The position numbers and the translations under genes were made by a program. 64,000 nt of DNA, from positions 124,001 through 188,000 of the forward strand of contig CATQHF010000005.1 of the NCBI GenBank assembly GCA_958295865.1, in the 5' to 3' direction. The notes beneath the pieces were generated by a model that was not told the origin of the DNA, searched no databases, and saw nothing but the letters and a program-made list of their open reading frames with translations. The DNA is from an uncultured Dehalococcoidia bacterium (GTDB taxonomy: Bacteria; Chloroflexota; Dehalococcoidia; Lucifugimonadales; JADFKI01). Positions 1 to 64,000 of the stretch are shown here, in pieces; the stretch's first letter is position 1, and every line of letters begins with the position of its first letter.

Positions 1-1797
1 CACAGGCTGCCGCCGCGAAAATGCTTTCATTGGACGCCGATACTTGTGGGCTTGTGCGGCGTCATGTTCGTAACCGTGCTGGGCAATCTCGACGGCGCGG
101 TACAGGTGGGGCAGGGTATCACGGATGCGCTGCGAGGACAGCCTTTCGGCGAGTTCGACTTCTGGCGGAGCAGCCGCATGATGCCCCCGGACCCGCCCGG
201 CTTTGAGATAACTGAGTTCCCCTTCTTCACCTTTTTGTTCGCCGACTTGCACGCCCACATGATGGCGATACCCTTTACGCTGCTTGCGATGGGGCTGTCC
301 CTTGCCATTGTATTCGGCGCCGCAGATGGAACGAAGTCCCATCTACCGCAAGGGGGGAAGGTTAGAGCTTGGCATGCGCTTGCCGAAAGGATGGGGGGGA
401 TACCGCGCCTTGCCTTTCTCGGCATCGCCATCGGCTCGCTCGCGCCACTGAACACTTGGGATTTGCCGACATACTTGATAGTCGCCTCAGCCGCGATACT
501 ATTCGCCGAGTTCCTGGCGCACGGCGGATTGGGGCTGGTTGTGCTGGTCAGGGCGGGCGTCAAGTCCATATTCGTGGCGGGCGTGGGCTTCGCGGCGTTT
601 CTGCCGTACCATCTGGCAGGCGAAACCTTCTACAATAGCCTGCAAGCCACCACCAACACCACGACGCTATGGCAGTTCCTCGCCATTTCGGGGCTGTTCG
701 TGTTCATCGTGGGAACATTCGCGGTAGATGAACTTGCCGACGGCGCTCGGAGCCGGAGCGCGGCTCTGTGGCGCAAGCTCGCGCGCCTGCGCGCCGTGAT
801 CGACGGCGACGACGGCGAATCCGTCAGCGTCGTATGGCTCATCGGGCTGATTGCGGGCGCGCTGCTTGTGGGGCTTGCGCTGACGGCTACATTCACCGGC
901 GTCGCGGGCAGCGCCGTGCCTTTCGTCGTCGCGCTTGCCGTACTTATCGCCGTCGCAAGCGTGGGCGTACTGCTTCGGGACAGGCCCGATATTGCCCAAC
1001 TAGGCTTTGTGCTGATACTCGCGCTCGTGTCGTTCTGCCTCGTCATCGGGCTGGACTTCTTCCGCGTGGAGGGCGACATAGACCGCCTGAACAGCATCTT
1101 CAAGTTCTACTTGCAGGTTTGGGTAATGCTCGGCATCGCGTCGGCGTATCTGCTGTGGCGGCTGTTTCGCATACGGCGCAGCTTCCTCCCGCGCATTGCG
1201 CTTGTCAGACGGGCATGGCTCGGAGCGCTGGCTATCCTGATTATCAGCGCGTCCATATACCCTGTGATGGGTACGCGCGACAGGCTGCGCGACCGCTTCG
1301 AGGGCAATGTTACGCCCCTGACGCTCGACGGCGCGGCATTCATCGAAACCGCCGGATACCGTGAGCAAGCGGGGAATATAGTTGACCTTGCGGCGGACTA
1401 TGAGGGTATCCGGTGGCTCAACCACAATGTAGAGGGCGCGCCCGTCGTGCTGGAGGCGGTAACGCCGTCATACCGCTGGGGCGGCAGAGTGTCGGTGTAC
1501 ACCGGGCTGCCTAGCGTCATCGGCTGGCAGTGGCACCAGGAGCAGCAGCGGCTTGGCTATCGCCGGAATGTGCCTCTTCGGATTAACGATGTGGAGACGA
1601 TATATCAGACTCAGGACGCGCAGCGCGCGCTGGCGCTTATGCGGAAGTACGGCGTCGAGTACATCTACCTTGGGCAGCTGGAGCGCATTTACTTCCCCGG
1701 CGGCATGAGCAAGTTCGACGACGCTCTGGGCGGCGCGCTGGAGAAGGTGTTCGACAACGGCAAAACCGCAATCTACCGCATCAAGGAAGTTCCTTGA
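1..1797 (+). CDS. DUF2298 (Chlor_Arch_YYY-type) polytopic membrane protein, 5' end outside window
   Basis: The reading frame is open to the first base of the window, so the N-terminus is missing; the first internal start-like codon (GTG at 46) is probably not the real start. The segment FEITEFPFFTFLFADLHAHM is typical of DUF2298 proteins, where an acidic Asp-Leu-His-x-His motif sits in an extracytoplasmic loop between hydrophobic helices. At least eight hydrophobic stretches follow, and a soluble C-terminal domain of about 160 residues (from roughly base 1300) completes it. Relatives in Chloroflexota and Archaea resemble GT-C glycosyltransferases and are often next to other polyprenol-dependent sugar transferases. 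That role is inference; family membership is well supported. Confidence 0.85.
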   Translation, partial: HRLPPRKCFHWTPILVGLCGVMFVTVLGNLDGAVQVGQGITDALRGQPFGEFDFWRSSRMMPPDPPGFEITEFPFFTFLFADLHAHMMAIPFTLLAMGLSLAIVFGAADGTKSHLPQGGKVRAWHALAERMGGIPRLAFLGIAIGSLAPLNTWDLPTYLIVASAAILFAEFLAHGGLGLVVLVRAGVKSIFVAGVGFAAFLPYHLAGETFYNSLQATTNTTTLWQFLAISGLFVFIVGTFAVDELADGARSRSAALWRKLARLRAVIDGDDGESVSVVWLIGLIAGALLVGLALTATFTGVAGSAVPFVVALAVLIAVASVGVLLRDRPDIAQLGFVLILALVSFCLVIGLDFFRVEGDIDRLNSIFKFYLQVWVMLGIASAYLLWRLFRIRRSFLPRIALVRRAWLGALAILIISASIYPVMGTRDRLRDRFEGNVTPLTLDGAAFIETAGYREQAGNIVDLAADYEGIRWLNHNVEGAPVVLEAVTPSYRWGGRVSVYTGLPSVIGWQWHQEQQRLGYRRNVPLRINDVETIYQTQDAQRALALMRKYGVEYIYLGQLERIYFPGGMSKFDDALGGALEKVFDNGKTAIYRIKEVP

Positions 1798-1890
1798 CCT
1801 TTGTCCCGAGGTCAGCCCAAGCGATGCGGGCGTCATCGGCAAACCGATTAGGTTGCGTGGACATTTGCGTCATTCTCGTGAAAACGGCAT

Positions 1891-1972
1891 AGGACTTACG
1901 CAGTTGAGCGCGATTTCGTACTTGAAACGGGTCAATCTCGGGTAGAAGTTCATATTCAAGTGCGTAAGTCCT
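1891..1972. mobile_element. MITE-1 copy 1 (82 bp, perfect 12-bp terminal inverted repeats)
   Basis: The element begins AGGACTTACGCA and ends with the exact reverse complement TGCGTAAGTCCT. It encodes nothing. A second, about 90 % identical copy lies at 2078-2161. The same terminal sequence occurs at 12413-12424 beside a decayed transposase, which suggests the parent element. Confidence 0.75.
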
Positions 1973-1975
1973 GAT

Positions 1976-2066
1976 GAGAAAATTGCATTGGTACGGTTTA
2001 GCCGTCGATGGGCAGGCGTTTTCGCCCCCATCCTAACCTTCCCCCAAAGGGGGAAGGGACATTCTC
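1976..2066. mobile_element. MITE-2 copy A (degenerate)
   Basis: It starts GAGAAAATTGCATT and carries the same core as the other MITE-2 copies: a GCCGTCGATGGGCA segment followed by a C-rich/G-rich hairpin (CCTTCCCCC...GGGGGAAGG). The right terminal repeat has decayed. It lies between the two MITE-1 copies. Confidence 0.65.
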
Positions 2067-2077
2067 CAATTGGGAAT

Positions 2078-2161
2078 AGGACTTACACGCAGTTGAGCGC
2101 GATTTCGTACTTGAAACAGGTCAATCTCGGGTAGGAATTCATATCCAAGTGCGTAAGTCTT
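2078..2161. mobile_element. MITE-1 copy 2
   Basis: Direct repeat of the 1891-1972 element, with a 2-base insertion in the left terminal repeat (AGGACTTACACGCA) and one change in the right one. The interior is otherwise nearly the same. Confidence 0.7.
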
Positions 2162-2170
2162 GCTCAAATT

Positions 2171-2270
2171 ACTGGATTCCTGCTTTCGCAGGAATGACGG
2201 GTGAGTGGGCAGGAATGACGGGTGAGTGGGCAGGGATGACGAAAAGGTTTGCCACCTGAATGAAAACGCT
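2171..2270. repeat. Dispersed palindromic repeat (CCTGCTTTCGCAGG core) with short tandem array
   Basis: The core TTCCTGCTTTCGCAGGAATG is a small palindrome that recurs at 16433 and 51202. Here a unit of about 21 bases (GCAGGAATGACGGGTGAGTG) is tandemly repeated nearly three times, followed by AAAAGGTTTGCCACCTG, which is also present after the 51202 copy. Together with the MITEs, this accounts for most of the 552-base gap before the next gene. Confidence 0.75.
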
Positions 2271-2349
2271 GTCCAAATTATTCTGCCGCTTGTCTAATGC
2301 GCTCACCTTCGCTATCCTTAACGCATAATTCACAGGAGGTTCGCACACT

Positions 2350-2925
2350 ATGACCACCGTTAAGTACGCCCTCGATGAGTTCATCTATGACATGTCCAGG
2401 CTGGTCGATGAGCAGCCCGATCAGGGGACGCTGTTCGATAGGGGTTCAATCTACCTGGAGCGGCTGATAAACAACGCCTCCGCGATACCGCAAGAGTACA
2501 GCGTGCCGGCAGTCGGCAAGAACCACGGCACATACTTGCTGCACTACGGCGACAACGGCTTGCTGGTTACATCCGTCGTCTGGGGACCGGGTGACCACAT
2601 TGGGCCGCACGACCATCGCACCTGGGGCATGATAGGCGTAGTTGGCAACGGCATCACGGAGACGCGCTTTCGGCGCATGGACGACGGCGAGCGCGACGAT
2701 TACGCCGTGCTGGAGCGCGACCGCGTCAATCTCGTCAAGCCCGGCGATGTTTCGCTGCTAATTCCCGATGTCGACGAGATACACCAGATGGACAATCACA
2801 CCGACCGCCCAACCGTCGAGATCCATGTCTATGGCAACGACCTGCGCGGCTTGGAGCGCAGCAGCTACGACCTCGAATCGGGCGCAATCAAGCACTTCGC
2901 AACCACCCGCTTCAGCAACTGCTAA
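2350..2925 (+). CDS. Cysteine dioxygenase-like cupin protein
   Basis: 191 residues with a single double-stranded beta-helix fold. The metal-binding signature GPHDHRTWGMIGVVGNG (around residues 91-107) and a later HQMDN...EIHVYG segment match the cysteine dioxygenase type I / thiol dioxygenase superfamily, which uses a three-histidine non-haem iron site to oxidise thiols to sulfinates. The ATG is preceded at good spacing by CAGGAGG (2332-2338). The next gene, 30 bases downstream on the same strand, encodes a multi-rhodanese protein, so a role in cysteine or other thiol sulfur oxidation fits. The exact thiol substrate cannot be read from sequence. Confidence 0.8.
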   Translation: MTTVKYALDEFIYDMSRLVDEQPDQGTLFDRGSIYLERLINNASAIPQEYSVPAVGKNHGTYLLHYGDNGLLVTSVVWGPGDHIGPHDHRTWGMIGVVGNGITETRFRRMDDGERDDYAVLERDRVNLVKPGDVSLLIPDVDEIHQMDNHTDRPTVEIHVYGNDLRGLERSSYDLESGAIKHFATTRFSNC

Positions 2926-2955
2926 TCAGAACTCATTCTACAGGGTGATGAACCG

Positions 2956-4533
2956 ATGCCAGCGACAATATCCCCGCAATCCCTCGATGCCCTGCTGAAG
3001 GGCAATTCGCAGTTCGCGCTCATAGATGTGCGCGACCCGGGCGAGTACAACAACGCGCACATCCCGGGCGCGAGCCTGATACCGCGCGGCGACTTGGAGG
3101 CGCAGATAGCCGCCGCCGTGCCGCACATCGCCACGCCCGTCGTGCTGTGCGACGATGACGCGCGCCGGGCAACCCTCGCCGCCGCCACACTGGAGCGCAT
3201 AGGCTACTCCGATGTGTCGGCGCTGGACGGCGGCATCAACCGCTGGGTAACGCAGGAGTATCCGACAGAGTGGGGCGTCAATGTGCCTAGCAAGGACTTC
3301 GGCGAGCGCGTTGAGGTGGTGCATGGCGTGCCGGAAATCGACGCCGTAGAGCTGCGCGAGCGCATCGAGCGCGGCGATGATCTTGTCATTCTCGACACGC
3401 GCACGCCCGAAGAGTATCAGCGGCTCTGCATTCCCGGCGGGCGCAGTGTCCCCGGCGCTGAGCTTGCGCTCAGAATCACTGACATCACCAAAGACCTGAA
3501 CGATGACGCCACCGTTGTCATAAACTGCGCCGGACGCACTCGCAGCATCATCGGTACGCGCGTCTTGCAGCGTATGGGGCTGCCCAATGTCGTGGGCTTG
3601 AAGAACGGCACAGCCGGCTGGTCTCTGGCGGGCTATGGGCTGGAGGCAGGCGCTGACCGCGTCGAGCTGCCCACGCTGACCGACGAGGGCATCGCCGCCG
3701 CCGAAGCCTACGCCGACCGCATCGCCGCCGAGGATGGCGTTCGCTACCTCGACGCCGACGGCTTGCGGGCGCTGATGGCGCGCCGCTCCGATGAGACGGT
3801 GTATCTGGTGGATGTGCGGACTTCGGCGGAGTACGCCGACGGGCATATCCCCGGCTTTCGCTGGTTCGCGGGCGGTCAAGCCGTGCAGCGCTCCGACGAG
3901 GTAGCGGTCGTGAAGAACTGCCCTATCGTCTTCTGCTGCGACGGACGCGCCCGCGCCGCCATCACCGCCTCTTGGTATCGGCAGATGGGACACGAGCAGG
4001 TGTACGCCGTGCGCGGCGGCATATCGGAATGGCAGCGCGGCGGACATTCGCTTGAACAAGGACATTCGCAGTCGCAGCCGCTCGGTCTGGACGAGGCGCG
4101 CGGCAAGGTTCGCGCGCTGGCGGCGGCGCATATACCGTCAGCGTCCGACGCCGCCATCATCTTCGTTGGCACAAGCCAGCAGTTCGCCGAGGCGCATGTC
4201 CCCGGCTCCCGATGGACACCGCGCGGCTGGCTCGAAGTTGAGATTGCCGATGTCGCCCCCGATAAGGGTTCGCCCGTAGTCGTGACCTGCGCCGACGGCA
4301 TCGGCTCCGCATTCGCCGCCGCCACGCTCGTCGATAGCGGCTACTCCGATGTTGCCGTGCTGGATGGCGGCATGAACGCTTGGCAGAAGGCGGGCGTCGC
4401 CGTGGAGCAGGGGCTTACCGGCGTCATGTCGGCGCCTGCCGATATGCTGCCCGCCGGCACCGATCGCAGCTTTGCGGACATGATGAACTACCTGCGCTGG
4501 GAAGAAGAACTTGGCAGAAAGTACGAAGCATAA
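2956..4533 (+). CDS. Sulfurtransferase with four tandem rhodanese domains
   Basis: 525 residues made of four rhodanese-like domains at roughly 7-100, 130-230, 265-355 and 365-465, each with an 'IDVR/DTRTPEEY...HIPG' type start. All four keep a cysteine in the active-site loop position: LCDDDARRA (Cys65), INCAGRTRS in domain 2 (closest to canonical), FCCDGRARA and VTCADGIGS. Most multi-domain rhodaneses have only one or two domains and usually one active cysteine, so four potentially persulfidable sites is unusual. It follows the cysteine dioxygenase-like gene and probably handles sulfane sulfur from the same pathway. The 4534-4598 gap holds only the next ribosome-binding site. Confidence 0.88.
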   Translation: MPATISPQSLDALLKGNSQFALIDVRDPGEYNNAHIPGASLIPRGDLEAQIAAAVPHIATPVVLCDDDARRATLAAATLERIGYSDVSALDGGINRWVTQEYPTEWGVNVPSKDFGERVEVVHGVPEIDAVELRERIERGDDLVILDTRTPEEYQRLCIPGGRSVPGAELALRITDITKDLNDDATVVINCAGRTRSIIGTRVLQRMGLPNVVGLKNGTAGWSLAGYGLEAGADRVELPTLTDEGIAAAEAYADRIAAEDGVRYLDADGLRALMARRSDETVYLVDVRTSAEYADGHIPGFRWFAGGQAVQRSDEVAVVKNCPIVFCCDGRARAAITASWYRQMGHEQVYAVRGGISEWQRGGHSLEQGHSQSQPLGLDEARGKVRALAAAHIPSASDAAIIFVGTSQQFAEAHVPGSRWTPRGWLEVEIADVAPDKGSPVVVTCADGIGSAFAAATLVDSGYSDVAVLDGGMNAWQKAGVAVEQGLTGVMSAPADMLPAGTDRSFADMMNYLRWEEELGRKYEA

Positions 4534-4598
4534 TTCCCCTATCTATCAGGGTGAGGGGAAACCGCAAGCCGTCCAACTGAAACAATGAGGAGCTTCCC

Positions 4599-5414
4599 AT
4601 GAAGCTTGGAGCAATAACCAACTCGTGGCGCGAACGCCTTGAGAGCGAGCCTATCGCCTCACTGGTTGGCGAAGCGGCGACGCGCGGCGCGATGCACATC
4701 GAGCTGCGGCAGACATGCCTCGGCGACTGCGAATCCGGCGAGGGCGACGACTGGCAGCCTAATATGGACAACCTGAAGGCGCTCGTCGCGCAGTATCCGA
4801 CGCTGTCCTTCAATCTTGCTGTCGCATATCCCTGTCTGTCGGAGGACGCGCAACCCAAGTCCGCGATGTTCCAGTCCATGCTGGATGCTGCCGTTGCGGT
4901 GTCGCCCGATGCGCCGCATCTGCGTATGGTTGACCCGTCGCGCTTTGATTCACTCTGGCAGACGCCTGAGGACATCCCCGAAACCGCTATGAGCATCGCT
5001 AATCTGGTGCGGGAAGCCGCAGGGCGGGGCGTAACCCTCTCCATCGAAAACTCAGGCCAGCCCATCCGCAGCCTTGCGATGCTGGTGCGGGCAGTCAGGG
5101 ACACGCTGCCCGCGGAACAGGGCGAATTGCTTGGCTTATGCCCCGATCCAACGAACCAACTCCGCATAGACGCCGAAAGCGACCCGGTAGGCGAGGTTGC
5201 CGCGCTGCCGCCGGACATGGTGAAACTTGCACACTTCAAGCAGACGCGCTCCGGCGAGGCGCTTCCCACAGTCGATAGCGGCGATGTGGACTGCCTGCGT
5301 ATGATGGACTCGCTTCAAGGCAAGGGCTACGCGGGCGCGGCAATCATGGAGATCCCGCCGCATGAGCAGGTCTTCGACAACCTATCCGCCAGCTTCGCCT
5401 ACCTCGGCAAGTAG
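4599..5414 (+). CDS. Xylose isomerase-like TIM-barrel protein (sugar phosphate isomerase/epimerase family)
   Basis: 271 residues. The start MKLGAITNSW, the alternating strand/helix pattern, SIENSG (around residue 150), GLCPDPTN (around 178), VKLAHFKQ and a late IMEIPPHE are characteristic of the AP_endonuc_2 / xylose isomerase-like superfamily, whose members bind divalent metals through His/Glu/Asp residues at the barrel mouth. GAGGAGC lies 9 bases before the ATG. It is third in a co-directional run after the dioxygenase and rhodanese genes. The substrate is unknown; sugar isomerase or epimerase is the usual family role. Confidence 0.75.
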   Translation: MKLGAITNSWRERLESEPIASLVGEAATRGAMHIELRQTCLGDCESGEGDDWQPNMDNLKALVAQYPTLSFNLAVAYPCLSEDAQPKSAMFQSMLDAAVAVSPDAPHLRMVDPSRFDSLWQTPEDIPETAMSIANLVREAAGRGVTLSIENSGQPIRSLAMLVRAVRDTLPAEQGELLGLCPDPTNQLRIDAESDPVGEVAALPPDMVKLAHFKQTRSGEALPTVDSGDVDCLRMMDSLQGKGYAGAAIMEIPPHEQVFDNLSASFAYLGK

Positions 5415-5427
5415 CGACTGAAAGAGC

Positions 5428-5940
5428 CTACGACGCCACCCGGTAAGCGATGCAGTTCACAATCTCGATTCGCAGCGGCGGCTGCGCCAGCCCCGTCGTC
5501 CCGATGACAGCCCTGCACGGCGGGTTCGGTATGAACTCCCGATACACTTCGTTCAGCAGCGACCACTTGTGCATATCGGTCAGGAAGATGACCAGCGTGA
5601 CCACGCGGCTGAAGCTGCTGTCCGCCGCCTCAAGGGTAGTCTGCAAGTGGCGGAAGGTAGCGCGATACTGCGCCTCGTCGGTGTCGCCCACAATCTCCCC
5701 GTCAAAGCCGGACGCCGTAGTTCCCCTGGCGAACACCTTGATGGCGCGCACCTTCAGCATCCGCAGCAGGTCTTCCTCGAAGTAGTCCCCGTACAGCCCG
5801 GTTCGGTATGAGTCTAGCGTCGTGGTCTGCTTGCGCCCGTCGGCGATAATCAGGTCCAGCAGCGCGTCCCGTTCCTCGAAGGGCAGGGCTTGCGCCTCTT
5901 CAAGGCTCAAGGCATCCAGTTGGGCGAGTGTATGGCGCAT
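5428..5940 (-). CDS. RidA (YjgF/YER057c/UK114) family protein with N-terminal extension
   Basis: 170 residues. The C-terminal 120 or so (FRHLQTTLEAADSSFSRVV, IFLTDMHKWSLLNEVYREF, PPCRAVIGTTGL...RIEIVNCIA) give the RidA trimer-type fold, with the conserved substrate-binding Arg in PPCRAV. RidA proteins hydrolyse reactive enamines/imines. Unlike the usual 125-130-residue proteins, it has about 45 extra N-terminal residues rich in Glu and Leu. It lies 2 bases after the flavin reductase gene and is surely co-transcribed, an arrangement reminiscent of the RutF/RutC pairing in pyrimidine catabolism, although no other Rut gene is nearby. Confidence 0.82.
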   Translation of the reverse strand: MRHTLAQLDALSLEEAQALPFEERDALLDLIIADGRKQTTTLDSYRTGLYGDYFEEDLLRMLKVRAIKVFARGTTASGFDGEIVGDTDEAQYRATFRHLQTTLEAADSSFSRVVTLVIFLTDMHKWSLLNEVYREFIPNPPCRAVIGTTGLAQPPLRIEIVNCIAYRVAS

Positions 5941-5942
5941 AT

Positions 5943-6434
5943 CTACACGCCGCTCACTATGCGCGCGAACTTGCCCTCGCAGTATCCCAAAGCCTCGCCT
6001 TCGCCCACCTCTATCCGCTCCACCTCGCCGATGAAGATGGTATGGTCGCCCGCGACCTGCTCATGCACGATGCGGCAGTCCATCGAGGCGATGCTGCCGT
6101 CGATGAACGCTGAGCCGCTTGGGGTGAAGGTGAACGACACATCGAAGTCCGCGCTGCGCGATTCTGCCGGGCTTGCGTAGTGCTGGGCGATCGCCTGCTG
6201 CTCATCGCTCAGGATGTTGATGGCGAAGCGCCCCGCCTCCTTGATGAGCGGGTATGAGTTGCGGTTGTGTCCGACGCACACGAGCACCAGCAGCGGATCC
6301 AGCGACACCGAGTTGATCCCGTTCGCCGCCATGCCGTGAACATGCCCGTCCGGCTCTATGGATGTAACTACTGACACCCCTGTCGGATACTTGCCCCATG
6401 CCCGCAGAAATGCCTCTTGCGCGTCCATGCTCAC
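5943..6434 (-). CDS. Flavin reductase-like FMN-binding split-barrel protein
   Basis: 163 residues. The opening WGKYPTGVSVVT, then GMAANGINSVSLDPLLVLVC and GRFAINILSDEQ, match the flavin reductase-like domain (reductase component of two-component flavin monooxygenases, which supplies reduced FMN using NAD(P)H). First gene of a two-gene unit with the RidA-like gene. On the minus strand, TATAAT (ATTATA at 6514-6519 on the plus strand) is a possible -10, but the -35 is poor. The partner monooxygenase is not identified; luciferase-type oxidoreductases at 26818 and 42914 are not linked to it. Confidence 0.85.
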   Translation of the reverse strand: MSMDAQEAFLRAWGKYPTGVSVVTSIEPDGHVHGMAANGINSVSLDPLLVLVCVGHNRNSYPLIKEAGRFAINILSDEQQAIAQHYASPAESRSADFDVSFTFTPSGSAFIDGSIASMDCRIVHEQVAGDHTIFIGEVERIEVGEGEALGYCEGKFARIVSGV

Positions 6435-6593
6435 CTCATTTACTCTTGTAATCCGCCGCTATGCGCTGGCGGCTTCGCTCAATCCGCTTCAATGTATGCG
6501 TCCAGTAAAGCAGATTATAGAATGACCGCCGCAATAATGAAAGACCTGTTGCGCGAAGTAGCCTGCCATCCGCTAAATCGCCCTTAAAACCCT

Positions 6594-6622
6594 TGACATA
6601 AGCACATTAGTTTGTTTAATTT
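6594..6622 (+). promoter_or_regulatory. Probable sigma70-type promoter of the DNA methyltransferase gene
   Basis: TTGACA (6594-6599), a 17-base spacer, then TTAATT (6617-6622). The surrounding sequence is markedly AT-rich. A start point near 6630 would give a leader of about 40 bases with a GAGGGG ribosome-binding site before the ATG at 6669. Confidence 0.55.
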
Positions 6623-6668
6623 ACTAGTATAGCTAAAATCCCTGCCATGAATTGCTGAGGGGCGTGCC

Positions 6669-7811
6669 ATGCCTGAACGACGGACGGATGCAAGATGTTC
6701 AAGTCTTTCGTGGAAGGACGCCTCGTACAACGACTTTTGCCCTAATTTGGGTTCGGTTCTTGACGCGGGGGATTCGCGGCACCAGGTCCTATGCGACGAC
6801 AATCGAACATCGCTATCAGACATCACTCCCCTTTCGGTTGACTTGGTAATAACCTCACCTCCATATTTCGCCCAGCGTGAATACTCCTCCCTCGGATTGG
6901 GAAACGAAGATACCGTCTCCGATTACCTCGACAATATCCTGGGGGCGTTCAAGCAAGTGATGAATGTAGTGAAACCTACCGGAAACATCGTGTACAACAT
7001 GGGGGATAAAATCGCGGATGGAAGCCTGCTGCTAGTCCCTTATAGGTTCGCCGCAAGGGTGCTTGATGAGTGCAATTTAAGACTGGTCAACGATATAACT
7101 TGGGTCAAGCGAAATCCCACGCCGCATCAATTCAGCAGACGTTTGACCAGAAGCGCCGAACCGTTCTTCCACTTCGTTGTTGGCAAGGATTACTACTACG
7201 ACAGACCGGCATTTCAGCCAAGCCAGCCGTCGCCGCATCGTAAGCCATCCCCGAAATTAGGCAGTCGCTATCGTTCTCTCATAAGCAATTCGGACTTGAC
7301 CGAATCTGAACAGCGGGCTGCCCACTATGCGCTTGACGAAGTTATCAAAGAAGTCAAAGATGGCAAGATACACAGTTTTCGGATGAAAATACGTGGAATC
7401 CACGCGCCTGCCTATGGTGGGCAGGATGGCGGTCGCAAGATGCACATCGAGCGCGATGGCTTTACTATCATTCGCATCTCCGGCAATAGACTTAAGCGCG
7501 ATGTTATCGAAAGCCCGGTCGAAAGCCTTCCCGGCAACGGACATCCTGCGATATTCCCTGTGAGCGTCGTGCGCGAGTTGATTCGCCTGTTGTGTCCGGA
7601 GAATGGATTGGTGCTTGACCCTTATCTTGGCAGCGGCTCGACGATGGTCGCAGCCGCTCTGGAGGGCAGAAATTGCATAGGCATCGACATCAGCCCAGAG
7701 TATTGCCATTCCGCAAAAAGCCGCGTTCTGAATGAGATTCTAGGGGGGCTAAAGGTTGTCAGTTTATCGTCAATGGCGTTGACCGTACATTGCTCTATTA
7801 CCTGCGATTGA
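6669..7811 (+). CDS. Orphan site-specific DNA methyltransferase, beta-type motif order (N4-cytosine or N6-adenine)
   Basis: 380 residues. Catalytic motif IV TSPPYF is at about 62-67, preceded by SVDLVI; the S-adenosylmethionine motif I region LDPYLGSGSTMVAAAL and GRNCIGIDISPEY comes late (about 316-345). This IV-then-I order is typical of beta-class amino-methyltransferases, and TSPPY favours N4-cytosine specificity. The middle third is the likely target-recognition region. No restriction gene is adjacent. The gene seems to end in a frameshift: a run of six G at 7743-7748 precedes a divergent tail, while another frame continues with plausible protein to 7918 (see next entry). Base composition (about 48 % GC) is lower than the flanks, suggesting acquisition. 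Confidence 0.85.
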   Translation: MPERRTDARCSSLSWKDASYNDFCPNLGSVLDAGDSRHQVLCDDNRTSLSDITPLSVDLVITSPPYFAQREYSSLGLGNEDTVSDYLDNILGAFKQVMNVVKPTGNIVYNMGDKIADGSLLLVPYRFAARVLDECNLRLVNDITWVKRNPTPHQFSRRLTRSAEPFFHFVVGKDYYYDRPAFQPSQPSPHRKPSPKLGSRYRSLISNSDLTESEQRAAHYALDEVIKEVKDGKIHSFRMKIRGIHAPAYGGQDGGRKMHIERDGFTIIRISGNRLKRDVIESPVESLPGNGHPAIFPVSVVRELIRLLCPENGLVLDPYLGSGSTMVAAALEGRNCIGIDISPEYCHSAKSRVLNEILGGLKVVSLSSMALTVHCSITCD

Positions 7812-7918
7812 TTGGTGAGCCAAGTGAGTTTGTGGATGCGTATGTGACGAACCTTGAATCCGACGCATCCATCAATTTCGCATTGAAAGAAAGATGGAAC
7901 ACACTCGTAACTGAGTAG
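7745..7918 (+). other. Out-of-frame C-terminal tail of the methyltransferase (putative frameshift) or a small orphan fragment
   Basis: From the G6 run onwards the third-position frame reads GAKGCQFIVNGVDRTLLYYL followed by a Glu/Leu/Asn-rich stretch ending LKERWNTLVTE and TAG. No good start codon exists in this frame, and a TGA (7733-7735) closes it upstream. One extra G in the run would join it to the methyltransferase. It may be a real indel, slippage, an assembly error or unrelated sequence. Confidence 0.4.
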
Positions 7919-7964
7919 TATCAGGCACACGCTTCACACCTTCTACAAGACTACGGAGGCAGCC

Positions 7965-8948
7965 ATGCCGGACCTGCGCGGACCACAGCATCAGCCCGCT
8001 TTTATGGGCATTCCTACATATCTCCATTCACCGTTTGCGCTGTCGCAGGCTGAGCTTACGGAGATGAAACCCGATGTAGCCGTGATTGGCGCGCCTGTGG
8101 ATATGGGCGTGGTGAACCGTCCGGGGGCGCGCTTCGGGCCGCGCGCCATCAGGCAGGCGGGCTACGCCGGCAGCCCCAATGACATGCTGTATCACATGGA
8201 GTTCGACCTGTATCCCACGCGGCAAGTCAAGGTGGTGGACTTTGGCGACGCGGTGTGTCCGCCAAGCTCACTTGAGCAGAGCCATGAGGCGATTCGGCTG
8301 AAGACTATGCAGGCGCTGCAAGCGGGCGCGATACCGCTCATTCTCGGCGGCGACCACTCCATCACGCTGCCCGGCGCGACAGCCGTCGCGCAGCATCACG
8401 GCTACGGCAGGGTCGGAATGATACACTTCGACGCCCACGCGGACACCGGCCCGGCGGGCTACGGCGGCGTGCTCATTTCGCACTCCAACCCCATGCGCCG
8501 TCTGCTGGAGAGCGGCGCTATTCCCGGAGGCAATTTCATTCAGATAGGGCTGCGCGGCTATTGGCCCGAGCGAGAACTCTTCGACTGGATGCGCGAGCAG
8601 GGGATGCGCTGGCATCTGATGGCGGAGATTGAGCGGCGGGGCTTTGACGCTGTGCTGGAGGACGCCATAAGCGAGGCGCTCGACGGCCCGGAGGTCATAT
8701 ATCTGTCCGTTGATATTGATGTGCTAGACCCCGCATTCGCGCCCGCCACGGGCACGCCCGAACCCGGCGGCTTGACATCCGCGCAGCTGCTCAAGGCGGT
8801 GCGAACCATCGTGTCCTCGGTGGAGCTTGTCGGCGCTGACATCGTGGAGGTCGCGCCTCACTATGAAGGGCCCGCAGCCATCACCGCGGAGGTCGCCAAC
8901 CGCGTCGGCCTGGAGATTGTCAGCGCCCTCGCCCACCGCCAATCCTAA
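7965..8948 (+). CDS. speB: Agmatinase / arginase-family ureohydrolase
   Basis: 327 residues. The two-manganese ureohydrolase signatures are complete: LGGDHSITLPG (around residue 128), IHFDAHADTG (around 157) and SVDIDVLDPAFAPATGTPEPGG near 248. The N-terminus (GIPTYLHSPFAL...GAPVDMG) resembles agmatinases more than arginases. The reaction would be agmatine to putrescine plus urea, with guanidinobutyrase or related amidinohydrolase activity as alternatives. ACGGAGG lies 7 bases upstream of the ATG. It stands alone between the methyltransferase and gyrB. Confidence 0.85.
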   Translation: MPDLRGPQHQPAFMGIPTYLHSPFALSQAELTEMKPDVAVIGAPVDMGVVNRPGARFGPRAIRQAGYAGSPNDMLYHMEFDLYPTRQVKVVDFGDAVCPPSSLEQSHEAIRLKTMQALQAGAIPLILGGDHSITLPGATAVAQHHGYGRVGMIHFDAHADTGPAGYGGVLISHSNPMRRLLESGAIPGGNFIQIGLRGYWPERELFDWMREQGMRWHLMAEIERRGFDAVLEDAISEALDGPEVIYLSVDIDVLDPAFAPATGTPEPGGLTSAQLLKAVRTIVSSVELVGADIVEVAPHYEGPAAITAEVANRVGLEIVSALAHRQS

Positions 8949-9013
8949 CGCTGTCTATCCCACATATTGATGTTGTCTATGCCATTTTCACAGAACATAT
9001 ATCTTTATAATGT

Positions 9014-9042
9014 TTGATTTATGGGACAAAAAATGCTAAAAT
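9014..9042 (+). promoter_or_regulatory. Promoter of gyrB (extended -10)
   Basis: TTGATT (9014-9019), 17-base spacer, TAAAAT (9037-9042) with TGC immediately before it, an extended -10. A second TATAAT at 9006-9011 lacks a good -35. Transcription from here would give an unusually long leader of about 205 bases before the gyrB ATG; I see no riboswitch in it. This is the main content of the 306-base gap 8949-9254. Confidence 0.6.
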
Positions 9043-9251
9043 GAACCCAAAGGATACCTTGCTAAATCCCGCCCTCTGTTGTCCACTTGTAATTGGGGAT
9101 TTATCCCATCGTTGACGCTTTTTTGCGCCCTCGTACCCCGCATTTCGCGTACTTTGAGATGCCACAGCATAGGCGGGTGCGCTCCGTATCCGCGAATACG
9201 CATTACCGGACGATTTCCGGGCTGAGTCTTATACCGAACCTTCAGGAGTGA

Positions 9252-11201
<1,950 letters not shown>

Positions 11202-11225
11202 CGGATACGACCGCAGGACTAAGCG

Positions 11226-11777
11226 ATGACTACCACACAGAAACTAATGACTGCGGATGAACTGCTGGCCATGCCTGACGACGGCTTTCGCTACGAACTC
11301 GTGCGCGGAGAGCTGCGAAAGATAGCGCCCTCAAGCCCCGACCATGGAGAATTCGCCGCGAGGACAACCACCCCCCTCGCCGTGCATGTATTTACAAACA
11401 GGCTTGGCGTAATTTATATCGCCGACACCGGCTTCATGCTGGAGTCCGACCCCGACCATGTGCGCGCGCCCGACGCCGCCTTTGTGCGCCGTGAGCGTGT
11501 GCATCTGGGGCGCGGCAGGCGCGGCTACTTCCCCGGCGCGCCCGATGTGGCGATAGAGGTGATTTCGCCCGGCGACACATATACGGATGTGGATGAAAAG
11601 GTGGGGGATTACCTCGACGCGGGAACGCAAGCCGTCATCGTCATCAACCCCCGCAACCGAACCGCGCGCGTTCACTTCTCTCGCAACGATGTCGTATTGC
11701 TGACCGTTGACGACACGCTGGACATCAGCGGCGTCGTGGAAGGCTGGAGTATGCCGGTGCGGGACATATTCGAGTAG
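11226..11777 (+). CDS. Uma2 family (DUF820) PD-(D/E)XK nuclease-fold protein
   Basis: 183 residues. MTADELLAMPDDGFRYELVRGEL, the start of the fold, is followed by RAPDAAFVRRER and PDVAIEVISPGDTYTDVDEKVGDYL (shown in pieces), the standard Uma2 pattern in which Asp, Glu-Val-Ile-Ser and a Lys form a restriction-endonuclease-like active site. The family is expanded in Cyanobacteria and Chloroflexota; its cellular role is unresolved. It starts 24 bases after gyrB on the same strand and may be read through from it. Confidence 0.88.
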   Translation: MTTTQKLMTADELLAMPDDGFRYELVRGELRKIAPSSPDHGEFAARTTTPLAVHVFTNRLGVIYIADTGFMLESDPDHVRAPDAAFVRRERVHLGRGRRGYFPGAPDVAIEVISPGDTYTDVDEKVGDYLDAGTQAVIVINPRNRTARVHFSRNDVVLLTVDDTLDISGVVEGWSMPVRDIFE

Positions 11778-12024
11778 GGCGGCGCTTCCGGCCGGCGAAC
11801 TGCGCCATCCCCTCCCGCTGCGCCGACGCCGACATGTTCCGGGCCATTGCCTACGGCACAGATCAACCCATTGATTCAAGAGTTGATGCCTTGAATGATG
11901 CAATGATGCGACGACAATGTTGACCGCGTAATTAAGGGTGTTTCATTCGGCAGAAAATGGAAACATCAAGTACGCGGCGAGAAGCCGATATGGTTTATCT
12001 GACCCCGCGCAGACCTGACCTGAC

Positions 12025-12424
12025 CTGACTTATCAGATTTATGCCCATCACCACATGCGATACTTGCCGCTTCAGTGGCGAGTCACCAGTTCGATGCGCT
12101 TCGCATAGGGCTTGCCCAAGGTGGAGTCGTCCAGCGCCAGCAGACCGCCATCGAGGTCAACCATCTCTTGCGTTTCTCGCCACAGCGCCTCCGTGTCGAG
12201 AGGCTGTCGCGTGAGCAGACGAGCGAACGCATCGTGAGATGCAGCCTTGTCTTGTGTGGGCTGACAGCGAGTGGCTTCGGTGCAACTGAAGGCCCTCTCT
12301 GAGCGGCAATCATAAAGTTTATGTAGTCGCAGTCATCGCACTTGGGAGAGTTCATATACTTTACTCGTTACGCACTCGATTTGACTTCTATCATATTCTC
12401 AATAATCCAACCGCGTAAGTCCTA
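12025..12424 (-). pseudogene. Decayed insertion sequence with fragment of an IS701-like transposase
   Basis: On the minus strand, an ATG at 12355 begins MNSPKCDDCDYINFMIAAQ. After a frameshift near 12300 the protein continues FSCTEATRCQPTQDKAASH, then ALWRETQEMVDLDGGLLALD and DSTLGKPYAKRIELVTRH, ending in TGA (12072-12074) where this family expects TGG (W), followed in frame by SGKY. A second shift gives HVVMGINLIS. This is the N-terminal third of an IS701/DDE-type transposase with two frameshifts and one nonsense change. Upstream, GGACTTACGC (plus-strand GCGTAAGTCC, 12413-12422) matches the ends of the MITE-1 elements. Nothing else is recognised in the 684-base gap 11778-12461. Confidence 0.7.
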
Positions 12425-12461
12425 TCCTCTATCACCAAATTTGAACATACCAGCAGATGCT

Positions 12462-13268
12462 CTATTCCGCGAACCAGCGCGCGACATCTATCGTTCGCAT
12501 GAATGCTACATTGGGGAAGGTTTGGATGTACTGAATGAGGCGTTCGAGCATTCGCAGGCGGCCCGGTCTGCCGATGGTGAACGGGTGCATTGTGAGGACG
12601 AACGAGCGTCCGTAGTGGTGCATCCCCTCGAATGCCGCCGACCAAGCGCGATAGACTTGCTCCGGGTCCGCCATCACATTGCGGACGCCAAGCGCGGGCG
12701 AGTAGTTGAAGTACGGCACATCGTCAAGCTCCCAGTGAACCGGCACTTCCACGATGTCGCGCCCGTCGGCGTCCACTTTGTAGGGTATGTCGTTGCCCAT
12801 CAGACTGGAGTCATAGACGAAGCCGCGCTCTGCCAGCAAAGCGAGCGAGTCCTCGCTCAGCTCCCAGCTTGGCGAGCGATAGCCAAGCGGCTTTTCGCCG
12901 GTGATGCGTTCCAGTATGCCGATGCCCTTGTCCAGCACGGCGGCTTCTTGCTCGCGCGTCAGCGTCGCCGGCGGCTCGTGCATGTAGCCGTGATGCCCGA
13001 TCTCGTGGCCTCGCCGCCGTATGTCCCGCACCAGATCCTCGTGCGTCTCGGCGACATAGCCGGGGATGTAGAAGCTCGCCTTGATGCCGTAGTCGTCCAG
13101 CAGGTCGAGGATGCGCGGCGTCGCGACGCTTGGGCCGTACTCGCGCATGGACATGAAGCTGGGCAGCCGCGCGCTGTCCGGGTTCTGGTTGATTGCGCCG
13201 GATACGCCATCGACATCGAAGCTCAGCATGACTACGCAGCGCAGCTCGTCAGGCCATATTCCGCTCAT
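12462..13268 (-). CDS. Polysaccharide deacetylase family protein (NodB domain, HpPgdA/PuuE-like)
   Basis: 268 residues from the ATG at 13268, which has AAGGAGG 6 bases upstream; the longer open frame to 13394 has no such site. Motifs: MLSFDVDG (metal-binding Asp pair), RRGHEIGHHGYMHEPP (metal-binding His residues), GYRSPSWELS, and a C-terminal FVLTMHPFTIGRPGR. This arrangement resembles the Helicobacter PgdA and allantoinase PuuE branch, a circularly permuted deacetylase group acting on peptidoglycan or small amides, so the substrate is not certain. No signal peptide is seen, favouring a cytoplasmic small-molecule amidase. Confidence 0.82.
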   Translation of the reverse strand: MSGIWPDELRCVVMLSFDVDGVSGAINQNPDSARLPSFMSMREYGPSVATPRILDLLDDYGIKASFYIPGYVAETHEDLVRDIRRRGHEIGHHGYMHEPPATLTREQEAAVLDKGIGILERITGEKPLGYRSPSWELSEDSLALLAERGFVYDSSLMGNDIPYKVDADGRDIVEVPVHWELDDVPYFNYSPALGVRNVMADPEQVYRAWSAAFEGMHHYGRSFVLTMHPFTIGRPGRLRMLERLIQYIQTFPNVAFMRTIDVARWFAE

Positions 13269-13470
13269 AATGCGCCTCCTTGTGGATATAGTCGCAGGGT
13301 GCGCGTGGCATGTTTGAACCTTGCCACTCTTTCGCGTTAGCATGATACACGGCGGCGGCGCGGATTGCCCGCGCGCTTGTCCCCTTTCCCTCACGGGAGA
13401 AGGTCAGGCATGCCCCGGAGATAGCCCGAAACCTGCCCTTGGGTGAAAATCGCGCTGCGGGAGAACCTAG

Positions 13471-14601
13471 ATGGAAATAGCAGTCGGCGTTCTAGTCGGC
13501 GTAACGCTTCTGCTGGCGGCTGCCATTGCCTACGGCGTACACCTCTCTAACCTCATACGCGACAGCAGCCTATTGTCGCGCCACACGCCGCCGCCCTTCG
13601 ACTTGATTGCCAGCAGCGACGGCGACGAGCGCATCACCTTGCGCGCAGCGAGCGATGCGGCAGGCGCGATGGACTTGCGGCACGACGGCGTCTTCGGCAT
13701 CATCACCGCCGACGGCTACGGACAGGTGGGGGACATCCTGGAGCGGGGCGATGGATATACAGTCCGCGAGTACACGCCCTTGACGGCGAGGATACGCGCG
13801 GCTGAGCCTGCGCGCCTTGACATCTACGCCTACCCCGACAATCCGCAGACCGCGCACGGCATCGCCTACGACGAGGTTCGCTACCAGTCTGAGCTAGGCG
13901 AATGCCCCGCATGGTTCATCCCCGGCAAGGGCAGCACCTGGGTCGTCTTCGCGCACGGGCGCGGCGCTCACCCTGACGAGGCGCTGCGTATCATCCCCGC
14001 ACTCGCGGAAGCGGGCTTGCCCACGCTCGCCATCACCTATCGCAACGACGAGGGCGCGCCCAGAAGCCACGACCGCTGGCACTGGCTCGGCATGACCGAA
14101 TGGCGCGATATGGAGGCAGCCGCGCAGTACGCGCTGAACAACGGCGCGGAGCGCATAGTCCTCTACGGATACAGCATGGGCGGCGGCATGTGCCTGAAGA
14201 TGCTCTATGAGTCGGAGCTTGCGGGCAAGGTGCGCGGCGTGGTGATGGACTCGCCGCTGCTGGACTTTCGCGCAACGCTGGAGTACGGCGCAAGGATAAG
14301 GGGCTACCCAAGCTTCATCATACCTTACGCCAGGGCATTCGCCGGCCTGCGCTTCGGCATAGACTGGGAGCGGATGAACTACCTGAGGCGGGCGGCGGAG
14401 CTGCAAGCGCCCATCCTGCTGCTTCATGGGGAGGCGGACAGTCTGGTGCCGCCGCACACGAGCCGCGCCCTGATGCGCGCCCGCCCGGACATCGTGCGCT
14501 ATGTCGGCTTCGAGGGCGTGGAGCACGCGCGCTCATGGAACGGCGACAGGCGGAGGTATGAGGCGGCGGTGCGCGCCTTCCTGCAAGATGTAGTTCCCTA
14601 G
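13471..14601 (+). CDS. Membrane-anchored alpha/beta hydrolase
   Basis: 376 residues. One N-terminal hydrophobic helix (about residues 4-24), then a divergent domain of about 130 residues and an alpha/beta hydrolase core. The oxyanion region is VFAHGRGAH, the nucleophile elbow GYSMGGG (Ser), the acid probably Asp in HGEADSLVPPH, and the His in GVEHARSW. The family contains esterases, lipases and peptidases; the substrate cannot be assigned. It is divergently oriented to the deacetylase and convergent with proS (12-base gap). Confidence 0.85.
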   Translation: MEIAVGVLVGVTLLLAAAIAYGVHLSNLIRDSSLLSRHTPPPFDLIASSDGDERITLRAASDAAGAMDLRHDGVFGIITADGYGQVGDILERGDGYTVREYTPLTARIRAAEPARLDIYAYPDNPQTAHGIAYDEVRYQSELGECPAWFIPGKGSTWVVFAHGRGAHPDEALRIIPALAEAGLPTLAITYRNDEGAPRSHDRWHWLGMTEWRDMEAAAQYALNNGAERIVLYGYSMGGGMCLKMLYESELAGKVRGVVMDSPLLDFRATLEYGARIRGYPSFIIPYARAFAGLRFGIDWERMNYLRRAAELQAPILLLHGEADSLVPPHTSRALMRARPDIVRYVGFEGVEHARSWNGDRRRYEAAVRAFLQDVVP

Positions 14602-14613
14602 CCGCCAGCAGGG

Positions 14614-16314
14614 TCAGCCCGCAAGCATCGCCTTGACCCTGGCGACCACCTCGCTCGCGGCAACCGACTCGGCGTCAGGCGAGGAACGCCGCTTCACCTC
14701 TACCACATCCTCGCGGATGTTGCGTAGGCTGACGACTAGGCGAATCGGCAAGCCAATGAGGTCGGCGTCGTTGAACTTGACGCCAGCCGACTCGTTGCGG
14801 TCGTCCAGCAGCACATCCACCCCGGCATCCAGCAGTTCGCCGTACAGGGCTTCGGCTGCCGACGCTACGCTGTCGTTCTGCATGTTGAGCGCCACCAGCG
14901 ACACATCGTAGGGCGCGATGCCTGCGGGCAAGGCTATCCCACGCTCATCGTGGTTCTGCTCGATGGCAGCGCCCAGCAGCCGCCCGACGCCGATGCCGTA
15001 GCAGCCCATCTGAATAGGGTGCGCCGCGCCGTTTTCGTCGGGATAATGAGCGTCCAGCACATCGCTGTACCGCGTTCCCAGCTTGAATATATGCCCCACC
15101 TCGATGCCGCGCCGCACCGTGAGCGCCGCGCCGCAGCTTTGGCATGCGTACCCTTCCTGCGCCAGCGCGATGTCGGCGACGATGTCAGCCTCAAAGTCCC
15201 GATGGTGGTTGGCGTTCCGCAGGTGGTAGTCGTCTTTGTTCGCGCCCGCGACAAAGTTGGAACCCATATCAACGGAATCGTCGGCGATGACCTTCACGCC
15301 GTCCAGGTGGACGGGGGAGGCGGAGCCGGCGGCAATGCCGCGCGCGCGCACCTCTTCCGGCGTGGCAAGCCGCAAGTCGGGCGCGCCTCCGAGCGCATTC
15401 GAGAGCTTCACTTCGTTCACTTCGAGGTCGCCGCGAATGACCACGAACAGCAACTCGCCCGAAGCGACGTAGAACACCGCCTTCAGCGTCTTGCTCGCTG
15501 GCACATCGAGATATTCGCAAAGCTCGTCGATCGTCTTGACGCCGGGCGTGTGCGCTTCTTCAAGGGGCAAGAGCGGCTCGGCGTCCTGTTGCGGCTTGAC
15601 GAACACCGCCTTTTCCGCGTTGGCGGCATAATCGGCTGACGGGCAGAGCATGATGGTGTCCTCGCCCGCGTCCGCGACTAGAATGAACTCGCTGGAGTCT
15701 TTGCCGCCGATAGCGCCGCTGTCCGCCTCCACTTCTATGGTCTGCAAGCCGCAGCGACTGAATATATTCCGATACGCTTGCGCCATCGCCTCGTAGCTGG
15801 CATCGAGTCCGGCGGCATCGACGTCGAAGCTGTAAGCGTCCTTCATGTCGAACTCGCGCACTCGGATCAAGCCGCCACGCGGTCGCGGCTCATCGCGGAA
15901 CTTTGTTTGAATCTGGTAGATGATGAGGGGCAGGTCGCGGTAGCTGTTGACATTCGCCTTGACCATGTAGGTCAGCAGCTCTTCATGGGTGGGCGCAAGC
16001 ACGAGCGGACGCTCGCGGCGGTCGCGCAGCTTGAAGAGCTCGCTGCCCATTGCCGCGCTGCGCCCGGACTCGTCCCAGAGTTCTTGCGGCTGCAACGCGG
16101 ACATCTGCACTTCCTGACCGCCCGCAGCGTCTATCTCTTCGCGGATTATGCGCTCAATCTTGCGTAGAGCGCGCAGCGCTAGGGGCATGTAGCTGTACAC
16201 CCCGGACGATACTTGATAAATCATGCCCGCGCGCAGCATAAGCCGGTGGCTTGCGAGCTCGGCCTCGGCCGGCTCTTGCCGCAGCGTCTTCCCAAACATC
16301 CTGGACATTCGCAT
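14614..16314 (-). CDS. proS: Prolyl-tRNA synthetase, bacterial type with editing domain
   Basis: 566 residues, full length for bacterial class II ProRS. N-terminus MRMSRMFGKTLRQEP, motif 1 region with GVYSYMPLALRALRKIERII, motif 2 TKFRDEPRPRGGLIRVREF, an inserted YbaK-like editing domain (about 225-385) that removes misacylated Ala, motif 3 GCYGIGVGRLLGA, and a C-terminal anticodon-binding domain. It charges tRNA-Pro in the cytoplasm. It is the last gene of the long minus-strand run beginning at rpsB, but a 194-base gap containing a dispersed repeat separates it from ispG, so it may have its own promoter. Confidence 0.95.
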   Translation of the reverse strand: MRMSRMFGKTLRQEPAEAELASHRLMLRAGMIYQVSSGVYSYMPLALRALRKIERIIREEIDAAGGQEVQMSALQPQELWDESGRSAAMGSELFKLRDRRERPLVLAPTHEELLTYMVKANVNSYRDLPLIIYQIQTKFRDEPRPRGGLIRVREFDMKDAYSFDVDAAGLDASYEAMAQAYRNIFSRCGLQTIEVEADSGAIGGKDSSEFILVADAGEDTIMLCPSADYAANAEKAVFVKPQQDAEPLLPLEEAHTPGVKTIDELCEYLDVPASKTLKAVFYVASGELLFVVIRGDLEVNEVKLSNALGGAPDLRLATPEEVRARGIAAGSASPVHLDGVKVIADDSVDMGSNFVAGANKDDYHLRNANHHRDFEADIVADIALAQEGYACQSCGAALTVRRGIEVGHIFKLGTRYSDVLDAHYPDENGAAHPIQMGCYGIGVGRLLGAAIEQNHDERGIALPAGIAPYDVSLVALNMQNDSVASAAEALYGELLDAGVDVLLDDRNESAGVKFNDADLIGLPIRLVVSLRNIREDVVEVKRRSSPDAESVAASEVVARVKAMLAG

Positions 16315-16430
16315 CGGTTATAACCTGCTTTTCAAGATAATGCGGACGGGAGAAATAGCCTGTCCGTCATTGTTAGAATCTATCTCATAGGTGGCAGCGT
16401 TTCCTTTTGGGCGGTTCCGGCGCTCTATCA

Positions 16431-16462
16431 CACTGGATTCCTGCTTTCGCAGGAATGACGGG
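16431..16462. repeat. Dispersed palindromic repeat, short copy
   Basis: ACTGGATTCCTGCTTTCGCA followed by GGAATGACGGG, matching the cores at 2172 and 51202. It lies between ispG and proS and could form a small hairpin in the transcript. Confidence 0.75.
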
Positions 16463-16508
16463 ATGGAAGGTCAAGATGTCCACAGAACCTAGACGATCTC
16501 AATGCCTT

Positions 16509-17660
16509 TTATCCTAGGGTGACCGCTGTCATCTCGGACTCGACTTGCTTTACTTCTTCCATTAGGGCGTGGAGCATGTCTGCCTCGTCCACGATTCTAG
16601 CCTTCTTGCCTTTGCGGAAGATGATGGCGCGGCCGGCGCCGGCGGCGATGCCGACGTCGGCGTCCTTCGCTTCGCCGGGTCCGTTCACTTCGCAGCCCAT
16701 GACTGCCACCTTGATGGGCGTCTTGATGCGCCTCAGCAGCTCATCGACATCGTTGGCGAGCGCGCGCACATCTACATCAGCCCTGCCGCAACTCGGACAC
16801 GCCACCAGCGTCGTGCCTTCCTTGCGGAGTTCCAGCGCCTTCAAAATCTCCATACCCGTGTATATCTCTTCGCGCGGATCATCGCTCAGCGACACGCGGA
16901 TAGTGTCGCCAATACCCTGATACAGCAGCATGCCCAGCCCGATTGCGCTGCGGATGCTGCCCGCCTTTGCCGTGCCTGCCTCCGTTATGCCCAGGTGGAA
17001 CGGATACGGCACCATCTTGGCAAGCCGCTTGTACGCCTCCACGGTGGTGTCTATGTCGAATGCTTTCAGCGAAATCTTGATGAGGTCGAAGTCGAGGTCT
17101 TCGAGGATGCCAATCTCCCACAGGCCGGTCTCTACCATGTGATCGACTACCGTGTACTCGCCCTGGGACGCCTCGTCTGCCTTGGGCAGCATATTCACGC
17201 CGTCGGTGTGGCGTGAAAGCCCGCGCGTCATGCCAATCCCGCCCACAGGCGGCAGGCTGCCGAAGTTCACGCCGATGCGAATAGGCACTTGCCGCGCCTT
17301 AGCCTCGAGCACTACGGCTTCGACCTTCTCGCGGTCGCGGATGTTGCCGGGGTTCAGCCTGAGGCAGTCAACGCCGCTCTTGAGCGATTCCAGCGCAAGT
17401 TGATAGTGGAAGTGAATATCGGCGATGAGCGGAATGTTTATCTGCTTTTTGATGGCGGCGAGCGCCTTTGCCGCCTCCATGTCGGGGACGGCGCAGCGAA
17501 TAATCTCCCCGCCCGCGTCCTCTACTTCACGAATTTGCCGCACAGTGGCGGCGACATCGCGCGTATCCGTCTTGGTCATAGACTGCACGCTGATGGGCGC
17601 GTCGCCGCCAACCTTGACATCGCCGACATATATGGGCTTGGTCACCCGTCGCTTGTGCAT
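16509..17660 (-). CDS. ispG: 4-hydroxy-3-methylbut-2-enyl diphosphate synthase (MEP pathway)
   Basis: 383 residues. The TIM-barrel N-terminal part (PISVQSMTKTDTRDV, LRLNPGNI, GVNFGSLP) and C-terminal [4Fe-4S] part (ACPSCGRADVD and MGCEVNGPGEAKDADVGIA) supply the three cluster cysteines. It converts MEcPP to HMBPP. Length and motifs match the standard short bacterial form. Start chosen by GGAGC 8 bases upstream. It follows rseP by 19 bases, and dxr of the same pathway lies two genes upstream, so isoprenoid synthesis is clustered here. Confidence 0.95.
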   Translation of the reverse strand: MHKRRVTKPIYVGDVKVGGDAPISVQSMTKTDTRDVAATVRQIREVEDAGGEIIRCAVPDMEAAKALAAIKKQINIPLIADIHFHYQLALESLKSGVDCLRLNPGNIRDREKVEAVVLEAKARQVPIRIGVNFGSLPPVGGIGMTRGLSRHTDGVNMLPKADEASQGEYTVVDHMVETGLWEIGILEDLDFDLIKISLKAFDIDTTVEAYKRLAKMVPYPFHLGITEAGTAKAGSIRSAIGLGMLLYQGIGDTIRVSLSDDPREEIYTGMEILKALELRKEGTTLVACPSCGRADVDVRALANDVDELLRRIKTPIKVAVMGCEVNGPGEAKDADVGIAAGAGRAIIFRKGKKARIVDEADMLHALMEEVKQVESEMTAVTLG

Positions 17661-17679
17661 GGGCGCTGCTCCAAATCCG

Positions 17680-19383
17680 CTACGGAATCACGCTGTCGCC
17701 GTTTATCAGGCGAATAATATCGAAGTAGCTCACCACCACGATGAGACCAATCAGCACCAGAAAGCCTACCAGATGCGCCATGCCCTCGCGTCTTGGCGAA
17801 ATGGGCTTGCCGCCGCGCAAGAACTCGATGATGACGAACATCAGCCTGCCGCCGTCCAGCGCGGGGATGGGCAGCAGGTTTATGATGCCCAGGCTGATGC
17901 TGATGATTGCCGTCAGTTGCAGCAGGGGCGAGATGCCTATCTGCGCCACCTGCCCGGTTACGCGCGCTATGCCCACAGGGCCGGACAGTCCGGGGTCGGG
18001 GCCGCCCGATACCCAGCGCACTATGCTGCTGCGCGTTAGGGTCAGCACATCCCACATCTGCTGAAAAGACATCGGCACAGCCTGGAGCAGCGAGAAGTTG
18101 CGCTCGACCATCTGCGTGTCCACCGTGCCAATCATCACGCCCATCGCGCCCTGCGTCAGCGTGTCGCCAATCTGAAAATTGGCTTCGTAGCGCCGCGCAT
18201 CGGCGAGCGACACCTCACGCTCCGGGTCGGATACATGCTCAACCACCGTCAGATCAGGGGGCCTTACGCGCGGCACAAGCGTTACAATCTCTTCTCTGCC
18301 GGATGTGTACTGCGGCACCGACTCGCCCGTGATGAATGTGCCGCGCTGTATGGTCAACTCCGTCGGCGAGCCGAGGCTGGACATCACCTCTTGAATCAGG
18401 TCGGCGTGCGTGTCTAGTTCTTCCCCGTTCACGGCGACTATCGTATCGCCTGATGTTATGCCCACCCGTTCGGCCGGGGAGCCGGGCGCGACCGCCGTGA
18501 TTATCACTCTGCCGGTGGTGACATCGTGCGGCAGGGCGAACAGCGCGGTGAATATGATGACCGGCAGCAGCAGGTTCATGAACGACCCGGCGCACAGCAC
18601 AACCACGCGCTTCAGTACGCTTTGCTTGGCGAAACTGACCTCATTCGGCGCGGCGTCCCGCAGGCGGCGGTCGTAAGCCTCGCGCCTTTCGGGGTCGGAC
18701 AGCACCGCATATACATGCTCTACATAGCGCGTAAGCCGTCCGCGATTTTCCGGCCTCTTCTTCTCGATGATTTGAAGCAGTTCCTCGTAAGCCGCTTGAA
18801 GCTGTTCTTGATTGGCGTCCTGCTTCACCTCCATCAAGCCGTAGTAGTCGGGCGGCTCTGCCGGCTCCATCTCTACATCTTTTATCAGCTCATCGTACTT
18901 CGCGCGCTTCTCAGGATTGGACAGCTCGCTATACGCAATCTGCAAGGTATGGAGCATGGAATGACGCCGCTCCGGTTCCCTCAGATTGATGAGTTCCACA
19001 AGGTCGACGTATGCCTTGCGGATGTCCTCTTGCGATGCGGTGCGCGGCACGGCGAACAAGCCATAGAAGTCGGGGAGGTCGTGGCGACCGCGCACGAGGA
19101 TGACATTTTTGTCAGGCTTTTGGCGCACATACGCGCCCTCTTCGATGCCCTCGCCATGCTCGCCGACCATGCGAACGAAGCCGCCTAGGGGAATCCAGTT
19201 TATCGAGTAGATAGTGCCGCCCGGCGAAAATCGGAAGCCGATGAGTCGCGGGGGGAAGCCGAACCCGAATTCTTTGACCGTGATGCCGAACCACTTGGCA
19301 GTCAGAAAGTGACCCATCTCATGGATGAAGATGAGGAAGCCAAGCACGGGGAACACCATCAGCCAGGCCGGAAGTCCAAACAT
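17680..19383 (-). CDS. rseP: RseP-type site-2 protease with two inserted, HPD-less J-domain-like modules
   Basis: 567 residues from the ATG at 19383, with GGAGGT 8 bases upstream. Order: TM1 with zinc motif HEMGH (21-25); a membrane re-entrant region SINWIPLGGFVRM (about 60-72); an insertion of about 165 residues; TM2 KRVVVLCAGSFMNLLLP (about 258-283); one PDZ domain (about 288-375); and TM3/4 with NLLPIPALDGG (502-512), supplying the third metal ligand. The insertion holds two J-domain-like repeats: DFYGLFAVPRTASQEDIRKA to LSNPEKRAKYDE (about 105-165), and DYYGLMEVKQDANQEQLQAA to LSDPERREAYDR (about 179-239). Neither has the HPD tripeptide needed to stimulate Hsp70. Standard RseP has only a short loop here. 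The protease core cleaves membrane proteins within the bilayer; the role of the insertion is unknown. Located 4 bases after dxr. Confidence 0.92.
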   Translation of the reverse strand: MFGLPAWLMVFPVLGFLIFIHEMGHFLTAKWFGITVKEFGFGFPPRLIGFRFSPGGTIYSINWIPLGGFVRMVGEHGEGIEEGAYVRQKPDKNVILVRGRHDLPDFYGLFAVPRTASQEDIRKAYVDLVELINLREPERRHSMLHTLQIAYSELSNPEKRAKYDELIKDVEMEPAEPPDYYGLMEVKQDANQEQLQAAYEELLQIIEKKRPENRGRLTRYVEHVYAVLSDPERREAYDRRLRDAAPNEVSFAKQSVLKRVVVLCAGSFMNLLLPVIIFTALFALPHDVTTGRVIITAVAPGSPAERVGITSGDTIVAVNGEELDTHADLIQEVMSSLGSPTELTIQRGTFITGESVPQYTSGREEIVTLVPRVRPPDLTVVEHVSDPEREVSLADARRYEANFQIGDTLTQGAMGVMIGTVDTQMVERNFSLLQAVPMSFQQMWDVLTLTRSSIVRWVSGGPDPGLSGPVGIARVTGQVAQIGISPLLQLTAIISISLGIINLLPIPALDGGRLMFVIIEFLRGGKPISPRREGMAHLVGFLVLIGLIVVVSYFDIIRLINGDSVIP

Positions 19384-19387
19384 GCGC

Positions 19388-20530
19388 CTACACCTCCACC
19401 GTGCCATTCGCGCGCTGTCTTGCGGCGTCGGCGGCATCCATCGTATCTTGCAACGACGGTTCTTCGATGTTTCTATGTCCGCGCAGCGATTCCGCAATCA
19501 GCGCGGGAATTTCCATAAAGCTAATTTTGCCGTCCAGAAAGAGCGCGACCGCCGCGTCGTCCGCGCCGCAGAGCGCAGCCGCCCATGTGCCGCCCCGACG
19601 CGCCACTTGGATAGCCAAGCCGAAGCAGGGGTATCGCTCCGGCTCCAGGCGCTCGAAACTGAGCGCGCCCGTCGCCACGGGGTCGAAGCGGGTTACGCTG
19701 TCGTTGGGGACGCGGCGCGGGTAGAACAGCGCGTACTGTATCGGCAGGCGCATGTCCGGCGGGCTTATCTGCGCCTTTACCGAGCCGTCCACGAACTCCA
19801 CCATGGAGTGAATCATGCTCTGCGGATGGATGACCACCTCGATGTCGTCCCAGGGCACGCCAAACAGCCAGTGCGCCTCTATCACCTCGAACGCCTTGTT
19901 CATCATCGTCGCCGAATCGACGGTTATCTTCGCGCCCATGCGCCAGGTGGGATGCTGCAACGCCTGTTCATGGGTAACGTCCGGGAGTTTATCAATCGGT
20001 GTGTCGCGGAACGCTCCGCCCGACGCCGTGATGATAAGCCTGGAAACGGGTTTTTCTTCACCGCGCAGGCATTGCCAGATGGCGTTAGGCTCGCTGTCCA
20101 GCGGCAGCAGGGCTACATCGCGCTCGCGCGCCGCCTGCGTGAGCAGTTCTCCAGAGATTACCACCGCCTCCTTGTTCGCCAGCGCGATGTGCTTGCCCGC
20201 CTCGATGCCCGCGAAAGTGGCAGGCACGGCGACATCGCCCGTTGTCGCCGCAACCACGATGTCCACATCCGCGCTGACCGCCAGGTTCTCCATGTCGCAG
20301 TCGGCGCAACCGTAGTCGCCGAGAAACGCCTTCTCCGACGGGCTGCCCTGACACGACGCCAGCGCGGGCCGGAACTCACGAATTTGCCGCTTCAGCAGCG
20401 CGTGATTTCTCCCTGCCGCAAGCCCCACGACATTGAAGTCGTCAGGGTATGAGCGCACGATGTCCAGCGTCTGTCTGCCTACCGAGCCGGTGGAGCCTAG
20501 GACAGCAAGCCCTTTTGTTGCACTTCCCAT
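19388..20530 (-). CDS. dxr: 1-deoxy-D-xylulose 5-phosphate reductoisomerase
   Basis: 380 residues from the ATG at 20530 (MGSATKGLAVLGSTGSVG); the open frame extends further upstream but inside cdsA. GSTGSVG binds NADPH; LLPLDSEPNAIWQCL, TASGGAFRDTP, TVDSATMMNKAFEVIEAHWL and PQSMIHSMVEFVDGS are metal and substrate-binding blocks. It catalyses the first committed step of the MEP pathway. It overlaps the end of cdsA by 34 bases and is followed 4 bases later by rseP, a tight operon with expected translational coupling. Confidence 0.95.
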   Translation of the reverse strand: MGSATKGLAVLGSTGSVGRQTLDIVRSYPDDFNVVGLAAGRNHALLKRQIREFRPALASCQGSPSEKAFLGDYGCADCDMENLAVSADVDIVVAATTGDVAVPATFAGIEAGKHIALANKEAVVISGELLTQAARERDVALLPLDSEPNAIWQCLRGEEKPVSRLIITASGGAFRDTPIDKLPDVTHEQALQHPTWRMGAKITVDSATMMNKAFEVIEAHWLFGVPWDDIEVVIHPQSMIHSMVEFVDGSVKAQISPPDMRLPIQYALFYPRRVPNDSVTRFDPVATGALSFERLEPERYPCFGLAIQVARRGGTWAAALCGADDAAVALFLDGKISFMEIPALIAESLRGHRNIEEPSLQDTMDAADAARQRANGTVEV

Positions 20531-21327
20531 ATTACGAAATAATACACTGCTGGCAGGGTGAAAACAATTGAATCGATCCTGTCGAGGATGCCCCCGTGTC
20601 CCGGCATCAGTATCCCCGAGTCCTTGACGCCCGCCTTGCGTTTCATGCTTGATTCCACGAGGTCGCCAAACTGCGCCATCGCGCCGATTATCAAGCCCAG
20701 AACCAGCGCTTCCCATATTATAGCGTCTATATCCAGCAGGTTGACAGCGAAGACGCTCGCAAACACAGCCCCTACCAGTCCCGCAATCGCGCCTTCCCGC
20801 GTCTTGTTCGGGCTTACGCTCGGCGCAAGCGGCGTCTTGCCTATGGCGCGTCCTATGAAGAACGCCGTCGTGTCGGTGGCAAACACCGCTATGAGCAGCA
20901 GCAGCGTCCACTCCATGCCCTGCTCCAAGTCGCGCAGCAGGAGCGCGTATGAGAGCAAGCCGCCTACATATAGGGAGGTTGCCAGCGCGATGCCAAATGC
21001 GGGATAAGGACGCGCCTCGTTTCTGCTGATCGACAGGCGGCGCGCCACCAGCGCGAACACGGCGATTGCGGCGAAATGGTAGTAGGGTGTAAGCGGGATC
21101 TCATCGTCCACCACCCAGCCTTGTACGCCCGCGATGAACAGCGCGGACAGGATTACGGGGATTGCGAAGTGGAACTTGTCGCCCCAGAGGGCGGCAAGGC
21201 GCGTCAGTTCCAGAGCGGCGATGATAGCCACGATGAACACAAAGGCGGAGAACCATGGCGAGCCGAGCCATACGGCGGCGAGCAGTATGGGCAAGCCAAT
21301 GGAGGCGCTGACTATTCGGTTGGTCAT
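20497..21327 (-). CDS. cdsA: Phosphatidate cytidylyltransferase
   Basis: 276 residues, about eight hydrophobic helices. The C-terminal signature is present: SPNKTREGAIAGLVGA and FGDLVESSMKRKAGVKDSG followed by PGHGGILDRIDS, with the metal-binding Asp residues. It makes CDP-diacylglycerol from CTP and phosphatidic acid at the inner membrane. GAGGGG lies 5 bases before the ATG. Position between uppS and dxr is the usual bacterial order. Confidence 0.95.
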   Translation of the reverse strand: MTNRIVSASIGLPILLAAVWLGSPWFSAFVFIVAIIAALELTRLAALWGDKFHFAIPVILSALFIAGVQGWVVDDEIPLTPYYHFAAIAVFALVARRLSISRNEARPYPAFGIALATSLYVGGLLSYALLLRDLEQGMEWTLLLLIAVFATDTTAFFIGRAIGKTPLAPSVSPNKTREGAIAGLVGAVFASVFAVNLLDIDAIIWEALVLGLIIGAMAQFGDLVESSMKRKAGVKDSGILMPGHGGILDRIDSIVFTLPAVYYFVIWEVQQKGLLS

Positions 21328-21357
21328 GCTGCCCCTCTGCGCGCAGGCTGACGCCCG

Positions 21358-22116
21358 TCAAACCTTGCCGAAGCGCCTGTGACGACTGGCATATACATCG
21401 AGCGCTTTCGCCACCTCAGCCTCATCGAAGTCGGGCCAGTACACCGGCGTGAAGTAGTATTCGGCGTAGGCGGCCTGCCATATCAGGAAGTTGCTCAGGC
21501 GCTGCTCGCCGGAAGTGCGTATGATGAGGTCAGGGTCAGGCATTCCATTCGTGTACATATAGCGGCGGAACAGATCTTCGCTGACATCTTCCGGCTTCAC
21601 ATCGTCCGCAATCATGGAGCGCGCCGCCTCCACTATCTCCGCTCTGCCGCCGTAGTCGAGGGCGACGCACACGGTCATGCCGGAGTTGTCCTTCGTCAGT
21701 TCGATGCTTCGGCATATCGCGCGGCGGAGCGTCGGCGAAAGCCTGTCGAGCCTGCCCAAATGACGCAGTCGCACCCCTTCACGATGCAGCTCGTCGACCT
21801 CGCTCTGTATGACATCGTTGAGAATCTTGAAGAGCGCTCTGACTTCATCGTCGGGGCGATCCCAGTTCTCGGTGGAGAACGCGTACAGGGTGAGGTAGCG
21901 GACGCCGCGCTTGCCAAACGCGCGGATTACGCGGCGCAGGTTCTCGCTGCCCGCTCGATGGCCGTCGCTGCGGCTTTTGCCATGCGTCGCAGCCCAGCGC
22001 CCGTTGCCGTCCATGATGACTGCTACATGGCGAGGCACTGCTCCGGCTGCTTGCGTCTGTTCGGGTGTGCTTGCGGAAGTAATCAATTCCACTCGGTAGC
22101 GTTTCCATTTCGGCAA
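21358..22116 (-). CDS. uppS: Isoprenyl (undecaprenyl) diphosphate synthase, cis-type
   Basis: 252 residues. VAVIMDGNGRWA (catalytic Asp), GHRAGSENLRRVI, YLTLYAFSTENWDRP and the late DPDLIIRTSGEQRLSNFLIW are the UppS/Rer2 conserved blocks. It builds the C55 carrier for cell-wall and glycan synthesis. The start is uncertain: no ATG is in frame before the conserved region, so TTG at 22116 or GTG at 22092 is used. Confidence 0.94.
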   Translation of the reverse strand: MPKWKRYRVELITSASTPEQTQAAGAVPRHVAVIMDGNGRWAATHGKSRSDGHRAGSENLRRVIRAFGKRGVRYLTLYAFSTENWDRPDDEVRALFKILNDVIQSEVDELHREGVRLRHLGRLDRLSPTLRRAICRSIELTKDNSGMTVCVALDYGGRAEIVEAARSMIADDVKPEDVSEDLFRRYMYTNGMPDPDLIIRTSGEQRLSNFLIWQAAYAEYYFTPVYWPDFDEAEVAKALDVYASRHRRFGKV

Positions 22117-22162
22117 GCCTATCGAACCACCCGATTGGAGACGCTTTCGGAGGCTGGACGCC

Positions 22163-22726
22163 TCACACTTCCATCACTTCTGTTTCTTTGCCCTGCTTCA
22201 TCGCGTTCATCTGGTCAGAGAAGGCGTTCGTGATGTTTTGAAGTTGTTCCTGCGCGCGGCGGCTCTCATCCTGGGACAGATCCTTGTTCTTCTCCATCGC
22301 GCGGAAGTTTGCCACGCTGTCCCGTCGGATATTCCGCAGCGACACCAGACCATCCTCTACCTTGCGCCCGACTAGCCTGACGAGTTCCTTGCGCCGTTCC
22401 TCGGTCAGCACGGGGATGTTTAGGCGTATCGCCGTGCCGTCGTTGTTCGGCATCAGGCCCAGGTCAGATGTCATGATGCTGCGCTCAACATCCTTGATCG
22501 ACTGCTTATCCCAGGGCTGTATCATCAGCACACGCGCTTCCGGCACGGAGATGGAAGCGAGCTGGTTCATCGGCGTTTGCACGCCGTAGTAGTCAACGGT
22601 CAGCGTCTCGACGAGGGCGGGGGACGCGCGCCCCGTGCGAATGGTGTTCAATTCGCGCTGCAATGCGTCGACGGACTTTCGCATTCGTGCGTCGGCGTCA
22701 AGCAGAACTTCTTCAGGTGTATCCAT
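22163..22726 (-). CDS. frr: Ribosome recycling factor
   Basis: 187 residues, full length. LQRELNTIRTGRASPALVE, QLASISVPEARVLMIQPWDK, DLGLMPNNDGTAIRLNIPVL, and LTEERRKELVRLVGRKVEDG are all RRF signatures. With EF-G it splits post-termination ribosomes. GGAGGAG is well placed before the ATG. It lies between pyrH and uppS in the canonical order. Confidence 0.96.
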   Translation of the reverse strand: MDTPEEVLLDADARMRKSVDALQRELNTIRTGRASPALVETLTVDYYGVQTPMNQLASISVPEARVLMIQPWDKQSIKDVERSIMTSDLGLMPNNDGTAIRLNIPVLTEERRKELVRLVGRKVEDGLVSLRNIRRDSVANFRAMEKNKDLSQDESRRAQEQLQNITNAFSDQMNAMKQGKETEVMEV

Positions 22727-22755
22727 AATTGCACTCCTCCGGACAGCGCAAGGCT

Positions 22756-23499
22756 TCAGAGCGCGGGCGCAGAAGCAACCACAGACCCTACCAGCCTATC
22801 GCCTGCGATTATTTTTTCGATGCTTCCGGTTTCGAACAGGTCAAACACGATTATTGGCAGGTCGTTGTCCATACACAGCGAGAGCGCGGTCGAGTCCATC
22901 ACGCCCAGCCGTCGCTCTAACGCTTCTTGATGCGTCAGGAACTTAATCTTGGCGGCATCCGGCACGAGCCTAGGGTCGGCGTCGTATATGCCGTCAACAT
23001 TGTTCTTTGCCATCAGCAACACTTTGGCTTCGATCTCCACCGAGCGCAGCGCGGCGGCGGTGTCGGTCGTCATGAAGGGATTGCCGGTGCCGCCCGCGAA
23101 TATGACTACGCGCCCCTTTTCCAAGTGGCGTATGGCGCGCCGCCGAATGTACGGCTCGGCTATCTGCTGCACGGTTATCGCGCTCTGCGTTCGCACCGGC
23201 AAGCCATGATGCCGTTCAAGCGCGTCTTGCAGGGCGAGCGAATTGATTATAGTGGCGAGCATCCCGGCGTAGTCGGCGGTCGAGCGATCCATGCCCCGCG
23301 ATTCCGCTTCCCATCCCCGAAGGATGTTGCCCCCGCCAACCACAATCCCGGTCTGCACGCCAAGATCGCAAATCGTCTTTATCTGCTGCGCCATATAGGC
23401 TACGGCATCGGAATCGGTGCCATAGCCGCGCTCGCCTGTGAACGATTCGCCACTCAGCTTTAGCAGCACCCGGTCGTACTTTGCGCCGCCGTATTGCAA
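22756..23499 (-). CDS. pyrH: Uridylate kinase
   Basis: 247 residues. Amino-acid-kinase fold with [58 protein letters not shown] and DGIYDADPR, which are diagnostic for bacterial UMP kinase. It phosphorylates UMP to UDP. No ATG is available near the N-terminus; TTG at 23499 with GGGAGAG upstream is the likely start. It begins 7 bases after the tsf stop. Confidence 0.95.
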
Positions 23500-23506
23500 G
23501 AGCGCG

Positions 23507-24010
23507 TCACTCTCCCAGCGAGAAACGGGTGAACCTTCGCACGCGGATGTTTTCGCCCAGCTTGCCTATGCCCTCGTTCACCAGATCCTGTATGGATTTA
23601 GTCGGATCTTTGATGAAGGGCTGCTGCATGAGGACGGTCTCCGGGCTGTCGGCGTCTTCGCCTTCCGGCACTTCGCCGCCGTCCACATAGGAGGGCGACA
23701 TCGCGGCGACCTGCATCGCTATGTCGTGCGCCAGTTCCTTGAAGTCGTCCGTGCGAGCGACGAAATCCGTCTCGCAGTTCACCTCCAGCAAGACGCCGAT
23801 GCGCCCGCCGCTGTGTATGTACGACTCGACGATACCCTCTTCGGTGGAGCGTGACGCTTTCTTCACCGCGCTGGCTATGCCCTGCTTGGCGAGGATCTCC
23901 TCCGCTCTGTCCAGGTCGCCTCCGGACTCTTCCAGTGCGCGCTTGCAATCCATAATGCCCGCGCTTGTGCGTTCTCTGAGTTCTTTTATAGTGGCTACGC
24001 TGAGTTCCAA
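23507..24010 (-). CDS. tsf: Elongation factor Ts, short form
   Basis: 167 residues from a TTG codon at 24010 (reads [20 protein letters not shown]), which has TAGGAGT 5 bases upstream. The longer open frame to 24106 has no such support and overlaps rps[21 protein letters not shown] and [14 protein letters not shown] are the EF-Ts signatures. It exchanges GDP on EF-Tu. It is much shorter than E. coli EF-Ts (283 residues), lacking most of the second core subdomain, as in other short forms. Confidence 0.94.
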
Positions 24011-24032
24011 CTCTACTCCTAAGATATGTGAT

Positions 24033-24911
24033 TTATTCAGTTGTTGCGTTTGCTGTCGCCGCGGGCGCTTCCGCTGCGGCCGGCGGCGTTTCGCCAAGCG
24101 TTCCATTTTCGCGCTCGGCGGCGGCTTCGCCCATCTCTTCGTATTCGAACGCCGTATGCCTGTTCGTTCCCTCGACTATGGCGTTCGTAATTCGCCCGGT
24201 GATGAGTCTGATGGAACGGATGGCGTCGTCGTTGCCCGGAATGGGGTAGTCTATCAGGTCGGGATCGCAGTCCGAATCCACCAGCGCAACGATGGGAATG
24301 CCCACGCGCCGCGCCTCCGCGACCGCAATCGCCTCTTTGCCCACATCGATGACGAACAGCACGCCCGGCATTTCCGTCATCTCTTTGATGCCGCCAAGAT
24401 ACCTGTTCAGGCGGGCGATAGAGGCTTCCCTTTTCAGGGATTCCTTCTTCGTGTAGCTCACGAATTCGCCCTTGGCTTGCCGCGTCTCCAAGTCGACGAG
24501 GTAGTCGATGCGCGACTGGATGGTTTTGAAGTTCGTGAGCGTGCCGCCGAGCCAGCGCGTCGTGATGTGGAAGGCGTTCGCGCGTTCCGACTCATTGACG
24601 ATAGTGTCCTGCGCCTGCTTCTTCGTTCCCACCATCAGGATCTTCTTGCCGTCGGCCGCCACATCGCTGACGAAACTCGCGGCTTCTTCCAGCATCCGCA
24701 GCGTCTTTTGCAAGTCGATGATGTGTATGCCGTTGCGGTGGGTGAATATGTAGCGCCGCATCTTCGGATTCCAGCGTCGCTTCTGATGTCCGAAGTGGAC
24801 GCCCGCCTCTAGCAGCGACTTCATCGTGATATTCGTCGGCGCGCTATCCATGGGACGCTGTTGCTGAATCACAACGCTCGGCTGTGTTGCGACCGGTACG
24901 GTTTCTTGCAT
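24033..24911 (-). CDS. rpsB: 30S ribosomal protein S2, with N-terminal extension
   Basis: 292 residues. [20 protein letters not shown] starts the conserved core at residue 30, followed by [48 protein letters not shown] and [11 protein letters not shown]. The first 29 residues (Gln/Val-rich) and an Ala/Glu-rich tail of about 45 residues are extra. AGGAAGG lies upstream of the chosen ATG. It is the first gene of the rpsB-tsf-pyrH-frr unit. Confidence 0.95.
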
Positions 24912-24959
24912 ATATGCCTTCCTAGACTACCTCAAACGGATTTACTCAATATCCAGCGC

Positions 24960-24988
24960 AGTATATCACACCCCGACATGCTGGGCAA
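24960..24988 (-). promoter_or_regulatory. Promoter of the rpsB operon
   Basis: On the minus strand, TTGCCC (24988-24983), a 17-base spacer and TATACT (24965-24960). The start point would lie about 40 bases upstream of the rpsB ATG. Confidence 0.65.
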
Positions 24989-25058
24989 TTCTTGGCGACA
25001 CGCCAAATCGCCATCCGTATCACTCCAACTTTGTACTTTGTGGCTGATGCCGGCTCTG

Positions 25059-26483
25059 TCAAGCCCCGGCATACAGCCGACTTTTAGCCATATCTACGAC
25101 CTGATAGGGTAGCCCGCTCGCGTCGGCCGCGCGACGTCCCTTCGCCGTCACCAGCAGCGTGCCGCCGCTGCCGACGACCTGACCTTCGACCATGATGGGC
25201 TTGCCCGCCACGAAACTCATTGTGGGCTGGTTCGTGTTCGGATTGATTATCGTGATGTCGGCGTCAGCTCCCTCGCTGAAGTGTCCCTTGTTCGCCAGTC
25301 CAAGCATACGCGCGGGCGTCAGCGACAGCTTCGTCGCCATCTCCAGCGGCGTCAGCGCGCCGAACGCTACCAGCGCCATGCTCGACTGTATCGCTACATT
25401 GCGCGGATGGCAGCCGCCGTCCGTGCTTACCGCGTCCACGATGAATTCGCCCGCCGCGTTCTTCGCAGTCGTCAGCTTGAACGCGGTTGACGGCAGGTTC
25501 ACAGGGAAACTCATGCCCACCTGCGTATTCGCGCGCTCGTACAGCGTCAGCGCTTCCCTGCCCTTCAGATACACCACATGCCCGCCGCGCTGCCCGATGA
25601 CCGATGCGTAGCCGTCCAGTATCGCCTGCCCCATCCCCTCGCGCGTGGGCGCATAGCCGCGCATCGCCAGGCAGTTGCGCGGCACATTCGCCTGCACATT
25701 CCCTTCGAAGTCGCAGCTGCCGCTCGTGCCGTTCTGTATGGCGTGGTACGCCTCGGAGTTCAGCTGAGAGCGCATTTCTTCCAGTATGCCCAGCGCCTCG
25801 TCGCACTCCGCGTCCGCGTCCTCAATCACACCCCGGCAGTATGAGTTCACATGACACACATGAAGCCGCCCCTTGCCCACCAGCCGCGGTATCTCCCGCA
25901 CACCTCCCAAGTGGCTGCCGGATTCGCGGGTGCCGATGTGAAAGGCGACATAGGCGAGCTGGTCGTTGCAAGCGTGGATGATGTCCGATGTCGTCTGCGG
26001 GCTGAAGGGATGGTAGCCGCCGAGTATCTTGACGCCGATGCAGCCCTGCCGCAGCGCGCCCGCGACGATGTCGCGCGCTTCCGGCGGAGACGGCTCCGCC
26101 GCCGGCATAGTCGCGCCAGGGATGAGCGCGAACAGCCCGGCGACATTCAGCCCGGCGCCCTTGCGCTTGATGCCGTCGACCAGACTGTACCCCGTGCCGC
26201 CCATATCCAGCACGGTAGTCGTGCCCGCCCGCGCGAGCATCGCATAGCCCAGCGCCGGATCCCAGTTGCGCGACAGCCCCGCCACATGCGCGTGCGTGTC
26301 GATCTGCCCCGGCATCACCCAGCGACCGGACACATCCACAACCTCGTCGCCATCGAACGGGTCGAGCTCCGGCGCAACCCGCGCAATCATTCCCGCCTTG
26401 ATGCCAATATCCGCTACGCCCTCGAACCCATTCGCCGGGTCCAGCGCCATTCCTCCGCTCAATATGAGGTCATACTTCGCCAT
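25059..26483 (-). CDS. Amidohydrolase-superfamily enzyme (dihydroorotase/D-aminoacylase-like)
   Basis: 474 residues from the ATG at 26483; the longer frame would start inside a MITE. GRWVMPGQIDTHAHV carries the HxH metal motif, GVKILGGYHP offers a Lys for carboxylation, CHVNSYCRG and the late VSTDGGCHP supply other ligands, and the C-terminus (LGLANKGHFSEGADADITII) closes the small beta domain. It hydrolyses cyclic or acyl amide bonds in most relatives; the substrate is not identifiable here. It is divergent from the F420-type oxidoreductase gene across a region with two MITE-2 copies. Confidence 0.85.
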   Translation of the reverse strand: MAKYDLILSGGMALDPANGFEGVADIGIKAGMIARVAPELDPFDGDEVVDVSGRWVMPGQIDTHAHVAGLSRNWDPALGYAMLARAGTTTVLDMGGTGYSLVDGIKRKGAGLNVAGLFALIPGATMPAAEPSPPEARDIVAGALRQGCIGVKILGGYHPFSPQTTSDIIHACNDQLAYVAFHIGTRESGSHLGGVREIPRLVGKGRLHVCHVNSYCRGVIEDADAECDEALGILEEMRSQLNSEAYHAIQNGTSGSCDFEGNVQANVPRNCLAMRGYAPTREGMGQAILDGYASVIGQRGGHVVYLKGREALTLYERANTQVGMSFPVNLPSTAFKLTTAKNAAGEFIVDAVSTDGGCHPRNVAIQSSMALVAFGALTPLEMATKLSLTPARMLGLANKGHFSEGADADITIINPNTNQPTMSFVAGKPIMVEGQVVGSGGTLLVTAKGRRAADASGLPYQVVDMAKSRLYAGA

Positions 26484-26506
26484 GTCATATCCGTCCTGTC
26501 TATCCT

Positions 26507-26605
26507 GAGAAAATTGCATTAGCGCAGTTTAGCCGTCGATGGGCAAGCATTTTCACCCCCATCCTAACCTTCCCCCAAAGGGGGAAGGGCTAACGCAATT
26601 TTCTC
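26507..26605. mobile_element. MITE-2 copy B
   Basis: 99 bases with terminal inverted repeats GAGAAAATTGCATTAG and CTAACGCAATTTTCTC. The interior holds the C-rich/G-rich hairpin. The flanks TCTATCCT and CCTATCCT match in 7 of 8 positions, a probable target duplication. It abuts the 5' end of the amidohydrolase gene. Confidence 0.8.
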
Positions 26606-26643
26606 CTATCCTGTACATCAATGTCAGATCCTAGTTCGTTATG

Positions 26644-26772
26644 GAGAAAATTGCATTAGTACAGTTTAGCCGTCGATGGGCAAGCATTTTCACCCCCATC
26701 CTAACCTTCCCCCAAAGGGGGAAGGGACTAATGACCTTCCTCTATCAAGGGGGAGGGACTAATGCAATCTTC
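26644..26772. mobile_element. MITE-2 copy C, with 9-bp target duplication
   Basis: 129 bases, beginning GAGAAAATTGCATTAG and ending ACTAATGCAATCTTC. It is flanked on both sides by an exact TTCGTTATG (26635-26643 and 26773-26781). About 30 extra bases (a duplicated hairpin arm) make it longer than the other copies. It lies just upstream of the oxidoreductase gene, whose ribosome-binding site follows directly. Confidence 0.85.
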
Positions 26773-26817
26773 TTCGTTATGTTACACTACCGCCATACTC
26801 AACAGGAGGCTTGACAA

Positions 26818-27687
26818 GTGAAGGTTGGAGCGATATTTCCACAGACTGAAATCGGCATCGACACGGGCGCAATCCGTGAATACGCGCAGGCGACGGAGTC
26901 GCTGGGCTTTGACTTCCTGCTCGCATTCGACCATGTGCTCGGCGCAAACGCGGAGACGCATACCGAGCTGACGGGGCCATACCGCCACGACGACATGTTC
27001 CATGAGCCTTTCGTGCTCTTCGGCTATCTCGCAGCCGTAACCAGCAGGGTGGAACTTGCCACCGGCATCATCATCCTGCCGCAGCGACAGACCGCGCTCG
27101 TCGCCAAGCAAGCGGCGGTGGTGGATGTGCTGAGCGAGGGACGCTTGCGGCTGGGCATCGGCGTGGGCTGGAACCCGGTCGAGTTCGAGGCGCTGGGCGA
27201 GACATGGAACAATAGGGGCAGCCGCTCAGAAGAACAGATTGATGTGATGCGCCAGCTCTGGACGAACGAACTGATAACTTATGAAGGCAGGTGGCACAAG
27301 ATAACCGACGCGGGCATCCTGCCCTTGCCAGTGCAGCGTCCCATCCCCGTATGGCTCGGCGGCAGTTCCGATCGCACGGTGCGGCGCATTGTCGGCATCG
27401 GCGACGGCTGGATACTCACAGGACGCCCCGACGACCGCGCCAAGCATCTAGTCGATAAGCTGCATGCCTACGCCGCGGAAGCGGAGCGCGACATCGGCAG
27501 CATTGGGCTGGAAGGCTGGGTGTCCGCGAGCATCGGCGGGCCCGACGAGTGGGCAAAGGAAGCGGAGGACTGGAAGGCGCTCGGGGCGACGCATGTGTCG
27601 CTGAACACGATGCGCGCCGACTTGGCCGACCCGGCGGCGCATATGGAGGCGATACGGCAGTTCAAGGAGGCGACGGCGGGGCTGTAA
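26818..27687 (+). CDS. LLM-class F420-dependent oxidoreductase (luciferase-like)
   Basis: 289 residues, GTG start with AGGAGG upstream. KVGAIFPQTEIG, YAQATESLGFDFLLAFDHVLG, ELATGIIILPQRQTALVAKQ and LRLGIGVGWNPVEFEALG are typical of the F420-dependent subgroup of the luciferase-like monooxygenase superfamily. These enzymes are cytoplasmic TIM barrels that use reduced F420 or FMN. The substrate is unknown. It stands alone and ends at a bidirectional terminator. Confidence 0.88.
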   Translation: MKVGAIFPQTEIGIDTGAIREYAQATESLGFDFLLAFDHVLGANAETHTELTGPYRHDDMFHEPFVLFGYLAAVTSRVELATGIIILPQRQTALVAKQAAVVDVLSEGRLRLGIGVGWNPVEFEALGETWNNRGSRSEEQIDVMRQLWTNELITYEGRWHKITDAGILPLPVQRPIPVWLGGSSDRTVRRIVGIGDGWILTGRPDDRAKHLVDKLHAYAAEAERDIGSIGLEGWVSASIGGPDEWAKEAEDWKALGATHVSLNTMRADLADPAAHMEAIRQFKEATAGL

Positions 27688-27702
27688 CGGATAGAGTTCG
27701 CG

Positions 27703-27752
27703 CAAAATACGGCGGTCAGCCAACTATGCTTGAAGTGGCTGACCGCTATTTT
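27703..27752. terminator. Bidirectional intrinsic terminator
   Basis: Perfect 11-bp stem GCGGTCAGCCA / TGGCTGACCGC (27712-27722 and 27736-27746) with a 13-base loop, an AAAATA tract on the left and TATTTTATT on the right. It sits between convergent genes. Confidence 0.85.
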
Positions 27753-27758
27753 ATTCCT

Positions 27759-28811
27759 TCAATCTTCAGAGCCTAGCCACACCAGCCTATTCTCTAGCGG
27801 AACGTCCGCGCGAATTGACTGCGGCAGGCGGTCATAAGTATCCAGCAACTTATCCACCAACTCATCAGGCCCCCAAAGGCGTATCTCAAAGAACCGTCGT
27901 CTGTTTTCTCTACGGACGGGTTGTGTGAAGCCGGTCGAACTAACTAGCAAGCCGTAGTCAGCATTGAAACCATGCACATTTCCTTGCAAGCGATTGTAGT
28001 CCGCTATCCCCACAAGTGAGCCGCCCGACTTCACCTGCACACACAACTTTGGACTGTCGAACCCCAATGCGCCGCTTCCCGCAAGTATGTCCACGCCGCC
28101 ATCAGGTCCCGCCTCTGTCTTCAATGTGGCATAACCCTCCGCCTTGAGGATTTCTTCCACCAAAGTTTCCAAGTCATGTCCGTGATACCTCTGACGGATA
28201 CGCCCGATAATGCGATCTCTGATGTCCTGTTCTAGGTCCAACACAAGAACGTCGTCATACTCATCGGGGGGTTCATTAGTTGTAATCGGCTCAGGCGCAC
28301 CAACCACCTTTTCATTTTGGTCATTACCCAAGTAAGCGTCCACAATTCCGTCGATACGCTCATCCGCCCTGCTGCGCCCAATGCGAAACACTGTTTGGTT
28401 TGCGTTAAATGAGCGCAACAAGTCCAAGTCAAAATTAGTACGTGGCACATCCTGAACCTGCCATTCGACCTTGCGAGTGTGCGGCAATGGCGCTTTGTAG
28501 TCGCTTGGCTCGTACACATAATCCCCTACTATCTTGCCAACGGCTATTACCTTAGGTTGTCTGCGCGGCAACACTATCATTTCGCCTATTTTGAATTCGT
28601 GGGCGAAATGCCAAAGCTGAGAGGCGGATGCTGCGGCGCGATTTATGCTATCGGGAAATTGCGTATCTTGAATGTGATTACGCAACGCTTCATAGTCGGT
28701 AAAATCGGTGACGCTCTGATAGAGATCAAAACCTATGCTATACACGCCGTTGTTGAGGGCGAATTCTTCGTTTTCGCCCATCCTGCCAGCCCTAATCACC
28801 CAGACAGCCAT
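27759..28811 (-). CDS. Mrr-like restriction endonuclease with N-terminal modulatory domain
   Basis: 350 residues. The N-terminal 120 or so (VWVIRAGRMGENEEFALNNG, LWHFAHEFKIGEMIVLPRRQ, IAVGKIVGDYVYEP) form the EVE/PUA-like domain often found fused to such nucleases. The C-terminal Mrr_cat domain (about 205-320) carries AGPDGGVDILAG and CVQVKSGG, giving the Asp...Gln-x-Lys catalytic set of the PD-(D/E)XK fold. Mrr-type enzymes usually cut modified DNA (type IV). No methyltransferase is adjacent. GC content (about 50 %) is below the surroundings, consistent with acquired defence. Confidence 0.85.
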   Translation of the reverse strand: MAVWVIRAGRMGENEEFALNNGVYSIGFDLYQSVTDFTDYEALRNHIQDTQFPDSINRAAASASQLWHFAHEFKIGEMIVLPRRQPKVIAVGKIVGDYVYEPSDYKAPLPHTRKVEWQVQDVPRTNFDLDLLRSFNANQTVFRIGRSRADERIDGIVDAYLGNDQNEKVVGAPEPITTNEPPDEYDDVLVLDLEQDIRDRIIGRIRQRYHGHDLETLVEEILKAEGYATLKTEAGPDGGVDILAGSGALGFDSPKLCVQVKSGGSLVGIADYNRLQGNVHGFNADYGLLVSSTGFTQPVRRENRRRFFEIRLWGPDELVDKLLDTYDRLPQSIRADVPLENRLVWLGSED

Positions 28812-28916
28812 TTCGTTCCCTTTCGCATCGGGTTTTCATTTGGATTGTACCATAACTCACCGGCTTGTTCGTATCAATCCAGGGTCTTTCGATTACTAGG
28901 GCATTTCTTCCGAATA

Positions 28917-29036
28917 TCATTCTGAGCGTAGCGAGGAATATAGAGTTCTTGCCAGCGCCACGCCTGATATGGCAAGGATTTTAGACCCCTCACTCCGTTC
29001 GGGGTGACAATTGAGGGAGTTCGGGGTGACAATTGA
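28917..29036. repeat. Dispersed repeat with a 22-base-period tandem pair
   Basis: CATTCTGAGCGTAGCGAGGAA followed by a GC-rich hairpin region and then two copies of GTTCGGGGTGACAATTGA (28997-29014 and 29019-29036). This fills the 323-base gap before gcvT. A TATAAT at 29083-29088 is a plausible -10 for gcvT, without a convincing -35. No glycine riboswitch motif is seen. Confidence 0.5.
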
Positions 29037-29134
29037 AAGACCATGCATATCAATCAGCCCTGTTAGGCTTGCCCAAATGCGCTATAATATCCACGCGATT
29101 ACATCCCAAGCATCCTGTATAGCCTGAGCGTTCT

Positions 29135-30223
29135 ATGTCAACTTCTGAAAACCTTCGCCGCACTGCCCTTTACGACACGCATATATCGCTTGGCGCGCGC
29201 ATTGTGCCGTTTGGCGGCTGGGAGATGCCGATACAGTACGACAGCATCTTGCGAGAGGCGCGCGCCGTGCGCTCTAATGTGGGGCTGTTCGATGTGTCGC
29301 ACATGGGGCGGCTGGAGATACGGGGCAGCGGGGCTGCTCCCCTGCTCAGCCGCGTGCTCAGCGTGGGGGCGATTTCCATGCGCGCCGGGCGAGCGCGCTA
29401 CTGCCTCATCTGCAACGAGGACGGCGGCATCATCGACGACTGCATCGTCTATCGCAACGGGGCGGAAGACTTTCTGCTTGTGCCGAATGCCGCGAACACT
29501 GCTGTCGTAACCGACTGGCTGAATCGCTGGAACACGAAACCCGATACTGTCAGCGTGACCAATGTCACGGCGGAGACGGCGATGATTGCGGTTCAGGGGC
29601 CAAAGGCGATACCGATGCTGAACAAGATCACCGCGGACGACATCTCATCCGTCCTTCCCTTTAATACGATACAGACGCAGATTGACGGCACGGACGCGCT
29701 GCTGGCGCACACGGGCTATACGGGCGAGGACGGCTTTGAGGCTATAATGCCTGCCGAGGATGCCGCCCGCATTTGGATGCTGCTGGTCGATGAAGGCGCG
29801 GCGTCCTGTGGGCTGGGCGCGCGCGATGTGCTGCGCCTTGAGGCGGGGCTGCTGCTGCATGGCAACGACATGAGCGTGGACACCAATCCCTACGAGGCGG
29901 GACTGGATCGTTTTGTCAGGCCGGACAGACGCGGATACCTCGCGCGCGACGCATTGCTGCGTGTGCGCGAGAACAGCGTCGAAAGGAAACTTGTCGGCTT
30001 CCTCATGACGGGACGGGGCATAGCGCGGCACGGACACGCCATCTGCCACGACGGTCGTGAGATAGGCGAGGTTACAAGTGGCAGCCCGTCTCACTCGCTT
30101 GACAGAAACATAGGCTTGGGGTATGTTCCTGCTGATTATTCGGCGGTGGGTACACGCCTCCAAATCGACATTCGCGGACGCCTCGTTGACGCCGAAGTTA
30201 CCAGCCTCCCATTCTCATTTTAA
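29135..30223 (+). CDS. gcvT: Glycine cleavage system T protein (aminomethyltransferase)
   Basis: 362 residues. RRTALYDTHISLGARIVPFG, PIQYDSILREARAVRSNVGL, FDVSHMGRLEIRG and TGYTGEDGFE are GcvT signatures, followed by GLGARDVLRLEAGLLLHGND and a C-terminal barrel domain. It transfers the methylene carbon of H-protein-bound glycine to tetrahydrofolate, releasing ammonia. First of four consecutive glycine cleavage genes. No strong ribosome-binding site is visible before the ATG. Confidence 0.95.
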   Translation: MSTSENLRRTALYDTHISLGARIVPFGGWEMPIQYDSILREARAVRSNVGLFDVSHMGRLEIRGSGAAPLLSRVLSVGAISMRAGRARYCLICNEDGGIIDDCIVYRNGAEDFLLVPNAANTAVVTDWLNRWNTKPDTVSVTNVTAETAMIAVQGPKAIPMLNKITADDISSVLPFNTIQTQIDGTDALLAHTGYTGEDGFEAIMPAEDAARIWMLLVDEGAASCGLGARDVLRLEAGLLLHGNDMSVDTNPYEAGLDRFVRPDRRGYLARDALLRVRENSVERKLVGFLMTGRGIARHGHAICHDGREIGEVTSGSPSHSLDRNIGLGYVPADYSAVGTRLQIDIRGRLVDAEVTSLPFSF

Positions 30224-30240
30224 TCACGGAGAAAGCGATT

Positions 30241-30627
30241 ATGACGCCTGACGCCCTCAAGTACTCAGAGGAACATGAGTGGGTTCGCATGGAATCGGAC
30301 GGCTCCGGGGTCGTGGGCATAACCGACTTCGCCGCCGACAGCCTAGGTGATGTCGTGTTCGTCGAGCTGCCGGAGCCAGGCGCGGAATTGACGCAGTTCG
30401 AGAAGATGGGCGAGATAGAGTCCGTAAAGGCGGTATCAGACCTGTATTCACCCGTGTCGGGCACCGTCATGGCGCGCAACGAATCTATCATCGACAGCCC
30501 CGAACTGGTCAACGACAGTCCGTTCGATTCGGGCTGGATGGTGCGCGTAACGCTCGCCGACGCCGCGCAGCTCGACAATCTTATGACCTACGCCGAATAT
30601 CAGGCGATGCTGGAGTCGCAGAGCTAA
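30241..30627 (+). CDS. gcvH: Glycine cleavage system H protein
   Basis: 128 residues, standard length. Lipoyl domain with YSEEHEWVRME at the start, GDVVFVELPEPG, and the lipoylation site EIESVKAVSDLYSPVSG (Lys). It carries the aminomethyl group between the P, T and L proteins. It begins 17 bases after gcvT. Confidence 0.96.
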   Translation: MTPDALKYSEEHEWVRMESDGSGVVGITDFAADSLGDVVFVELPEPGAELTQFEKMGEIESVKAVSDLYSPVSGTVMARNESIIDSPELVNDSPFDSGWMVRVTLADAAQLDNLMTYAEYQAMLESQS

Positions 30628-30666
30628 ACTTAGGTTTTCTCGACCACGCCGCCCCGCTTCAACCAC

Positions 30667-32010
30667 ATGCGCCCTATGACCAACCAAGAGAACTTCCACT
30701 CACCATATTCGCCGAACACCGACGCCGACAGGCGGCAGATGCTCGATGCCATCGGCGTTGACTCGGTCGAAGAGCTTTTTGCCGACATACCTGAGGGGCA
30801 TCGCAACCCGCCGCTCGACCTGCCGCCGCCCATGTCCGAGTTCGACCTCAAGCGTTATTTCGCCGCGCTTGCGTCCATGAACAAGACGCCGGGCGAGTAT
30901 GCTTGCTTCCTCGGCGCGGGCGCGTATAGGCATCACATCCCTGCGATTGTGCGCCAGCTCACGAGCCGCAGCGAGTTCATGACCGCATACACGCCCTATC
31001 AGCCCGAAATATCGCAGGGAACGCTCCAGACCGAGTTTGAGTTTCAGACGCTCTGCGCCCAGCTCACCGGCATGGATGTCGCCAACGCGGGCATGTACGA
31101 CGGCTCAACATCGCTCGCAGAAGCCGCGCTCATGGCGGCGCGCATCACGCGGCGCAACCGCGTCGCCGTGCTGGATTCGGTATCGCCCGCGTACATCAGC
31201 GTACTTCGCACTTACACGGAAGCGCAGGGCATCGTCATAGATGTCGTATCGTCTGACAGCCCTACGCTCACCGAGGACACCGCTTGCCTCGTAGCGCAGC
31301 AGCCCAATTTTCTGGGCAGCATCCAAGATATGCGGTCATTTGCCGACCGCGCGCATGCGGCCGGCGCGCTGTTCGTCGCATACGCCGATGCGTTGTCTAT
31401 GGCGCTGTTCACGCCGCCCGGCGAATACGGCGCGGACATCGTGGCATCGGAAGGGCAGGCGCTCGGCGTGCCGCCCACATTCGGCGGGCCTTATGTCGGC
31501 ATGTTCGCCTGCAAGCAGGACTACATCCGCCAGATGCCCGGGCGCATCGTGGGCAAAACGCTGGACACGCAGGGACGAACCGCGTATGTGCTGACGCTTC
31601 AGACGCGCGAGCAGCACATACGCCGCGAGCGCGCCACCTCCAACATCTGCACATCGGTCGCGCTCATCGCCCTGATGACGACCGTCTATATGGCTGCCAA
31701 CGGCAGGGCGGGCATGCGCCAAACCGCCGAACTGACCTACCAGAAGTCGCATTATCTGGCATCGCTGATAGCCGACATTCCCGGCTATGCGCTCGCGGAT
31801 GGCGGCGTCTTCTTTCAAGAGTTCGCCGTACAATGCCCGATGCCGCCGTCGCAACTGAATTCGCGCCTGCTCGACTACAAGATTATCGGGGGCTTGGACA
31901 TAAGCGACCGCGTGGCGAACGGCATGCTCGTCTGCGCCACAGAGGTCAACACACGCGAGGAGATTGACGCCTTCGCTGCCGCGCTCGCGGAGATAGGCGC
32001 ATCGGCATGA
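30667..32010 (+). CDS. gcvPA: Glycine dehydrogenase (decarboxylating) subunit 1
   Basis: 447 residues (444 if the ATG at 30676 is used; neither start has a strong ribosome-binding site). FLGAGAYRHHIPAIVRQL, TPYQPEISQGTLQTEFEFQT, GMDVANAGMYDGSTSLAEAA and the RRERATSNICTSVALIAL block are GcvPA hallmarks. With subunit 2 it forms the PLP-dependent P protein in the split arrangement. It overlaps gcvPB by 4 bases (ATGA). Confidence 0.95.
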   Translation: MRPMTNQENFHSPYSPNTDADRRQMLDAIGVDSVEELFADIPEGHRNPPLDLPPPMSEFDLKRYFAALASMNKTPGEYACFLGAGAYRHHIPAIVRQLTSRSEFMTAYTPYQPEISQGTLQTEFEFQTLCAQLTGMDVANAGMYDGSTSLAEAALMAARITRRNRVAVLDSVSPAYISVLRTYTEAQGIVIDVVSSDSPTLTEDTACLVAQQPNFLGSIQDMRSFADRAHAAGALFVAYADALSMALFTPPGEYGADIVASEGQALGVPPTFGGPYVGMFACKQDYIRQMPGRIVGKTLDTQGRTAYVLTLQTREQHIRRERATSNICTSVALIALMTTVYMAANGRAGMRQTAELTYQKSHYLASLIADIPGYALADGGVFFQEFAVQCPMPPSQLNSRLLDYKIIGGLDISDRVANGMLVCATEVNTREEIDAFAAALAEIGASA

Positions 32011-33488
32011 CCACCCTGCTAGAAAGATTATCGCAAGACCGCCGCCGCCTGCTGATGGATCGCAGCGTGAGCGGCAGAATCGGCGCGACTCTGCCACAGA
32101 GCGATGTGCCATATCAGCCGATGCCGGATGAGGGGTTGCTGCGCGACACGCTCGATTTCCCGGAAGTGAGCGAGAATGAACTCGTGCGCTACTTCTCGCA
32201 GCTCAGCCAGCTCAACTTCTCCATAGACCACAACTTCTACCCGCTCGGCAGCTGCACGATGAAGTACAACCCCAAGCTCAACGATGAGATTGCGTCTATG
32301 CCGGGCTTCGCGGAGATACACCCGTTGCAGCCCGACGCGACCGTGCAGGGCGCGCTGCGGCTGATGTGGGAGTTGCAGCAGCGGCTTATCGAGATGACGG
32401 GAATGGCGGGATGCTGCCTCGCGCCCATGGCGGGCGCGGATGGCGAGCTGGCGGGCATGCTGATGGCGCGCGCGTATCACATGGAGCGTGGCGACGCCGC
32501 CCGCAATAAGGTGCTCATCCCCGACAGCGCGCACGGCACCAATCCCGCCACCGCCAGCATGTGCGGCTTCGAGGTCATCACGCTGCCATCGGACGCCGAG
32601 GGCAACACAGACCTTGAGGCGCTGCGGTATTCGGTCGGCGACGACCTCGCGGGCTTGATGATTACGCTGCCCAGCACATTGGGGCTGTTCGACGCCAACA
32701 TCCTTGAGGTGGTTCAAGTCGTGCGCGACGCGGGCGGTATAGTCTATGGCGATGGCGCGAACCTCAATGCGCTGCTTGGGCGCGTCAAGCTCGGCGATCT
32801 AGGCTTCGACCTGATGCACTCCAACCTGCATAAGACCTTCACGCAGCCGCATGGCGGCGGGGGGCCCGGCGCAGGTCCCGTTATCGTCGGTGAACGACTT
32901 CTGCCATATATGCCCACGCCCGTGGTCAAGCGCAGCGTGAATGACGACGGCGGCGAATGTTACACGCTCGACGCGCCGCCAAAGACCATCGGCAGGATGG
33001 GCGCGTTTCACGGCAACTTTGGCGCGCTGGTTCGCGCGTATGCCTATATCACGACGCTGGGCGATGAGGGCATCGCCAACATAAGCCGCGACGCCGTGGT
33101 CAATGCCAACTACATCCTCAGCCAACTCAAATCCGACTACGACCTGCCGTATGAGCGCAGCTGCATGCACGAGGTTGTGTTCTCGGCGCGCAACCTGAAA
33201 CGCGAGCATGGGGTCAGCGCGCTGGATGTCGCTAAGCGCATCATAGACTACGGCATACACCCGCCCACGATGTACTTCCCGCTCATCGTGGAAGAGGCGC
33301 TGATGATAGAGCCAACCGAAACTGAGAGCAAGGAGACGCTCGACGGCTTCATAGAGGTGATGCAGACGATAGCGCAGGAAGCGCGGGACAACCCCGATCT
33401 GCTCCACGACGCCCCGCATGATACGCCCAACACGCGGCTGGACGAGGCACGAGCGGCGAGGCGGCCGGATTTGCGGTGGAGGCGCTAA
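32007..33488 (+). CDS. gcvPB: Glycine dehydrogenase (decarboxylating) subunit 2
   Basis: 493 residues. FYPLGSCTMKYNPKLND, DSAHGTNPATASMCGFEV, and MHSNLHKTFTQPHGGGGPGA, with the Lys that binds pyridoxal phosphate, define GcvPB. It decarboxylates glycine and loads the H protein. Last of the gcv genes; the L protein (lipoamide dehydrogenase) is not in this window. Confidence 0.96.
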   Translation: MTTLLERLSQDRRRLLMDRSVSGRIGATLPQSDVPYQPMPDEGLLRDTLDFPEVSENELVRYFSQLSQLNFSIDHNFYPLGSCTMKYNPKLNDEIASMPGFAEIHPLQPDATVQGALRLMWELQQRLIEMTGMAGCCLAPMAGADGELAGMLMARAYHMERGDAARNKVLIPDSAHGTNPATASMCGFEVITLPSDAEGNTDLEALRYSVGDDLAGLMITLPSTLGLFDANILEVVQVVRDAGGIVYGDGANLNALLGRVKLGDLGFDLMHSNLHKTFTQPHGGGGPGAGPVIVGERLLPYMPTPVVKRSVNDDGGECYTLDAPPKTIGRMGAFHGNFGALVRAYAYITTLGDEGIANISRDAVVNANYILSQLKSDYDLPYERSCMHEVVFSARNLKREHGVSALDVAKRIIDYGIHPPTMYFPLIVEEALMIEPTETESKETLDGFIEVMQTIAQEARDNPDLLHDAPHDTPNTRLDEARAARRPDLRWRR

Positions 33489-33523
33489 ATCAAAAATTGG
33501 CATTCCCTCTGCCCAGATAGACC

Positions 33524-33552
33524 TTGCATAACAGAATGTTTGTCTGTATTAT
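33524..33552 (+). promoter_or_regulatory. Promoter of the AT-rich kinase/NUDIX island
   Basis: TTGCAT (33524-33529), 17-base spacer, TATTAT (33547-33552). AGGAGG at 33569-33574 precedes the ATG at 33583. Confidence 0.6.
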
Positions 33553-33582
33553 TGCAGTAGAATCGATTAGGAGGTTTCTTAT

Positions 33583-34314
33583 ATGTCCATATCTTCAGAC
33601 AATCTCGATACAGACAATTTACGCTTACGCGCTGAGGATATCCTAAATGCCTTGGAAGAAAACGAGCCAGAGAGACCTTATTTTATTGAGTTCTCTGGAA
33701 CTCCCAAAAGTGGGAAGAGCACATGTATTGACATAGTTTCCCACTTCTTCCGGCGAGTTGGCTTCAGAGTATTGGCTCCCACTGAGGGTGCTTCCCGGCG
33801 TACACCTCGTTTCCTCAGAGACGATTTACTTGCCTTTAATACATGGTCTGCATCGTATGCTCTGACTCATGTATTAGAAGGACTAACTAGTCCTGAAAGG
33901 TATCATATTGCCATCCTTGATAGAGGTTTGTTTGATGCTCTAGCGTGGTTTGAACTACTTGAACAACGCAGAGACGTAACAGCAGACGACTGCAAGCGTG
34001 TTCAAGAATTTCTGATGATCGAGAAGTGGCGAAGCGTTATTGACTGTGTGTTTTTGTTTCAAACTGACCCTGCCACATCACTCAAGCGGGAAAATGCTGA
34101 TAAACTCATCGATGAACCTGGAAGGGCAATGAACCAGGATTTCCTGATGAGTCTAAATAATGCATACGACACCGTTCGGGAGAAATATGCCGATCAATTT
34201 CAGAATTTCGAGTTAATTGACACTGGCGATACCCAAGTCAGTACTCCAAAGTCAACTGCCTTTGAAGTAACTCAAAAGACTATTGATCTGATGTCAGGGA
34301 ATTCTTCAGAATGA
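33583..34314 (+). CDS. P-loop kinase, thymidylate/deoxynucleoside kinase-like
   Basis: 243 residues. The Walker A motif FSGTPKSGKST is at about 38-48, the region ILDRGLFDALAW (about 123) resembles the DRx motif of deoxynucleoside and thymidylate kinases, and a possible lid lies near LKRENADKLIDEPGRAM (about 167). It is probably a nucleotide or nucleoside kinase, but the substrate is unknown and some dTMP-kinase residues are absent. GC content near 43 % contrasts with about 60 % in the flanking gcv genes. First of three co-directional genes; overlaps the next by 4 bases. Confidence 0.7.
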   Translation: MSISSDNLDTDNLRLRAEDILNALEENEPERPYFIEFSGTPKSGKSTCIDIVSHFFRRVGFRVLAPTEGASRRTPRFLRDDLLAFNTWSASYALTHVLEGLTSPERYHIAILDRGLFDALAWFELLEQRRDVTADDCKRVQEFLMIEKWRSVIDCVFLFQTDPATSLKRENADKLIDEPGRAMNQDFLMSLNNAYDTVREKYADQFQNFELIDTGDTQVSTPKSTAFEVTQKTIDLMSGNSSE

Positions 34315-34973
34315 ACGAAAACCAGACACGGGAAATACTTGTCGCTCCAAGAAGTCTATTTCAGGACTACCGCTGGTTTGTCCCTTGGGATGTCATTGAA
34401 CCTCAGTTGCGCGATATTTCAAGCAATGCGACTTGGGTGGAGCGAGAAATTGCTGAACAATCGTACAGTGATGTACAAATAATTCCTTGCGGAATAATCA
34501 AAAACTCATCTGGGGAATACTGTGTTCAGCGAAGAGTGAAATCTACTAGACCTGACCTCAATAGCAAGATAACGCTTACTTTTGGAGGACATATAGACCG
34601 GGTTGAGCAGCCACAAGGCACAGACTTCCTACGTTTACTTCTATTGACTTTATCCCGAGAATTAGAAGAAGAATTAGGAGTTCAGGAAATCAACAACTTT
34701 GAGAATGTCGGTGTGGTAATTGACCCGTCATCTTTGTTGGCATCTAGGCATGTAGCGTTTGTCTTTCAGGCATTGGTTGATTCTGAAGTCAGCCCATTGG
34801 CGCGTGAGGAATTTTCTGTTCACTCAAAATACAGCGCCAGCTTTCTCACAGCTGAAAAAATCACTGGGCTACTTTCTCTGCTTGATCCTTGGTCAAGAAT
34901 TGTATTTGAAGAACGTCTGAATCCCCGCTCTAAGCCTCAGGGTAGGCAAATGAGCCTAATACAAAACATCTAA
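34311..34973 (+). CDS. NUDIX-fold protein
   Basis: 220 residues. A Nudix-like box can be traced: GGHIDRVEQ, then LSRELEEELGV (around 121-131), matching the RExxEExG core; the spacing from the Gly is longer than the classic 23-residue box, so activity is uncertain. A preceding strand pair (DVQIIPCGIIKNSSGEYCVQ) fits the fold. Nudix enzymes hydrolyse nucleoside diphosphates linked to another group. Start codon overlaps the kinase stop (ATGA), so the pair is translationally coupled and likely works on related nucleotides. AT-rich like its neighbour. Confidence 0.65.
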   Translation: MNENQTREILVAPRSLFQDYRWFVPWDVIEPQLRDISSNATWVEREIAEQSYSDVQIIPCGIIKNSSGEYCVQRRVKSTRPDLNSKITLTFGGHIDRVEQPQGTDFLRLLLLTLSRELEEELGVQEINNFENVGVVIDPSSLLASRHVAFVFQALVDSEVSPLAREEFSVHSKYSASFLTAEKITGLLSLLDPWSRIVFEERLNPRSKPQGRQMSLIQNI

Positions 34974-34988
34974 ATTATGGAGATACCG

Positions 34989-35363
34989 ATGGGCAAATGG
35001 GCTTGGTTTCCGCTAATTGGATCAATTTTAGGCGCATTGGTTTTCATTTTTGGCTCTATGTCCGCAGAGGGTGCGCCTCAAGAAGCAGTTGCAGCGGCAG
35101 CAGGCGTAGCTCTTGCTATAATTCCTTATGTCTTCGCAAGGGCAATGTCAGAAATAAACGCTTCCAAGCAGGGGAACTTGCGTAGAATCGAACTCGCCCG
35201 CCTTATTGCAATAGAAATGTCTGACACACAACATAAAAAGGGAGAACAGGAAGCAGAATCGCACCAGATACGAGAGCGTCAGAGCGAAGTAGAAACGCAG
35301 GGCGTGAGCGATGTCAGGATGGCCGGTCCAAACAGATCGAGAGCGGATACTACATCGGTTTAG
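34989..35363 (+). CDS. Small membrane protein, unknown function
   Basis: 124 residues from the ATG at 34989 (GGAG 6 bases upstream). Two hydrophobic helices, about 5-22 (AWFPLIGSILGALVFIFGS) and 33-55 (AVAAAAGVALAIIPYVFA), then a polar, charged cytoplasmic-looking tail of about 65 residues rich in Glu, Gln and Arg. I do not recognise a family. It follows the NUDIX gene by 15 bases and shares its low GC, so it is probably part of the same acquired unit. Confidence 0.6.
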   Translation: MGKWAWFPLIGSILGALVFIFGSMSAEGAPQEAVAAAAGVALAIIPYVFARAMSEINASKQGNLRRIELARLIAIEMSDTQHKKGEQEAESHQIRERQSEVETQGVSDVRMAGPNRSRADTTSV

Positions 35364-35441
35364 GGAACGGAAATAGGCTTCTCAAAATACCAAAGAGTAG
35401 CAAGTGAATCAAGAATACATAAACTTACAGGGAGCAATAGT

Positions 35442-35900
35442 ATGGTTGATGTAGGACAGTCCGCGCCGGACTTTACGCTGCCGGCGCAAGATCTGAAGAA
35501 TGTATCGTTGAGCGACTACAAGGGCGAAAAGACGGTCGTTCTGTCGTTTCACATATTTTCGTTCACAGGCGGTTGAACGGATCAGGTCTCCTCGTTCCGC
35601 AGCTACAACGCTGACTTCGAGGAGAAGAATGCCCAGGTTCTGGGCATTAGCTGCGACGCCCGCCCCGCGCAAACCGCATACTCAACATCGCTGGGCAATC
35701 TGCCCTACCCGCTGCTGTCGGACTTTCATCCGCACGGCGCGATGACGCAGGCTTATGGCATATTCAACGATGAGCGCGGCGCGCCCAATCGCGCGGTGTT
35801 CATAGTCGATAAGGAGGGCGTCATCCGCTTCAAGCGCGTCTATGACAGCGCGCGCGCCCTCGATCCCAAGGACATTCTTGCGGAAATCGACAAGATTTAG
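35442..35900 (+). CDS. AhpE-like peroxiredoxin, probable selenoprotein (Sec at codon 45, TGA 35574-35576)
   Basis: 152 residues if the in-frame TGA is read as selenocysteine. The N-terminal part is VDVGQSAPDFTLPAQD, then VVLSFHIFSFTGG-[TGA]-TDQVSSFRS; after it the frame continues without a break through LSDFHPHGAMTQAYGIFND, RGAPNRAVFIVDKEGVIRF to a TAG at 35898. The TGA falls exactly where thioredoxin-fold peroxiredoxins have the peroxidatic cysteine (FxxTxxC), and the downstream blocks are those of the AhpE family. A hairpin starts just after the TGA. AGGGAG lies 7 bases before the ATG. It would reduce peroxides through a selenenic acid intermediate, and it probably shares a transcript with trmI (12-base gap). 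A nonsense mutation or sequencing error is the alternative. No selABC genes are in the window. Confidence 0.82.
35578..35599 (+). promoter_or_regulatory. Putative bacterial SECIS hairpin
   Basis: Begins one base after the TGA. Outer stem CGGA/TCCG (35578-35581 with 35596-35599), inner stem AGG/CCT (35584-35586 with 35590-35592) and loop TCT, with an internal mismatch. Longer pairing GTTG/CAAC (35572-35575 with 35606-35609) may extend it. Placement immediately 3' of the UGA, inside the reading frame, fits bacterial SECIS elements; I have not folded it by computer. Confidence 0.45.
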
Positions 35901-35912
35901 GCGCGAATCACA

Positions 35913-36740
35913 ATGAACGACAACGCCCCCGCGCGGCATGTATTCCATGAGGGCGACCACGCCCTCATCATAGACCGTCGGGGGCGGCGCTATCTGACGC
36001 TGCTGCGCGCGGGCGCGAAGTTCGAGTCGCACCTCGGCGCATTTCCGCACGACGACGCCATTGGCGCTGAAGCGGGTTCATGGATGACCACGAACCGGGG
36101 GCATGTGTTGCTCGCCGTCAAGCCCACGATGGCGGACTTCGCGCTGGATATGCCGCGCATCGCCACCGTAGGCTACCCCAAGGACTTGGGCGCAATCCTG
36201 GTCTATGGCGACATCTTTCCCGGCGCGCATGTGCTGGAAGCGGGCTGCGGCAGCGGCGCGGTAACGATGGCATTGCTGCGCGCCGTCGGCGAGCGCGGTT
36301 CGCTGGTGTCGTATGATGTGCGACAGGACATGATAGACCGCACGCGCGCGAATGTAGGCTCGATGCTTCACGACACATCGAACCTTACGCTCAAGCTCGG
36401 CGATGTGTATGAAAGCATCGAGGAGCGAGAACTCGATCGCATCGTGCTAGACTTGCCGGAGCCTTGGCATGTCGTCCCGCATGCGTCGGAAGCGCTGCTG
36501 CCGGGCGGCATATTCGTCAGCTTCTCGCCCACCGTGCTGCAAGTTCACGAATTCGTGAGAACATTACGGGCAGCGCGCACCTTCGATATGCTGGAGACGA
36601 TGGAAGTCCTGCAACGCCCCTGGAACATCAGCAACCGCAGCGTCAGGCCTGAGCACCGCATGGTGGCGCACACCGGCTTCATCACCGTAGCCCGCAAGTG
36701 CTCGCCGCGCCCGGCATCCGACGTCGCCGGCCGGGACTAG
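35913..36740 (+). CDS. trmI: tRNA (adenine-N1)-methyltransferase, TrmI type (m1A58)
   Basis: 275 residues. An N-terminal small beta domain, then the class I S-adenosylmethionine site VLEAGCGSGAVTMALL (about 107), the acidic loop DVRQDMI, and the target site LDLPEPWHVVPHA (about 180). This matches TrmI/Trm61, which methylates A58 in the T-loop of tRNAs as a tetramer. It follows the peroxiredoxin gene by 12 bases and ends 4 bases inside the convergent MidA-like gene. Confidence 0.9.
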   Translation: MNDNAPARHVFHEGDHALIIDRRGRRYLTLLRAGAKFESHLGAFPHDDAIGAEAGSWMTTNRGHVLLAVKPTMADFALDMPRIATVGYPKDLGAILVYGDIFPGAHVLEAGCGSGAVTMALLRAVGERGSLVSYDVRQDMIDRTRANVGSMLHDTSNLTLKLGDVYESIEERELDRIVLDLPEPWHVVPHASEALLPGGIFVSFSPTVLQVHEFVRTLRAARTFDMLETMEVLQRPWNISNRSVRPEHRMVAHTGFITVARKCSPRPASDVAGRD

Positions 36741-37993
36741 CGCACTTCCGGCTGCCATTCACCCCACAGCGACGGCGCTTCCCAGCCGGTGTGCGGATAG
36801 CGACCTTCCATTAGCGGCATGTGGCGGCTCGAAAGCATCGGCGGAGACAGTGCCCGGCGCACAGGTTCGGACGGCATGAGCGACGCATACGTCGTTACGC
36901 CCGTCCCCTTCTCCTGAATCAGCGCCTTGAAGCCTCCAAGTCCGTCCGGGTTCACGAGTTCGCGCAGCGCCATCACATTGGCATTGCGCTCGTGCTGGCT
37001 CAGCGGCATCGTCCGCACGCTACGCAGCAACTCATCCATGCCCAACGCGCGCAGCAATTCGGCTTGCGTCATGTATGCGAGCGTGTGTAAGCCCGCGACC
37101 TTGCCCTCGTATTGCAATGACGAAAAATCCACATGGGCGGTGATGTCTTGCCTGCCGACACGCTGATACGGGCTGCTGCCTTCCGTATGCCGAAAGTAGG
37201 TTTGGAGCGTGCCGAACTTCCGCCGCCGTGAGTACAGCTCCGCCGCCTGATAGCCGTAATCTATGGTGATGACGAACCCCTTGCCAAGCGCGCGCGCAAC
37301 ATCGCCGAGCCATGGCTTGACATGCAGGTTCACCTCGCCGCTGTGTCCGTCCGCAAGCCGAAAGCCCAGCCTATCCAGGCGCTCAGTCAGCAGCGGCGTT
37401 GACGGCTTGTCCAGCGCCTCCACGAACTCGTCGGCGTCGTCGAGCGCAACATAGACTTCAAGCGCCTTCCCGCCCGACATCTTGAAGCGATGCACCGGAA
37501 AGGCGTCGACAAACTCGTTGGATATGAAGCAGCCCAGCACACCGCGCAACGGCACATTCGTCGCGCGTAGCCGTTCCGTGGCAGCCGCGCTCGCGCTTTC
37601 GTTGGCATCGGTGGGCGCACCTGTGGGCGCATAGCGGTCTATGCTGATGTAGCGCAGTCTGTCGGCGAACCCGTCCGGCAGTCGAGCGGCGTATGCGCGG
37701 ATGTCGTTGGCGAGCATGCCGCCGCCAGCGCCCATCTCCACAACGGTGAAGTCCGCGGGCTCGCCCATGCATTGCCACATGGTGAAGAGCTGCACGGCAA
37801 GCAGCGCGCCAAAGGCGGGATGCACCGCCGGGCTGGTGTAGTAGTCGCCTGCCGCGCCGAAAGGACTGTCGTCGGTGTAGTAGCCGTCAACGGGATGATA
37901 CAGCGCCAGCCGCATGAACTCGGCGAAGGTGATTTTGCCCTGCCGTCGGATGCGGTCTCTTATCGCCTGCTCGGCTGCGGTGGTTGCTGTCAT
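36737..37993 (-). CDS. MidA/NDUFAF7-family SAM-dependent methyltransferase (DUF185)
   Basis: 418 residues from the ATG at 37993 (a longer start at 38020 is possible). RRQGKITFAEFMRLALYHPV, GYYTDDSPFGAAGDYYTSPA and VVEMGAGGGMLANDI are the diagnostic blocks of the family, followed by CFISNEFVDAFPVHRFKM and ITIDYGYQAAELYS. In mitochondria NDUFAF7 dimethylates an arginine of complex I subunit NDUFS2; the bacterial role is less clear. Convergent with trmI. Confidence 0.88.
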   Translation of the reverse strand: MTATTAAEQAIRDRIRRQGKITFAEFMRLALYHPVDGYYTDDSPFGAAGDYYTSPAVHPAFGALLAVQLFTMWQCMGEPADFTVVEMGAGGGMLANDIRAYAARLPDGFADRLRYISIDRYAPTGAPTDANESASAAATERLRATNVPLRGVLGCFISNEFVDAFPVHRFKMSGGKALEVYVALDDADEFVEALDKPSTPLLTERLDRLGFRLADGHSGEVNLHVKPWLGDVARALGKGFVITIDYGYQAAELYSRRRKFGTLQTYFRHTEGSSPYQRVGRQDITAHVDFSSLQYEGKVAGLHTLAYMTQAELLRALGMDELLRSVRTMPLSQHERNANVMALRELVNPDGLGGFKALIQEKGTGVTTYASLMPSEPVRRALSPPMLSSRHMPLMEGRYPHTGWEAPSLWGEWQPEVR

Positions 37994-38065
37994 AGCGTCC
38001 CGGCAAAACAAAAGGGACATCAGCGAGTGATGCCCCTGCGATTGCGTTTTGAAGTTGAACCGATG

Positions 38066-38260
38066 CTAGGAACCGGACTTTGCCTGCCGCAGTCGCCTGT
38101 TGTGCGAGCCCTGCCTGTCCCAGCCTGAACCCTGGATGGAGTTATTGAACTCGCGGCGTTCACCGCACCGCTTGCACTGGCCGGAGCTGACGGGCCCGTT
38201 TGGGCTTTCAATCTGCCAATGGTGCAGGCACTCGGTAGTTTCGACAGATTCTTGCGTCAT
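38066..38260 (-). CDS. Small zinc-ribbon-like protein, unknown function
   Basis: 64 residues. TECLHHWQIESPNGPVSSGQ followed by CKRCGERREF gives Cys11, His13/His14 and a CxxC pair that could bind one zinc. The Gly-Pro-Val-Ser segment between ligands, the strong constraint in this region and the divergent basic tail look like a real small gene. It lies between the MidA-like gene and gltA on the same strand. Confidence 0.65.
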   Translation of the reverse strand: MTQESVETTECLHHWQIESPNGPVSSGQCKRCGERREFNNSIQGSGWDRQGSHNRRLRQAKSGS

Positions 38261-38313
38261 GGCGCAGTCCTTTCGTTCAATGCTTGAGATATATTCTCAG
38301 ATACCCGGCAGGC

Positions 38314-39453
38314 TTACCTCCGGTCTATGGGTACATATTCGACATCCATGTCCCCGACATAGACCAGTCTAGGGCGCAACAGGATGTTGTTGTCGAACTG
38401 CTCCATGACCTGCACCGTCCAGCCCGGGATGCGTCCCATGGCGAAGATGGAGATGAACAGGTCTTCGGGAATGTCCAGCAGGTAGTAGATAGCGCCGGAG
38501 AAGAAGTCCACATTCTGGCAGATACCGCGCCGCGCGTAAGGCTCCATCACCTTGACGACCGCTTCTAGGATGGAGTACCAGCCGGGCTGTCCCTTACGCA
38601 TGCCAAGTTCGCGCGCGTCGTCCATCAAGTGTATGGAGCGGGGATCTATTGCCTTATAGACGCGATGCCCGAAGCCCATGACCCTGCCGCCCTTGCTGCG
38701 AAGGTCAGCCACATACGCGGCGGCGTTGGATTCGTCGCCGATTTCCAGCGCCATCTTCATCACTTCTTCGGCAGCGCCGCCGTGCGAGGGGCCTTTGAGT
38801 ACGCCCACGCCCGTTGTAACGGCGCAGTGGAGGTCGGCTTGCGTCGATGCGGTTACTCGCGCGCCGAAAGACGAGGCGTTTATGCCGTGTTCGGCGTGCA
38901 GGATGAAGTCCTTATCCATGAGCTTGGCGTCCCGCGGGTCCGGGTCTTCGCCGAAGAGCATGTACAGGAAGTTGCCGGCGTGGTCGAGGCTGCTATTGGG
39001 CGCGATGGGCTGCTTGCCCTCGCGTATGCGAGCGTGCGCGGCGACTATGGTTGCCGCCTGCGCCGTGAGCCTGATGCCCTTACGCAGCGTGGCTTCCTGG
39101 GAGTTGTCTTCCGTATCCGGGTCAAACGCCGACAGCGCGGATATGGCGGTGCGGAGCACGTCCATCGGGTGCGCCTTCTGCGTGAGGCTGATTACATTGA
39201 GCACATCTTCGGGAAGCGCGCGGTTTGCCTTCAACTCAGAGTCAAAAGCGTCGAGCTGCTCATGCGTGGGAAGCTCGCCGTACAGCAGAAGGTAGATGGT
39301 CTCTTCAAATGTGGACTTAGTGGCAAGGTCGTCGATGTTGTAGCCTCGATAGAGGAGCTTGCCCACATCGCCGTCAATGAAACTTGACCTAGTTCGGTCT
39401 ATATGCACATCTCGAAGGCCTCTATGAATTTGGACCTTCTGCTCACTTGCCAT
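38314..39453 (-). CDS. gltA: Citrate synthase (or 2-methylcitrate synthase)
   Basis: 379 residues, the length of the small type II-like citrate synthases of Gram-positives and archaea. Catalytic His in LHAEHGINASSFGARV and in MGFGHRVYKAIDPRS; GPSHGGAAEEVM and the Asp region NVDFFSGAIYYLL complete the active site. It condenses oxaloacetate with acetyl-CoA; propionyl-CoA use cannot be excluded. A near-consensus promoter and a CIRCE-like operator lie upstream. Confidence 0.92.
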   Translation of the reverse strand: MASEQKVQIHRGLRDVHIDRTRSSFIDGDVGKLLYRGYNIDDLATKSTFEETIYLLLYGELPTHEQLDAFDSELKANRALPEDVLNVISLTQKAHPMDVLRTAISALSAFDPDTEDNSQEATLRKGIRLTAQAATIVAAHARIREGKQPIAPNSSLDHAGNFLYMLFGEDPDPRDAKLMDKDFILHAEHGINASSFGARVTASTQADLHCAVTTGVGVLKGPSHGGAAEEVMKMALEIGDESNAAAYVADLRSKGGRVMGFGHRVYKAIDPRSIHLMDDARELGMRKGQPGWYSILEAVVKVMEPYARRGICQNVDFFSGAIYYLLDIPEDLFISIFAMGRIPGWTVQVMEQFDNNILLRPRLVYVGDMDVEYVPIDRR

Positions 39454-39543
39454 ACGACTCCCTCCCAGGTCTGATTTTAGGGGTTTAGCGCGCGGCTAAT
39501 TCGCCCGTCTTGCAGCATCATCGGAACGCTCCAAGGTTCGCCA

Positions 39544-39573
39544 ATTTTAGCACTCTGTCGCTTGGAGTGTCAA
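39544..39573 (-). promoter_or_regulatory. Promoter of the citrate synthase gene
   Basis: On the minus strand, TTGACA (39573-39568), 18-base spacer ending TGC, and TAAAAT (39549-39544): a near-perfect -35 and an extended -10. The leader would be about 85 bases. Confidence 0.75.
39547..39573. promoter_or_regulatory. CIRCE-like operator (HrcA binding site)
   Basis: TTAGCACTC - nine bases (TGTCGCTTG) - GAGTGTCAA. The CIRCE consensus is TTAGCACTC-N9-GAGTGCTAA: the left arm is perfect, the right arm matches 7 of 9, and the spacer length is exact. It covers the -35 and half of the -10 of the gltA promoter, so bound HrcA would block transcription. The hypothetical gene at 39695 is the other possible target. 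Confidence 0.7.
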
Positions 39574-39694
39574 ATAATCTCATCGGCGGCAAGTTGTAGT
39601 TCGGGGCTACCTGCGCTATCCTGTACAGGCTTCGAGGAGCATCTTTTTAGTCGCGGACAGGCGGCAATTTAGCAAGGGAGCGGCGCAAATCAGT

Positions 39695-40048
39695 ATGAGC
39701 AATCAGCAGGTGCAAGAATATAGGGGCGTGATGGTATTGCCCGGCGAGCAGGATGAGCGTGGCGTGTCCCTCTCTGTGGACACAGCAGCGCCATCGGTGG
39801 GCATTCGCTTCGATGAGCCAATCGAGGGCAATACCCAGTGGCAGGCGCAGGATCTCACGGTCGCAAACCGCTTGAAGTACGACGAGGTCGTGTTCATCAC
39901 AAGCGGGCTGCCGAAAGAGGCGATCGAAGTAACCTGGAAGTTCAACAGCAGCCTCATCGACGACTCGCTGGCGGGCGTGGTGATCGCGCGCCCGAACGAC
40001 CAGCGAATTACGGGCGAAAAGGGCTTCGTGCTTACGAAGGTTAGCTAG
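39695..40048 (+). CDS. Hypothetical protein
   Basis: 117 residues, no membrane segment or signal. The sequence is dominated by predicted beta strands (GVSLSVDTAAPSVGIRFDEP, KYDEVVFITSG, AIEVTWKFNSS, LAGVVIARPNDQRITGEKGF), so a small all-beta domain is likely. I do not recognise the family. No strong ribosome-binding site except AGGGAG further upstream (39676). It lies 122 bases from the CIRCE-like site and converges with the acyl-CoA dehydrogenase-like gene, overlapping it by 4 bases. Confidence 0.6.
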   Translation: MSNQQVQEYRGVMVLPGEQDERGVSLSVDTAAPSVGIRFDEPIEGNTQWQAQDLTVANRLKYDEVVFITSGLPKEAIEVTWKFNSSLIDDSLAGVVIARPNDQRITGEKGFVLTKVS

Positions 40049-41226
40049 TCGGCGTCCTCGGCGGGGAATAGCAACTGGTTGATGGTTTCATACGCTTGGT
40101 CGTTCGCCAAGCCCATGACCACGCCCGCCCTGGCGTCGCGGAAGTAGCGTTCGAACGGCAGCTCACGGGCGAACGCCGTGCCGCCGAACATCGTCATCAG
40201 GTCTTGCGTAACTCGCACGGCGAGCTCGGAGCAGATGACCTTCGCCTGAATGTACGGCAGCAGCGACGGCGCTCTGCCCTCGTCTGCCATGGAAGCCGCC
40301 ACATGCAGAAATGCCCGCGCCGCTTCGATTTGCGCGCTCATCTCGGCGATGCGGCGCTGATTGATGGGGTTGTCCAGACGCCGCGCGCCGCTCGGAAAGC
40401 GCTTGTTGCCCTCTACGCACGCCAATTCGTATGCCCCGGACGCTATGCCCAGATACGCCGCGCCGTAGGTCAGAATTAGCACCGGCATCATGTACCTCGC
40501 CATCACCGGCTCTTTCTCGCCCTCAAGCTCGATGCCAAGCAGGTTTTCTTCCGGCACGACGCCGTCGAACACCATCGCGGCGCTGCAATTTCCCCGCATG
40601 CCGAGACCGTCCCATTCGCTCACAGTCTGCCAATCGACCTTGTCCGCCTCGATCATCAGAAGGTCGGGCGGGCCTTCGGTTCGACCGCCCTCCACGCGGC
40701 AGAACATGATGTAGTGCGACGCATGACCCGCGGATGTTACATAGGATTTGCGAATGTTGTCGAGGCGAAGGCCGCCCTCTACGCTTGGCAGCGGCACATC
40801 CGGCGCTGACACGGGCCTCCAGTCCCTGCCGGACTGCCCGCGCGACTCGCCGCCGGCGGCTGCCGCGAATACCTCGCCCCTTGCCAGCGGCTCGACGAAA
40901 CGCTGCAACTGCAACGCGGTCGGTATGCGGCTGACGGCTTCCACCGATTCCAGGTGCATCTTGTAGCACATGGCGGTTGACGGGCACTTCTTGGAAATCT
41001 CCTCGACGATGAGACAGGTCGTAACCATGTCGCCGCCGAGTCCACCATGTTCCTTGTCCACGCGCAGCGCCCACAATCCCAGCTCGCCTAGCGCGGCGAG
41101 GGATTCCTTTGGAAACTGCGCCTTGCGGTCGTATTCGGCGGCTCTGGGGCCAATCTCGCGCTCCGCGAGTTCGGCTACGCGTCGCTGCCATTCGAGTTGG
41201 TCGCTCGTCAGGTGATAGTAGTTCAT
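40045..41226 (-). CDS. Acyl-CoA dehydrogenase-like flavoprotein
   Basis: 393 residues. Three-part ACAD fold: helical N-domain (LGELGLWALRVDKEHGGLGG), beta domain with FAD-binding features (RKSYVTSAGHASHYIMFCRV, WDGLGMRGNCSAAMVFDGVV), and a C-terminal helical domain (MTMFGGTAFARELPFERYFR). Where most acyl-CoA dehydrogenases have the catalytic Glu (YEGT), this protein reads VVMGLANDQ after RDARAG. It could use another base, or it may be a DszC/indoxyl-type flavin monooxygenase of the same fold. It is alone on its strand. Confidence 0.8.
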   Translation of the reverse strand: MNYYHLTSDQLEWQRRVAELAEREIGPRAAEYDRKAQFPKESLAALGELGLWALRVDKEHGGLGGDMVTTCLIVEEISKKCPSTAMCYKMHLESVEAVSRIPTALQLQRFVEPLARGEVFAAAAGGESRGQSGRDWRPVSAPDVPLPSVEGGLRLDNIRKSYVTSAGHASHYIMFCRVEGGRTEGPPDLLMIEADKVDWQTVSEWDGLGMRGNCSAAMVFDGVVPEENLLGIELEGEKEPVMARYMMPVLILTYGAAYLGIASGAYELACVEGNKRFPSGARRLDNPINQRRIAEMSAQIEAARAFLHVAASMADEGRAPSLLPYIQAKVICSELAVRVTQDLMTMFGGTAFARELPFERYFRDARAGVVMGLANDQAYETINQLLFPAEDAD

Positions 41227-41378
41227 CTGCGCCCTCTGAGTCTGCTCGGTTTTGATGCCATAAGCAGACTAAATCCAAGCGGGCGTCCTGTCAATTGCGC
41301 CGCGCGACTTATCCGCTTACGGCAAGCGTCCCGCTGCGCTAGAATAGGCTTACGGAACAAGAGCCGGTACGGAGCGTT

Positions 41379-42518
41379 ATGAAGAAACTGGGGCTGATAG
41401 TCAATCCAATCGCGGGGATGGGCGGCAGAGTGGGCTTGAAGGGCACAGACGGCGTTGATGCGCTGCGGCAGGCGCTTGCCCTCGGCGCGCAGCCGGAGGC
41501 GCACAGGCGCGCCGCAGAAGCGCTTGCCATAATCGCCAAGGCAATGCCGGACGCAACGCTCGTTACCTGCGCCGGAGCGATGGGCGAGGATGCGGCGCGA
41601 GAGTGCGGCATATCGCCTGTGCTTGTCGGCGGCGCGCCCAAAGACAAGCGCAAGACCACAGGCGCGGACACACGCCATGCCGTCGCGGAGGTGCAGCGCG
41701 TCGGCGTGGACTTGCTGCTGTTCGCGGGCGGCGACGGCACGGCGCGCGACATCTGCGACGCATTGCGCCCTAGCGCAGTTCGCGGTGAACGGCTGCCCGC
41801 GCTCGGCATACCGGCGGGCGTGAAGATGCACTCAGGCGTGTTCGCGCTCACGCCGCGCAGGGCAGGCGAACTTGCGCTGCGCTTCTTCCAGGGCGGCTTG
41901 AGCGGCGTCAGCGATGCGGAGGTGATGGACATAGACGAGGACGCATTCCGTACCAGCAGCGTTGCCGCAACGCTCTACGGCTATATCAGCGTGCCTCAGG
42001 ACTCGCATGCGGTTCAGTCCACAAAGTCAGGGACGGCGGCGGACGAACAAGAGGCGCTGGCGGCTATCGCCCAACAGGTCATCGCCGACATGGTTGACGA
42101 CACGCTCTATATCATTGGGCCAGGCACGACCACCAAAGCCGTCGCAGACGCATTGGGGGTAGCAAACACCCTGCTAGGCGTGGATGCCGTGCTGAACGGG
42201 CGGCTGATCGCCACAGACGCGACGGAGAGCGACTTGCTGCGACTGACTGAGCGACGACCTGCCAAGATAATCGTAACGGCAATCGGCGGGCAGGGCTATA
42301 TCATCGGGCGCGGCAATCAGCAGCTCAGCCCGCGCCTCATACGACGCATCGGAAGGGATAATATCATCGTGGCGGCGACACGGAGCAAGCTATTGCGGCT
42401 AGGCGGCAGGCCTCTGCTCGTCGACACGGGCGATCCCGCGCTGGACGAAGCGCTGAGCGGCTACATCAAGGTCGTAACGGGCTTCCGTGAGTTCCACGCC
42501 TACAAGGTTGCATGCTGA
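41379..42518 (+). CDS. ATP-NAD kinase / AcoX-like protein
   Basis: 379 residues. KKLGLIVNPIAGMGGRVGLK at the N-terminus, FAGGDGTARDICDAL (the GGDGT nucleotide site, about 113), ALGIPAGVKMHSGVFA and a C-terminal VTAIGGQGYIIGRGNQQLSP place it in the NAD-kinase fold, in the AcoX-like branch rather than with housekeeping NadK. AcoX family members are found with acetoin metabolism genes; the reaction is not certain. Confidence 0.82.
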   Translation: MKKLGLIVNPIAGMGGRVGLKGTDGVDALRQALALGAQPEAHRRAAEALAIIAKAMPDATLVTCAGAMGEDAARECGISPVLVGGAPKDKRKTTGADTRHAVAEVQRVGVDLLLFAGGDGTARDICDALRPSAVRGERLPALGIPAGVKMHSGVFALTPRRAGELALRFFQGGLSGVSDAEVMDIDEDAFRTSSVAATLYGYISVPQDSHAVQSTKSGTAADEQEALAAIAQQVIADMVDDTLYIIGPGTTTKAVADALGVANTLLGVDAVLNGRLIATDATESDLLRLTERRPAKIIVTAIGGQGYIIGRGNQQLSPRLIRRIGRDNIIVAATRSKLLRLGGRPLLVDTGDPALDEALSGYIKVVTGFREFHAYKVAC

Positions 42519-42537
42519 ACATCCTGTCAGCGTCAGG

Positions 42538-42846
42538 TCAAGCCCGCCTGATGCCGACGCCAAGCCCGTAACTTTGGATGCGGTCGCGGTACAGCTCCGC
42601 CTGCTCGAGCATGCACACAATCACGACCGCGCTGCCGGAATTGTGCGCCTCCAGCATGATGCCCATCGCTTCTTCGACGATAAGCTCCGGCACACTGTTC
42701 ACCAGCGCCTCTACAACGAAGTCCATCGCGTGGTAGTCGTCGTTATACAGCACCACAGCATAGCGCGGCAGCCTCTCGCGCAGCGCGCGCTCCAGCGTTT
42801 CCGTGTCCGTATCCGGCATGGTTGTAAGTACGGGGCGCTTTGACAT
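42538..42846 (-). CDS. clpS: ATP-dependent Clp protease adaptor protein ClpS
   Basis: 102 residues from the ATG at 42846; the start is uncertain because no ribosome-binding site is clear. RYAVVLYNDDYHAMDFVVEA, with the Asn-Asp-Asp and Met of the N-degron pocket, then IMLEAHNSGSAVVIVCMLEQ and AELYRDRIQSYGLGV, are characteristic. It delivers N-end-rule substrates to ClpAP or ClpCP. Confidence 0.88.
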   Translation of the reverse strand: MSKRPVLTTMPDTDTETLERALRERLPRYAVVLYNDDYHAMDFVVEALVNSVPELIVEEAMGIMLEAHNSGSAVVIVCMLEQAELYRDRIQSYGLGVGIRRA

Positions 42847-42913
42847 ATTCACAGCAGCAATTATATTTGTTAGCAGTGATAGACACAATCCAGGCTTGAT
42901 ACAGGAGAAAAAC

Positions 42914-43852
42914 ATGCAAATTGGAATGTCCTTAACCACAAGCTACGCTATCGACCGCGACGCCAAGACGCTGATGGACGGCGTCGTGGAGCAGGTCAAG
43001 GCTATGGCAAAGCTTGGCTTTGCGTCGCTGTCGCTGGGCGACCACCATGTGACGCAGAGCCACTACTTTCAGGTACTGCCAACGATGTCGCGCCTATCGG
43101 CGCACACGGGCGACATGCGCCTGATACCGCTGTTCCTGCTGCCGTTCTACAATCCGATACTGCTGGCGGAGCAACTCGCCACGCTGGACATCATCAGCGG
43201 CGGCAGGACGACCGTCATAAGCGGGCTAGGGCACCAGCCGGAAGCGCACGACGCATTTCAGACACCCCAAAGGCTGCGCGTGTCGCGCTTCGTGGAGACC
43301 TTTGAGATAATGCGCCTGCTGTGGGCGAATAACGATGTGTCGTACAGCGGCAGGCATTATAGTTTCGATGGCGTGTCGATCAATCCTAAGCCGCTTAGCA
43401 ACTCGCTGCCCATGTGGATAGGCGCAAACGCCGATCCCGCAGTGCGCCGCGCCGCGCGGTTGGCAGACGCTTGGGTCATCAGCCCCGGCTGGACGCCGGA
43501 CTACATCGAGGAACGGCTGCAATTCTACCGCGCCGCGCTCGCGGAGTTTGGACGCAGTGAGCAGGTCGGTGAGCTGGTGGCGCGGCGCGACCTGCACCTA
43601 GCGCGAACGCGAGATGAGGCATTGAGCGAGGCGCAGACTTTGTTCGAGGATGGCTATCGAGGCTTCGGCATGCGGGAAATGCGGGAATCGCTCATAGTCG
43701 GGAGCGCGGCAGAGTGCATCGCCGCGCTGGAGCGGCTGGAGCGCATGGGCGTTACGCATATCCTGTTCCGCTGCGCGCTCGACGAACCGGAGCAAGCCAT
43801 GCAGACTATCCGCATTCTGGGCGAGCAGGTCATCCCGCGCTTTCACGGCTAG
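42914..43852 (+). CDS. LLM-class flavin/F420-dependent oxidoreductase
   Basis: 312 residues from the ATG at 42914 with AGGAG 6 bases upstream. AMAKLGFASLSLGDHHVTQS, LIPLFLLPFYNPILLAEQLA, LDIISGGRTTVISGLGHQPE and LPMWIGANADPAVRRAARLA are luciferase-family blocks. It is cytoplasmic and acts on an unknown organic substrate. Its reading frame is open further upstream but without a start signal. Confidence 0.88.
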   Translation: MQIGMSLTTSYAIDRDAKTLMDGVVEQVKAMAKLGFASLSLGDHHVTQSHYFQVLPTMSRLSAHTGDMRLIPLFLLPFYNPILLAEQLATLDIISGGRTTVISGLGHQPEAHDAFQTPQRLRVSRFVETFEIMRLLWANNDVSYSGRHYSFDGVSINPKPLSNSLPMWIGANADPAVRRAARLADAWVISPGWTPDYIEERLQFYRAALAEFGRSEQVGELVARRDLHLARTRDEALSEAQTLFEDGYRGFGMREMRESLIVGSAAECIAALERLERMGVTHILFRCALDEPEQAMQTIRILGEQVIPRFHG

Positions 43853-43876
43853 ATACGGGACTGCAACGCTCGCGCG

Positions 43877-44764
43877 TTACAGCGTGCCGCGCAGCCTGGG
43901 GTCGAGCGCATCGCGCAGCCCATCGCCGAACAGATTGAACGCGAGGACGGTGACCGTGATGAACACGCCGGGGAAGAAGACATGCCACCAGAACGGATAG
44001 AGCAGCGCTGACGCCTCGCCGAGCATCCCGCCCCAAGTAGGCGTTGGCGGACTGACGCCAAGCCCGAGGAAGCTGAGCGACGCCTCTATGACGATGACCG
44101 TGCCTAGGTGGACGGTGAACAGTATCAGGAATGGCGCAAAGCATTGCGGCGCGACGTGCCGCGCCATGATTCTTATCTGAGAAGCGCCAATGCCCCGCGC
44201 CGCCTCCACATAAGCGGTTTCTTTGACCGAAAGCGCTACCGAGCGGATAATTCTCGCGCCGAAAGGCACGCGAGTAACGGCAATCGCGACGATGATCGTC
44301 CACATTCCCGCGCCCATGACAAGCACGAGCGCGAAGGCAAGAATCAGGCCCGGGAGCGCCATGATTATCTCCACAAAGCGCTGGCTTATCATGTCGGTCA
44401 AGCCGCCGAGATAGCCGCTCACTAGGCCCCATACGCCGCCGATGGTCGTGCCGAGCAACACCGACGCCAAAGCCACGAAAAGCGATATGCGCGCGCCGTA
44501 CAAAATCCTGCTCAGCAGGTCCCTTCCTATCTGGTCCGTGCCGAAATAGCTGGCGCTGTCGGGAGGCGCGCTCATCTTGGTGAAGTCGGTCTTAAGCGGG
44601 TCTTTAGGAGATATGACAGGCGCGCCGACTGCCATCAGCACCAGAATCAGCCCAACCAAACCCCATATAGCCGCAAATGGACTGCGACGTGCGAATGCGC
44701 GAACGGCATCGGAGTACCTGGATATGTTTGCGTTGACGCCTCCGCGGACGGCTACCGATTCCAT
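43877..44764 (-). CDS. ABC transporter permease, DppC/OppC type (cassette 1)
   Basis: 295 residues. An N-terminal cytoplasmic segment, then six helices; ISPKDPLKTDFTK and FGTDQIGRDLLSRILYGARI are DppC signatures, and the EAA motif reads AARGIGASQIRIMARHVAPQ. It forms the translocation channel with the DppB-type protein encoded 51 bases upstream. Third gene of the cassette. No ATPase gene follows. Confidence 0.93.
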   Translation of the reverse strand: MESVAVRGGVNANISRYSDAVRAFARRSPFAAIWGLVGLILVLMAVGAPVISPKDPLKTDFTKMSAPPDSASYFGTDQIGRDLLSRILYGARISLFVALASVLLGTTIGGVWGLVSGYLGGLTDMISQRFVEIIMALPGLILAFALVLVMGAGMWTIIVAIAVTRVPFGARIIRSVALSVKETAYVEAARGIGASQIRIMARHVAPQCFAPFLILFTVHLGTVIVIEASLSFLGLGVSPPTPTWGGMLGEASALLYPFWWHVFFPGVFITVTVLAFNLFGDGLRDALDPRLRGTL

Positions 44765-44815
44765 TGAACCCTCACATGGCTTTAATGATTGAGCGCACTC
44801 GCCCGTTGGTCATCT

Positions 44816-45772
44816 CTAGTTCAAGCGAATTCTTGGGTCCAGCCATCCGTATAGCAAGTCAATGAACAAGTTGACCAGCACAAAGATGACCGCATAGAAA
44901 AGCACGATGTTCTGCACCACATTGAAGTCGCGGTCGATTGCCGCGACGACCAGCGCTTTGCCCAGCCCCGGAACGGTGAACGCCTGCTCGACGGCGACCG
45001 AGCCGCCCATCACGAAGCCAAGAAGTACGCCGCTGAGCGTGAGCACGGGAAGCAAGGCGTTCGGCATAGCGTGTCGCGCTATCACGAGCCGCTCGATTAG
45101 TCCTTTAGCGCGAGAAGTTCTTACATAGTCTTCTCTGAGAACCTCGAACAGCGAGGAGCGAGCCATCCTAGCGATGAACGCCGCTTGACCGAGACCAAGC
45201 ACAATCGCAGGCCCCACTATTATCTGAAAATTCGTCCACGGGTCTTCCCAGAACTGCACCGATACGATTGGCGCTTTGTATTGAAACCAAGAGATGAAAG
45301 CGACCACGACGAGCAGCCCAAACCAGAATCCCGGTATGGCGAGAAACAGCACCGTGAAGAAACTGGTACACATGTCCCAAACAGAGTTTGGACGCACCGC
45401 GCTGATAATTCCGACGGGCAGCCCTATAATCCAGGAAATTGCGACGGAAATAATCCCTATCTGAGCGCTTATGGGGCCGCGCTGAGCCAGTATCTCGATG
45501 ATGGGGTCTCCGCGAAAAAAGGACTCGCCGAGCTTGCCGGAGGCGATGTCCCTCATCCACAGGGCATACTGTACCGCGATGGGCTTGTCCAGTCCGAGGT
45601 CGCGCAGGATTTCAGCCTTCTGCTCCGGGGTCCATTTGATGATGGTCTCGATCCCGTAGTACGCGCCCAAAGGGTCGCCGGGAAGAATACGCATTATGCC
45701 GAATATCAAGATCGTGATGCCGAAAATGGTGGGGATTGCGTAAAGAAAACGCTTCAAAATATAGTTTCGCAA
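44816..45772 (-). CDS. ABC transporter permease, DppB/OppB type (cassette 1)
   Basis: 318 residues, six helices. Start MRNYILKRFLYAIPTIFGIT, then RILPGDPLGA, GLDKPIAVQYALWM, and the EAA region SRAKGLIERLVIARHAMPNA; the C-terminus is DLLYGWLDPRIRLN. It follows the binding-protein gene by 137 bases, a gap holding two strong GC-rich hairpins. Confidence 0.94.
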   Translation of the reverse strand: MRNYILKRFLYAIPTIFGITILIFGIMRILPGDPLGAYYGIETIIKWTPEQKAEILRDLGLDKPIAVQYALWMRDIASGKLGESFFRGDPIIEILAQRGPISAQIGIISVAISWIIGLPVGIISAVRPNSVWDMCTSFFTVLFLAIPGFWFGLLVVVAFISWFQYKAPIVSVQFWEDPWTNFQIIVGPAIVLGLGQAAFIARMARSSLFEVLREDYVRTSRAKGLIERLVIARHAMPNALLPVLTLSGVLLGFVMGGSVAVEQAFTVPGLGKALVVAAIDRDFNVVQNIVLFYAVIFVLVNLFIDLLYGWLDPRIRLN

Positions 45773-45794
45773 TCATCCCCTCCTGCGCCGCTAA

Positions 45795-45895
45795 CGGGGG
45801 TGGGGGTTCTATGCCCCCCACCCTAACCCTCCCCCTGCGGGGGAGGGGATTGCATCATTACCCTCCCCTAGATGGGGAGGGAGCTTTATCCTTAC
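45795..45895. repeat. Twin GC-rich hairpins between binding-protein and permease genes
   Basis: CCCTCCCC...GGGGAGGG appears twice: around 45829-45849 (CCCTCCCCCTGCGGGGGAGG) and 45862-45883 (CCCTCCCCTAGATGGGGAGG). They resemble the core of MITE-2. As transcript structures they could reduce read-through or protect the upstream message. Confidence 0.6.
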
Positions 45896-45909
45896 ACTAC
45901 CCGAAGACG

Positions 45910-47772
45910 CTACCTGTCCAGCCAGACATAGTCCCACTTGTGCAGTTCGTAGTTCGCGTAGAAGTCACTGTTCGCCGGCATCAAGCCTTTCACATGATCC
46001 CAGTAGCCCCAGTAAGTAATCTCGGTAGTGTCGAGAGGGATCCAGGGCATTTCTTGGTCGAGGAAGGCGGCGAGATCCCTGGACATTTCAATCTTCTTTG
46101 CCTGATCCAGCTCTATCTCCATAGCCCTGAGCATCTTGTCCAGTTCGGGGTTATCATAGAAGGCGGTGTTGCCGTCGCAGAGGGTGTCTCCGCATCGTCC
46201 GAAAAGGTCTTTGATGTAGAACGACGGGTCAGGTATGAACGCCCAAGCGCCGCCTTCGACCGAGATGTCGTAGTTGCCTGCCTTAATCTCTTCGCCATGC
46301 GCGGACACATCGATTACTCGAATTTCGGTGTCAACATTCAAGCCTTCCTTCAGCATCGCCTGGATGGCAGGCGCTCTCTGACGCTGGTTGATGGTCTCGC
46401 GAGTAGCGAGATCCAGCTTGGGAATGCCTTGACCGTTGGGATAGCCTGCCTCGGCCAGCAGCGCGCGCGCTTCGGCGATGTCCGCTTCGGTCGGATGGCG
46501 GAAATACTTCCGCTGCTTCAGTTCCTCCAGTGGCAGACCGTAGGGCGTGCCGTCCGTGAACCAGCCGCCGCCGAACAGGGTTGCCTTCACATCCGCGGTA
46601 ACATCGAGCAGCGCCTGCTGGTCCAGAACCAGCGCAAACGCCTGACGAACCCGCTTGTCGTCGAATGGCTTCCGCATATTGTTCAGTGGGATGCCGTGCC
46701 AGATGAGAAGATGCTGGCGTATGCTGTTCAGCCCGGGCCTGTTGCCGATGTCCTTGCCGTCCTTGGGGGCAAGCCACATCGCCCAATCGGTCTGATTGCC
46801 CAGCAGCGCCGCAGTGTTCTCAGGCGTCCAAGCCTTAAGCCAGATGTGCTCTATCCTGTCGATGTAGGGCGCGTCCGGGCTCCAGTAGTCAACATTCTTT
46901 TCCTGCACCCAGCGGTCATCGTCTCGCTCCACATACTTGAACGGCCCGGTTCCGGGGTGATCGTCAACGCTCCTCAGATTGCCGTCGTTCTCCTCAAGCG
47001 TCTCCTTCTTGCTAATCAGATTCCATTCAGTAGAGAAGGCGACCATCATATTTGAAAGCGCTCGAGCCTCGCTGAGCTCGAACTCGATGGTGTAGTCGTC
47101 AGGCGCGTTCACTGCGGATACATTGGGGAACAGCGTCCTCCGCAGGCTGACAAGCCCTTCTCTTGGAAAAATAATCCTGTCGTATGTAGCCTTGATGTCC
47201 TCTGATGTAAGGTCGCTTCCATCGTGGAACTTAACGCCTTCACGAATGTCGAATGTGAAGGTTAGCTGATCGTCGGATATGTCCCACCTGTGCGCGAGAT
47301 CCGGGATAACCGGGACATCCGACGTTCGCGGGTCGCGGCGCAGAAGCGCGTCATACATGGGCGACTGGACGCCGTGGTTGGCGATGGTGCCGGAAGCATA
47401 CCAGTCGAAGTGAGCGGGTGGCCCATGCGCGCCGGCGCGGAATGTGCCGCCGGACTTGGGGAACGGGTCGAGCGGTCGCACATAGAAGATTTCATCGGTC
47501 GGGCTTGGCGTGGCTATCACTACGCGCTCGATTGGAACCTCTTTGGTCACCTCTTTGATGACTTCCTTGACAACCTCTACTTCTACCTCCACCTCCTTGA
47601 CGACCTCTTTTTCGACCTGGACTTCCTTGACCACTTCTTCTGTGACGACGACGGTCTCGACGACCGTGACGACTTGAGGTTCGGCCGCGCCGCATGCGAC
47701 AGCCGCCAGCATAGCCGTTACAGCGCAGATTAGAAGCCATATTGCCGACTTCGATGCCCGCAAACCTAGCAT
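45910..47772 (-). CDS. ABC transporter substrate-binding lipoprotein, family 5 (cassette 1)
   Basis: 620 residues. Lipoprotein signal with lipobox AVAC (Cys27). Residues 33-85 are a striking Glu/Val/Lys linker (VVKEVEVEVEVVKEVIKEV and similar), then the SBP_bac_5 domain: IPDLAHRWDISDDQLTFTFD, GVKFHDGSDLTSEDIKATYD and GTGPFKYVERDDDRWVQEKN. It captures peptides or, in some relatives, oligosaccharides outside the membrane. First gene of the cassette; a promoter is visible at 47878-47906. Confidence 0.94.
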   Translation of the reverse strand: MLGLRASKSAIWLLICAVTAMLAAVACGAAEPQVVTVVETVVVTEEVVKEVQVEKEVVKEVEVEVEVVKEVIKEVTKEVPIERVVIATPSPTDEIFYVRPLDPFPKSGGTFRAGAHGPPAHFDWYASGTIANHGVQSPMYDALLRRDPRTSDVPVIPDLAHRWDISDDQLTFTFDIREGVKFHDGSDLTSEDIKATYDRIIFPREGLVSLRRTLFPNVSAVNAPDDYTIEFELSEARALSNMMVAFSTEWNLISKKETLEENDGNLRSVDDHPGTGPFKYVERDDDRWVQEKNVDYWSPDAPYIDRIEHIWLKAWTPENTAALLGNQTDWAMWLAPKDGKDIGNRPGLNSIRQHLLIWHGIPLNNMRKPFDDKRVRQAFALVLDQQALLDVTADVKATLFGGGWFTDGTPYGLPLEELKQRKYFRHPTEADIAEARALLAEAGYPNGQGIPKLDLATRETINQRQRAPAIQAMLKEGLNVDTEIRVIDVSAHGEEIKAGNYDISVEGGAWAFIPDPSFYIKDLFGRCGDTLCDGNTAFYDNPELDKMLRAMEIELDQAKKIEMSRDLAAFLDQEMPWIPLDTTEITYWGYWDHVKGLMPANSDFYANYELHKWDYVWLDR

Positions 47773-47877
47773 AAATATGCCTCCCTTATGAACTAATTGA
47801 TCGCTTCAATCGCTGCGAATAGCTTATTTCACGAGGGCTTTCAGGCGCGCTTGGCGTACCCCCGTCAGGATGCCGCC

Positions 47878-47906
47878 ATTAAATCATCACTCAAGATAAT
47901 AGTCAA
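47878..47906 (-). promoter_or_regulatory. Promoter of cassette 1
   Basis: On the minus strand TTGACT (47906-47901), 17-base spacer, TTTAAT (47883-47878). The same two hexamers with the same spacing occur before cassette 2 (51276-51304). Apart from this, nothing is recognised in the 323-base gap 47773-48095. Confidence 0.55.
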
Positions 47907-48095
47907 GATTGAGCGTTGTGATATACGCGGCGCGCGCTATTCACGCGCAAAGCGCCGTGCCTGCGCCGCAACTTCTTGACATTGCCAAGCCTGTCGGCGA
48001 CTATTGCGCTGCCGCACTGAAATACGGGCGGCTCATTCACAGCATATCAACCCGACGCCCTCAACTTGAGCGTGAATAACTACCTCATCTTCCCT

Positions 48096-50183
48096 ATGCA
48101 CACACGACTACTTCGACTTTCGGCGCTGCTGATTCTGCTTGGCTTGCCGATGTTTGCGTCCGGCTGCGGGCTGCCAAGCCTGCTGCGCGACACAGACGCC
48201 GACGCCGACGCAAGCCGAACGCCGGGCGCGGTCGTGCCGTTCACCAATGTCGCGGGGACTGCGCTGGAGGATGGGTTCGGCATCTGGAACGACAGGCCCG
48301 GCGTGGTCATCTTCGACTATGACCGCGACGGCGACCTGGACTTCTATGTTACGCAGATGGCGGGGCACACAAACCGACTCTATCGCAACAATGGCGACGG
48401 CACTTTCAGCGATGTCGCCGATGCCGCGGGGGCTGCGCTGGAAGACACGCACAGCACCGGCGCGGTAGCCTGCGATGTGAACAACGACGGCTTCCAAGAC
48501 CTCTATGTCGGCGCGTGGGGCGACCCGTCGGACGACCTGGGCTTTCGCTCGCCGCAGCAGGGCAACCTGGACGCGCTGCTCATCAATGTGGGCGACGGCA
48601 CATTTCAGGACATTACCGCGGCGGCATTCGGCGAACAGGTCAACGCGCGCTCCGCGACCGGCATCGCCTGCGCGGATGTGAACGGCGACGGCTGGCTCGA
48701 CCTCGCTGTCGGCAACCTTATGGATCAGGACTTCCGACACTTTGAGGATTTGAACCACCCGGGCCACTACAACCTGCTTTACATCAACAACGGCAACCTC
48801 ACATTCACCGAGCTGGCAGAGGCGGCGGGCGTGCGCGGCCCACAGATATGGATGCGCCATCCCGATGATGAGCCGGTGAGCTACGAAGACCCGGACACGG
48901 GCGAGGCTTATGAGGGATACAACCCCCTGACTATGGATGCGCGGGGCAACCGCGTGGGCGAGCCGACGGGACAGACGCATGCCGTGCTGTTCTTCGACTA
49001 TGACGACGACCGCGACCCGGATCTGTGGGTTGCCAACGATGCCGACAGGCTGCATCTGTATCGCAACGACTCCGACGCATCGGGCATAAGGTTCACATCG
49101 GTCGGTCGCGGCATGGGCATAGACAAGGCGGGCGCGTGGATGGGCTTTGCGGTCGGGGACTTCGACGGCGACATCAACCTGGATGTGTTCGTGCCTAATG
49201 TGGGCTTCCACACGCTGATACAGCCGCCCCGCGAGATACCGCGCGGCACATGCGAATACTTCGGCAGGTTCGCAACCGGCACCTGCTCCCACTTCCTGCT
49301 TCGCAACGGCGGCGATGGCGAATTCGTGGATGTCGCAGGCTCCACGATGGTTGCGCCGAGCAAGTGGATGCCGCCGATCTCTCTCAACCCGGCGACGATT
49401 CACCCGGGCCACCAGATACCAACGGGCATCGCCGCCTACGACTTCGGCTTTGGCGCGACCTTCTTCGACTACGAGAATGACGGCGACCAGGATCTATACT
49501 GGTTCGGCTCAACCATGGGCAGAGGCGGCGGGCCCAACGGGCATATCTTCCCGGCGGCAGGGCGCATGATGCTCGGCGACGGCAGCGGCGGCTTCGAGGA
49601 CATCACCGTGCGGGCGCGTCTGCTGGACATCGCGCGGGTCAACTACGACGGGCTGGAGGACGACGCGCGGGCGCGAACCGATGCCGCCGCGCTGCAAGCC
49701 AGGGGAATCGACAGGATGAACCACGAGAACGGCAAGGGCTTGGCGCACGGCGACCTAGACGGTGACGGCTTCGTCGACCTGATAGCCACGAACAGCAGCG
49801 GGGACATATACATACCAGGGCTGCCCGGCGCGCCGCCTGTCACCGCGCCCAGGACGGGGCCCCTCTTTGTCTGGCTCAACGGCAACGACGGCAACCACTG
49901 GCTGACGCTTCGGCTGAAGGGACGCATGGCTGTGGACGGCACGGGCAGCAACGCCGACGGCATAGGCGCGCGCGTCTATCTCACAGCCGGGGGACGCGCG
50001 CAGGTGCAGGAGGTTCGCGCAGGCTCCAGCTACCTGTCCATGGACAGCATCGACTTGGAGTTCGGGTTGGCTGACGCCGAGAATGTGGAGAAGATAGAAA
50101 TCATCTGGCCAAGCGGGAGAACGCAGGTCATCGAAGACACGCCCGCCGACCGAATTTTGGATATAACCGAGCCGGCGTCGTGA
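48096..50183 (+). CDS. FG-GAP/VCBS repeat lipoprotein with C-terminal ASPIC/UnbV domain (CRTAC1-like), copy 1
   Basis: 695 residues from the ATG at 48096 (TTG 48066 or GTG 48072 are possible). Lipobox ASGC (Cys24). Repeated calcium-binding FG-GAP blades: FDYDRDGDLDFYVTQ, VNNDGFQDLYVGAW, VNGDGWLDLAVGN, FDYDDDRDPDLWVAND, LDGDGFVDLIATN. These should form a beta-propeller outside the cell. The C-terminal 95 residues (WLTLRLKGRMAVDGTGSNAD to IIWPSGRTQVIED) are the UnbV domain. Function unknown; adhesion or glycan binding is common for such folds. An inverted paralogue is at 61732-63912. Confidence 0.9.
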   Translation: MHTRLLRLSALLILLGLPMFASGCGLPSLLRDTDADADASRTPGAVVPFTNVAGTALEDGFGIWNDRPGVVIFDYDRDGDLDFYVTQMAGHTNRLYRNNGDGTFSDVADAAGAALEDTHSTGAVACDVNNDGFQDLYVGAWGDPSDDLGFRSPQQGNLDALLINVGDGTFQDITAAAFGEQVNARSATGIACADVNGDGWLDLAVGNLMDQDFRHFEDLNHPGHYNLLYINNGNLTFTELAEAAGVRGPQIWMRHPDDEPVSYEDPDTGEAYEGYNPLTMDARGNRVGEPTGQTHAVLFFDYDDDRDPDLWVANDADRLHLYRNDSDASGIRFTSVGRGMGIDKAGAWMGFAVGDFDGDINLDVFVPNVGFHTLIQPPREIPRGTCEYFGRFATGTCSHFLLRNGGDGEFVDVAGSTMVAPSKWMPPISLNPATIHPGHQIPTGIAAYDFGFGATFFDYENDGDQDLYWFGSTMGRGGGPNGHIFPAAGRMMLGDGSGGFEDITVRARLLDIARVNYDGLEDDARARTDAAALQARGIDRMNHENGKGLAHGDLDGDGFVDLIATNSSGDIYIPGLPGAPPVTAPRTGPLFVWLNGNDGNHWLTLRLKGRMAVDGTGSNADGIGARVYLTAGGRAQVQEVRAGSSYLSMDSIDLEFGLADAENVEKIEIIWPSGRTQVIEDTPADRILDITEPAS

Positions 50184-50239
50184 GCATAAAGGCGCTTCCT
50201 CCTTTTATGGATAGTCTATAATCAAGCAGGGAGAGAACT

Positions 50240-51040
50240 ATGGCCACGCTCAATACGACTGACGACCTGCTGCGGCTCGTGCGCGAAGACTCGGAGTTTC
50301 GCGCAGCGATGAGGCGTGAATTGCTGACGGCGGAATTGCTGGAAGTTCCAAACCGTCTGACCATGCTGGAGCAAGGCATCGCGGCGCTCTTGGAACACGC
50401 CAAAGCGACGAATAGGCGGCTGGACAGCCTGGACAGCATTGAAGAGGAAATCAAGGAAATGAAGAGAAGCATAGACGGGCTGGGCGCGTCGTTCAGAGAT
50501 GAGGTGAAAGCTCAGTCCAGCTACCGCGGCGCACATGCCCAGACAGCAGCGTATAAGGATAACCGCGACATTGCTTGGCTGTTCGCTTCCAAGCACGGCT
50601 TGAGGCGGGTGAAAACACATCGCGTCTCATCCAGCAGACTGGAGGATTGGCTTACGGACAACGCCGAATTAGTGGAAGCCCTAAATCTCCGGGAGAGGGC
50701 ATGGAGGACATTCCCGCAACCTGACATTATTGCAGAGGTCAGGGACTTGAAAGCCGCGCGCGATGCGGCGCCGGCATACTACATCGCGGTAGAAGCCTCC
50801 TACACCGTAGAGAAAGAGGATATTGTCAAGGCTACCGACCACGCCAAGATTGTTCACGCAGTCACTGGGCTGAGCGCTTATGCAGTGGTAGCAGGGGTGA
50901 ATATGGACGACGAAATGGACAAGGAGACTCAGGGCAGACTCTACAGCGACGTGGAGCGGTTCGTAGATGCCAACGACCCAGAGGCCACTTACTGGTATCG
51001 GTTGGATTCGGCGGATTTGAGACCACCTGAACCCCGCTAG
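50240..51040 (+). CDS. Coiled-coil protein with putative PD-(D/E)XK-like domain (DUF3782-like)
   Basis: 266 residues. The N-terminal half (about 30-90) is heptad-rich (LTMLEQGIAALLEHAKATNR, SIEEEIKEMKRSIDGLGASF). The C-terminal half has FPQPDIIAEVRDLKAARDAA and YYIAVEASYTVEKEDIVKAT, where an Asp followed by Val-Glu-Ala-Ser resembles the nuclease fold of DUF3782-type proteins common in Cyanobacteria and Chloroflexota. The lysine of the motif is not obvious, so catalytic activity is doubtful. GGGAGAG precedes the ATG. Confidence 0.7.
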   Translation: MATLNTTDDLLRLVREDSEFRAAMRRELLTAELLEVPNRLTMLEQGIAALLEHAKATNRRLDSLDSIEEEIKEMKRSIDGLGASFRDEVKAQSSYRGAHAQTAAYKDNRDIAWLFASKHGLRRVKTHRVSSSRLEDWLTDNAELVEALNLRERAWRTFPQPDIIAEVRDLKAARDAAPAYYIAVEASYTVEKEDIVKATDHAKIVHAVTGLSAYAVVAGVNMDDEMDKETQGRLYSDVERFVDANDPEATYWYRLDSADLRPPEPR

Positions 51041-51200
51041 AACAAACAACCATAGTTGCTAGTGAGTTAGATGACAAGGGTTTTCTGACCTGAACGGGTC
51101 GCCTATTCCGTGATTATGAGCGCAGGGCAGTGACAACCAAAATCTCTGCCGATTTGCCGATACAGCGTTTTCTTGTAGATGGCTTTGCTGCTTACCGCAC

Positions 51201-51262
51201 TGGATTCCTGCTTTCGCAGGAATGGCGAAAAGGTTTGCCACCTGGATGGAAACGCTACCATT
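51201..51262. repeat. Dispersed palindromic repeat, third copy
   Basis: ACTGGATTCCTGCTTTCGCA then GGAATGGCGAAAAGGTTTGCC and ACCTGGATGGAAACGCT, matching the 2171-2270 copy over both the palindrome and the AAAAGGTTTGCCACCTG part. Together with the promoter downstream it makes up the recognisable content of the 339-base gap 51041-51379. Confidence 0.75.
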
Positions 51263-51275
51263 TGCCGCGTTCATA

Positions 51276-51304
51276 TTGACTATTCGCCTGCTTGATGCTT
51301 TAAT
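51276..51304 (+). promoter_or_regulatory. Promoter of cassette 2
   Basis: TTGACT (51276-51281), 17-base spacer, TTTAAT (51299-51304), the same hexamers as cassette 1. Confidence 0.6.
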
Positions 51305-51379
51305 AGCCGCGTCGCATTCAGGGTAGTCGGAGAATATCTTTGAATACGACTAGAGCCACGAAGATAAAGGGGGAATGGA

Positions 51380-53206
51380 ATGAAACTGAAGCCTCTAATG
51401 CTTATTGGCGCAGTAGCCATAATCGCGCTTTTGGCGGTCGCGTGCGGCAGCGCACCAGAGGAGACGGCAGCGCCCGCATCGTCAGCGCCTGCCGCTGCTC
51501 CGGCGACGGCGGCGCCCGCGCCAGCAGCCCCGGCGCCCGCTGCCACAACCGCGCCCGCCGCTCCCGCGCCTGCTGAATCCGGCGGCGGTGGAACTCTGAG
51601 GGTCGCAATGCGTACACTTGGAAACGCGCAGGGACTGCCCGGCCAAGCATCCGGCGGTACGGGCGACACTATTCCCGGACTCATCGGCTTGATGGAAAGC
51701 CTGACAGAGCGCAAGGCGGAAGACTTGCTGTTCTACCCGCATCTCGCGGAGTCCTATGATGTGGAGCCTGACCTGTCCAAGATAACGGTCAATCTCCGAC
51801 AGGGCGTCCAGTTCCATCACGGTTGGGGTGAGATGGGCGCGGAGGATGTCAAGTGGAGCTTCGGAGATGCCGGCGTGGAGAACGAGGAATCGGTATTCGG
51901 AAATGTGGGCTACCTGCACGAGTACCAGAATCCTCATGTCGTGGTTGACCAGCACACGGTCGAGTTTCCCCTCAAGAGTTTCACATCAGAGTTCGAGGGC
52001 GCGATAATCGGGCTGGTCTTCGTGTACAGCAGTAAGTACATCGATGGGCAGGGACGCGACCACGCATTCCAGAACCCTGTCGGCACGGGTCCCTTCCAAA
52101 TGGAGAGCTGGTCACCCAACGACGAGTTCATAGGCAGCACCTTCACCGACTATTGGGACACTCCCGCGTCCTTTGACGAACTCAGCGTGAAGGAGATTCC
52201 GGAAGACTCCACGCGCGTCGCGCTTATCAAGACGGACGCGGTGCATATCATAGACCCCGTGCCGTTCAGCTTCCTGCCAGACCTGCTTGAAGCGGGTATG
52301 GAAGCGAATAGCGACAACCAAGGAGGCGCAACGCAGGCAGTCACTTACAGCGGCAACTTCTGGATGTTCGAGTATCCTGAGAACGACAACCAGGGACGCG
52401 ATGGCCAGGCTGTAACGCCACGCCCCGGTTTCGAGCCTGATGACGAACATCCATGGATTGGCGATCCCAACGACCCCGCGCGCATGGAGTCGGCGCGGAT
52501 GGTGCGCCATGCACTTTCTAGGGCAATCGACCGCGAACTGATAGTGGAAGAGGTGCTGCTAGGCAACGGCTTCCCCGAGTACATCAACTTCTTCTCCAGC
52601 TCACTGCCGGAGCACAAGGATGAGTGGATAATTCCTTACGACCCGGACGGCGCGGTGGCGATGCTCGAAGAGGCGGGCGTTCCGGTCGAGGACTTCCCGG
52701 CGTTTCAGATTTATGTGCAGCAGCTTCCGAATGTGAACTTCGAGGTGTTCGACGCAGTCGCCACGATGTGGATTAACATCGGCTTGGATGTAACGGTGGA
52801 TAGCACGGCGTATCAGGCGTTCAGGCCCCGCTTGGTTGACCGCGAATGGAACGGCTTGACATCCTGCTGCGCCTGGCCCGGCTGCGGCGGTCCTCTGTTG
52901 CTGATGGACCAGCCCAGATTGGCGGCGCGTGAAGGCTCTACTATTGGCGAAGGCGACTGGAACCCCGGCTTCGAGGTTCTGGAAGTGATGACCTATGTGA
53001 ACGAGGTCGAAGCCAACCCGCTTGATAGGGATGCGCGAATAGCCGCCAACATCAAGGAAGCCGATTTCTTCTATCACTGGATGCTCTCCACGGGTGTAGT
53101 CCACGCGGACAACCCCGTCTGGGTCAATCCGGATTTCGTAGAAGGCTGGCAGATGGAAATAACCGGACTGTTCAACAACCTTGAAACAATCAACCTCAAA
53201 CAATAG
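51380..53206 (+). CDS. ABC transporter substrate-binding lipoprotein, family 5 (cassette 2)
   Basis: 608 residues. Lipobox AVAC (Cys22), followed by an Ala/Pro linker (residues 25-68) and the SBP_bac_5 domain: ITVNLRQGVQFHHGWGEMGA, EDVKWSFGDAGVEN, GTGPFQMESWSPNDEFIGST and a C-terminal lobe. GGGGGAATGG precedes the ATG. Family members bind oligopeptides, nickel, haem or sugars; two sugar kinase genes downstream hint at carbohydrate. It differs strongly in sequence from the cassette 1 and 3 binding proteins. Confidence 0.92.
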   Translation: MKLKPLMLIGAVAIIALLAVACGSAPEETAAPASSAPAAAPATAAPAPAAPAPAATTAPAAPAPAESGGGGTLRVAMRTLGNAQGLPGQASGGTGDTIPGLIGLMESLTERKAEDLLFYPHLAESYDVEPDLSKITVNLRQGVQFHHGWGEMGAEDVKWSFGDAGVENEESVFGNVGYLHEYQNPHVVVDQHTVEFPLKSFTSEFEGAIIGLVFVYSSKYIDGQGRDHAFQNPVGTGPFQMESWSPNDEFIGSTFTDYWDTPASFDELSVKEIPEDSTRVALIKTDAVHIIDPVPFSFLPDLLEAGMEANSDNQGGATQAVTYSGNFWMFEYPENDNQGRDGQAVTPRPGFEPDDEHPWIGDPNDPARMESARMVRHALSRAIDRELIVEEVLLGNGFPEYINFFSSSLPEHKDEWIIPYDPDGAVAMLEEAGVPVEDFPAFQIYVQQLPNVNFEVFDAVATMWINIGLDVTVDSTAYQAFRPRLVDREWNGLTSCCAWPGCGGPLLLMDQPRLAAREGSTIGEGDWNPGFEVLEVMTYVNEVEANPLDRDARIAANIKEADFFYHWMLSTGVVHADNPVWVNPDFVEGWQMEITGLFNNLETINLKQ

Positions 53207-53281
53207 GTGAAAATCCCTTCCCCTTTGACAAGGGAAGACTAGGATGGGGGGGTGAAAAGCCATCCCCCACAAGCTGAAAAC

Positions 53282-53309
53282 ATCCCCTCCCATGTTGCAG
53301 GGAGGGGAT
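53282..53309 (+). terminator. Hairpin between cassette 2 binding-protein and permease genes
   Basis: Perfect 10-bp stem ATCCCCTCCC / GGGAGGGGAT with an 8-base loop, followed by ACTCTT. A weaker MITE-2-like hairpin (CCCTTCCCC...) precedes it at 53215-53265. It is likely an attenuator or mRNA-protecting structure rather than a full stop, since the permeases need expression. Confidence 0.5.
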
Positions 53310-53360
53310 ACTCTTAAACCTACCTACCGTTTCTGAACCCACTATGAAGTACGAGAGACT

Positions 53361-54284
53361 ATGACACGATTTCTGCTGCGAAGGGTCGGCTATTCACTCG
53401 TAACCATTCTTCTCGCCACGGTAATCGTCTTTGCCCTGTCCCGAATGTCGGGAGACCCGCGCCTCCTATATCTGAACGCCTTCTCGCATGTGGGCCCGGA
53501 GGTATGGGAAGCCTGGGGTAGAAAGCTGGGGCTGGACAAGCCGCTGCCGTTGCAGTATCTCTACTGGCTGCGCGATGTTCTGCTCGGCGACTGGGGCGAG
53601 TCGATCGACACCGGCATCCCCGTGTGGACTGCCGTAACCGATAGAATGCCCCTTACGCTGAAACTCACCGGCGGCGGGTTCATATTCGCCGTGCTGGTGG
53701 GCATCCCTCTGGGCGTGCTATCAGGGGTGTATCGGAGCACTTTCTGGGACTACCTTGGCAGGACGATAGCCGTTTTGGGACAGTCCGTGCCCGCGTTCTG
53801 GCTGGCAATCGTCCTCATTCTGATATTCTCCGTCAATCTGGAGTGGCTGCCCGCAGCCGGACAAGGCGGGTTCTCCCACTACATCATGCCCAGCATCATT
53901 CTGGGCTGGTTCGGTTCGGCGGGCTTTCTGCGCCTCACGCGCTCGGCGATGCTCGATGTGATGGACTCGGAGTTCGTCAAGCTCGCCAGAGCAAAGGGCG
54001 TGGACAAGTTCACCCTCGTCTGGAAGCACGCCTTCAGAAACGCGCTGATAGCTCCGTTGACCTACGGCGGTCTGCTGCTGGCAGGCTTCGCCACCGGCAC
54101 CGTTTTGACAGAGACTATCTACGCCCTGCCCGGCCTAGGAAGGCTCGCCTTGCAAGCCGTTTATGCAAACGATTTCCCGATATTGCAAGGTTCGGTGCTG
54201 TTCTTTGCCGCTATGTATGTGGTGTTCGCGTTCATACTGGACATGATTTACGCCTTTGTTGACCCGCGCATTAGATACGAATAA
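53361..54284 (+). CDS. ABC transporter permease, DppB/OppB type (cassette 2)
   Basis: 307 residues with six helices. MTRFLLRRVGYSLVTILLAT, ALSRMSGDPRLLYL, GLDKPLPLQYLYWL, the EAA segment LARAKGVDKFTLVWKHAFRN, and C-terminal DMIYAFVDPRIRYE. It forms a heterodimeric channel with the next gene product. Confidence 0.93.
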   Translation: MTRFLLRRVGYSLVTILLATVIVFALSRMSGDPRLLYLNAFSHVGPEVWEAWGRKLGLDKPLPLQYLYWLRDVLLGDWGESIDTGIPVWTAVTDRMPLTLKLTGGGFIFAVLVGIPLGVLSGVYRSTFWDYLGRTIAVLGQSVPAFWLAIVLILIFSVNLEWLPAAGQGGFSHYIMPSIILGWFGSAGFLRLTRSAMLDVMDSEFVKLARAKGVDKFTLVWKHAFRNALIAPLTYGGLLLAGFATGTVLTETIYALPGLGRLALQAVYANDFPILQGSVLFFAAMYVVFAFILDMIYAFVDPRIRYE

Positions 54285-54294
54285 GAGACGAGCC

Positions 54295-55188
54295 ATGCAG
54301 CTGGAACAACAAGAAGCGTTACTTCAAATAGACGAACCCTCGTTCATTTCGAGGGCTTATACCAAGTTCCGCCGATGGCCGTACATCCCCGCGCTGATAC
54401 TCATCATCCTCGTCTTTGCGGCAGTGGCGGCGCCGCTCATCGCGCCCTACGACCCTGTGAAAGGCGACCTGAGGGCGCGCAGCAAGCCGCCGATAGGTTT
54501 CGGAGGAACGACGGAGCATCTATTTGGGACGGATAACCAGGGACGGGACATCTTCAGCCGCATAATTCACGGCGCGCGAGTGTCTATCAGCTTTGCCGCC
54601 ATTACCATGCTGCTCAGCGTCGCCTTGGGAGCGGTGATAGGGGCTGCCTCAGGATACTTCGGAGGGCATGTGGATGAGACGCTGATGCGGCTGGTTGACT
54701 TACAGAACGCTCTGCCTTTTATCTTGGCCGCTCTTGTGATGGTCGGAGTGTTCGGCGCAAGTTTCACCACGCTGCTCATCATAATCGCCATATTCTCATG
54801 GGGTACGACCGCGCGGCAAATCAGGGGCGAGATACTGCAATTGAAGCAGATGGACTATGTCGCGCTCGCCAAAATTGCCGGCGCATCATCGCCACGCATC
54901 ATCTTTCAGCATCTGCTCCCCGGTGTAACCAACACTCTCATCGTCGTCGCCACCCTGGGAACGGGGCAGATTATCCTAACAGAAGCCACGCTTAGTTTCC
55001 TCGGTGTGGGCATCCCGCCGCCCAGGCCCGCCTGGGGCAGCATGGTCTCATTCGGCAGAAACTACATCGACTCCGCATGGTGGATTGCCGTCATACCCGG
55101 TATCGCAATCGCCCTCGTCGTGGTGTCGCTGAACTTCCTCGGCGACTGGCTGCGCGACTACTTCGACCCGCGCCTGCGCCAGCTCTAA
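54295..55188 (+). CDS. ABC transporter permease, DppC/OppC type (cassette 2)
   Basis: 297 residues from the ATG at 54295, 10 bases after the DppB-type stop; the longer frame overlaps that gene. APYDPVKGDLRARSKPP, HLFGTDNQGRDIFSRIIHGA, EAA segment ALAKIAGASSPRIIFQHLLP, and C-terminal FLGDWLRDYFDPRLRQL. No ATPase gene follows; a xylulokinase gene does. Confidence 0.92.
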   Translation: MQLEQQEALLQIDEPSFISRAYTKFRRWPYIPALILIILVFAAVAAPLIAPYDPVKGDLRARSKPPIGFGGTTEHLFGTDNQGRDIFSRIIHGARVSISFAAITMLLSVALGAVIGAASGYFGGHVDETLMRLVDLQNALPFILAALVMVGVFGASFTTLLIIIAIFSWGTTARQIRGEILQLKQMDYVALAKIAGASSPRIIFQHLLPGVTNTLIVVATLGTGQIILTEATLSFLGVGIPPPRPAWGSMVSFGRNYIDSAWWIAVIPGIAIALVVVSLNFLGDWLRDYFDPRLRQL

Positions 55189-55204
55189 TCGCAGCGTTTC
55201 CGTA

Positions 55205-55247
55205 TCCCTTCCCCCTTGATGGGGGAAGGTTAGGATGGGGGTGAAAC
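55205..55247. repeat. Inverted fragment of MITE-2 core
   Basis: CCCTTCCCCCTTGATGGGGG then AAGGTTAGGATGGGGGTGAAA, the reverse complement of the MITE-2 interior, without terminal repeats. It lies directly upstream of the xylulokinase gene and supplies its leader. Confidence 0.65.
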
Positions 55248-55257
55248 ATTGCCCGCC

Positions 55258-56787
55258 ATGCCGCGTACCACTCAAGCCGTTCTCGGCATCGATGTCGGCA
55301 CGACTGCCGTAAAAGCGATGCTGGTCGGCGGCGACGGCAGCGTACTGGCAGACGCCGAGGTGGAGCAGTCCGTCAGCATTCCGCGCCCCGGCTGGGCCGA
55401 GCAGCGCCCCGATATGTGGTGGCGCAACACGGGGCTGGCGGTTCGCAAAGCGTTGCGGCTTGCGGAGCGGAACGGGTATCACATCGAAGTCGCTGCCGTA
55501 GGGTTGAGCGGGCAGATGCACAGTTCCGTCTTTCTCGACGGCGACGGTGAGATTATCAGACCCGCGCTGCTCTGGAACGACGCGCGCACCGCGCCGCAGC
55601 GTCGTCACATTACCGACATGCTAGGCTTGCGTAGGCTTCACGATACGGTCGGCAACCTGCCGCTGGAGGGGTTCACCGCGCCCAAGCTGCTGTGGCTGAA
55701 GCAGAACGAGCCTGACAACTATGCCAGCTTGCGCGCGCTGCTGCTGCCCAAGGACTACATACGCTATCGGCTGAGCGGGGACTACGCCACCGAGCCGTCG
55801 GACGCCGCCGGAACGCTGTTCTATGATGTGCGCCGCCGCGTCTGGTCAAAGCCGATGTTGGATGCGCTGGATGCGGACATGGGCATCCTCCCTCGTGTCG
55901 TCGAATCTACGGAGATTTCGGGCGTCGTTACGCCCGGCGCTGCCGATGAGTTGGGCATAGCGTCCGGCGTTCCCATCGTTGGCGGTGGCGCGGATAACGC
56001 CGCGGGCGCAGTCGGATGCGGCGTCGTCAGCGAGGGCGTTATGCAGGCGAGCATCGGCACATCGGGCGCGGTAGTCTTGCCTGTGAGCGAGCCGTTTGTG
56101 GCAGCGGACATGAGCCTGCACACCTTCTGCCACTGCGCGCCGGGACTGTGGTATCTGATGGGCGTCGTCCTGTCGGCGGGCAGCGCACTCCGATGGCTGC
56201 GTGATACGGTCGCCCCCGATATGTCTTACGACGCTCTGACAGCCGAAGCGGGGCGGGTCGCGCCGGGCAGCGACGGCTTGCTATTCCTGCCGTACCTCAG
56301 CGGCGAGCGCACACCGCACAACGACGCCAACGCGCGCGGAGTGTTTTTTGGCTTGAGCCTGGCGCATGGGCGCGGTCATCTGACGCGCGCCGTTATCGAG
56401 GGGGTGTGCTTTGCCATGCGCGACTCGCTGGAAATTATGCGGGCGCAGGGCGGCTTGCCGAGCGAAGCGCGCGCCATCGGCGGCGGCGCGCGCAGTCGGC
56501 TATGGCTGCAAACACTCGCCAATGTGTTCGGCTTGCCCATTGCCACAGCGCGGCCCGCCGGCGGCGCGGCATACGGCGCGGCGCTGCTTGCCGCTGTCGG
56601 CATCGGCATGTTCGGCTCTATTGACGATGCCGCGCGAACCTGCATCAAGCCCGGGACATCCGTCGAACCCGATGCGTCGTCGGTAGCGCAGTACGATGAG
56701 ATGTACGATGCTTACCGGCAGCTCTACCCCGCGCTGCGGGACAACTTCGCGGCGCTTGCGGGCATTACGGCGGGGCGGCGGCAGTGA
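55258..56787 (+). CDS. xylB: Xylulokinase-like FGGY sugar kinase
   Basis: 509 residues from the ATG at 55258 (TTG at 55249 also possible). AVLGIDVGTTAVKAMLVGGD (phosphate 1), AVGLSGQMHSSVFLDGDGE (substrate region with Gly-Gln-Met-His, typical of xylulokinases), LWNDARTAPQR, LLLPKDYIRYRLSGDYATEP with the catalytic-loop Asp nearby, and RAIGGGARSRLWLQTLANVF. It phosphorylates D-xylulose or a related ketose. Coupled to the downstream PfkB gene by a 4-base overlap. Confidence 0.9.
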   Translation: MPRTTQAVLGIDVGTTAVKAMLVGGDGSVLADAEVEQSVSIPRPGWAEQRPDMWWRNTGLAVRKALRLAERNGYHIEVAAVGLSGQMHSSVFLDGDGEIIRPALLWNDARTAPQRRHITDMLGLRRLHDTVGNLPLEGFTAPKLLWLKQNEPDNYASLRALLLPKDYIRYRLSGDYATEPSDAAGTLFYDVRRRVWSKPMLDALDADMGILPRVVESTEISGVVTPGAADELGIASGVPIVGGGADNAAGAVGCGVVSEGVMQASIGTSGAVVLPVSEPFVAADMSLHTFCHCAPGLWYLMGVVLSAGSALRWLRDTVAPDMSYDALTAEAGRVAPGSDGLLFLPYLSGERTPHNDANARGVFFGLSLAHGRGHLTRAVIEGVCFAMRDSLEIMRAQGGLPSEARAIGGGARSRLWLQTLANVFGLPIATARPAGGAAYGAALLAAVGIGMFGSIDDAARTCIKPGTSVEPDASSVAQYDEMYDAYRQLYPALRDNFAALAGITAGRRQ

Positions 56788-57707
56788 TTGGCGTTTGCGG
56801 CGAGGCGCTCATAGACTTCACGCCAATGAAGGGCGGCAGCGAACAGGCGTATGCGCTGCGTCCGGGCGGTTCACCCTACAATGTCGCAATCGGTCTGGCG
56901 CGGCTGGGCAAACCAACCGCGTACATCGGCAAGATCTCACACGACCGCTTTGGGGACATCCTGCGCGAATATCTGTCGCAAAACGGCGTAGATTTGCGCT
57001 GGCTGGCGCGCGGCAGCGAACCGAGCGCGCTTGCCTTCGTCATCCCCGCGCCGACGGGAGCGCACGATTTCGCGTTTTATGGCGACAATACGGCGGATCA
57101 GAACCTTGCCGATGCCGATATTCCCGACGCCCTGCCCGACGATGTAACCGCGCTGCACTTCGGCTCATGCTCGCTTGTGCTGGGCAGCGGCGCGCGGACT
57201 TATGAAAGGCTCATGCGGCGGGAGAGTGGCGCTCGCGTCATCTCGCTCGACCCCAATGTGCGGCCTGCGCTGTTCCCCGACCGCGCGGCATACCGGCAGC
57301 GCATCGAGGGCTTGCTGCCATTATCCACGCTGGTCAAGGCAAGCGCCGATGACCTCGCATGGCTCTACCCCGGCGAGCATGCGTCGGAGGTGGCGGCGCG
57401 ATGGCTCAGCGCAGGCCCGTCGTTAGTTGTGGTTACGCTCGGCACTGACGGCGCGATTGGCATGACCGCCGACACGACGGTAGCCAGCCCCGGAGTTCCC
57501 GTAGATGTGGAGGACAGCGTAGGCGCGGGCGATGCTTTCATGGCGGCGCTGCTCGCGCGCCTCGACGATGCCGCGCTATTGAGCCCGCACAGCCTGCCGA
57601 TGATGACCGAAAGGGCGCTGTCAGACGCCCTCGCATACGCCAACCGCGCGGCGGCTCTTACCTGCACAAGAAGCGGCGCAGACCCGCCAATTCGGGAGCA
57701 ACTCTAA
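56784..57707 (+). CDS. PfkB-family carbohydrate kinase (fructokinase-like)
   Basis: 307 residues, GTG start overlapping the xylB stop (GTGA). VCGEALIDFTPMKGGSEQAY, RPGGSPYNVAIGLARLGKPT, AYIGKISHDRFGDILREYL, and the catalytic VDVEDSVGAGDAFMAALLA (Asp as base) match the fructokinase branch. With the xylulokinase it suggests pentose or hexose uptake and phosphorylation between cassettes 2 and 3. Confidence 0.9.
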   Translation: MIGVCGEALIDFTPMKGGSEQAYALRPGGSPYNVAIGLARLGKPTAYIGKISHDRFGDILREYLSQNGVDLRWLARGSEPSALAFVIPAPTGAHDFAFYGDNTADQNLADADIPDALPDDVTALHFGSCSLVLGSGARTYERLMRRESGARVISLDPNVRPALFPDRAAYRQRIEGLLPLSTLVKASADDLAWLYPGEHASEVAARWLSAGPSLVVVTLGTDGAIGMTADTTVASPGVPVDVEDSVGAGDAFMAALLARLDDAALLSPHSLPMMTERALSDALAYANRAAALTCTRSGADPPIREQL

Positions 57708-57749
57708 CGAATGGGATCGTTTCTTGGCGGAAGTTCATTTCATGCTTTC

Positions 57750-57850
57750 GAGAAAATTGCATTAGTGCAGTTTAGCTGTCGATGGGCAAGCATTTTCACC
57801 CCCATCCTAACCTTCCCCCTTGATGGGGGAAGGGACTAATGCAATTTTCT
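57750..57850. mobile_element. MITE-2 copy D, with 9-bp target duplication
   Basis: 101 bases, GAGAAAATTGCATTAG to CTAATGCAATTTTCT. The sequence CATGCTTTC flanks it exactly on both sides (57741-57749 and 57851-57859). It lies between the PfkB gene and cassette 3, and its right target copy is only 4 bases from the -35 of that cassette's promoter. Confidence 0.88.
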
Positions 57851-57862
57851 CATGCTTTCAAT

Positions 57863-57890
57863 TTGACATTTAAGAGTGCCGTGTTATGCT
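57863..57890 (+). promoter_or_regulatory. Promoter of cassette 3
   Basis: TTGACA (57863-57868), 16-base spacer, TATGCT (57885-57890). GGAGGA precedes the ATG at 57951. Confidence 0.6.
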
Positions 57891-57950
57891 TGACTGCGTT
57901 AAAAAATACAACTGACATCAGATAGCACAAGCCATGAAACTGGAGGAATT

Positions 57951-59768
57951 ATGAGGCGTCTATCCGTATTTCTGGGCATTGGCTCAGTCTTGATTTTATT
58001 GATGGGCTTGGGGTGCAGCTCCGCGCCCGCGCCGACCGCTGCGCCCGCCGCGCCGCAGCAAGTCGCGCCAGCGCCCGTAGCGCCCGCCCCCGCGCAGGCG
58101 ATGCAGCAGGCAGCAGCTCCCGCCGCGCCGGCCGCTCCCGCTCCAGCCGCGCCCGCCGCTCCGGCCGCAACGGCTATGCCGCAGATGTTCCAGCCTGCGC
58201 CGCCAACGGGCAGAACCGTGGCTACGCCGGTTCGCATCGCAATGGAAGAGCAGCCCCAGACGGGCCCCAAGCAAGGCGGCATTCTGCGCTGGACGCCGCA
58301 GGCGTCGGTGGCGAACCTCGACCCCACGAGACAAACATCCTTCGTTACCCACTCTATCGTCTATCAGTGGTACGACTACCCATTCGGCTGGAATCTGGAC
58401 AGGGTAGCCCAAGAGCAGATGGTGGATACATGGTCGGTGAACGAAGAGGCTACCGAATATACCTTCTCCCTACGTGATGGGCTGGAGTTTCACGACGGCA
58501 GCCCCGTAACCAGCGAGGATGTTACGGCGTCGATCCTGCGCTGGAAGACGACGCCCGGCCTTCCCGGCACCCTTTGGGATCTTGCCGAGGAACCTACGCT
58601 TGAAGTGGTGGACGACCAGACTTTCACGCTCAAGCCGGGCACGCCCTTCGGTCTGTGGATCCCGTTCTGGACATCTCTGCCCACCTATGTGATGCCCAAA
58701 GAGGTCGTCGATCCCTTGGAGATTTCGGATATTATGACCGACTACAACGGCTCGGGTCCATTCAAGTATGTTGAGTGGATTCCCGGCAACCGTGTAGTGA
58801 TGGACAGGAACGAGAACTACAACCCGCGCTCGGACGAGCCTAACGGCGACGCCGGTGCGCGCATCGCCTATGTCGATCAAGTGATAAACCTGGAAGTGCC
58901 GGACGCCGCCACCAAGCTCGCCGCGCTTCAGACGAAGCAGACGGACTTTGCGGAGGGGCTGCCTAACGACTTCTACGCCACCATCGTCGACTCTCCCGGC
59001 ATCAAGGCGGTGGTGATTCCGCAGTGGGCAAGGCCGCAGCTTGCCACCAACAAGCGCAACAGCCCACTGACCAACCCCAAGGCTCGCCTTGCTATCCAAG
59101 CCGCTACCGATCCGGAGAAGTACCTGCAAGCCGCCTACGGAGTGCCTGAACTCTGGGATCTGGGTCCTTGCCTTTGGGCTTGCGGCGCGCAATGGGGAAG
59201 CAATGTAGGCGACACGGAGTATTACGAGGTTGACCTGGAGAAAGCCCGCCAATTGTGGCAGGAAGCCCTTGACGAAACGGGCTTTTCGGGCAAGCTGGTG
59301 CTGCTTACCAATACCGACTACTCGGACTTTTACGCCTCCGCTCTGATAACCAGGGAGATCCTGGAAGCGCTGGGCGCTGAGGTCGATTTCCAAGTAAGCG
59401 ACTGGGCTACGGTCATATCGCGCAAGGAAGCCGCCAACGCGCGAGAGACGGTGGAAGACGGCGACTGGCACTTCTATCACACCTGGGGAGGCCCGCTCGA
59501 CCCCATCACCGACTCCGCCATCGGGCAAACATGGAACGGCGGCTACCACAACGAGCGCGTAATCGAGTTGAGAGATCAGTTCCTAGCCTCCACTTCCATC
59601 GAGGAGGCGAAGGCAATCACCGAAGAGATTCAGCGGATCTACTTTGAGGAAGACCCCGCCACGATAATGTACGGCTGGTTCAAGTTCGTCGTGGCGATGC
59701 AAGAGGATGTGCAAGGCTATGTGCCGCACAAGCGCATCATGATGCAGGGCATGTGGTTGGACAGGTAA
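57951..59768 (+). CDS. ABC transporter substrate-binding lipoprotein, family 5 (cassette 3)
   Basis: 605 residues. Signal peptide ending MGLGC (Cys22), then an Ala/Pro/Gln linker to about residue 75, then SBP_bac_5 blocks: MVDTWSVNEEATEYTFSLRD, GLEFHDGSPVTSEDVTASIL, GSGPFKYVEWIPGNRVVMDR. Interior AYGVPELWDLGPCLWACGAQ has two cysteines that may form a disulfide. Substrate not known. Confidence 0.92.
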   Translation: MRRLSVFLGIGSVLILLMGLGCSSAPAPTAAPAAPQQVAPAPVAPAPAQAMQQAAAPAAPAAPAPAAPAAPAATAMPQMFQPAPPTGRTVATPVRIAMEEQPQTGPKQGGILRWTPQASVANLDPTRQTSFVTHSIVYQWYDYPFGWNLDRVAQEQMVDTWSVNEEATEYTFSLRDGLEFHDGSPVTSEDVTASILRWKTTPGLPGTLWDLAEEPTLEVVDDQTFTLKPGTPFGLWIPFWTSLPTYVMPKEVVDPLEISDIMTDYNGSGPFKYVEWIPGNRVVMDRNENYNPRSDEPNGDAGARIAYVDQVINLEVPDAATKLAALQTKQTDFAEGLPNDFYATIVDSPGIKAVVIPQWARPQLATNKRNSPLTNPKARLAIQAATDPEKYLQAAYGVPELWDLGPCLWACGAQWGSNVGDTEYYEVDLEKARQLWQEALDETGFSGKLVLLTNTDYSDFYASALITREILEALGAEVDFQVSDWATVISRKEAANARETVEDGDWHFYHTWGGPLDPITDSAIGQTWNGGYHNERVIELRDQFLASTSIEEAKAITEEIQRIYFEEDPATIMYGWFKFVVAMQEDVQGYVPHKRIMMQGMWLDR

Positions 59769-59821
59769 CGTGCCGGCATCGTATGGCTCAGCCGGCGCTT
59801 TGACATCATTAGACTAGAAGC

Positions 59822-59857
59822 AGCGGGAGTGCGGCAAGAACTTGCGGCGCTCCCGCT
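59822..59857 (+). terminator. Long hairpin between cassette 3 binding-protein and permease genes
   Basis: AGCGGGAG / CTCCCGCT (8 bp, 59822-59829 with 59850-59857), continued by TGC/GCG and GCAAG/CTTGC with one mismatch, followed by TTT. A strong attenuator-like structure, as at the same junction of the other two cassettes, but unrelated in sequence. Confidence 0.65.
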
Positions 59858-59882
59858 TTAAGCATCCGATAGAGGTAACCGA

Positions 59883-60824
59883 GTGGCGCGTTATACAGTC
59901 CAGCGGCTTTTCGCAATGATTCCCGTCTTGCTGGTGGTCGCGCTTGTTACCTTTTCGCTCATACATATCACGCCGGGCGACCCCGCCAGCCTGATGGCAG
60001 GCGATCAGGCTACCCCCGAGCAGATTGCCGCCATACGCGCCGACATGGGGCTGGACAGGCCCCTTGCAGAGCAGCTGGTCATCTACTTCAAGGACATCCT
60101 TCGCGGCGACTTGGGCGAGTCCATCTTCAGCAAGTTCAAGGTAACTACACTTATCGCCCAGCGCCTGGAGCCGACGCTTTTCATCGCGCTGTTCTCGCAG
60201 CTGGTGGCAATAATAATCGCCATTCCCCTGGGCATTCTCGCCGCATGGAAAGCCAACACCTGGATTGACCGCGTGGTGATGGTGGTTGCGGTCTTGGGGC
60301 TTGCCATACCCTCTTTCTGGCTGGGCGCAAATCTGATATGGGTATTCTCGGTCAAGCTGCACTGGTTCCCGGCAATCGGCTATGTCCCCATCTCAGAGGG
60401 TATCGTCCCATGGATAAAGTCCATAACCCTGCCGTCCATATCCGTCGGCTTCATATCAGCCGCCCTCATAGCCCGAATGACCCGCGCCAGCATGCTGGAG
60501 GTGCTGCGAGAGGACTATGTTCGCACCGCGCGCGCCAAGGGGCTGGGTGAGTATGTCGTGCTAATGCGCCACGCCTTCAAGAACGCCTCCATCCCGGTAG
60601 TAACCATCATAGGCATCGGCATAGCGGGGCTGGTTTCGGGGCTGGTCGTTACCGAAGCCATCTTCGCCATTCCGGGCGTCGGACGGCTAATCGTCGACGC
60701 GGTTACGCGACGCGACTACCCCGTGATACAGGGCGTCATACTGATGGTTACAGTAGCGTATGTGCTAATCAATCTGGTCGTTGACCTCATCTATGGCTAC
60801 CTCGACCCCAGGATACGATACTAA
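59883..60824 (+). CDS. ABC transporter permease, DppB/OppB type (cassette 3)
   Basis: 313 residues, GTG start with GAGGTAAC upstream. ARYTVQRLFAMIPVLLVVAL, HITPGDPASLMAGDQATPEQ, GLDRPLAEQLVIYFKDIL, EAA segment ARAKGLGEYVVLMRHAFKNA, C-terminal DLIYGYLDPRIRY. The last base of its stop is shared with the next start codon. Confidence 0.94.
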   Translation: MARYTVQRLFAMIPVLLVVALVTFSLIHITPGDPASLMAGDQATPEQIAAIRADMGLDRPLAEQLVIYFKDILRGDLGESIFSKFKVTTLIAQRLEPTLFIALFSQLVAIIIAIPLGILAAWKANTWIDRVVMVVAVLGLAIPSFWLGANLIWVFSVKLHWFPAIGYVPISEGIVPWIKSITLPSISVGFISAALIARMTRASMLEVLREDYVRTARAKGLGEYVVLMRHAFKNASIPVVTIIGIGIAGLVSGLVVTEAIFAIPGVGRLIVDAVTRRDYPVIQGVILMVTVAYVLINLVVDLIYGYLDPRIRY

Positions 60825-61729
60825 TGGCGGTTGAAGAACAGAGCATAGAAGTCGTAATACCGCAGCGAGGGTTTTTGGAGCGCAACCGCCATCGGCTGCG
60901 CGCCTTCCAGCGTCTGCTGCGAAGCAACCCCAACATGGCGCTGGGGCTGGGTATCGTCACGCTCGCCGTGCTGATGGCTGCGCTCGCGCCCATCATCTCC
61001 ACCACGGACCCGCAGGCGCTCGACCCCGCGAACAGGCTCAAGCCGCCCTCGGCAGAGGCGTTCTTCGGCACTGACAGCGTGGGCAGGGATGTGTTCTCAC
61101 GAACTATCTACGGCAGCCGACTGTCGCTTGCCATAGGCGCATCCGTAACGGTCGTAACCATCATGGTCGGCGTGGTCATCGGCGTGGTCTCCGGCTACTA
61201 CAAGTTGGCAGACAACATTCTCATGCGCTTTATGGACGGGCTGATGGCGTTTCCGTCGTTCCTGCTGGCGATTGCGCTGGTGGCTCTGCTGGGCGCGAGC
61301 TTCCAGAATGTGGTCATCGCGCTCTCAGTCGTGGAAACCCCGCGCGTGGCTCGCATAGTGCGCGGCTCTGTGCTAAGCCTGCGTGAACGCCAGTATGTAG
61401 AGGGCGCGATTGCCGCCGGCGCGAGACCGCTGCGTATCCTTGCCGTTCATATCTTCCCTAATCTAGTCGCTCCCCTGACCGTGCAGGCGACTTTTGTCTT
61501 CGCTCTCGCCATACTGGTGGAAGCGGGGCTGAGCTTCCTGGGCGCGGGCGTGCCGCCGTACATACCGAGCTGGGGCAACATGATGGGCGACGCGAAGCTG
61601 TTCATGCAGCTTGCCGTATGGACGATATTCTTCCCCGGCCTGTTTCTGTCGCTCACGGTTCTGGGCGCGAACCTTGTCGGCGACGGCCTCCGCGACACGC
61701 TCGACCCACGACTTCGCCGCACCGGATAG
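60824..61729 (+). CDS. ABC transporter permease, DppC/OppC type (cassette 3)
   Basis: 301 residues. ISTTDPQALDPANRLKPPSA, FFGTDSVGRDVFSRTIYGSR, EAA segment AIAAGARPLRILAVHIFPNL, and C-terminal LVGDGLRDTLDPRLRRTG. It starts at the stop of the DppB-type gene (TAATG overlap). Convergent with the FG-GAP gene, 2 bases apart. No ATPase genes follow. Confidence 0.94.
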   Translation: MAVEEQSIEVVIPQRGFLERNRHRLRAFQRLLRSNPNMALGLGIVTLAVLMAALAPIISTTDPQALDPANRLKPPSAEAFFGTDSVGRDVFSRTIYGSRLSLAIGASVTVVTIMVGVVIGVVSGYYKLADNILMRFMDGLMAFPSFLLAIALVALLGASFQNVVIALSVVETPRVARIVRGSVLSLRERQYVEGAIAAGARPLRILAVHIFPNLVAPLTVQATFVFALAILVEAGLSFLGAGVPPYIPSWGNMMGDAKLFMQLAVWTIFFPGLFLSLTVLGANLVGDGLRDTLDPRLRRTG

Positions 61730-61731
61730 CG

Positions 61732-63912
61732 CTACCCCTCCGGCTCAACCACTTCGAGGACTTGGCCGGCTTTCACGCCTTGGAGTATCTGGGTTCTGCC
61801 GCTGGGCCAGAGGATTTCTATCTTTGCCACTATCACCGCGCTGCCCAGCCCAAACTCCAAGTCGACGCTGTCCATTGACAGGTAGCTGGAGCCTGCTAAC
61901 ACTTCCCGCACCTGCACATGGGGCTGCGCGCCCGCGCCCGCGCGAGTGGTGACATAGACGCGCGCGCCGATGCCGTCCGCATTGCTGCCCGTGCCGTCGA
62001 CCGCCATGCGTCCCTTCAAGCGCAGCGTGAGCCAATGGCTGCCGCCGCCGCCGTTCAGCCACACGAACATCGGACCCGGAGCCATTCGGGTGGGCGCTTC
62101 GCCTGTTGCCGGGTCGTATGGGCCGGAGAACAGCAAACCGCTGCTGTTGGTCGCAATAAGGTCAGCGTAGCCGTCGCCGTTCAGATCGCCGTGAGCGACG
62201 CCCTTGCCGTTCTCATGAAGACCGGCGCTTATGCGCCGTATCCTGAGTTTCACGGGATCGTTCATAGCCGCTTGGTCGTCTTCCAGCCCGTCGTAGTTCA
62301 CTCTGGAGATGTCCAGCAGGCGCGCGCGGACGGTGATGTCCTCGAACCCGCTATTGCCGTCGCTCCGCAGCATACGCCCGGCTCCGGGGAAGACCTGACC
62401 GCCGGGCCCCTCACCCCTGCCGAGGGTGGAACCGAGCCAGTACAAATCCTGATAGCCGTCGTTGTCGTAATCGAAGAATGTCGCGCCGAACCCGAAGTCA
62501 TACGCCGCCAGCCCGGTCGGGACATGGTGCGCCGAGTTCAGCGCAGACGAATCGAGGGATGCGGGCGGCAGCCAGGGGCTGGGCTTTACGCGGGTTGACC
62601 GCGCGGCATCTATGAAGCGACCGGAGCCGTCGTTTCGCAGCAGAAAATGGGCGCATGTTCCCCATCTGAACCTTCCGGAGTATTCGCAGTTGCCGCGCGG
62701 CTTCTCCACCGGGTCTTGAAGCAGCGGATGAAAGCCCACATTGGTCGAGAACACATCCATATCCGCGTCGCCATCGTAGTCTCCAACCGCAAGCCCCATC
62801 CACGAACCTACCAAGTCTATGCCCATAGCGCGCGATACAGGCGTGAACCGCACATCGTCTTGCGTGGAGTCGTTGCGGAACAGGTGCATCCTGTCGCCGT
62901 CGTTGGCTACCCACAAGTCGGCGTCCCTATCATCGTCGTAATCGAAGAACATGACTGCATGCGTCTGCCCGGTGGGATCTCCGACGCGACTGCCCAGCTT
63001 ATCCACATTGTCGTTAGGATTGTAACCCTCGTAGGTCGTGCCCGTGACAGGGTGCTCGTGAATGACGGGCGAGCCGTCGGGGTTCGCCATCTTTATCTGC
63101 GGCCCTTCGACGCCCGCAGTAATAGACATTTCGGTGAATGTGCGGTCTGCGTTGTTCAGGTAAAGCCGGTTGTAGTGTCCGGGATGGTGGTAGTCCGCGA
63201 ACACACGAAAATCGTCGTCGAGAAGATTGCCTACATATATGTCCAGCCAGCCGTCGTTGTTGACATCGGCGCAGGCAATTCCGGTTGCCGAGCGCCTGTT
63301 CACGGTATTGCCAAACGCAGTCCGCGTAATGTCGGTGAAACTTCCGTCGCCGTTGTTGAGAAACAGGCTGTCCGCATTGCCCTCTTGTGGCGAGCGAAAG
63401 CCCAGCCCGTCGTCGCGTATGCCCCAGGCTCCGACATACAGGTCTTGGAAGCCGTCGTTGTCGATGTCGCAGGCAACGGCGCCGGTGCTGTTGCCGCGTA
63501 AGGCATCGACGCCTGCTTGCTCCGCGGTATCGGTGAAGGTCGCATCGCCGTTGTTGCGATATAGGCGGTTCGCCTCGCCACGCTGCGAGGTTACATAGAA
63601 GTCCATATCTCCGTCACGGTCATAGTCGAAAATCACCACGCCTGGGCGGTCGTTCCATAGCTGGAAGTCTCCCCCCAAGGCGGTATCCGCAACATTGGTG
63701 AAAGGGACAATATCTTCGAGCGGCGCAGCCCCGGTTCGCGCGCCGCGTCCCACGACGGGGGCAGCCTCTGTGGATCGCGCAGCCGGTTCAGGCGCGGCGA
63801 ACTCCGCAACGGGCGCGGCATCCGCGCAACCCGCCGCAAGCCACAGCAGGACAATAAGCAGCGACAGCGCAGCGCAAAGCCGCGTCAGCATCGGCGAAAG
63901 ATGTCTATACAT
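61732..63912 (-). CDS. FG-GAP/VCBS repeat lipoprotein with C-terminal ASPIC/UnbV domain (CRTAC1-like), copy 2
   Basis: 726 residues from the ATG at 63912 (other starts at 63954 and 63891). Lipobox LAAGC (Cys29), an Ala/Glu/Pro linker, and FG-GAP blades: FDYDRDGDMDFYVTSQRGEA, IDNDGFQDLYVGAWG, VNNDGWLDIYVGN, FDYDDDRDADLWVANDGD, LNGDGYADLIATN. The UnbV domain ends it (WLTLRLKGRMAVDGTGSNAD to EILWPSGRTQILQG). It is a clear paralogue of the 48096 gene in opposite orientation. Likely surface-exposed and calcium-binding; function unknown. Confidence 0.9.
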   Translation of the reverse strand: MYRHLSPMLTRLCAALSLLIVLLWLAAGCADAAPVAEFAAPEPAARSTEAAPVVGRGARTGAAPLEDIVPFTNVADTALGGDFQLWNDRPGVVIFDYDRDGDMDFYVTSQRGEANRLYRNNGDATFTDTAEQAGVDALRGNSTGAVACDIDNDGFQDLYVGAWGIRDDGLGFRSPQEGNADSLFLNNGDGSFTDITRTAFGNTVNRRSATGIACADVNNDGWLDIYVGNLLDDDFRVFADYHHPGHYNRLYLNNADRTFTEMSITAGVEGPQIKMANPDGSPVIHEHPVTGTTYEGYNPNDNVDKLGSRVGDPTGQTHAVMFFDYDDDRDADLWVANDGDRMHLFRNDSTQDDVRFTPVSRAMGIDLVGSWMGLAVGDYDGDADMDVFSTNVGFHPLLQDPVEKPRGNCEYSGRFRWGTCAHFLLRNDGSGRFIDAARSTRVKPSPWLPPASLDSSALNSAHHVPTGLAAYDFGFGATFFDYDNDGYQDLYWLGSTLGRGEGPGGQVFPGAGRMLRSDGNSGFEDITVRARLLDISRVNYDGLEDDQAAMNDPVKLRIRRISAGLHENGKGVAHGDLNGDGYADLIATNSSGLLFSGPYDPATGEAPTRMAPGPMFVWLNGGGGSHWLTLRLKGRMAVDGTGSNADGIGARVYVTTRAGAGAQPHVQVREVLAGSSYLSMDSVDLEFGLGSAVIVAKIEILWPSGRTQILQGVKAGQVLEVVEPEG

Positions 63913-64000
63913 ACCCTTACAAGCATACATCTGCAAGCAATAGTATAGCATCATCGGTCAGCCGGTCAGTCCATAATGGCGGCGTTGCCAAGAGAGTTGT

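Follow-up and report, generated by a model that had tools for sequence, protein, structure and literature searches.

The window (the whole stretch of 64,000 nucleotides that was analysed, from an uncultured Dehalococcoidia bacterium) carries a gene for an RseP-type protease in the gene order usual for rseP, tsf-pyrH-frr-uppS-cdsA-dxr-rseP-ispG-proS. Within the product, two domains resembling the J domain of DnaJ (here J1 and J2) interrupt the cytoplasmic loop that follows the membrane-reentrant beta-loop and precedes the second transmembrane helix (TM2). The features, all on the minus strand and given in the order in which they are read, are the following.

19391..20500, minus strand: dxr, the upstream neighbour, 4 bases before the rseP start
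17680..19383, minus strand: rseP, 567 amino acids, encoding a site-2 intramembrane metalloprotease with two J-like domains (open reading frame and family matches)
19309..19323, minus strand: HEMGH zinc motif, residues 21-25, in TM1 (helix 6-31; sequence and model)
19168..19278, minus strand: membrane-reentrant beta-loop, strands 36-51 and 58-72 (alignment and AlphaFold2 model)
19075..19152, minus strand: family-level loop, residues 78-103, with a conserved [KR]NV(I/V) motif, present in both sister genera without J domains
18892..19071, minus strand: J1, HPD-less J domain, residues 105-164 (PF00226, AlphaFold2 model, fold match)
18979..18987, minus strand: N133-L134-R135 of J1, in place of HPD (H33-P34-D35 of Escherichia coli DnaJ), invariant in five species
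18670..18849, minus strand: J2, HPD-less J domain, residues 179-238 (PF00226, AlphaFold2 model, fold match)
18757..18765, minus strand: E207-K208-K209, at the HPD position of J2, variable between species
18535..18618, minus strand: TM2, helix 256-283 (AlphaFold2 model)
18340..18519, minus strand: single PDZ core, residues 289-348 (Pfam match)
17848..17880, minus strand: NLLPIPALDGG, residues 502-512, the third zinc ligand motif (sequence and alignment of 27 RsePs)
16509..17660, minus strand: ispG/gcpE, the downstream neighbour

The rseP open reading frame is free of stops from an ATG at 19383. The frame is open further 5' (19384-19497, where a TTG start would give 605 amino acids) and there runs into dxr, but use of this longer form is improbable, since the RseP proteins of all five species examined in the genus fit one another best when residue 1 (ATG, GTG or TTG) is taken as the start.

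Is this still a protease? The conserved parts of a site-2 protease (HExxH, PDZ and NxxPxxxLDGG), which the initial annotation had taken to be intact, are all present, and the protein scores well over the cut-offs of two family models: 208.2 bits against 147.55 for TIGR00054 ('RIP metalloprotease RseP', NCBIfam), and 179.9 bits against 27.2 (5.9e-53) for Peptidase_M50 of Pfam, whose match extends over residues 13-546 and is found on both flanks of the insertion. PDZ_6 (Pfam) matches residues 294-347, between TM2 and TM3 (3.6e-14). The equivalog cut-off of 477 for PRK10779, the E. coli-type sigma-E protease, was not reached (141.7 bits). Across 27 aligned RsePs, H21, E22, G24 and H25 of the zinc motif and L509-D510-G511-G512 are invariant. 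The full-length AlphaFold2 model (mean pLDDT 79) superposes on the solved RseP structures of E. coli, Aquifex and Kangiella, and also on the deposited integrative RasP–EcsA model. The gene is thus clearly that of an intact RseP-type site-2 protease, with predicted proteolytic activity. It shares with RseP/RasP (MEROPS M50, TIGR00054) the HExxH motif in TM1, the membrane-reentrant beta-loop, the PDZ domain, the NxxPxPxLDGG motif and the gene order, but differs in having one PDZ domain rather than a tandem pair, and about 167 extra cytoplasmic residues containing the two J-like domains. Each genome of the genus has a single RseP-type protein; the other M50 match in the window genome is one small protein of about 226 amino acids.

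The insertion had been described as some 165 residues carrying two J-domain-like repeats, and its position and size hold (about 167 residues compared with the 21-residue loop normal for the order), although the J pair itself (residues 105-241) accounts for only about 135 of them, the remainder being an older, family-level linker. The repeats themselves are borne out. PF00226 (DnaJ) matched the protein at 1.7e-16 in two stretches, the better of which (105-164) spans the whole profile, and in a whole-genome scan J1 and J2 each exceeded the Pfam cut-off, with 38.0 and 34.3 bits respectively over profile positions 1-63. In the AlphaFold2 model each half comprises helices I to IV, of which the first is short and the second long, whereas a prediction without J-like helices had been named at the outset as a possible refutation. 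Residues 100-171 (J1) of this model superpose on the J domain of CbpA (3ucs_C; Z 11.1, 2.2 Å over 72 residues), and residues 177-246 (J2) on the DnaJB1 fusion 4wb7_A (Z 11.5, 1.8 Å over 70 residues); the J region was also matched to 9grx_U, of the chloroplast NDH supercomplex. The J pair is a low-confidence part of the prediction (pLDDT 62 when modelled alone and, in the full-length model, block values of about 64-80 across J1), and Foldseek with the J pair model alone returned nothing at E ≤ 0.001, although J domains made up the majority of its best hits; the longer model with VIA-align gave the clearer J-fold matches. The Z values would be insufficient by themselves, but superposition and PF00226 matches jointly make the predicted J fold of both domains secure. 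The J domains of CbpA and DnaJ are the closest to them, both in sequence (33-38% with DnaJ of the hosts) and in fold (3ucs, 5nro); J1 and J2 differ from these in lacking HPD and a basic helix II, and in being set in a loop of a protease.

The insertion occurs in all five species of the genus examined, in proteins that are 78-80% identical and come from five separate assemblies, so the assembly chimera contemplated in the initial annotation as an alternative, absent from all relatives, can be rejected. The same annotation had proposed a survey of RseP orthologues across Chloroflexota, and here the outcome was negative: the insertion proved to be confined to the one genus, a J1–J2 profile detecting it nowhere else in 250 genomes of the order, 393 of the class and 400 of the phylum (overlapping samples). 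Outside the genus the profile matched a single J-like half in other proteins, none of them shown as RseP; the readable matches were mostly ordinary HPD-bearing J proteins, and two (L074 and L116) gave no reading. A contig scan with eight-residue patterns gave one insertion-bearing record, JAGGDZ010000284, which is almost certainly the same contig as one already included (G004:C30); among the scan's 17 other matches, those that could be read resembled DnaJ and kept HPD (no reading was obtained for L035 and L047). In one further RseP of the order (L026, G013:C55), a different insertion of some 70-80 residues separates the two strands of the membrane-reentrant beta-loop.

From the GE that follows the re-entrant strand to TM2, the loop is 188 residues long in the window genus, 54-55 in the sister genera and about 21 in the rest of the order. 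The sister-genus loops (L006, L007 and L008) have a conserved [KR]NVV(Y/L) motif and an acidic, proline-rich linker, with no J domain, and the J pair of the window genus is inserted just after a motif of the [KR]NVV type. In the RseP tree the genus forms one group and the sister genera another, together making one clade (100/97). From this grouping, the simplest history would be that the loop was lengthened in an ancestor of the family and that a J domain was acquired once, later, in the genus; a gain of J followed by its loss is possible, but would need one more step. In a tree of J domains, J1 and J2 of the five species fall together, apart from 21 J domains of the same bacterial family (100/99), and the J1 sequences make up one group (99/93). 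This suggests that J1 and J2 probably arose from one J domain by tandem duplication before the genus diversified, within a loop that would already have been lengthened in the family. The J1/J2 stem is long, and the tree singles out no host J protein as the source.

The two domains have since fared very differently. J1 is invariant at 50 of its 60 positions across the five species and J2 at 22 of 60, and mean dN increases from 0.039 for the catalytic part (TM1 and membrane-reentrant beta-loop) through 0.052 for J1 and 0.13 for the PDZ core to 0.238 for J2. The dN/dS ratios (about 0.03 for J1 and 0.10 for J2) are approximate, synonymous sites being near-saturated for most pairs; selection on J1 is firmly purifying, and J2 drifts yet is still under purifying selection. 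Compared over the same three species, identity is 91.1% for J1, 91.4% for the J domain of DnaJ and 88.9% for that of CbpA, so that J1 is as strictly constrained as the J domain of the housekeeping DnaJ. The J pair is therefore probably functional. The limitation of the insertion to one genus might suggest a non-functional decoration or an assembly artefact, but such a reading is highly improbable and already contradicted both by these ratios and by the same structure's presence in five assemblies despite near-saturated synonymous divergence. The conserved part of J1 takes in helices II and III together with the loop that would have carried HPD, and this pattern suggests a binding surface.

Might the J domains act in the ordinary way, recruiting and activating DnaK at RseP? 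The fold is there, and the host encodes DnaK, along with DnaJ and a CbpA-like protein. However, HPD, which the initial annotation had read as missing from both repeats, was found in none of the ten J copies (J1 and J2 of five species), its place being taken by NLR in J1 and by variable residues in J2. Moreover, K26 and R27 of DnaJ, which contact DnaK in the 5NRO complex, correspond to V and D/E in J1, and to E/Q/A and D/E in J2, across the five species; of R22, K26 and R27, J1 retains only the R22 position. Helix II bears a net charge of –2 in J1 and of –3 to –7 in J2, compared with 0 in the hosts' DnaJ and +3 or +4 in their CbpA-like proteins. With HPD absent and the basic residues of helix II lost or reversed, canonical activation of Hsp70 by J1 or J2 appears very unlikely, on stronger grounds than had originally been offered for expecting none, and a DnaK-recruiting role of the ordinary kind is scarcely credible. 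J-like (type IV) proteins are defined by a J fold without HPD (PMC9407819; PMC8605242), a description that fits J1 and J2.

Where, then, would these domains lie in relation to the active site? The re-entrant loop of E. coli RseP dips into the membrane from the cytoplasm, and its edge strand, G67-V70, binds the transmembrane segment of the substrate (PMC4597795, PMC10024687). The window RseP has an edge strand G67-G68-F69-V70 with the same numbering, and J1 begins about 35 residues after it. By homology with this topology and numbering, the J pair should lie at the active-site mouth, on the side that faces the cytoplasm.

We consider it somewhat more probable than its opposite that J1 serves as a docking or regulatory module on the only RseP of the genus, with J2 as a second arm or spacer under less constraint; the partner and its effect are conjectural. 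In such a scheme the conserved surface of J1 (helices II and III, with the loop that would have carried HPD) would bind one specific cytoplasmic partner, which would be held beside the substrate-clamping strand, so that access would be regulated, or a substrate or chaperone recruited. HPD-less J-like proteins are known to bind partners in chloroplast membrane complexes (PMC9407819), and in Pam16 (Magmas) DKS replaces HPD, and the protein, itself unable to stimulate Hsp70, forms a pair with a J protein and curbs the stimulation of Hsp70 by it (PMC8605242). After the Pam16–Pam18 model, the partner might be a true J protein (DnaJ or CbpA) or DnaK, and by analogy with Pam16 either DnaJ or CbpA would be a reasonable candidate for J1. 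It is doubtful, though conceivable, that a Pam16-like pairing of J1 with DnaJ or CbpA (or with DnaK) sets the activity of the protease, so that Hsp70 load gates proteolysis. The coupling of regulated membrane proteolysis to the state of cytoplasmic proteins, which the initial annotation had proposed, might come about in some such way.

Against docking, the drift of J2 (64% identity) means that the J pair is not uniformly constrained, and the strong conservation of J1 might stem from contact with the protease core of the same molecule instead of with a partner from outside. The main rival reading, which we regard as rather unlikely, is a structural brace or spacer without a partner. On this view the J domains would pack against RseP at its cytoplasmic face, or J1 against J2, and would only stabilize or sterically gate the active-site entrance. 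It agrees with an insertion directly after the membrane-reentrant beta-loop, with the weak constraint on J2, as expected of a spacer, and with the occurrence of J-like structural subunits in other membrane complexes (the fold match to chloroplast NDH, 9grx_U; PMC9407819). It accounts less well for the conservation of J1 at most positions, including the former HPD loop, which exceeds what folding alone usually requires and is like that of a J domain with an obligatory partner.

Could the J pair instead dock substrates, or released cytoplasmic fragments, directly, whether for selection or for hand-over to a cytoplasmic protease? To our knowledge, J domains proper are not the substrate-binding domains of DnaJ, and no candidate substrate was found in the window genome; direct docking therefore seems improbable, even though the J pair would lie beside the edge strand that grips the substrate's transmembrane segment (PMC4597795, PMC10024687). 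An anti-sigma factor was considered as a substrate and set aside: the genome's only zf-HC2 match, of about 90 amino acids, has no evident transmembrane segment.

Among known systems, Pam16/Tim16 (Magmas) resembles the docking module that we favour in combining an HPD-less J fold (in the window J pair, a predicted one) with membrane association and no activation of Hsp70 (PMC8605242), but it is a separate protein of eukaryotic mitochondria and belongs to another sequence family; no Pam16 model was matched by the window RseP in a Pfam scan with E up to 10 in which PF00226 was listed. The HPD-less J-like modules of chloroplast ARC6, CPP1 and NdhU/CRRL likewise have protein-binding or structural roles at membranes (PMC9407819), in host proteins that are unrelated and include no protease.

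Site-2 proteases with an accessory cytoplasmic domain or partner include SpoIVFB and those with CBS domains. In having such an accessory these, and RasP–EcsA (from the title of PDB 9a6w), resemble the window protein, the accessory there being CBS domains or an ABC ATPase, and here J-like domains. No described site-2 protease, RseP or M50 protein with a J or DnaJ domain emerged from a limited literature search that covered few subscription journals, which agrees with the initial view that the architecture was new; as far as we found, the J-pair RseP is a lineage-fixed and apparently undescribed form of a well-known protease. RseP is a general bacterial intramembrane protease, usually seen as an enzyme of envelope stress, and its control is usually placed in the periplasm, via PDZ domains. 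That a lineage has fixed a strictly conserved, chaperone-derived domain on the cytoplasmic side, next to the strand that clamps the substrate, suggests that RseP there receives a second control input, from the cytoplasm.

Finally, we draw attention to some other J proteins. Elsewhere in the same genome, outside the window, J domains are joined to ankyrin-like repeats at two loci (L063, G000:C5:59646, and L065, G000:C4:63637), in one of which HSD replaces HPD, and a J-domain reading frame of 98 amino acids (L064) lies near L065. In another Chloroflexota genome (L087, G471:C36), an HPD-bearing J domain is fused to an apparent von Willebrand A-type domain.

Follow-up and report, generated by a model that had tools for sequence, protein, structure and literature searches.

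The window, i.e., the whole 64,000-nucleotide stretch of DNA analysed here (G000:C5:124001-188000, part of the 3.4-Mb genome G000 assembled in six contigs), contains between gcvPB and a peroxiredoxin gene a low-GC segment that encodes a kinase, a NUDIX hydrolase, and a small membrane protein, designated below as K, N, and M. The features of this region are as follows:

33489-35441, strand not assigned: inserted low-GC segment of about 1.95 kb, the gcvPB–peroxiredoxin gene interval
33524-33552, plus strand: weak possible promoter TTGCAT-17 nt-TATTAT, read from the sequence and absent from the output of a consensus scan
33583-34314, plus strand: K, P-loop kinase of 243 aa with the deoxynucleoside/thymidylate kinase fold; AGGAGG at 33569-33574
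34311-34973, plus strand: N, NUDIX hydrolase of 220 aa, TM1382/YmaB type, PHROG 8902
34989-35363, plus strand: M, small protein with two hydrophobic segments; the open reading frame opens at 34977

Positions 33490-35440, with a GC content of 0.441, are the lowest-GC stretch of the window. The mean for windows of 1950 bases is 0.597 (sd 0.033), the lowest value outside the segment is 0.526, and none of the 58,148 windows outside it has a GC content of 0.47 or less. The GC3 values of K, N, and M (0.39-0.42) differ similarly from those of gcvPA, gcvPB, and the methyltransferase gene (0.78-0.81). An earlier, sequence-only reading of this DNA described an AT-rich island of three genes, in which the kinase and NUDIX genes are coupled by ATGA and a two-helix membrane protein follows. 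The composition and the gene content bear out this description, the coordinates place the ATGA overlap at 34311-34314, and M has two hydrophobic segments (residues 7-25 and 32-50) and a charged C-terminal tail, its likely start being the ATG at 34989, shortly 3' of GGAG. The good promoter attributed to the trio proved to be weak: the site upstream of K agrees with the consensus at 8 of 12 positions (hand count), and the two promoter-like sites found by scanning the region (3.5 expected) both lie elsewhere.

The gcvPB gene was found in 36 of 40 relatives searched (G000 counted), and the window was compared with 14 of the other gcvPB loci. The alignment with relatives stops at about 33497 and resumes at about 35441. 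In the congeners G804 and G807 both flanks align, and gcvPB is separated from the peroxiredoxin gene by a gap of ~70-85 bp; the available piece of G806 ends ~1 kb past gcvPB, short of any peroxiredoxin gene. K is absent from all four congeners (G804-G807) and from five further relatives (0 of 9 in total). The alignment of the flanks and the absence of K in relatives therefore indicate that 33490-35440 is an insertion: this lineage acquired ~1.95 kb of DNA, including the M gene, at this position. The segment has no terminal repeats that would be a signature of transposition, and no motif shared by the regions upstream or downstream of nine loci with K and N was found beyond what shuffled sequences gave. 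In congener G805, ~490 bp of unlike sequence occupies the same position (L067:2951-3442), and hence the gcvPB–peroxiredoxin site may acquire DNA repeatedly.

Two neighbouring genes deserve a separate mention. The peroxiredoxin gene (35442-35900, plus strand), which appears as broken in the list of open reading frames, has an in-frame TGA (35574-35576) at the active-site position (SFTGG-TGA-TDQV). Its product is a probable selenoprotein: the TGA is kept in nine of ten relatives and replaced by a Cys codon in the tenth, and tRNA-Sec scores above the Rfam cut-off in G000 and in all four relatives tested. Just ahead of the gcv operon lies a gene of an Mrr-type restriction endonuclease (27759-28811, minus strand; PADLOC PDC-S02, E 3.9e-110; GC3 0.56).

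Comparison of the predicted structure of K (AlphaFold, pLDDT 87) with solved structures resulted in whole-domain matches to members of the deoxynucleoside/thymidylate kinase fold. The highest score was that of AbmG (8j5f; Z 18.0 across 204 residues), nearly tied with those of Drosophila dNK (1zm7; Z 17.1), dCK, and bacterial TMPK (~16). Considering these proteins together with the M. mycoides dAK (2jaq) and human dCK, the fold common with K is indicated by Z of 16-18 at an rmsd of about 3, and the P-loop is common as well. Deoxynucleoside kinases have an ERS/DRS motif at the place where the DRG motif of K stands. Across the 14 loci at which K was found, 20 of its residues are invariant (E36, G39, P41-K42, G44-K45, E68, A70, F85-N86, W88, D113-R114-G115, F117-D118, P163, R169-E170, and M183), those of the P-loop, E68, and D113-R114-G115 among them. 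K differs from the kinases named above by its low identity to them (13-18%) and by its constantly adjoining NUDIX partner. The weak match to the dTMP kinase model TIGR00041 and the common fold could suggest that K is simply the housekeeping dTMP kinase of this organism with a chance neighbour, which the sequence-only reading named as an outcome that would defeat its proposal. However, the match reaches 18.8 bits, far below the cut-off (83.25), a canonical dTMP kinase gene is located elsewhere (G000:C1:821646-822293), all K-bearing genomes tested encode a dTMP kinase besides K, and the congeners lack K. This explanation is thus refuted.

The assignment of N as a NUDIX hydrolase is supported by its match to Pfam PF00293 (27.5 bits, gathering score 21.1), and the YmaB/TM1382 type by a profile match to PHROG 8902 (E 2.1e-17) and a whole-chain fold match of its predicted structure (pLDDT 91) to TM1382 (3e57; Z 20.8, 22% identity), followed by E. 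coli 2fkb and IPP isomerases. The predicted folds of K and N thereby support the identity proposed earlier, namely a nucleotide kinase with a nucleotide hydrolase. The canonical NUDIX box is Gx5Ex7REUxEExGU. N shares with TM1382 the GGH...RExxEExG layout, in which RExxEE(xG) is intact, while the first Gx5E part with its conserved Glu is missing and the segment from GG to RExxEExG is longer than the canonical one (hand count). The spacing had been noticed already as atypical; since all 17 aligned relatives have the same form, it is a trait of the family. Thirteen residues of N, RExxEE included, are invariant among the 14 loci minus L036, where N crosses an assembly gap and was omitted from alignments. 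Matches to N occur in 62 of 301 genomes of the host phylum. In contrast to its solo YmaB-type relatives from Chloroflexota, which are 21-35% identical to it, N is paired with K, or fused to it at other loci, and K was not found within 1.5 kb of any of the 27 solo loci checked. Besides N, PHROG 8902 matches two scanned paired relatives, the fused protein of locus L064, and the NUDIX protein of phage locus L097. The link of N to YmaB itself comes from a relative in phage SP-15, annotated as "similar to BSU17400". BSU17400 is ymaB in the strain table of PMC10860749, and according to that paper YmaB lacks a clear functional description.

The phage relatives of the NUDIX family offer a view of its possible role. 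In the phage operon L097:3813-7182, the gene order is NrdB, ThyX, NUDIX, and P-loop kinase, with the NUDIX gene starting where that of ThyX ends, and this operon likely offers a functional clue to a PHROG that has no known function. The kinase encoded there was considered as kin of K and rejected, no kinship being detectable beyond the P-loop. The L097 NUDIX protein matched 58 phage records, for eight of which the genomic context was viewed. Near the NUDIX gene there are genes of dUTPase, thioredoxin, and guanylate kinase in phage GR1, of thymidylate synthase and DHFR in phage hairong, and of a 5'-nucleotidase, beside primase, in phage SP-15; in the five other records no gene of deoxynucleotide metabolism is named nearby. 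These contexts point to deoxynucleotides, for the NUDIX family rather than for N itself. They are in line, as is the nucleoside/nucleotide kinase fold of K, with the explanation that K and N are metabolic cargo: a phage-derived pair for the salvage or clean-up of deoxynucleotides that gives a growth benefit, spreads by horizontal transfer, and has no immune role, with M as a passenger. The lack of kinship between K and the L097 kinase speaks against it, and so do further results given below; we regard it as a credible explanation, yet one with distinctly less than an even chance.

Altogether, 14 loci of K were found, including that of the window: ten from a narrow-pattern scan of 84,980 species (one genome each), L064 from a scan of viral contigs, and L127 and L128 from genome searches. 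In all 14, K comes first and N directly after it, as neighbouring genes in 11 and as a single fused protein in three (L043, L064, and L127). The distance from the K stop to the N start ranges from -20 to +9 nt in the ten split pairs measured. The sequence-only reading held that its proposal would fail if the three genes never co-occurred elsewhere. This turned out to be true of the trio, as M is not beside K and N at any other locus found and is therefore no constant third member, and untrue of the K-N pair. At these 14 loci K never stands alone, and the two enzymes are always paired in one order, coupled or fused, as could also be expected of an addiction-like pair, in which K would make a harmful nucleotide and N remove it, so that loss of N kills. 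A toxin and its antidote fused in one chain would be unusual, however, and no PADLOC model matches, which makes such a pair improbable.

K is rare, occurring in 3 of 400 genomes of the host phylum, 8 of 197 of the host order, and, in the phyla to which the L043 and L042 genomes belong, 1 of 398 and 2 of 294, respectively. The order search returned 13 genomes, from which the eight scoring 299-396 bits were counted and five that scored at most 21.2 bits, on P-loop fragments, were omitted; one of ten matches was kept in the search of the L043 phylum and two of eight in that of the L042 phylum. The loci are mostly labelled in databases as Dehalococcoidia, Chloroflexota, or SAR202, and the carriers of fusions include a Clostridiales genome and a prophage-like contig (L064). 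At all 12 loci measured (L127 and L128 are outside this count), the K-N cassette has a GC content 9-21 points lower than the DNA on either side. Its neighbouring genes vary between loci, and most pairs are located amid ordinary chromosomal genes. Because of the low GC content of the cassette, its changing flanks, its patchy spread, and its absence from congeners, we consider K-N a mobile pair. Our results show a conserved, horizontally moving module of two enzymes present at many chromosomal sites. Such rarity and patchiness, even within a genus, in genomes that, as far as tested, have their own dTMP kinase count against the metabolic explanation.

Possibly, the pair is a prophage accessory that serves the phage, e.g., by rebuilding nucleotides destroyed by host defences. 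The fusion of L064 lies amid open reading frames that we read as encoding integrase, terminase, and portal-like proteins, and at L039 a translation reading as terminase-like is encoded ~0.9 kb upstream. Against this stand the chromosomal surroundings of most loci and the lack of any match to K in 50,697 phage records, and we consider a service to the phage very unlikely. Searches of phage and plasmid collections by tblastn with K, N, M, and two fusion proteins likewise returned nothing for K, N, and M, the single weak NUDIX match being to a Paenibacillus plasmid, and the viral scans returned only L064 and L097.

M is similar to PHROG 12304 (E 1e-8). Besides the window's own copy, its search in 201 genomes gave one weak match of 43 residues. 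To count membrane partners, we applied a simple hydropathy rule (small open reading frames with at least two hydrophobic segments) to the surroundings of the 14 loci. Such frames made up 9 of 264 called ones; four are in K-N operons (M, L043:8774-9415, L064:5622-6314, and L127:7806-8270), while elsewhere there are 5 among 260. As this count was made after the loci had been seen, it should be treated as a lead. All three fusion loci encode a membrane protein in a tight operon, which argues against metabolic cargo: a faintly SLATT-like protein with two transmembrane segments (L127), another protein of the 2TM type, and one with four hydrophobic segments. Among the split loci, 9 of 11 are two genes alone, with no small membrane protein beside the pair, as the metabolic explanation would have it; the other two are L128, with a single-segment open reading frame, and the window, with M. 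The L127 partner resembles the SLATT/DUF4231 effectors of nucleotide-signal systems in that it aligns over the whole SLATT_1 model, but its score is below the cut-off (E 0.02, 15.4 vs. 26.3 bits), as is that against DUF4231 (E 0.0045, 17.8 vs. 24.7 bits); its match to PADLOC RTasSLATT has an E of 0.0021. No SLATT model is among the weak matches of M, which is a short protein.

In PADLOC 2.0.0, no family with an E of 1 or less matched K, N, or M. A search for the neighbourhood in defence islands had been suggested as a check of the sequence-only reading. In our comparison, the surroundings of K-N loci contained fewer PADLOC families than those of control dTMP kinase genes (14 vs. 66, in 125 open reading frames each). 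Many of the control matches look to us like ordinary helicases. The K-N set comprised 125 of 160 listed frames (14 of the window and 21 others were omitted) and the control set 125 of 156. Defence genes are thus not enriched, which agrees with the metabolic explanation. At L043, a small island (L043:6452-9894) comprises an operon in which a 2TM protein, with a faint match to inactive HKD, and a dCMP deaminase (PADLOC dCTPase, E 3.7e-26) precede the K-N fusion; upstream of this operon, a resolvase and a HEPN protein are encoded. The deaminase next to the fusion resembles the AvcD/DcdV dCTP deaminase defence, a nucleotide-based conflict system. Unlike AvcD/DcdV, K has no PADLOC match, a NUDIX protein is added, and the other pairs have no directly adjoining deaminase; the inserted segment of the window encodes none, and an AvcD-type system is not indicated. 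At L037, open reading frames that we assign as type III-A CRISPR Csm5 and Csm4 (L037:2877-5229) lie ~2.7 kb from the pair. The folds of K and N are already known; for K, or for the combination, there is no specific model in Pfam, NCBIfam, PADLOC, or PHROGs. No description of the pair was found in the literature searched, which included PMC9503650 and PMC10860749 and took in few subscription papers.

We tentatively favour, at a little below even chance, the interpretation that K-N is a mobile nucleotide-processing module that serves its carriers defensively, in conflicts with phages or other elements; such a role seems somewhat likelier than a metabolic one. The anti-phage role is plausible given the mobility, the prophage carriage, and the membrane partners of all fusions; the constant pairing, the three fusions themselves, the patchiness, and the L043 island are further points in its support. 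The points against it are the lack of PADLOC matches and enrichment, the nine split loci with no membrane partner, the metabolic context of some phage relatives, and the SLATT match below the cut-off. The folds and contexts suggest that K would phosphorylate a (deoxy)nucleoside or a nucleoside monophosphate, and that N would hydrolyse a product linked to a nucleoside diphosphate. The two enzymes would therefore work on a single nucleotide pool, either one after the other or in the roles of writer and eraser. Least certainly, infection might shift the balance of kinase and hydrolase, and the altered nucleotide might then starve phage replication or open the membrane protein encoded next door, for which M is the candidate effector in the window and the SLATT-like, 2TM, and four-segment proteins are candidates at the fusion loci. 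It is rather unlikely that the module represents a so far undescribed class of nucleotide-signal anti-phage systems, in which a kinase as writer and a NUDIX protein as eraser of the same nucleotide, encoded separately or fused, would control exchangeable small membrane effectors of the SLATT-like, 2TM, or multi-TM kind.

The strict pairing and repeated fusion of K and N, together with their movement among distant bacteria and a prophage-like contig, point to one common substrate nucleotide. If the module defends its hosts, it would represent a principle of signal making beyond cyclases and NADases. Should its role be metabolic, this would help to assign a function to a widespread family of NUDIX proteins (PHROG 8902, YmaB-like).
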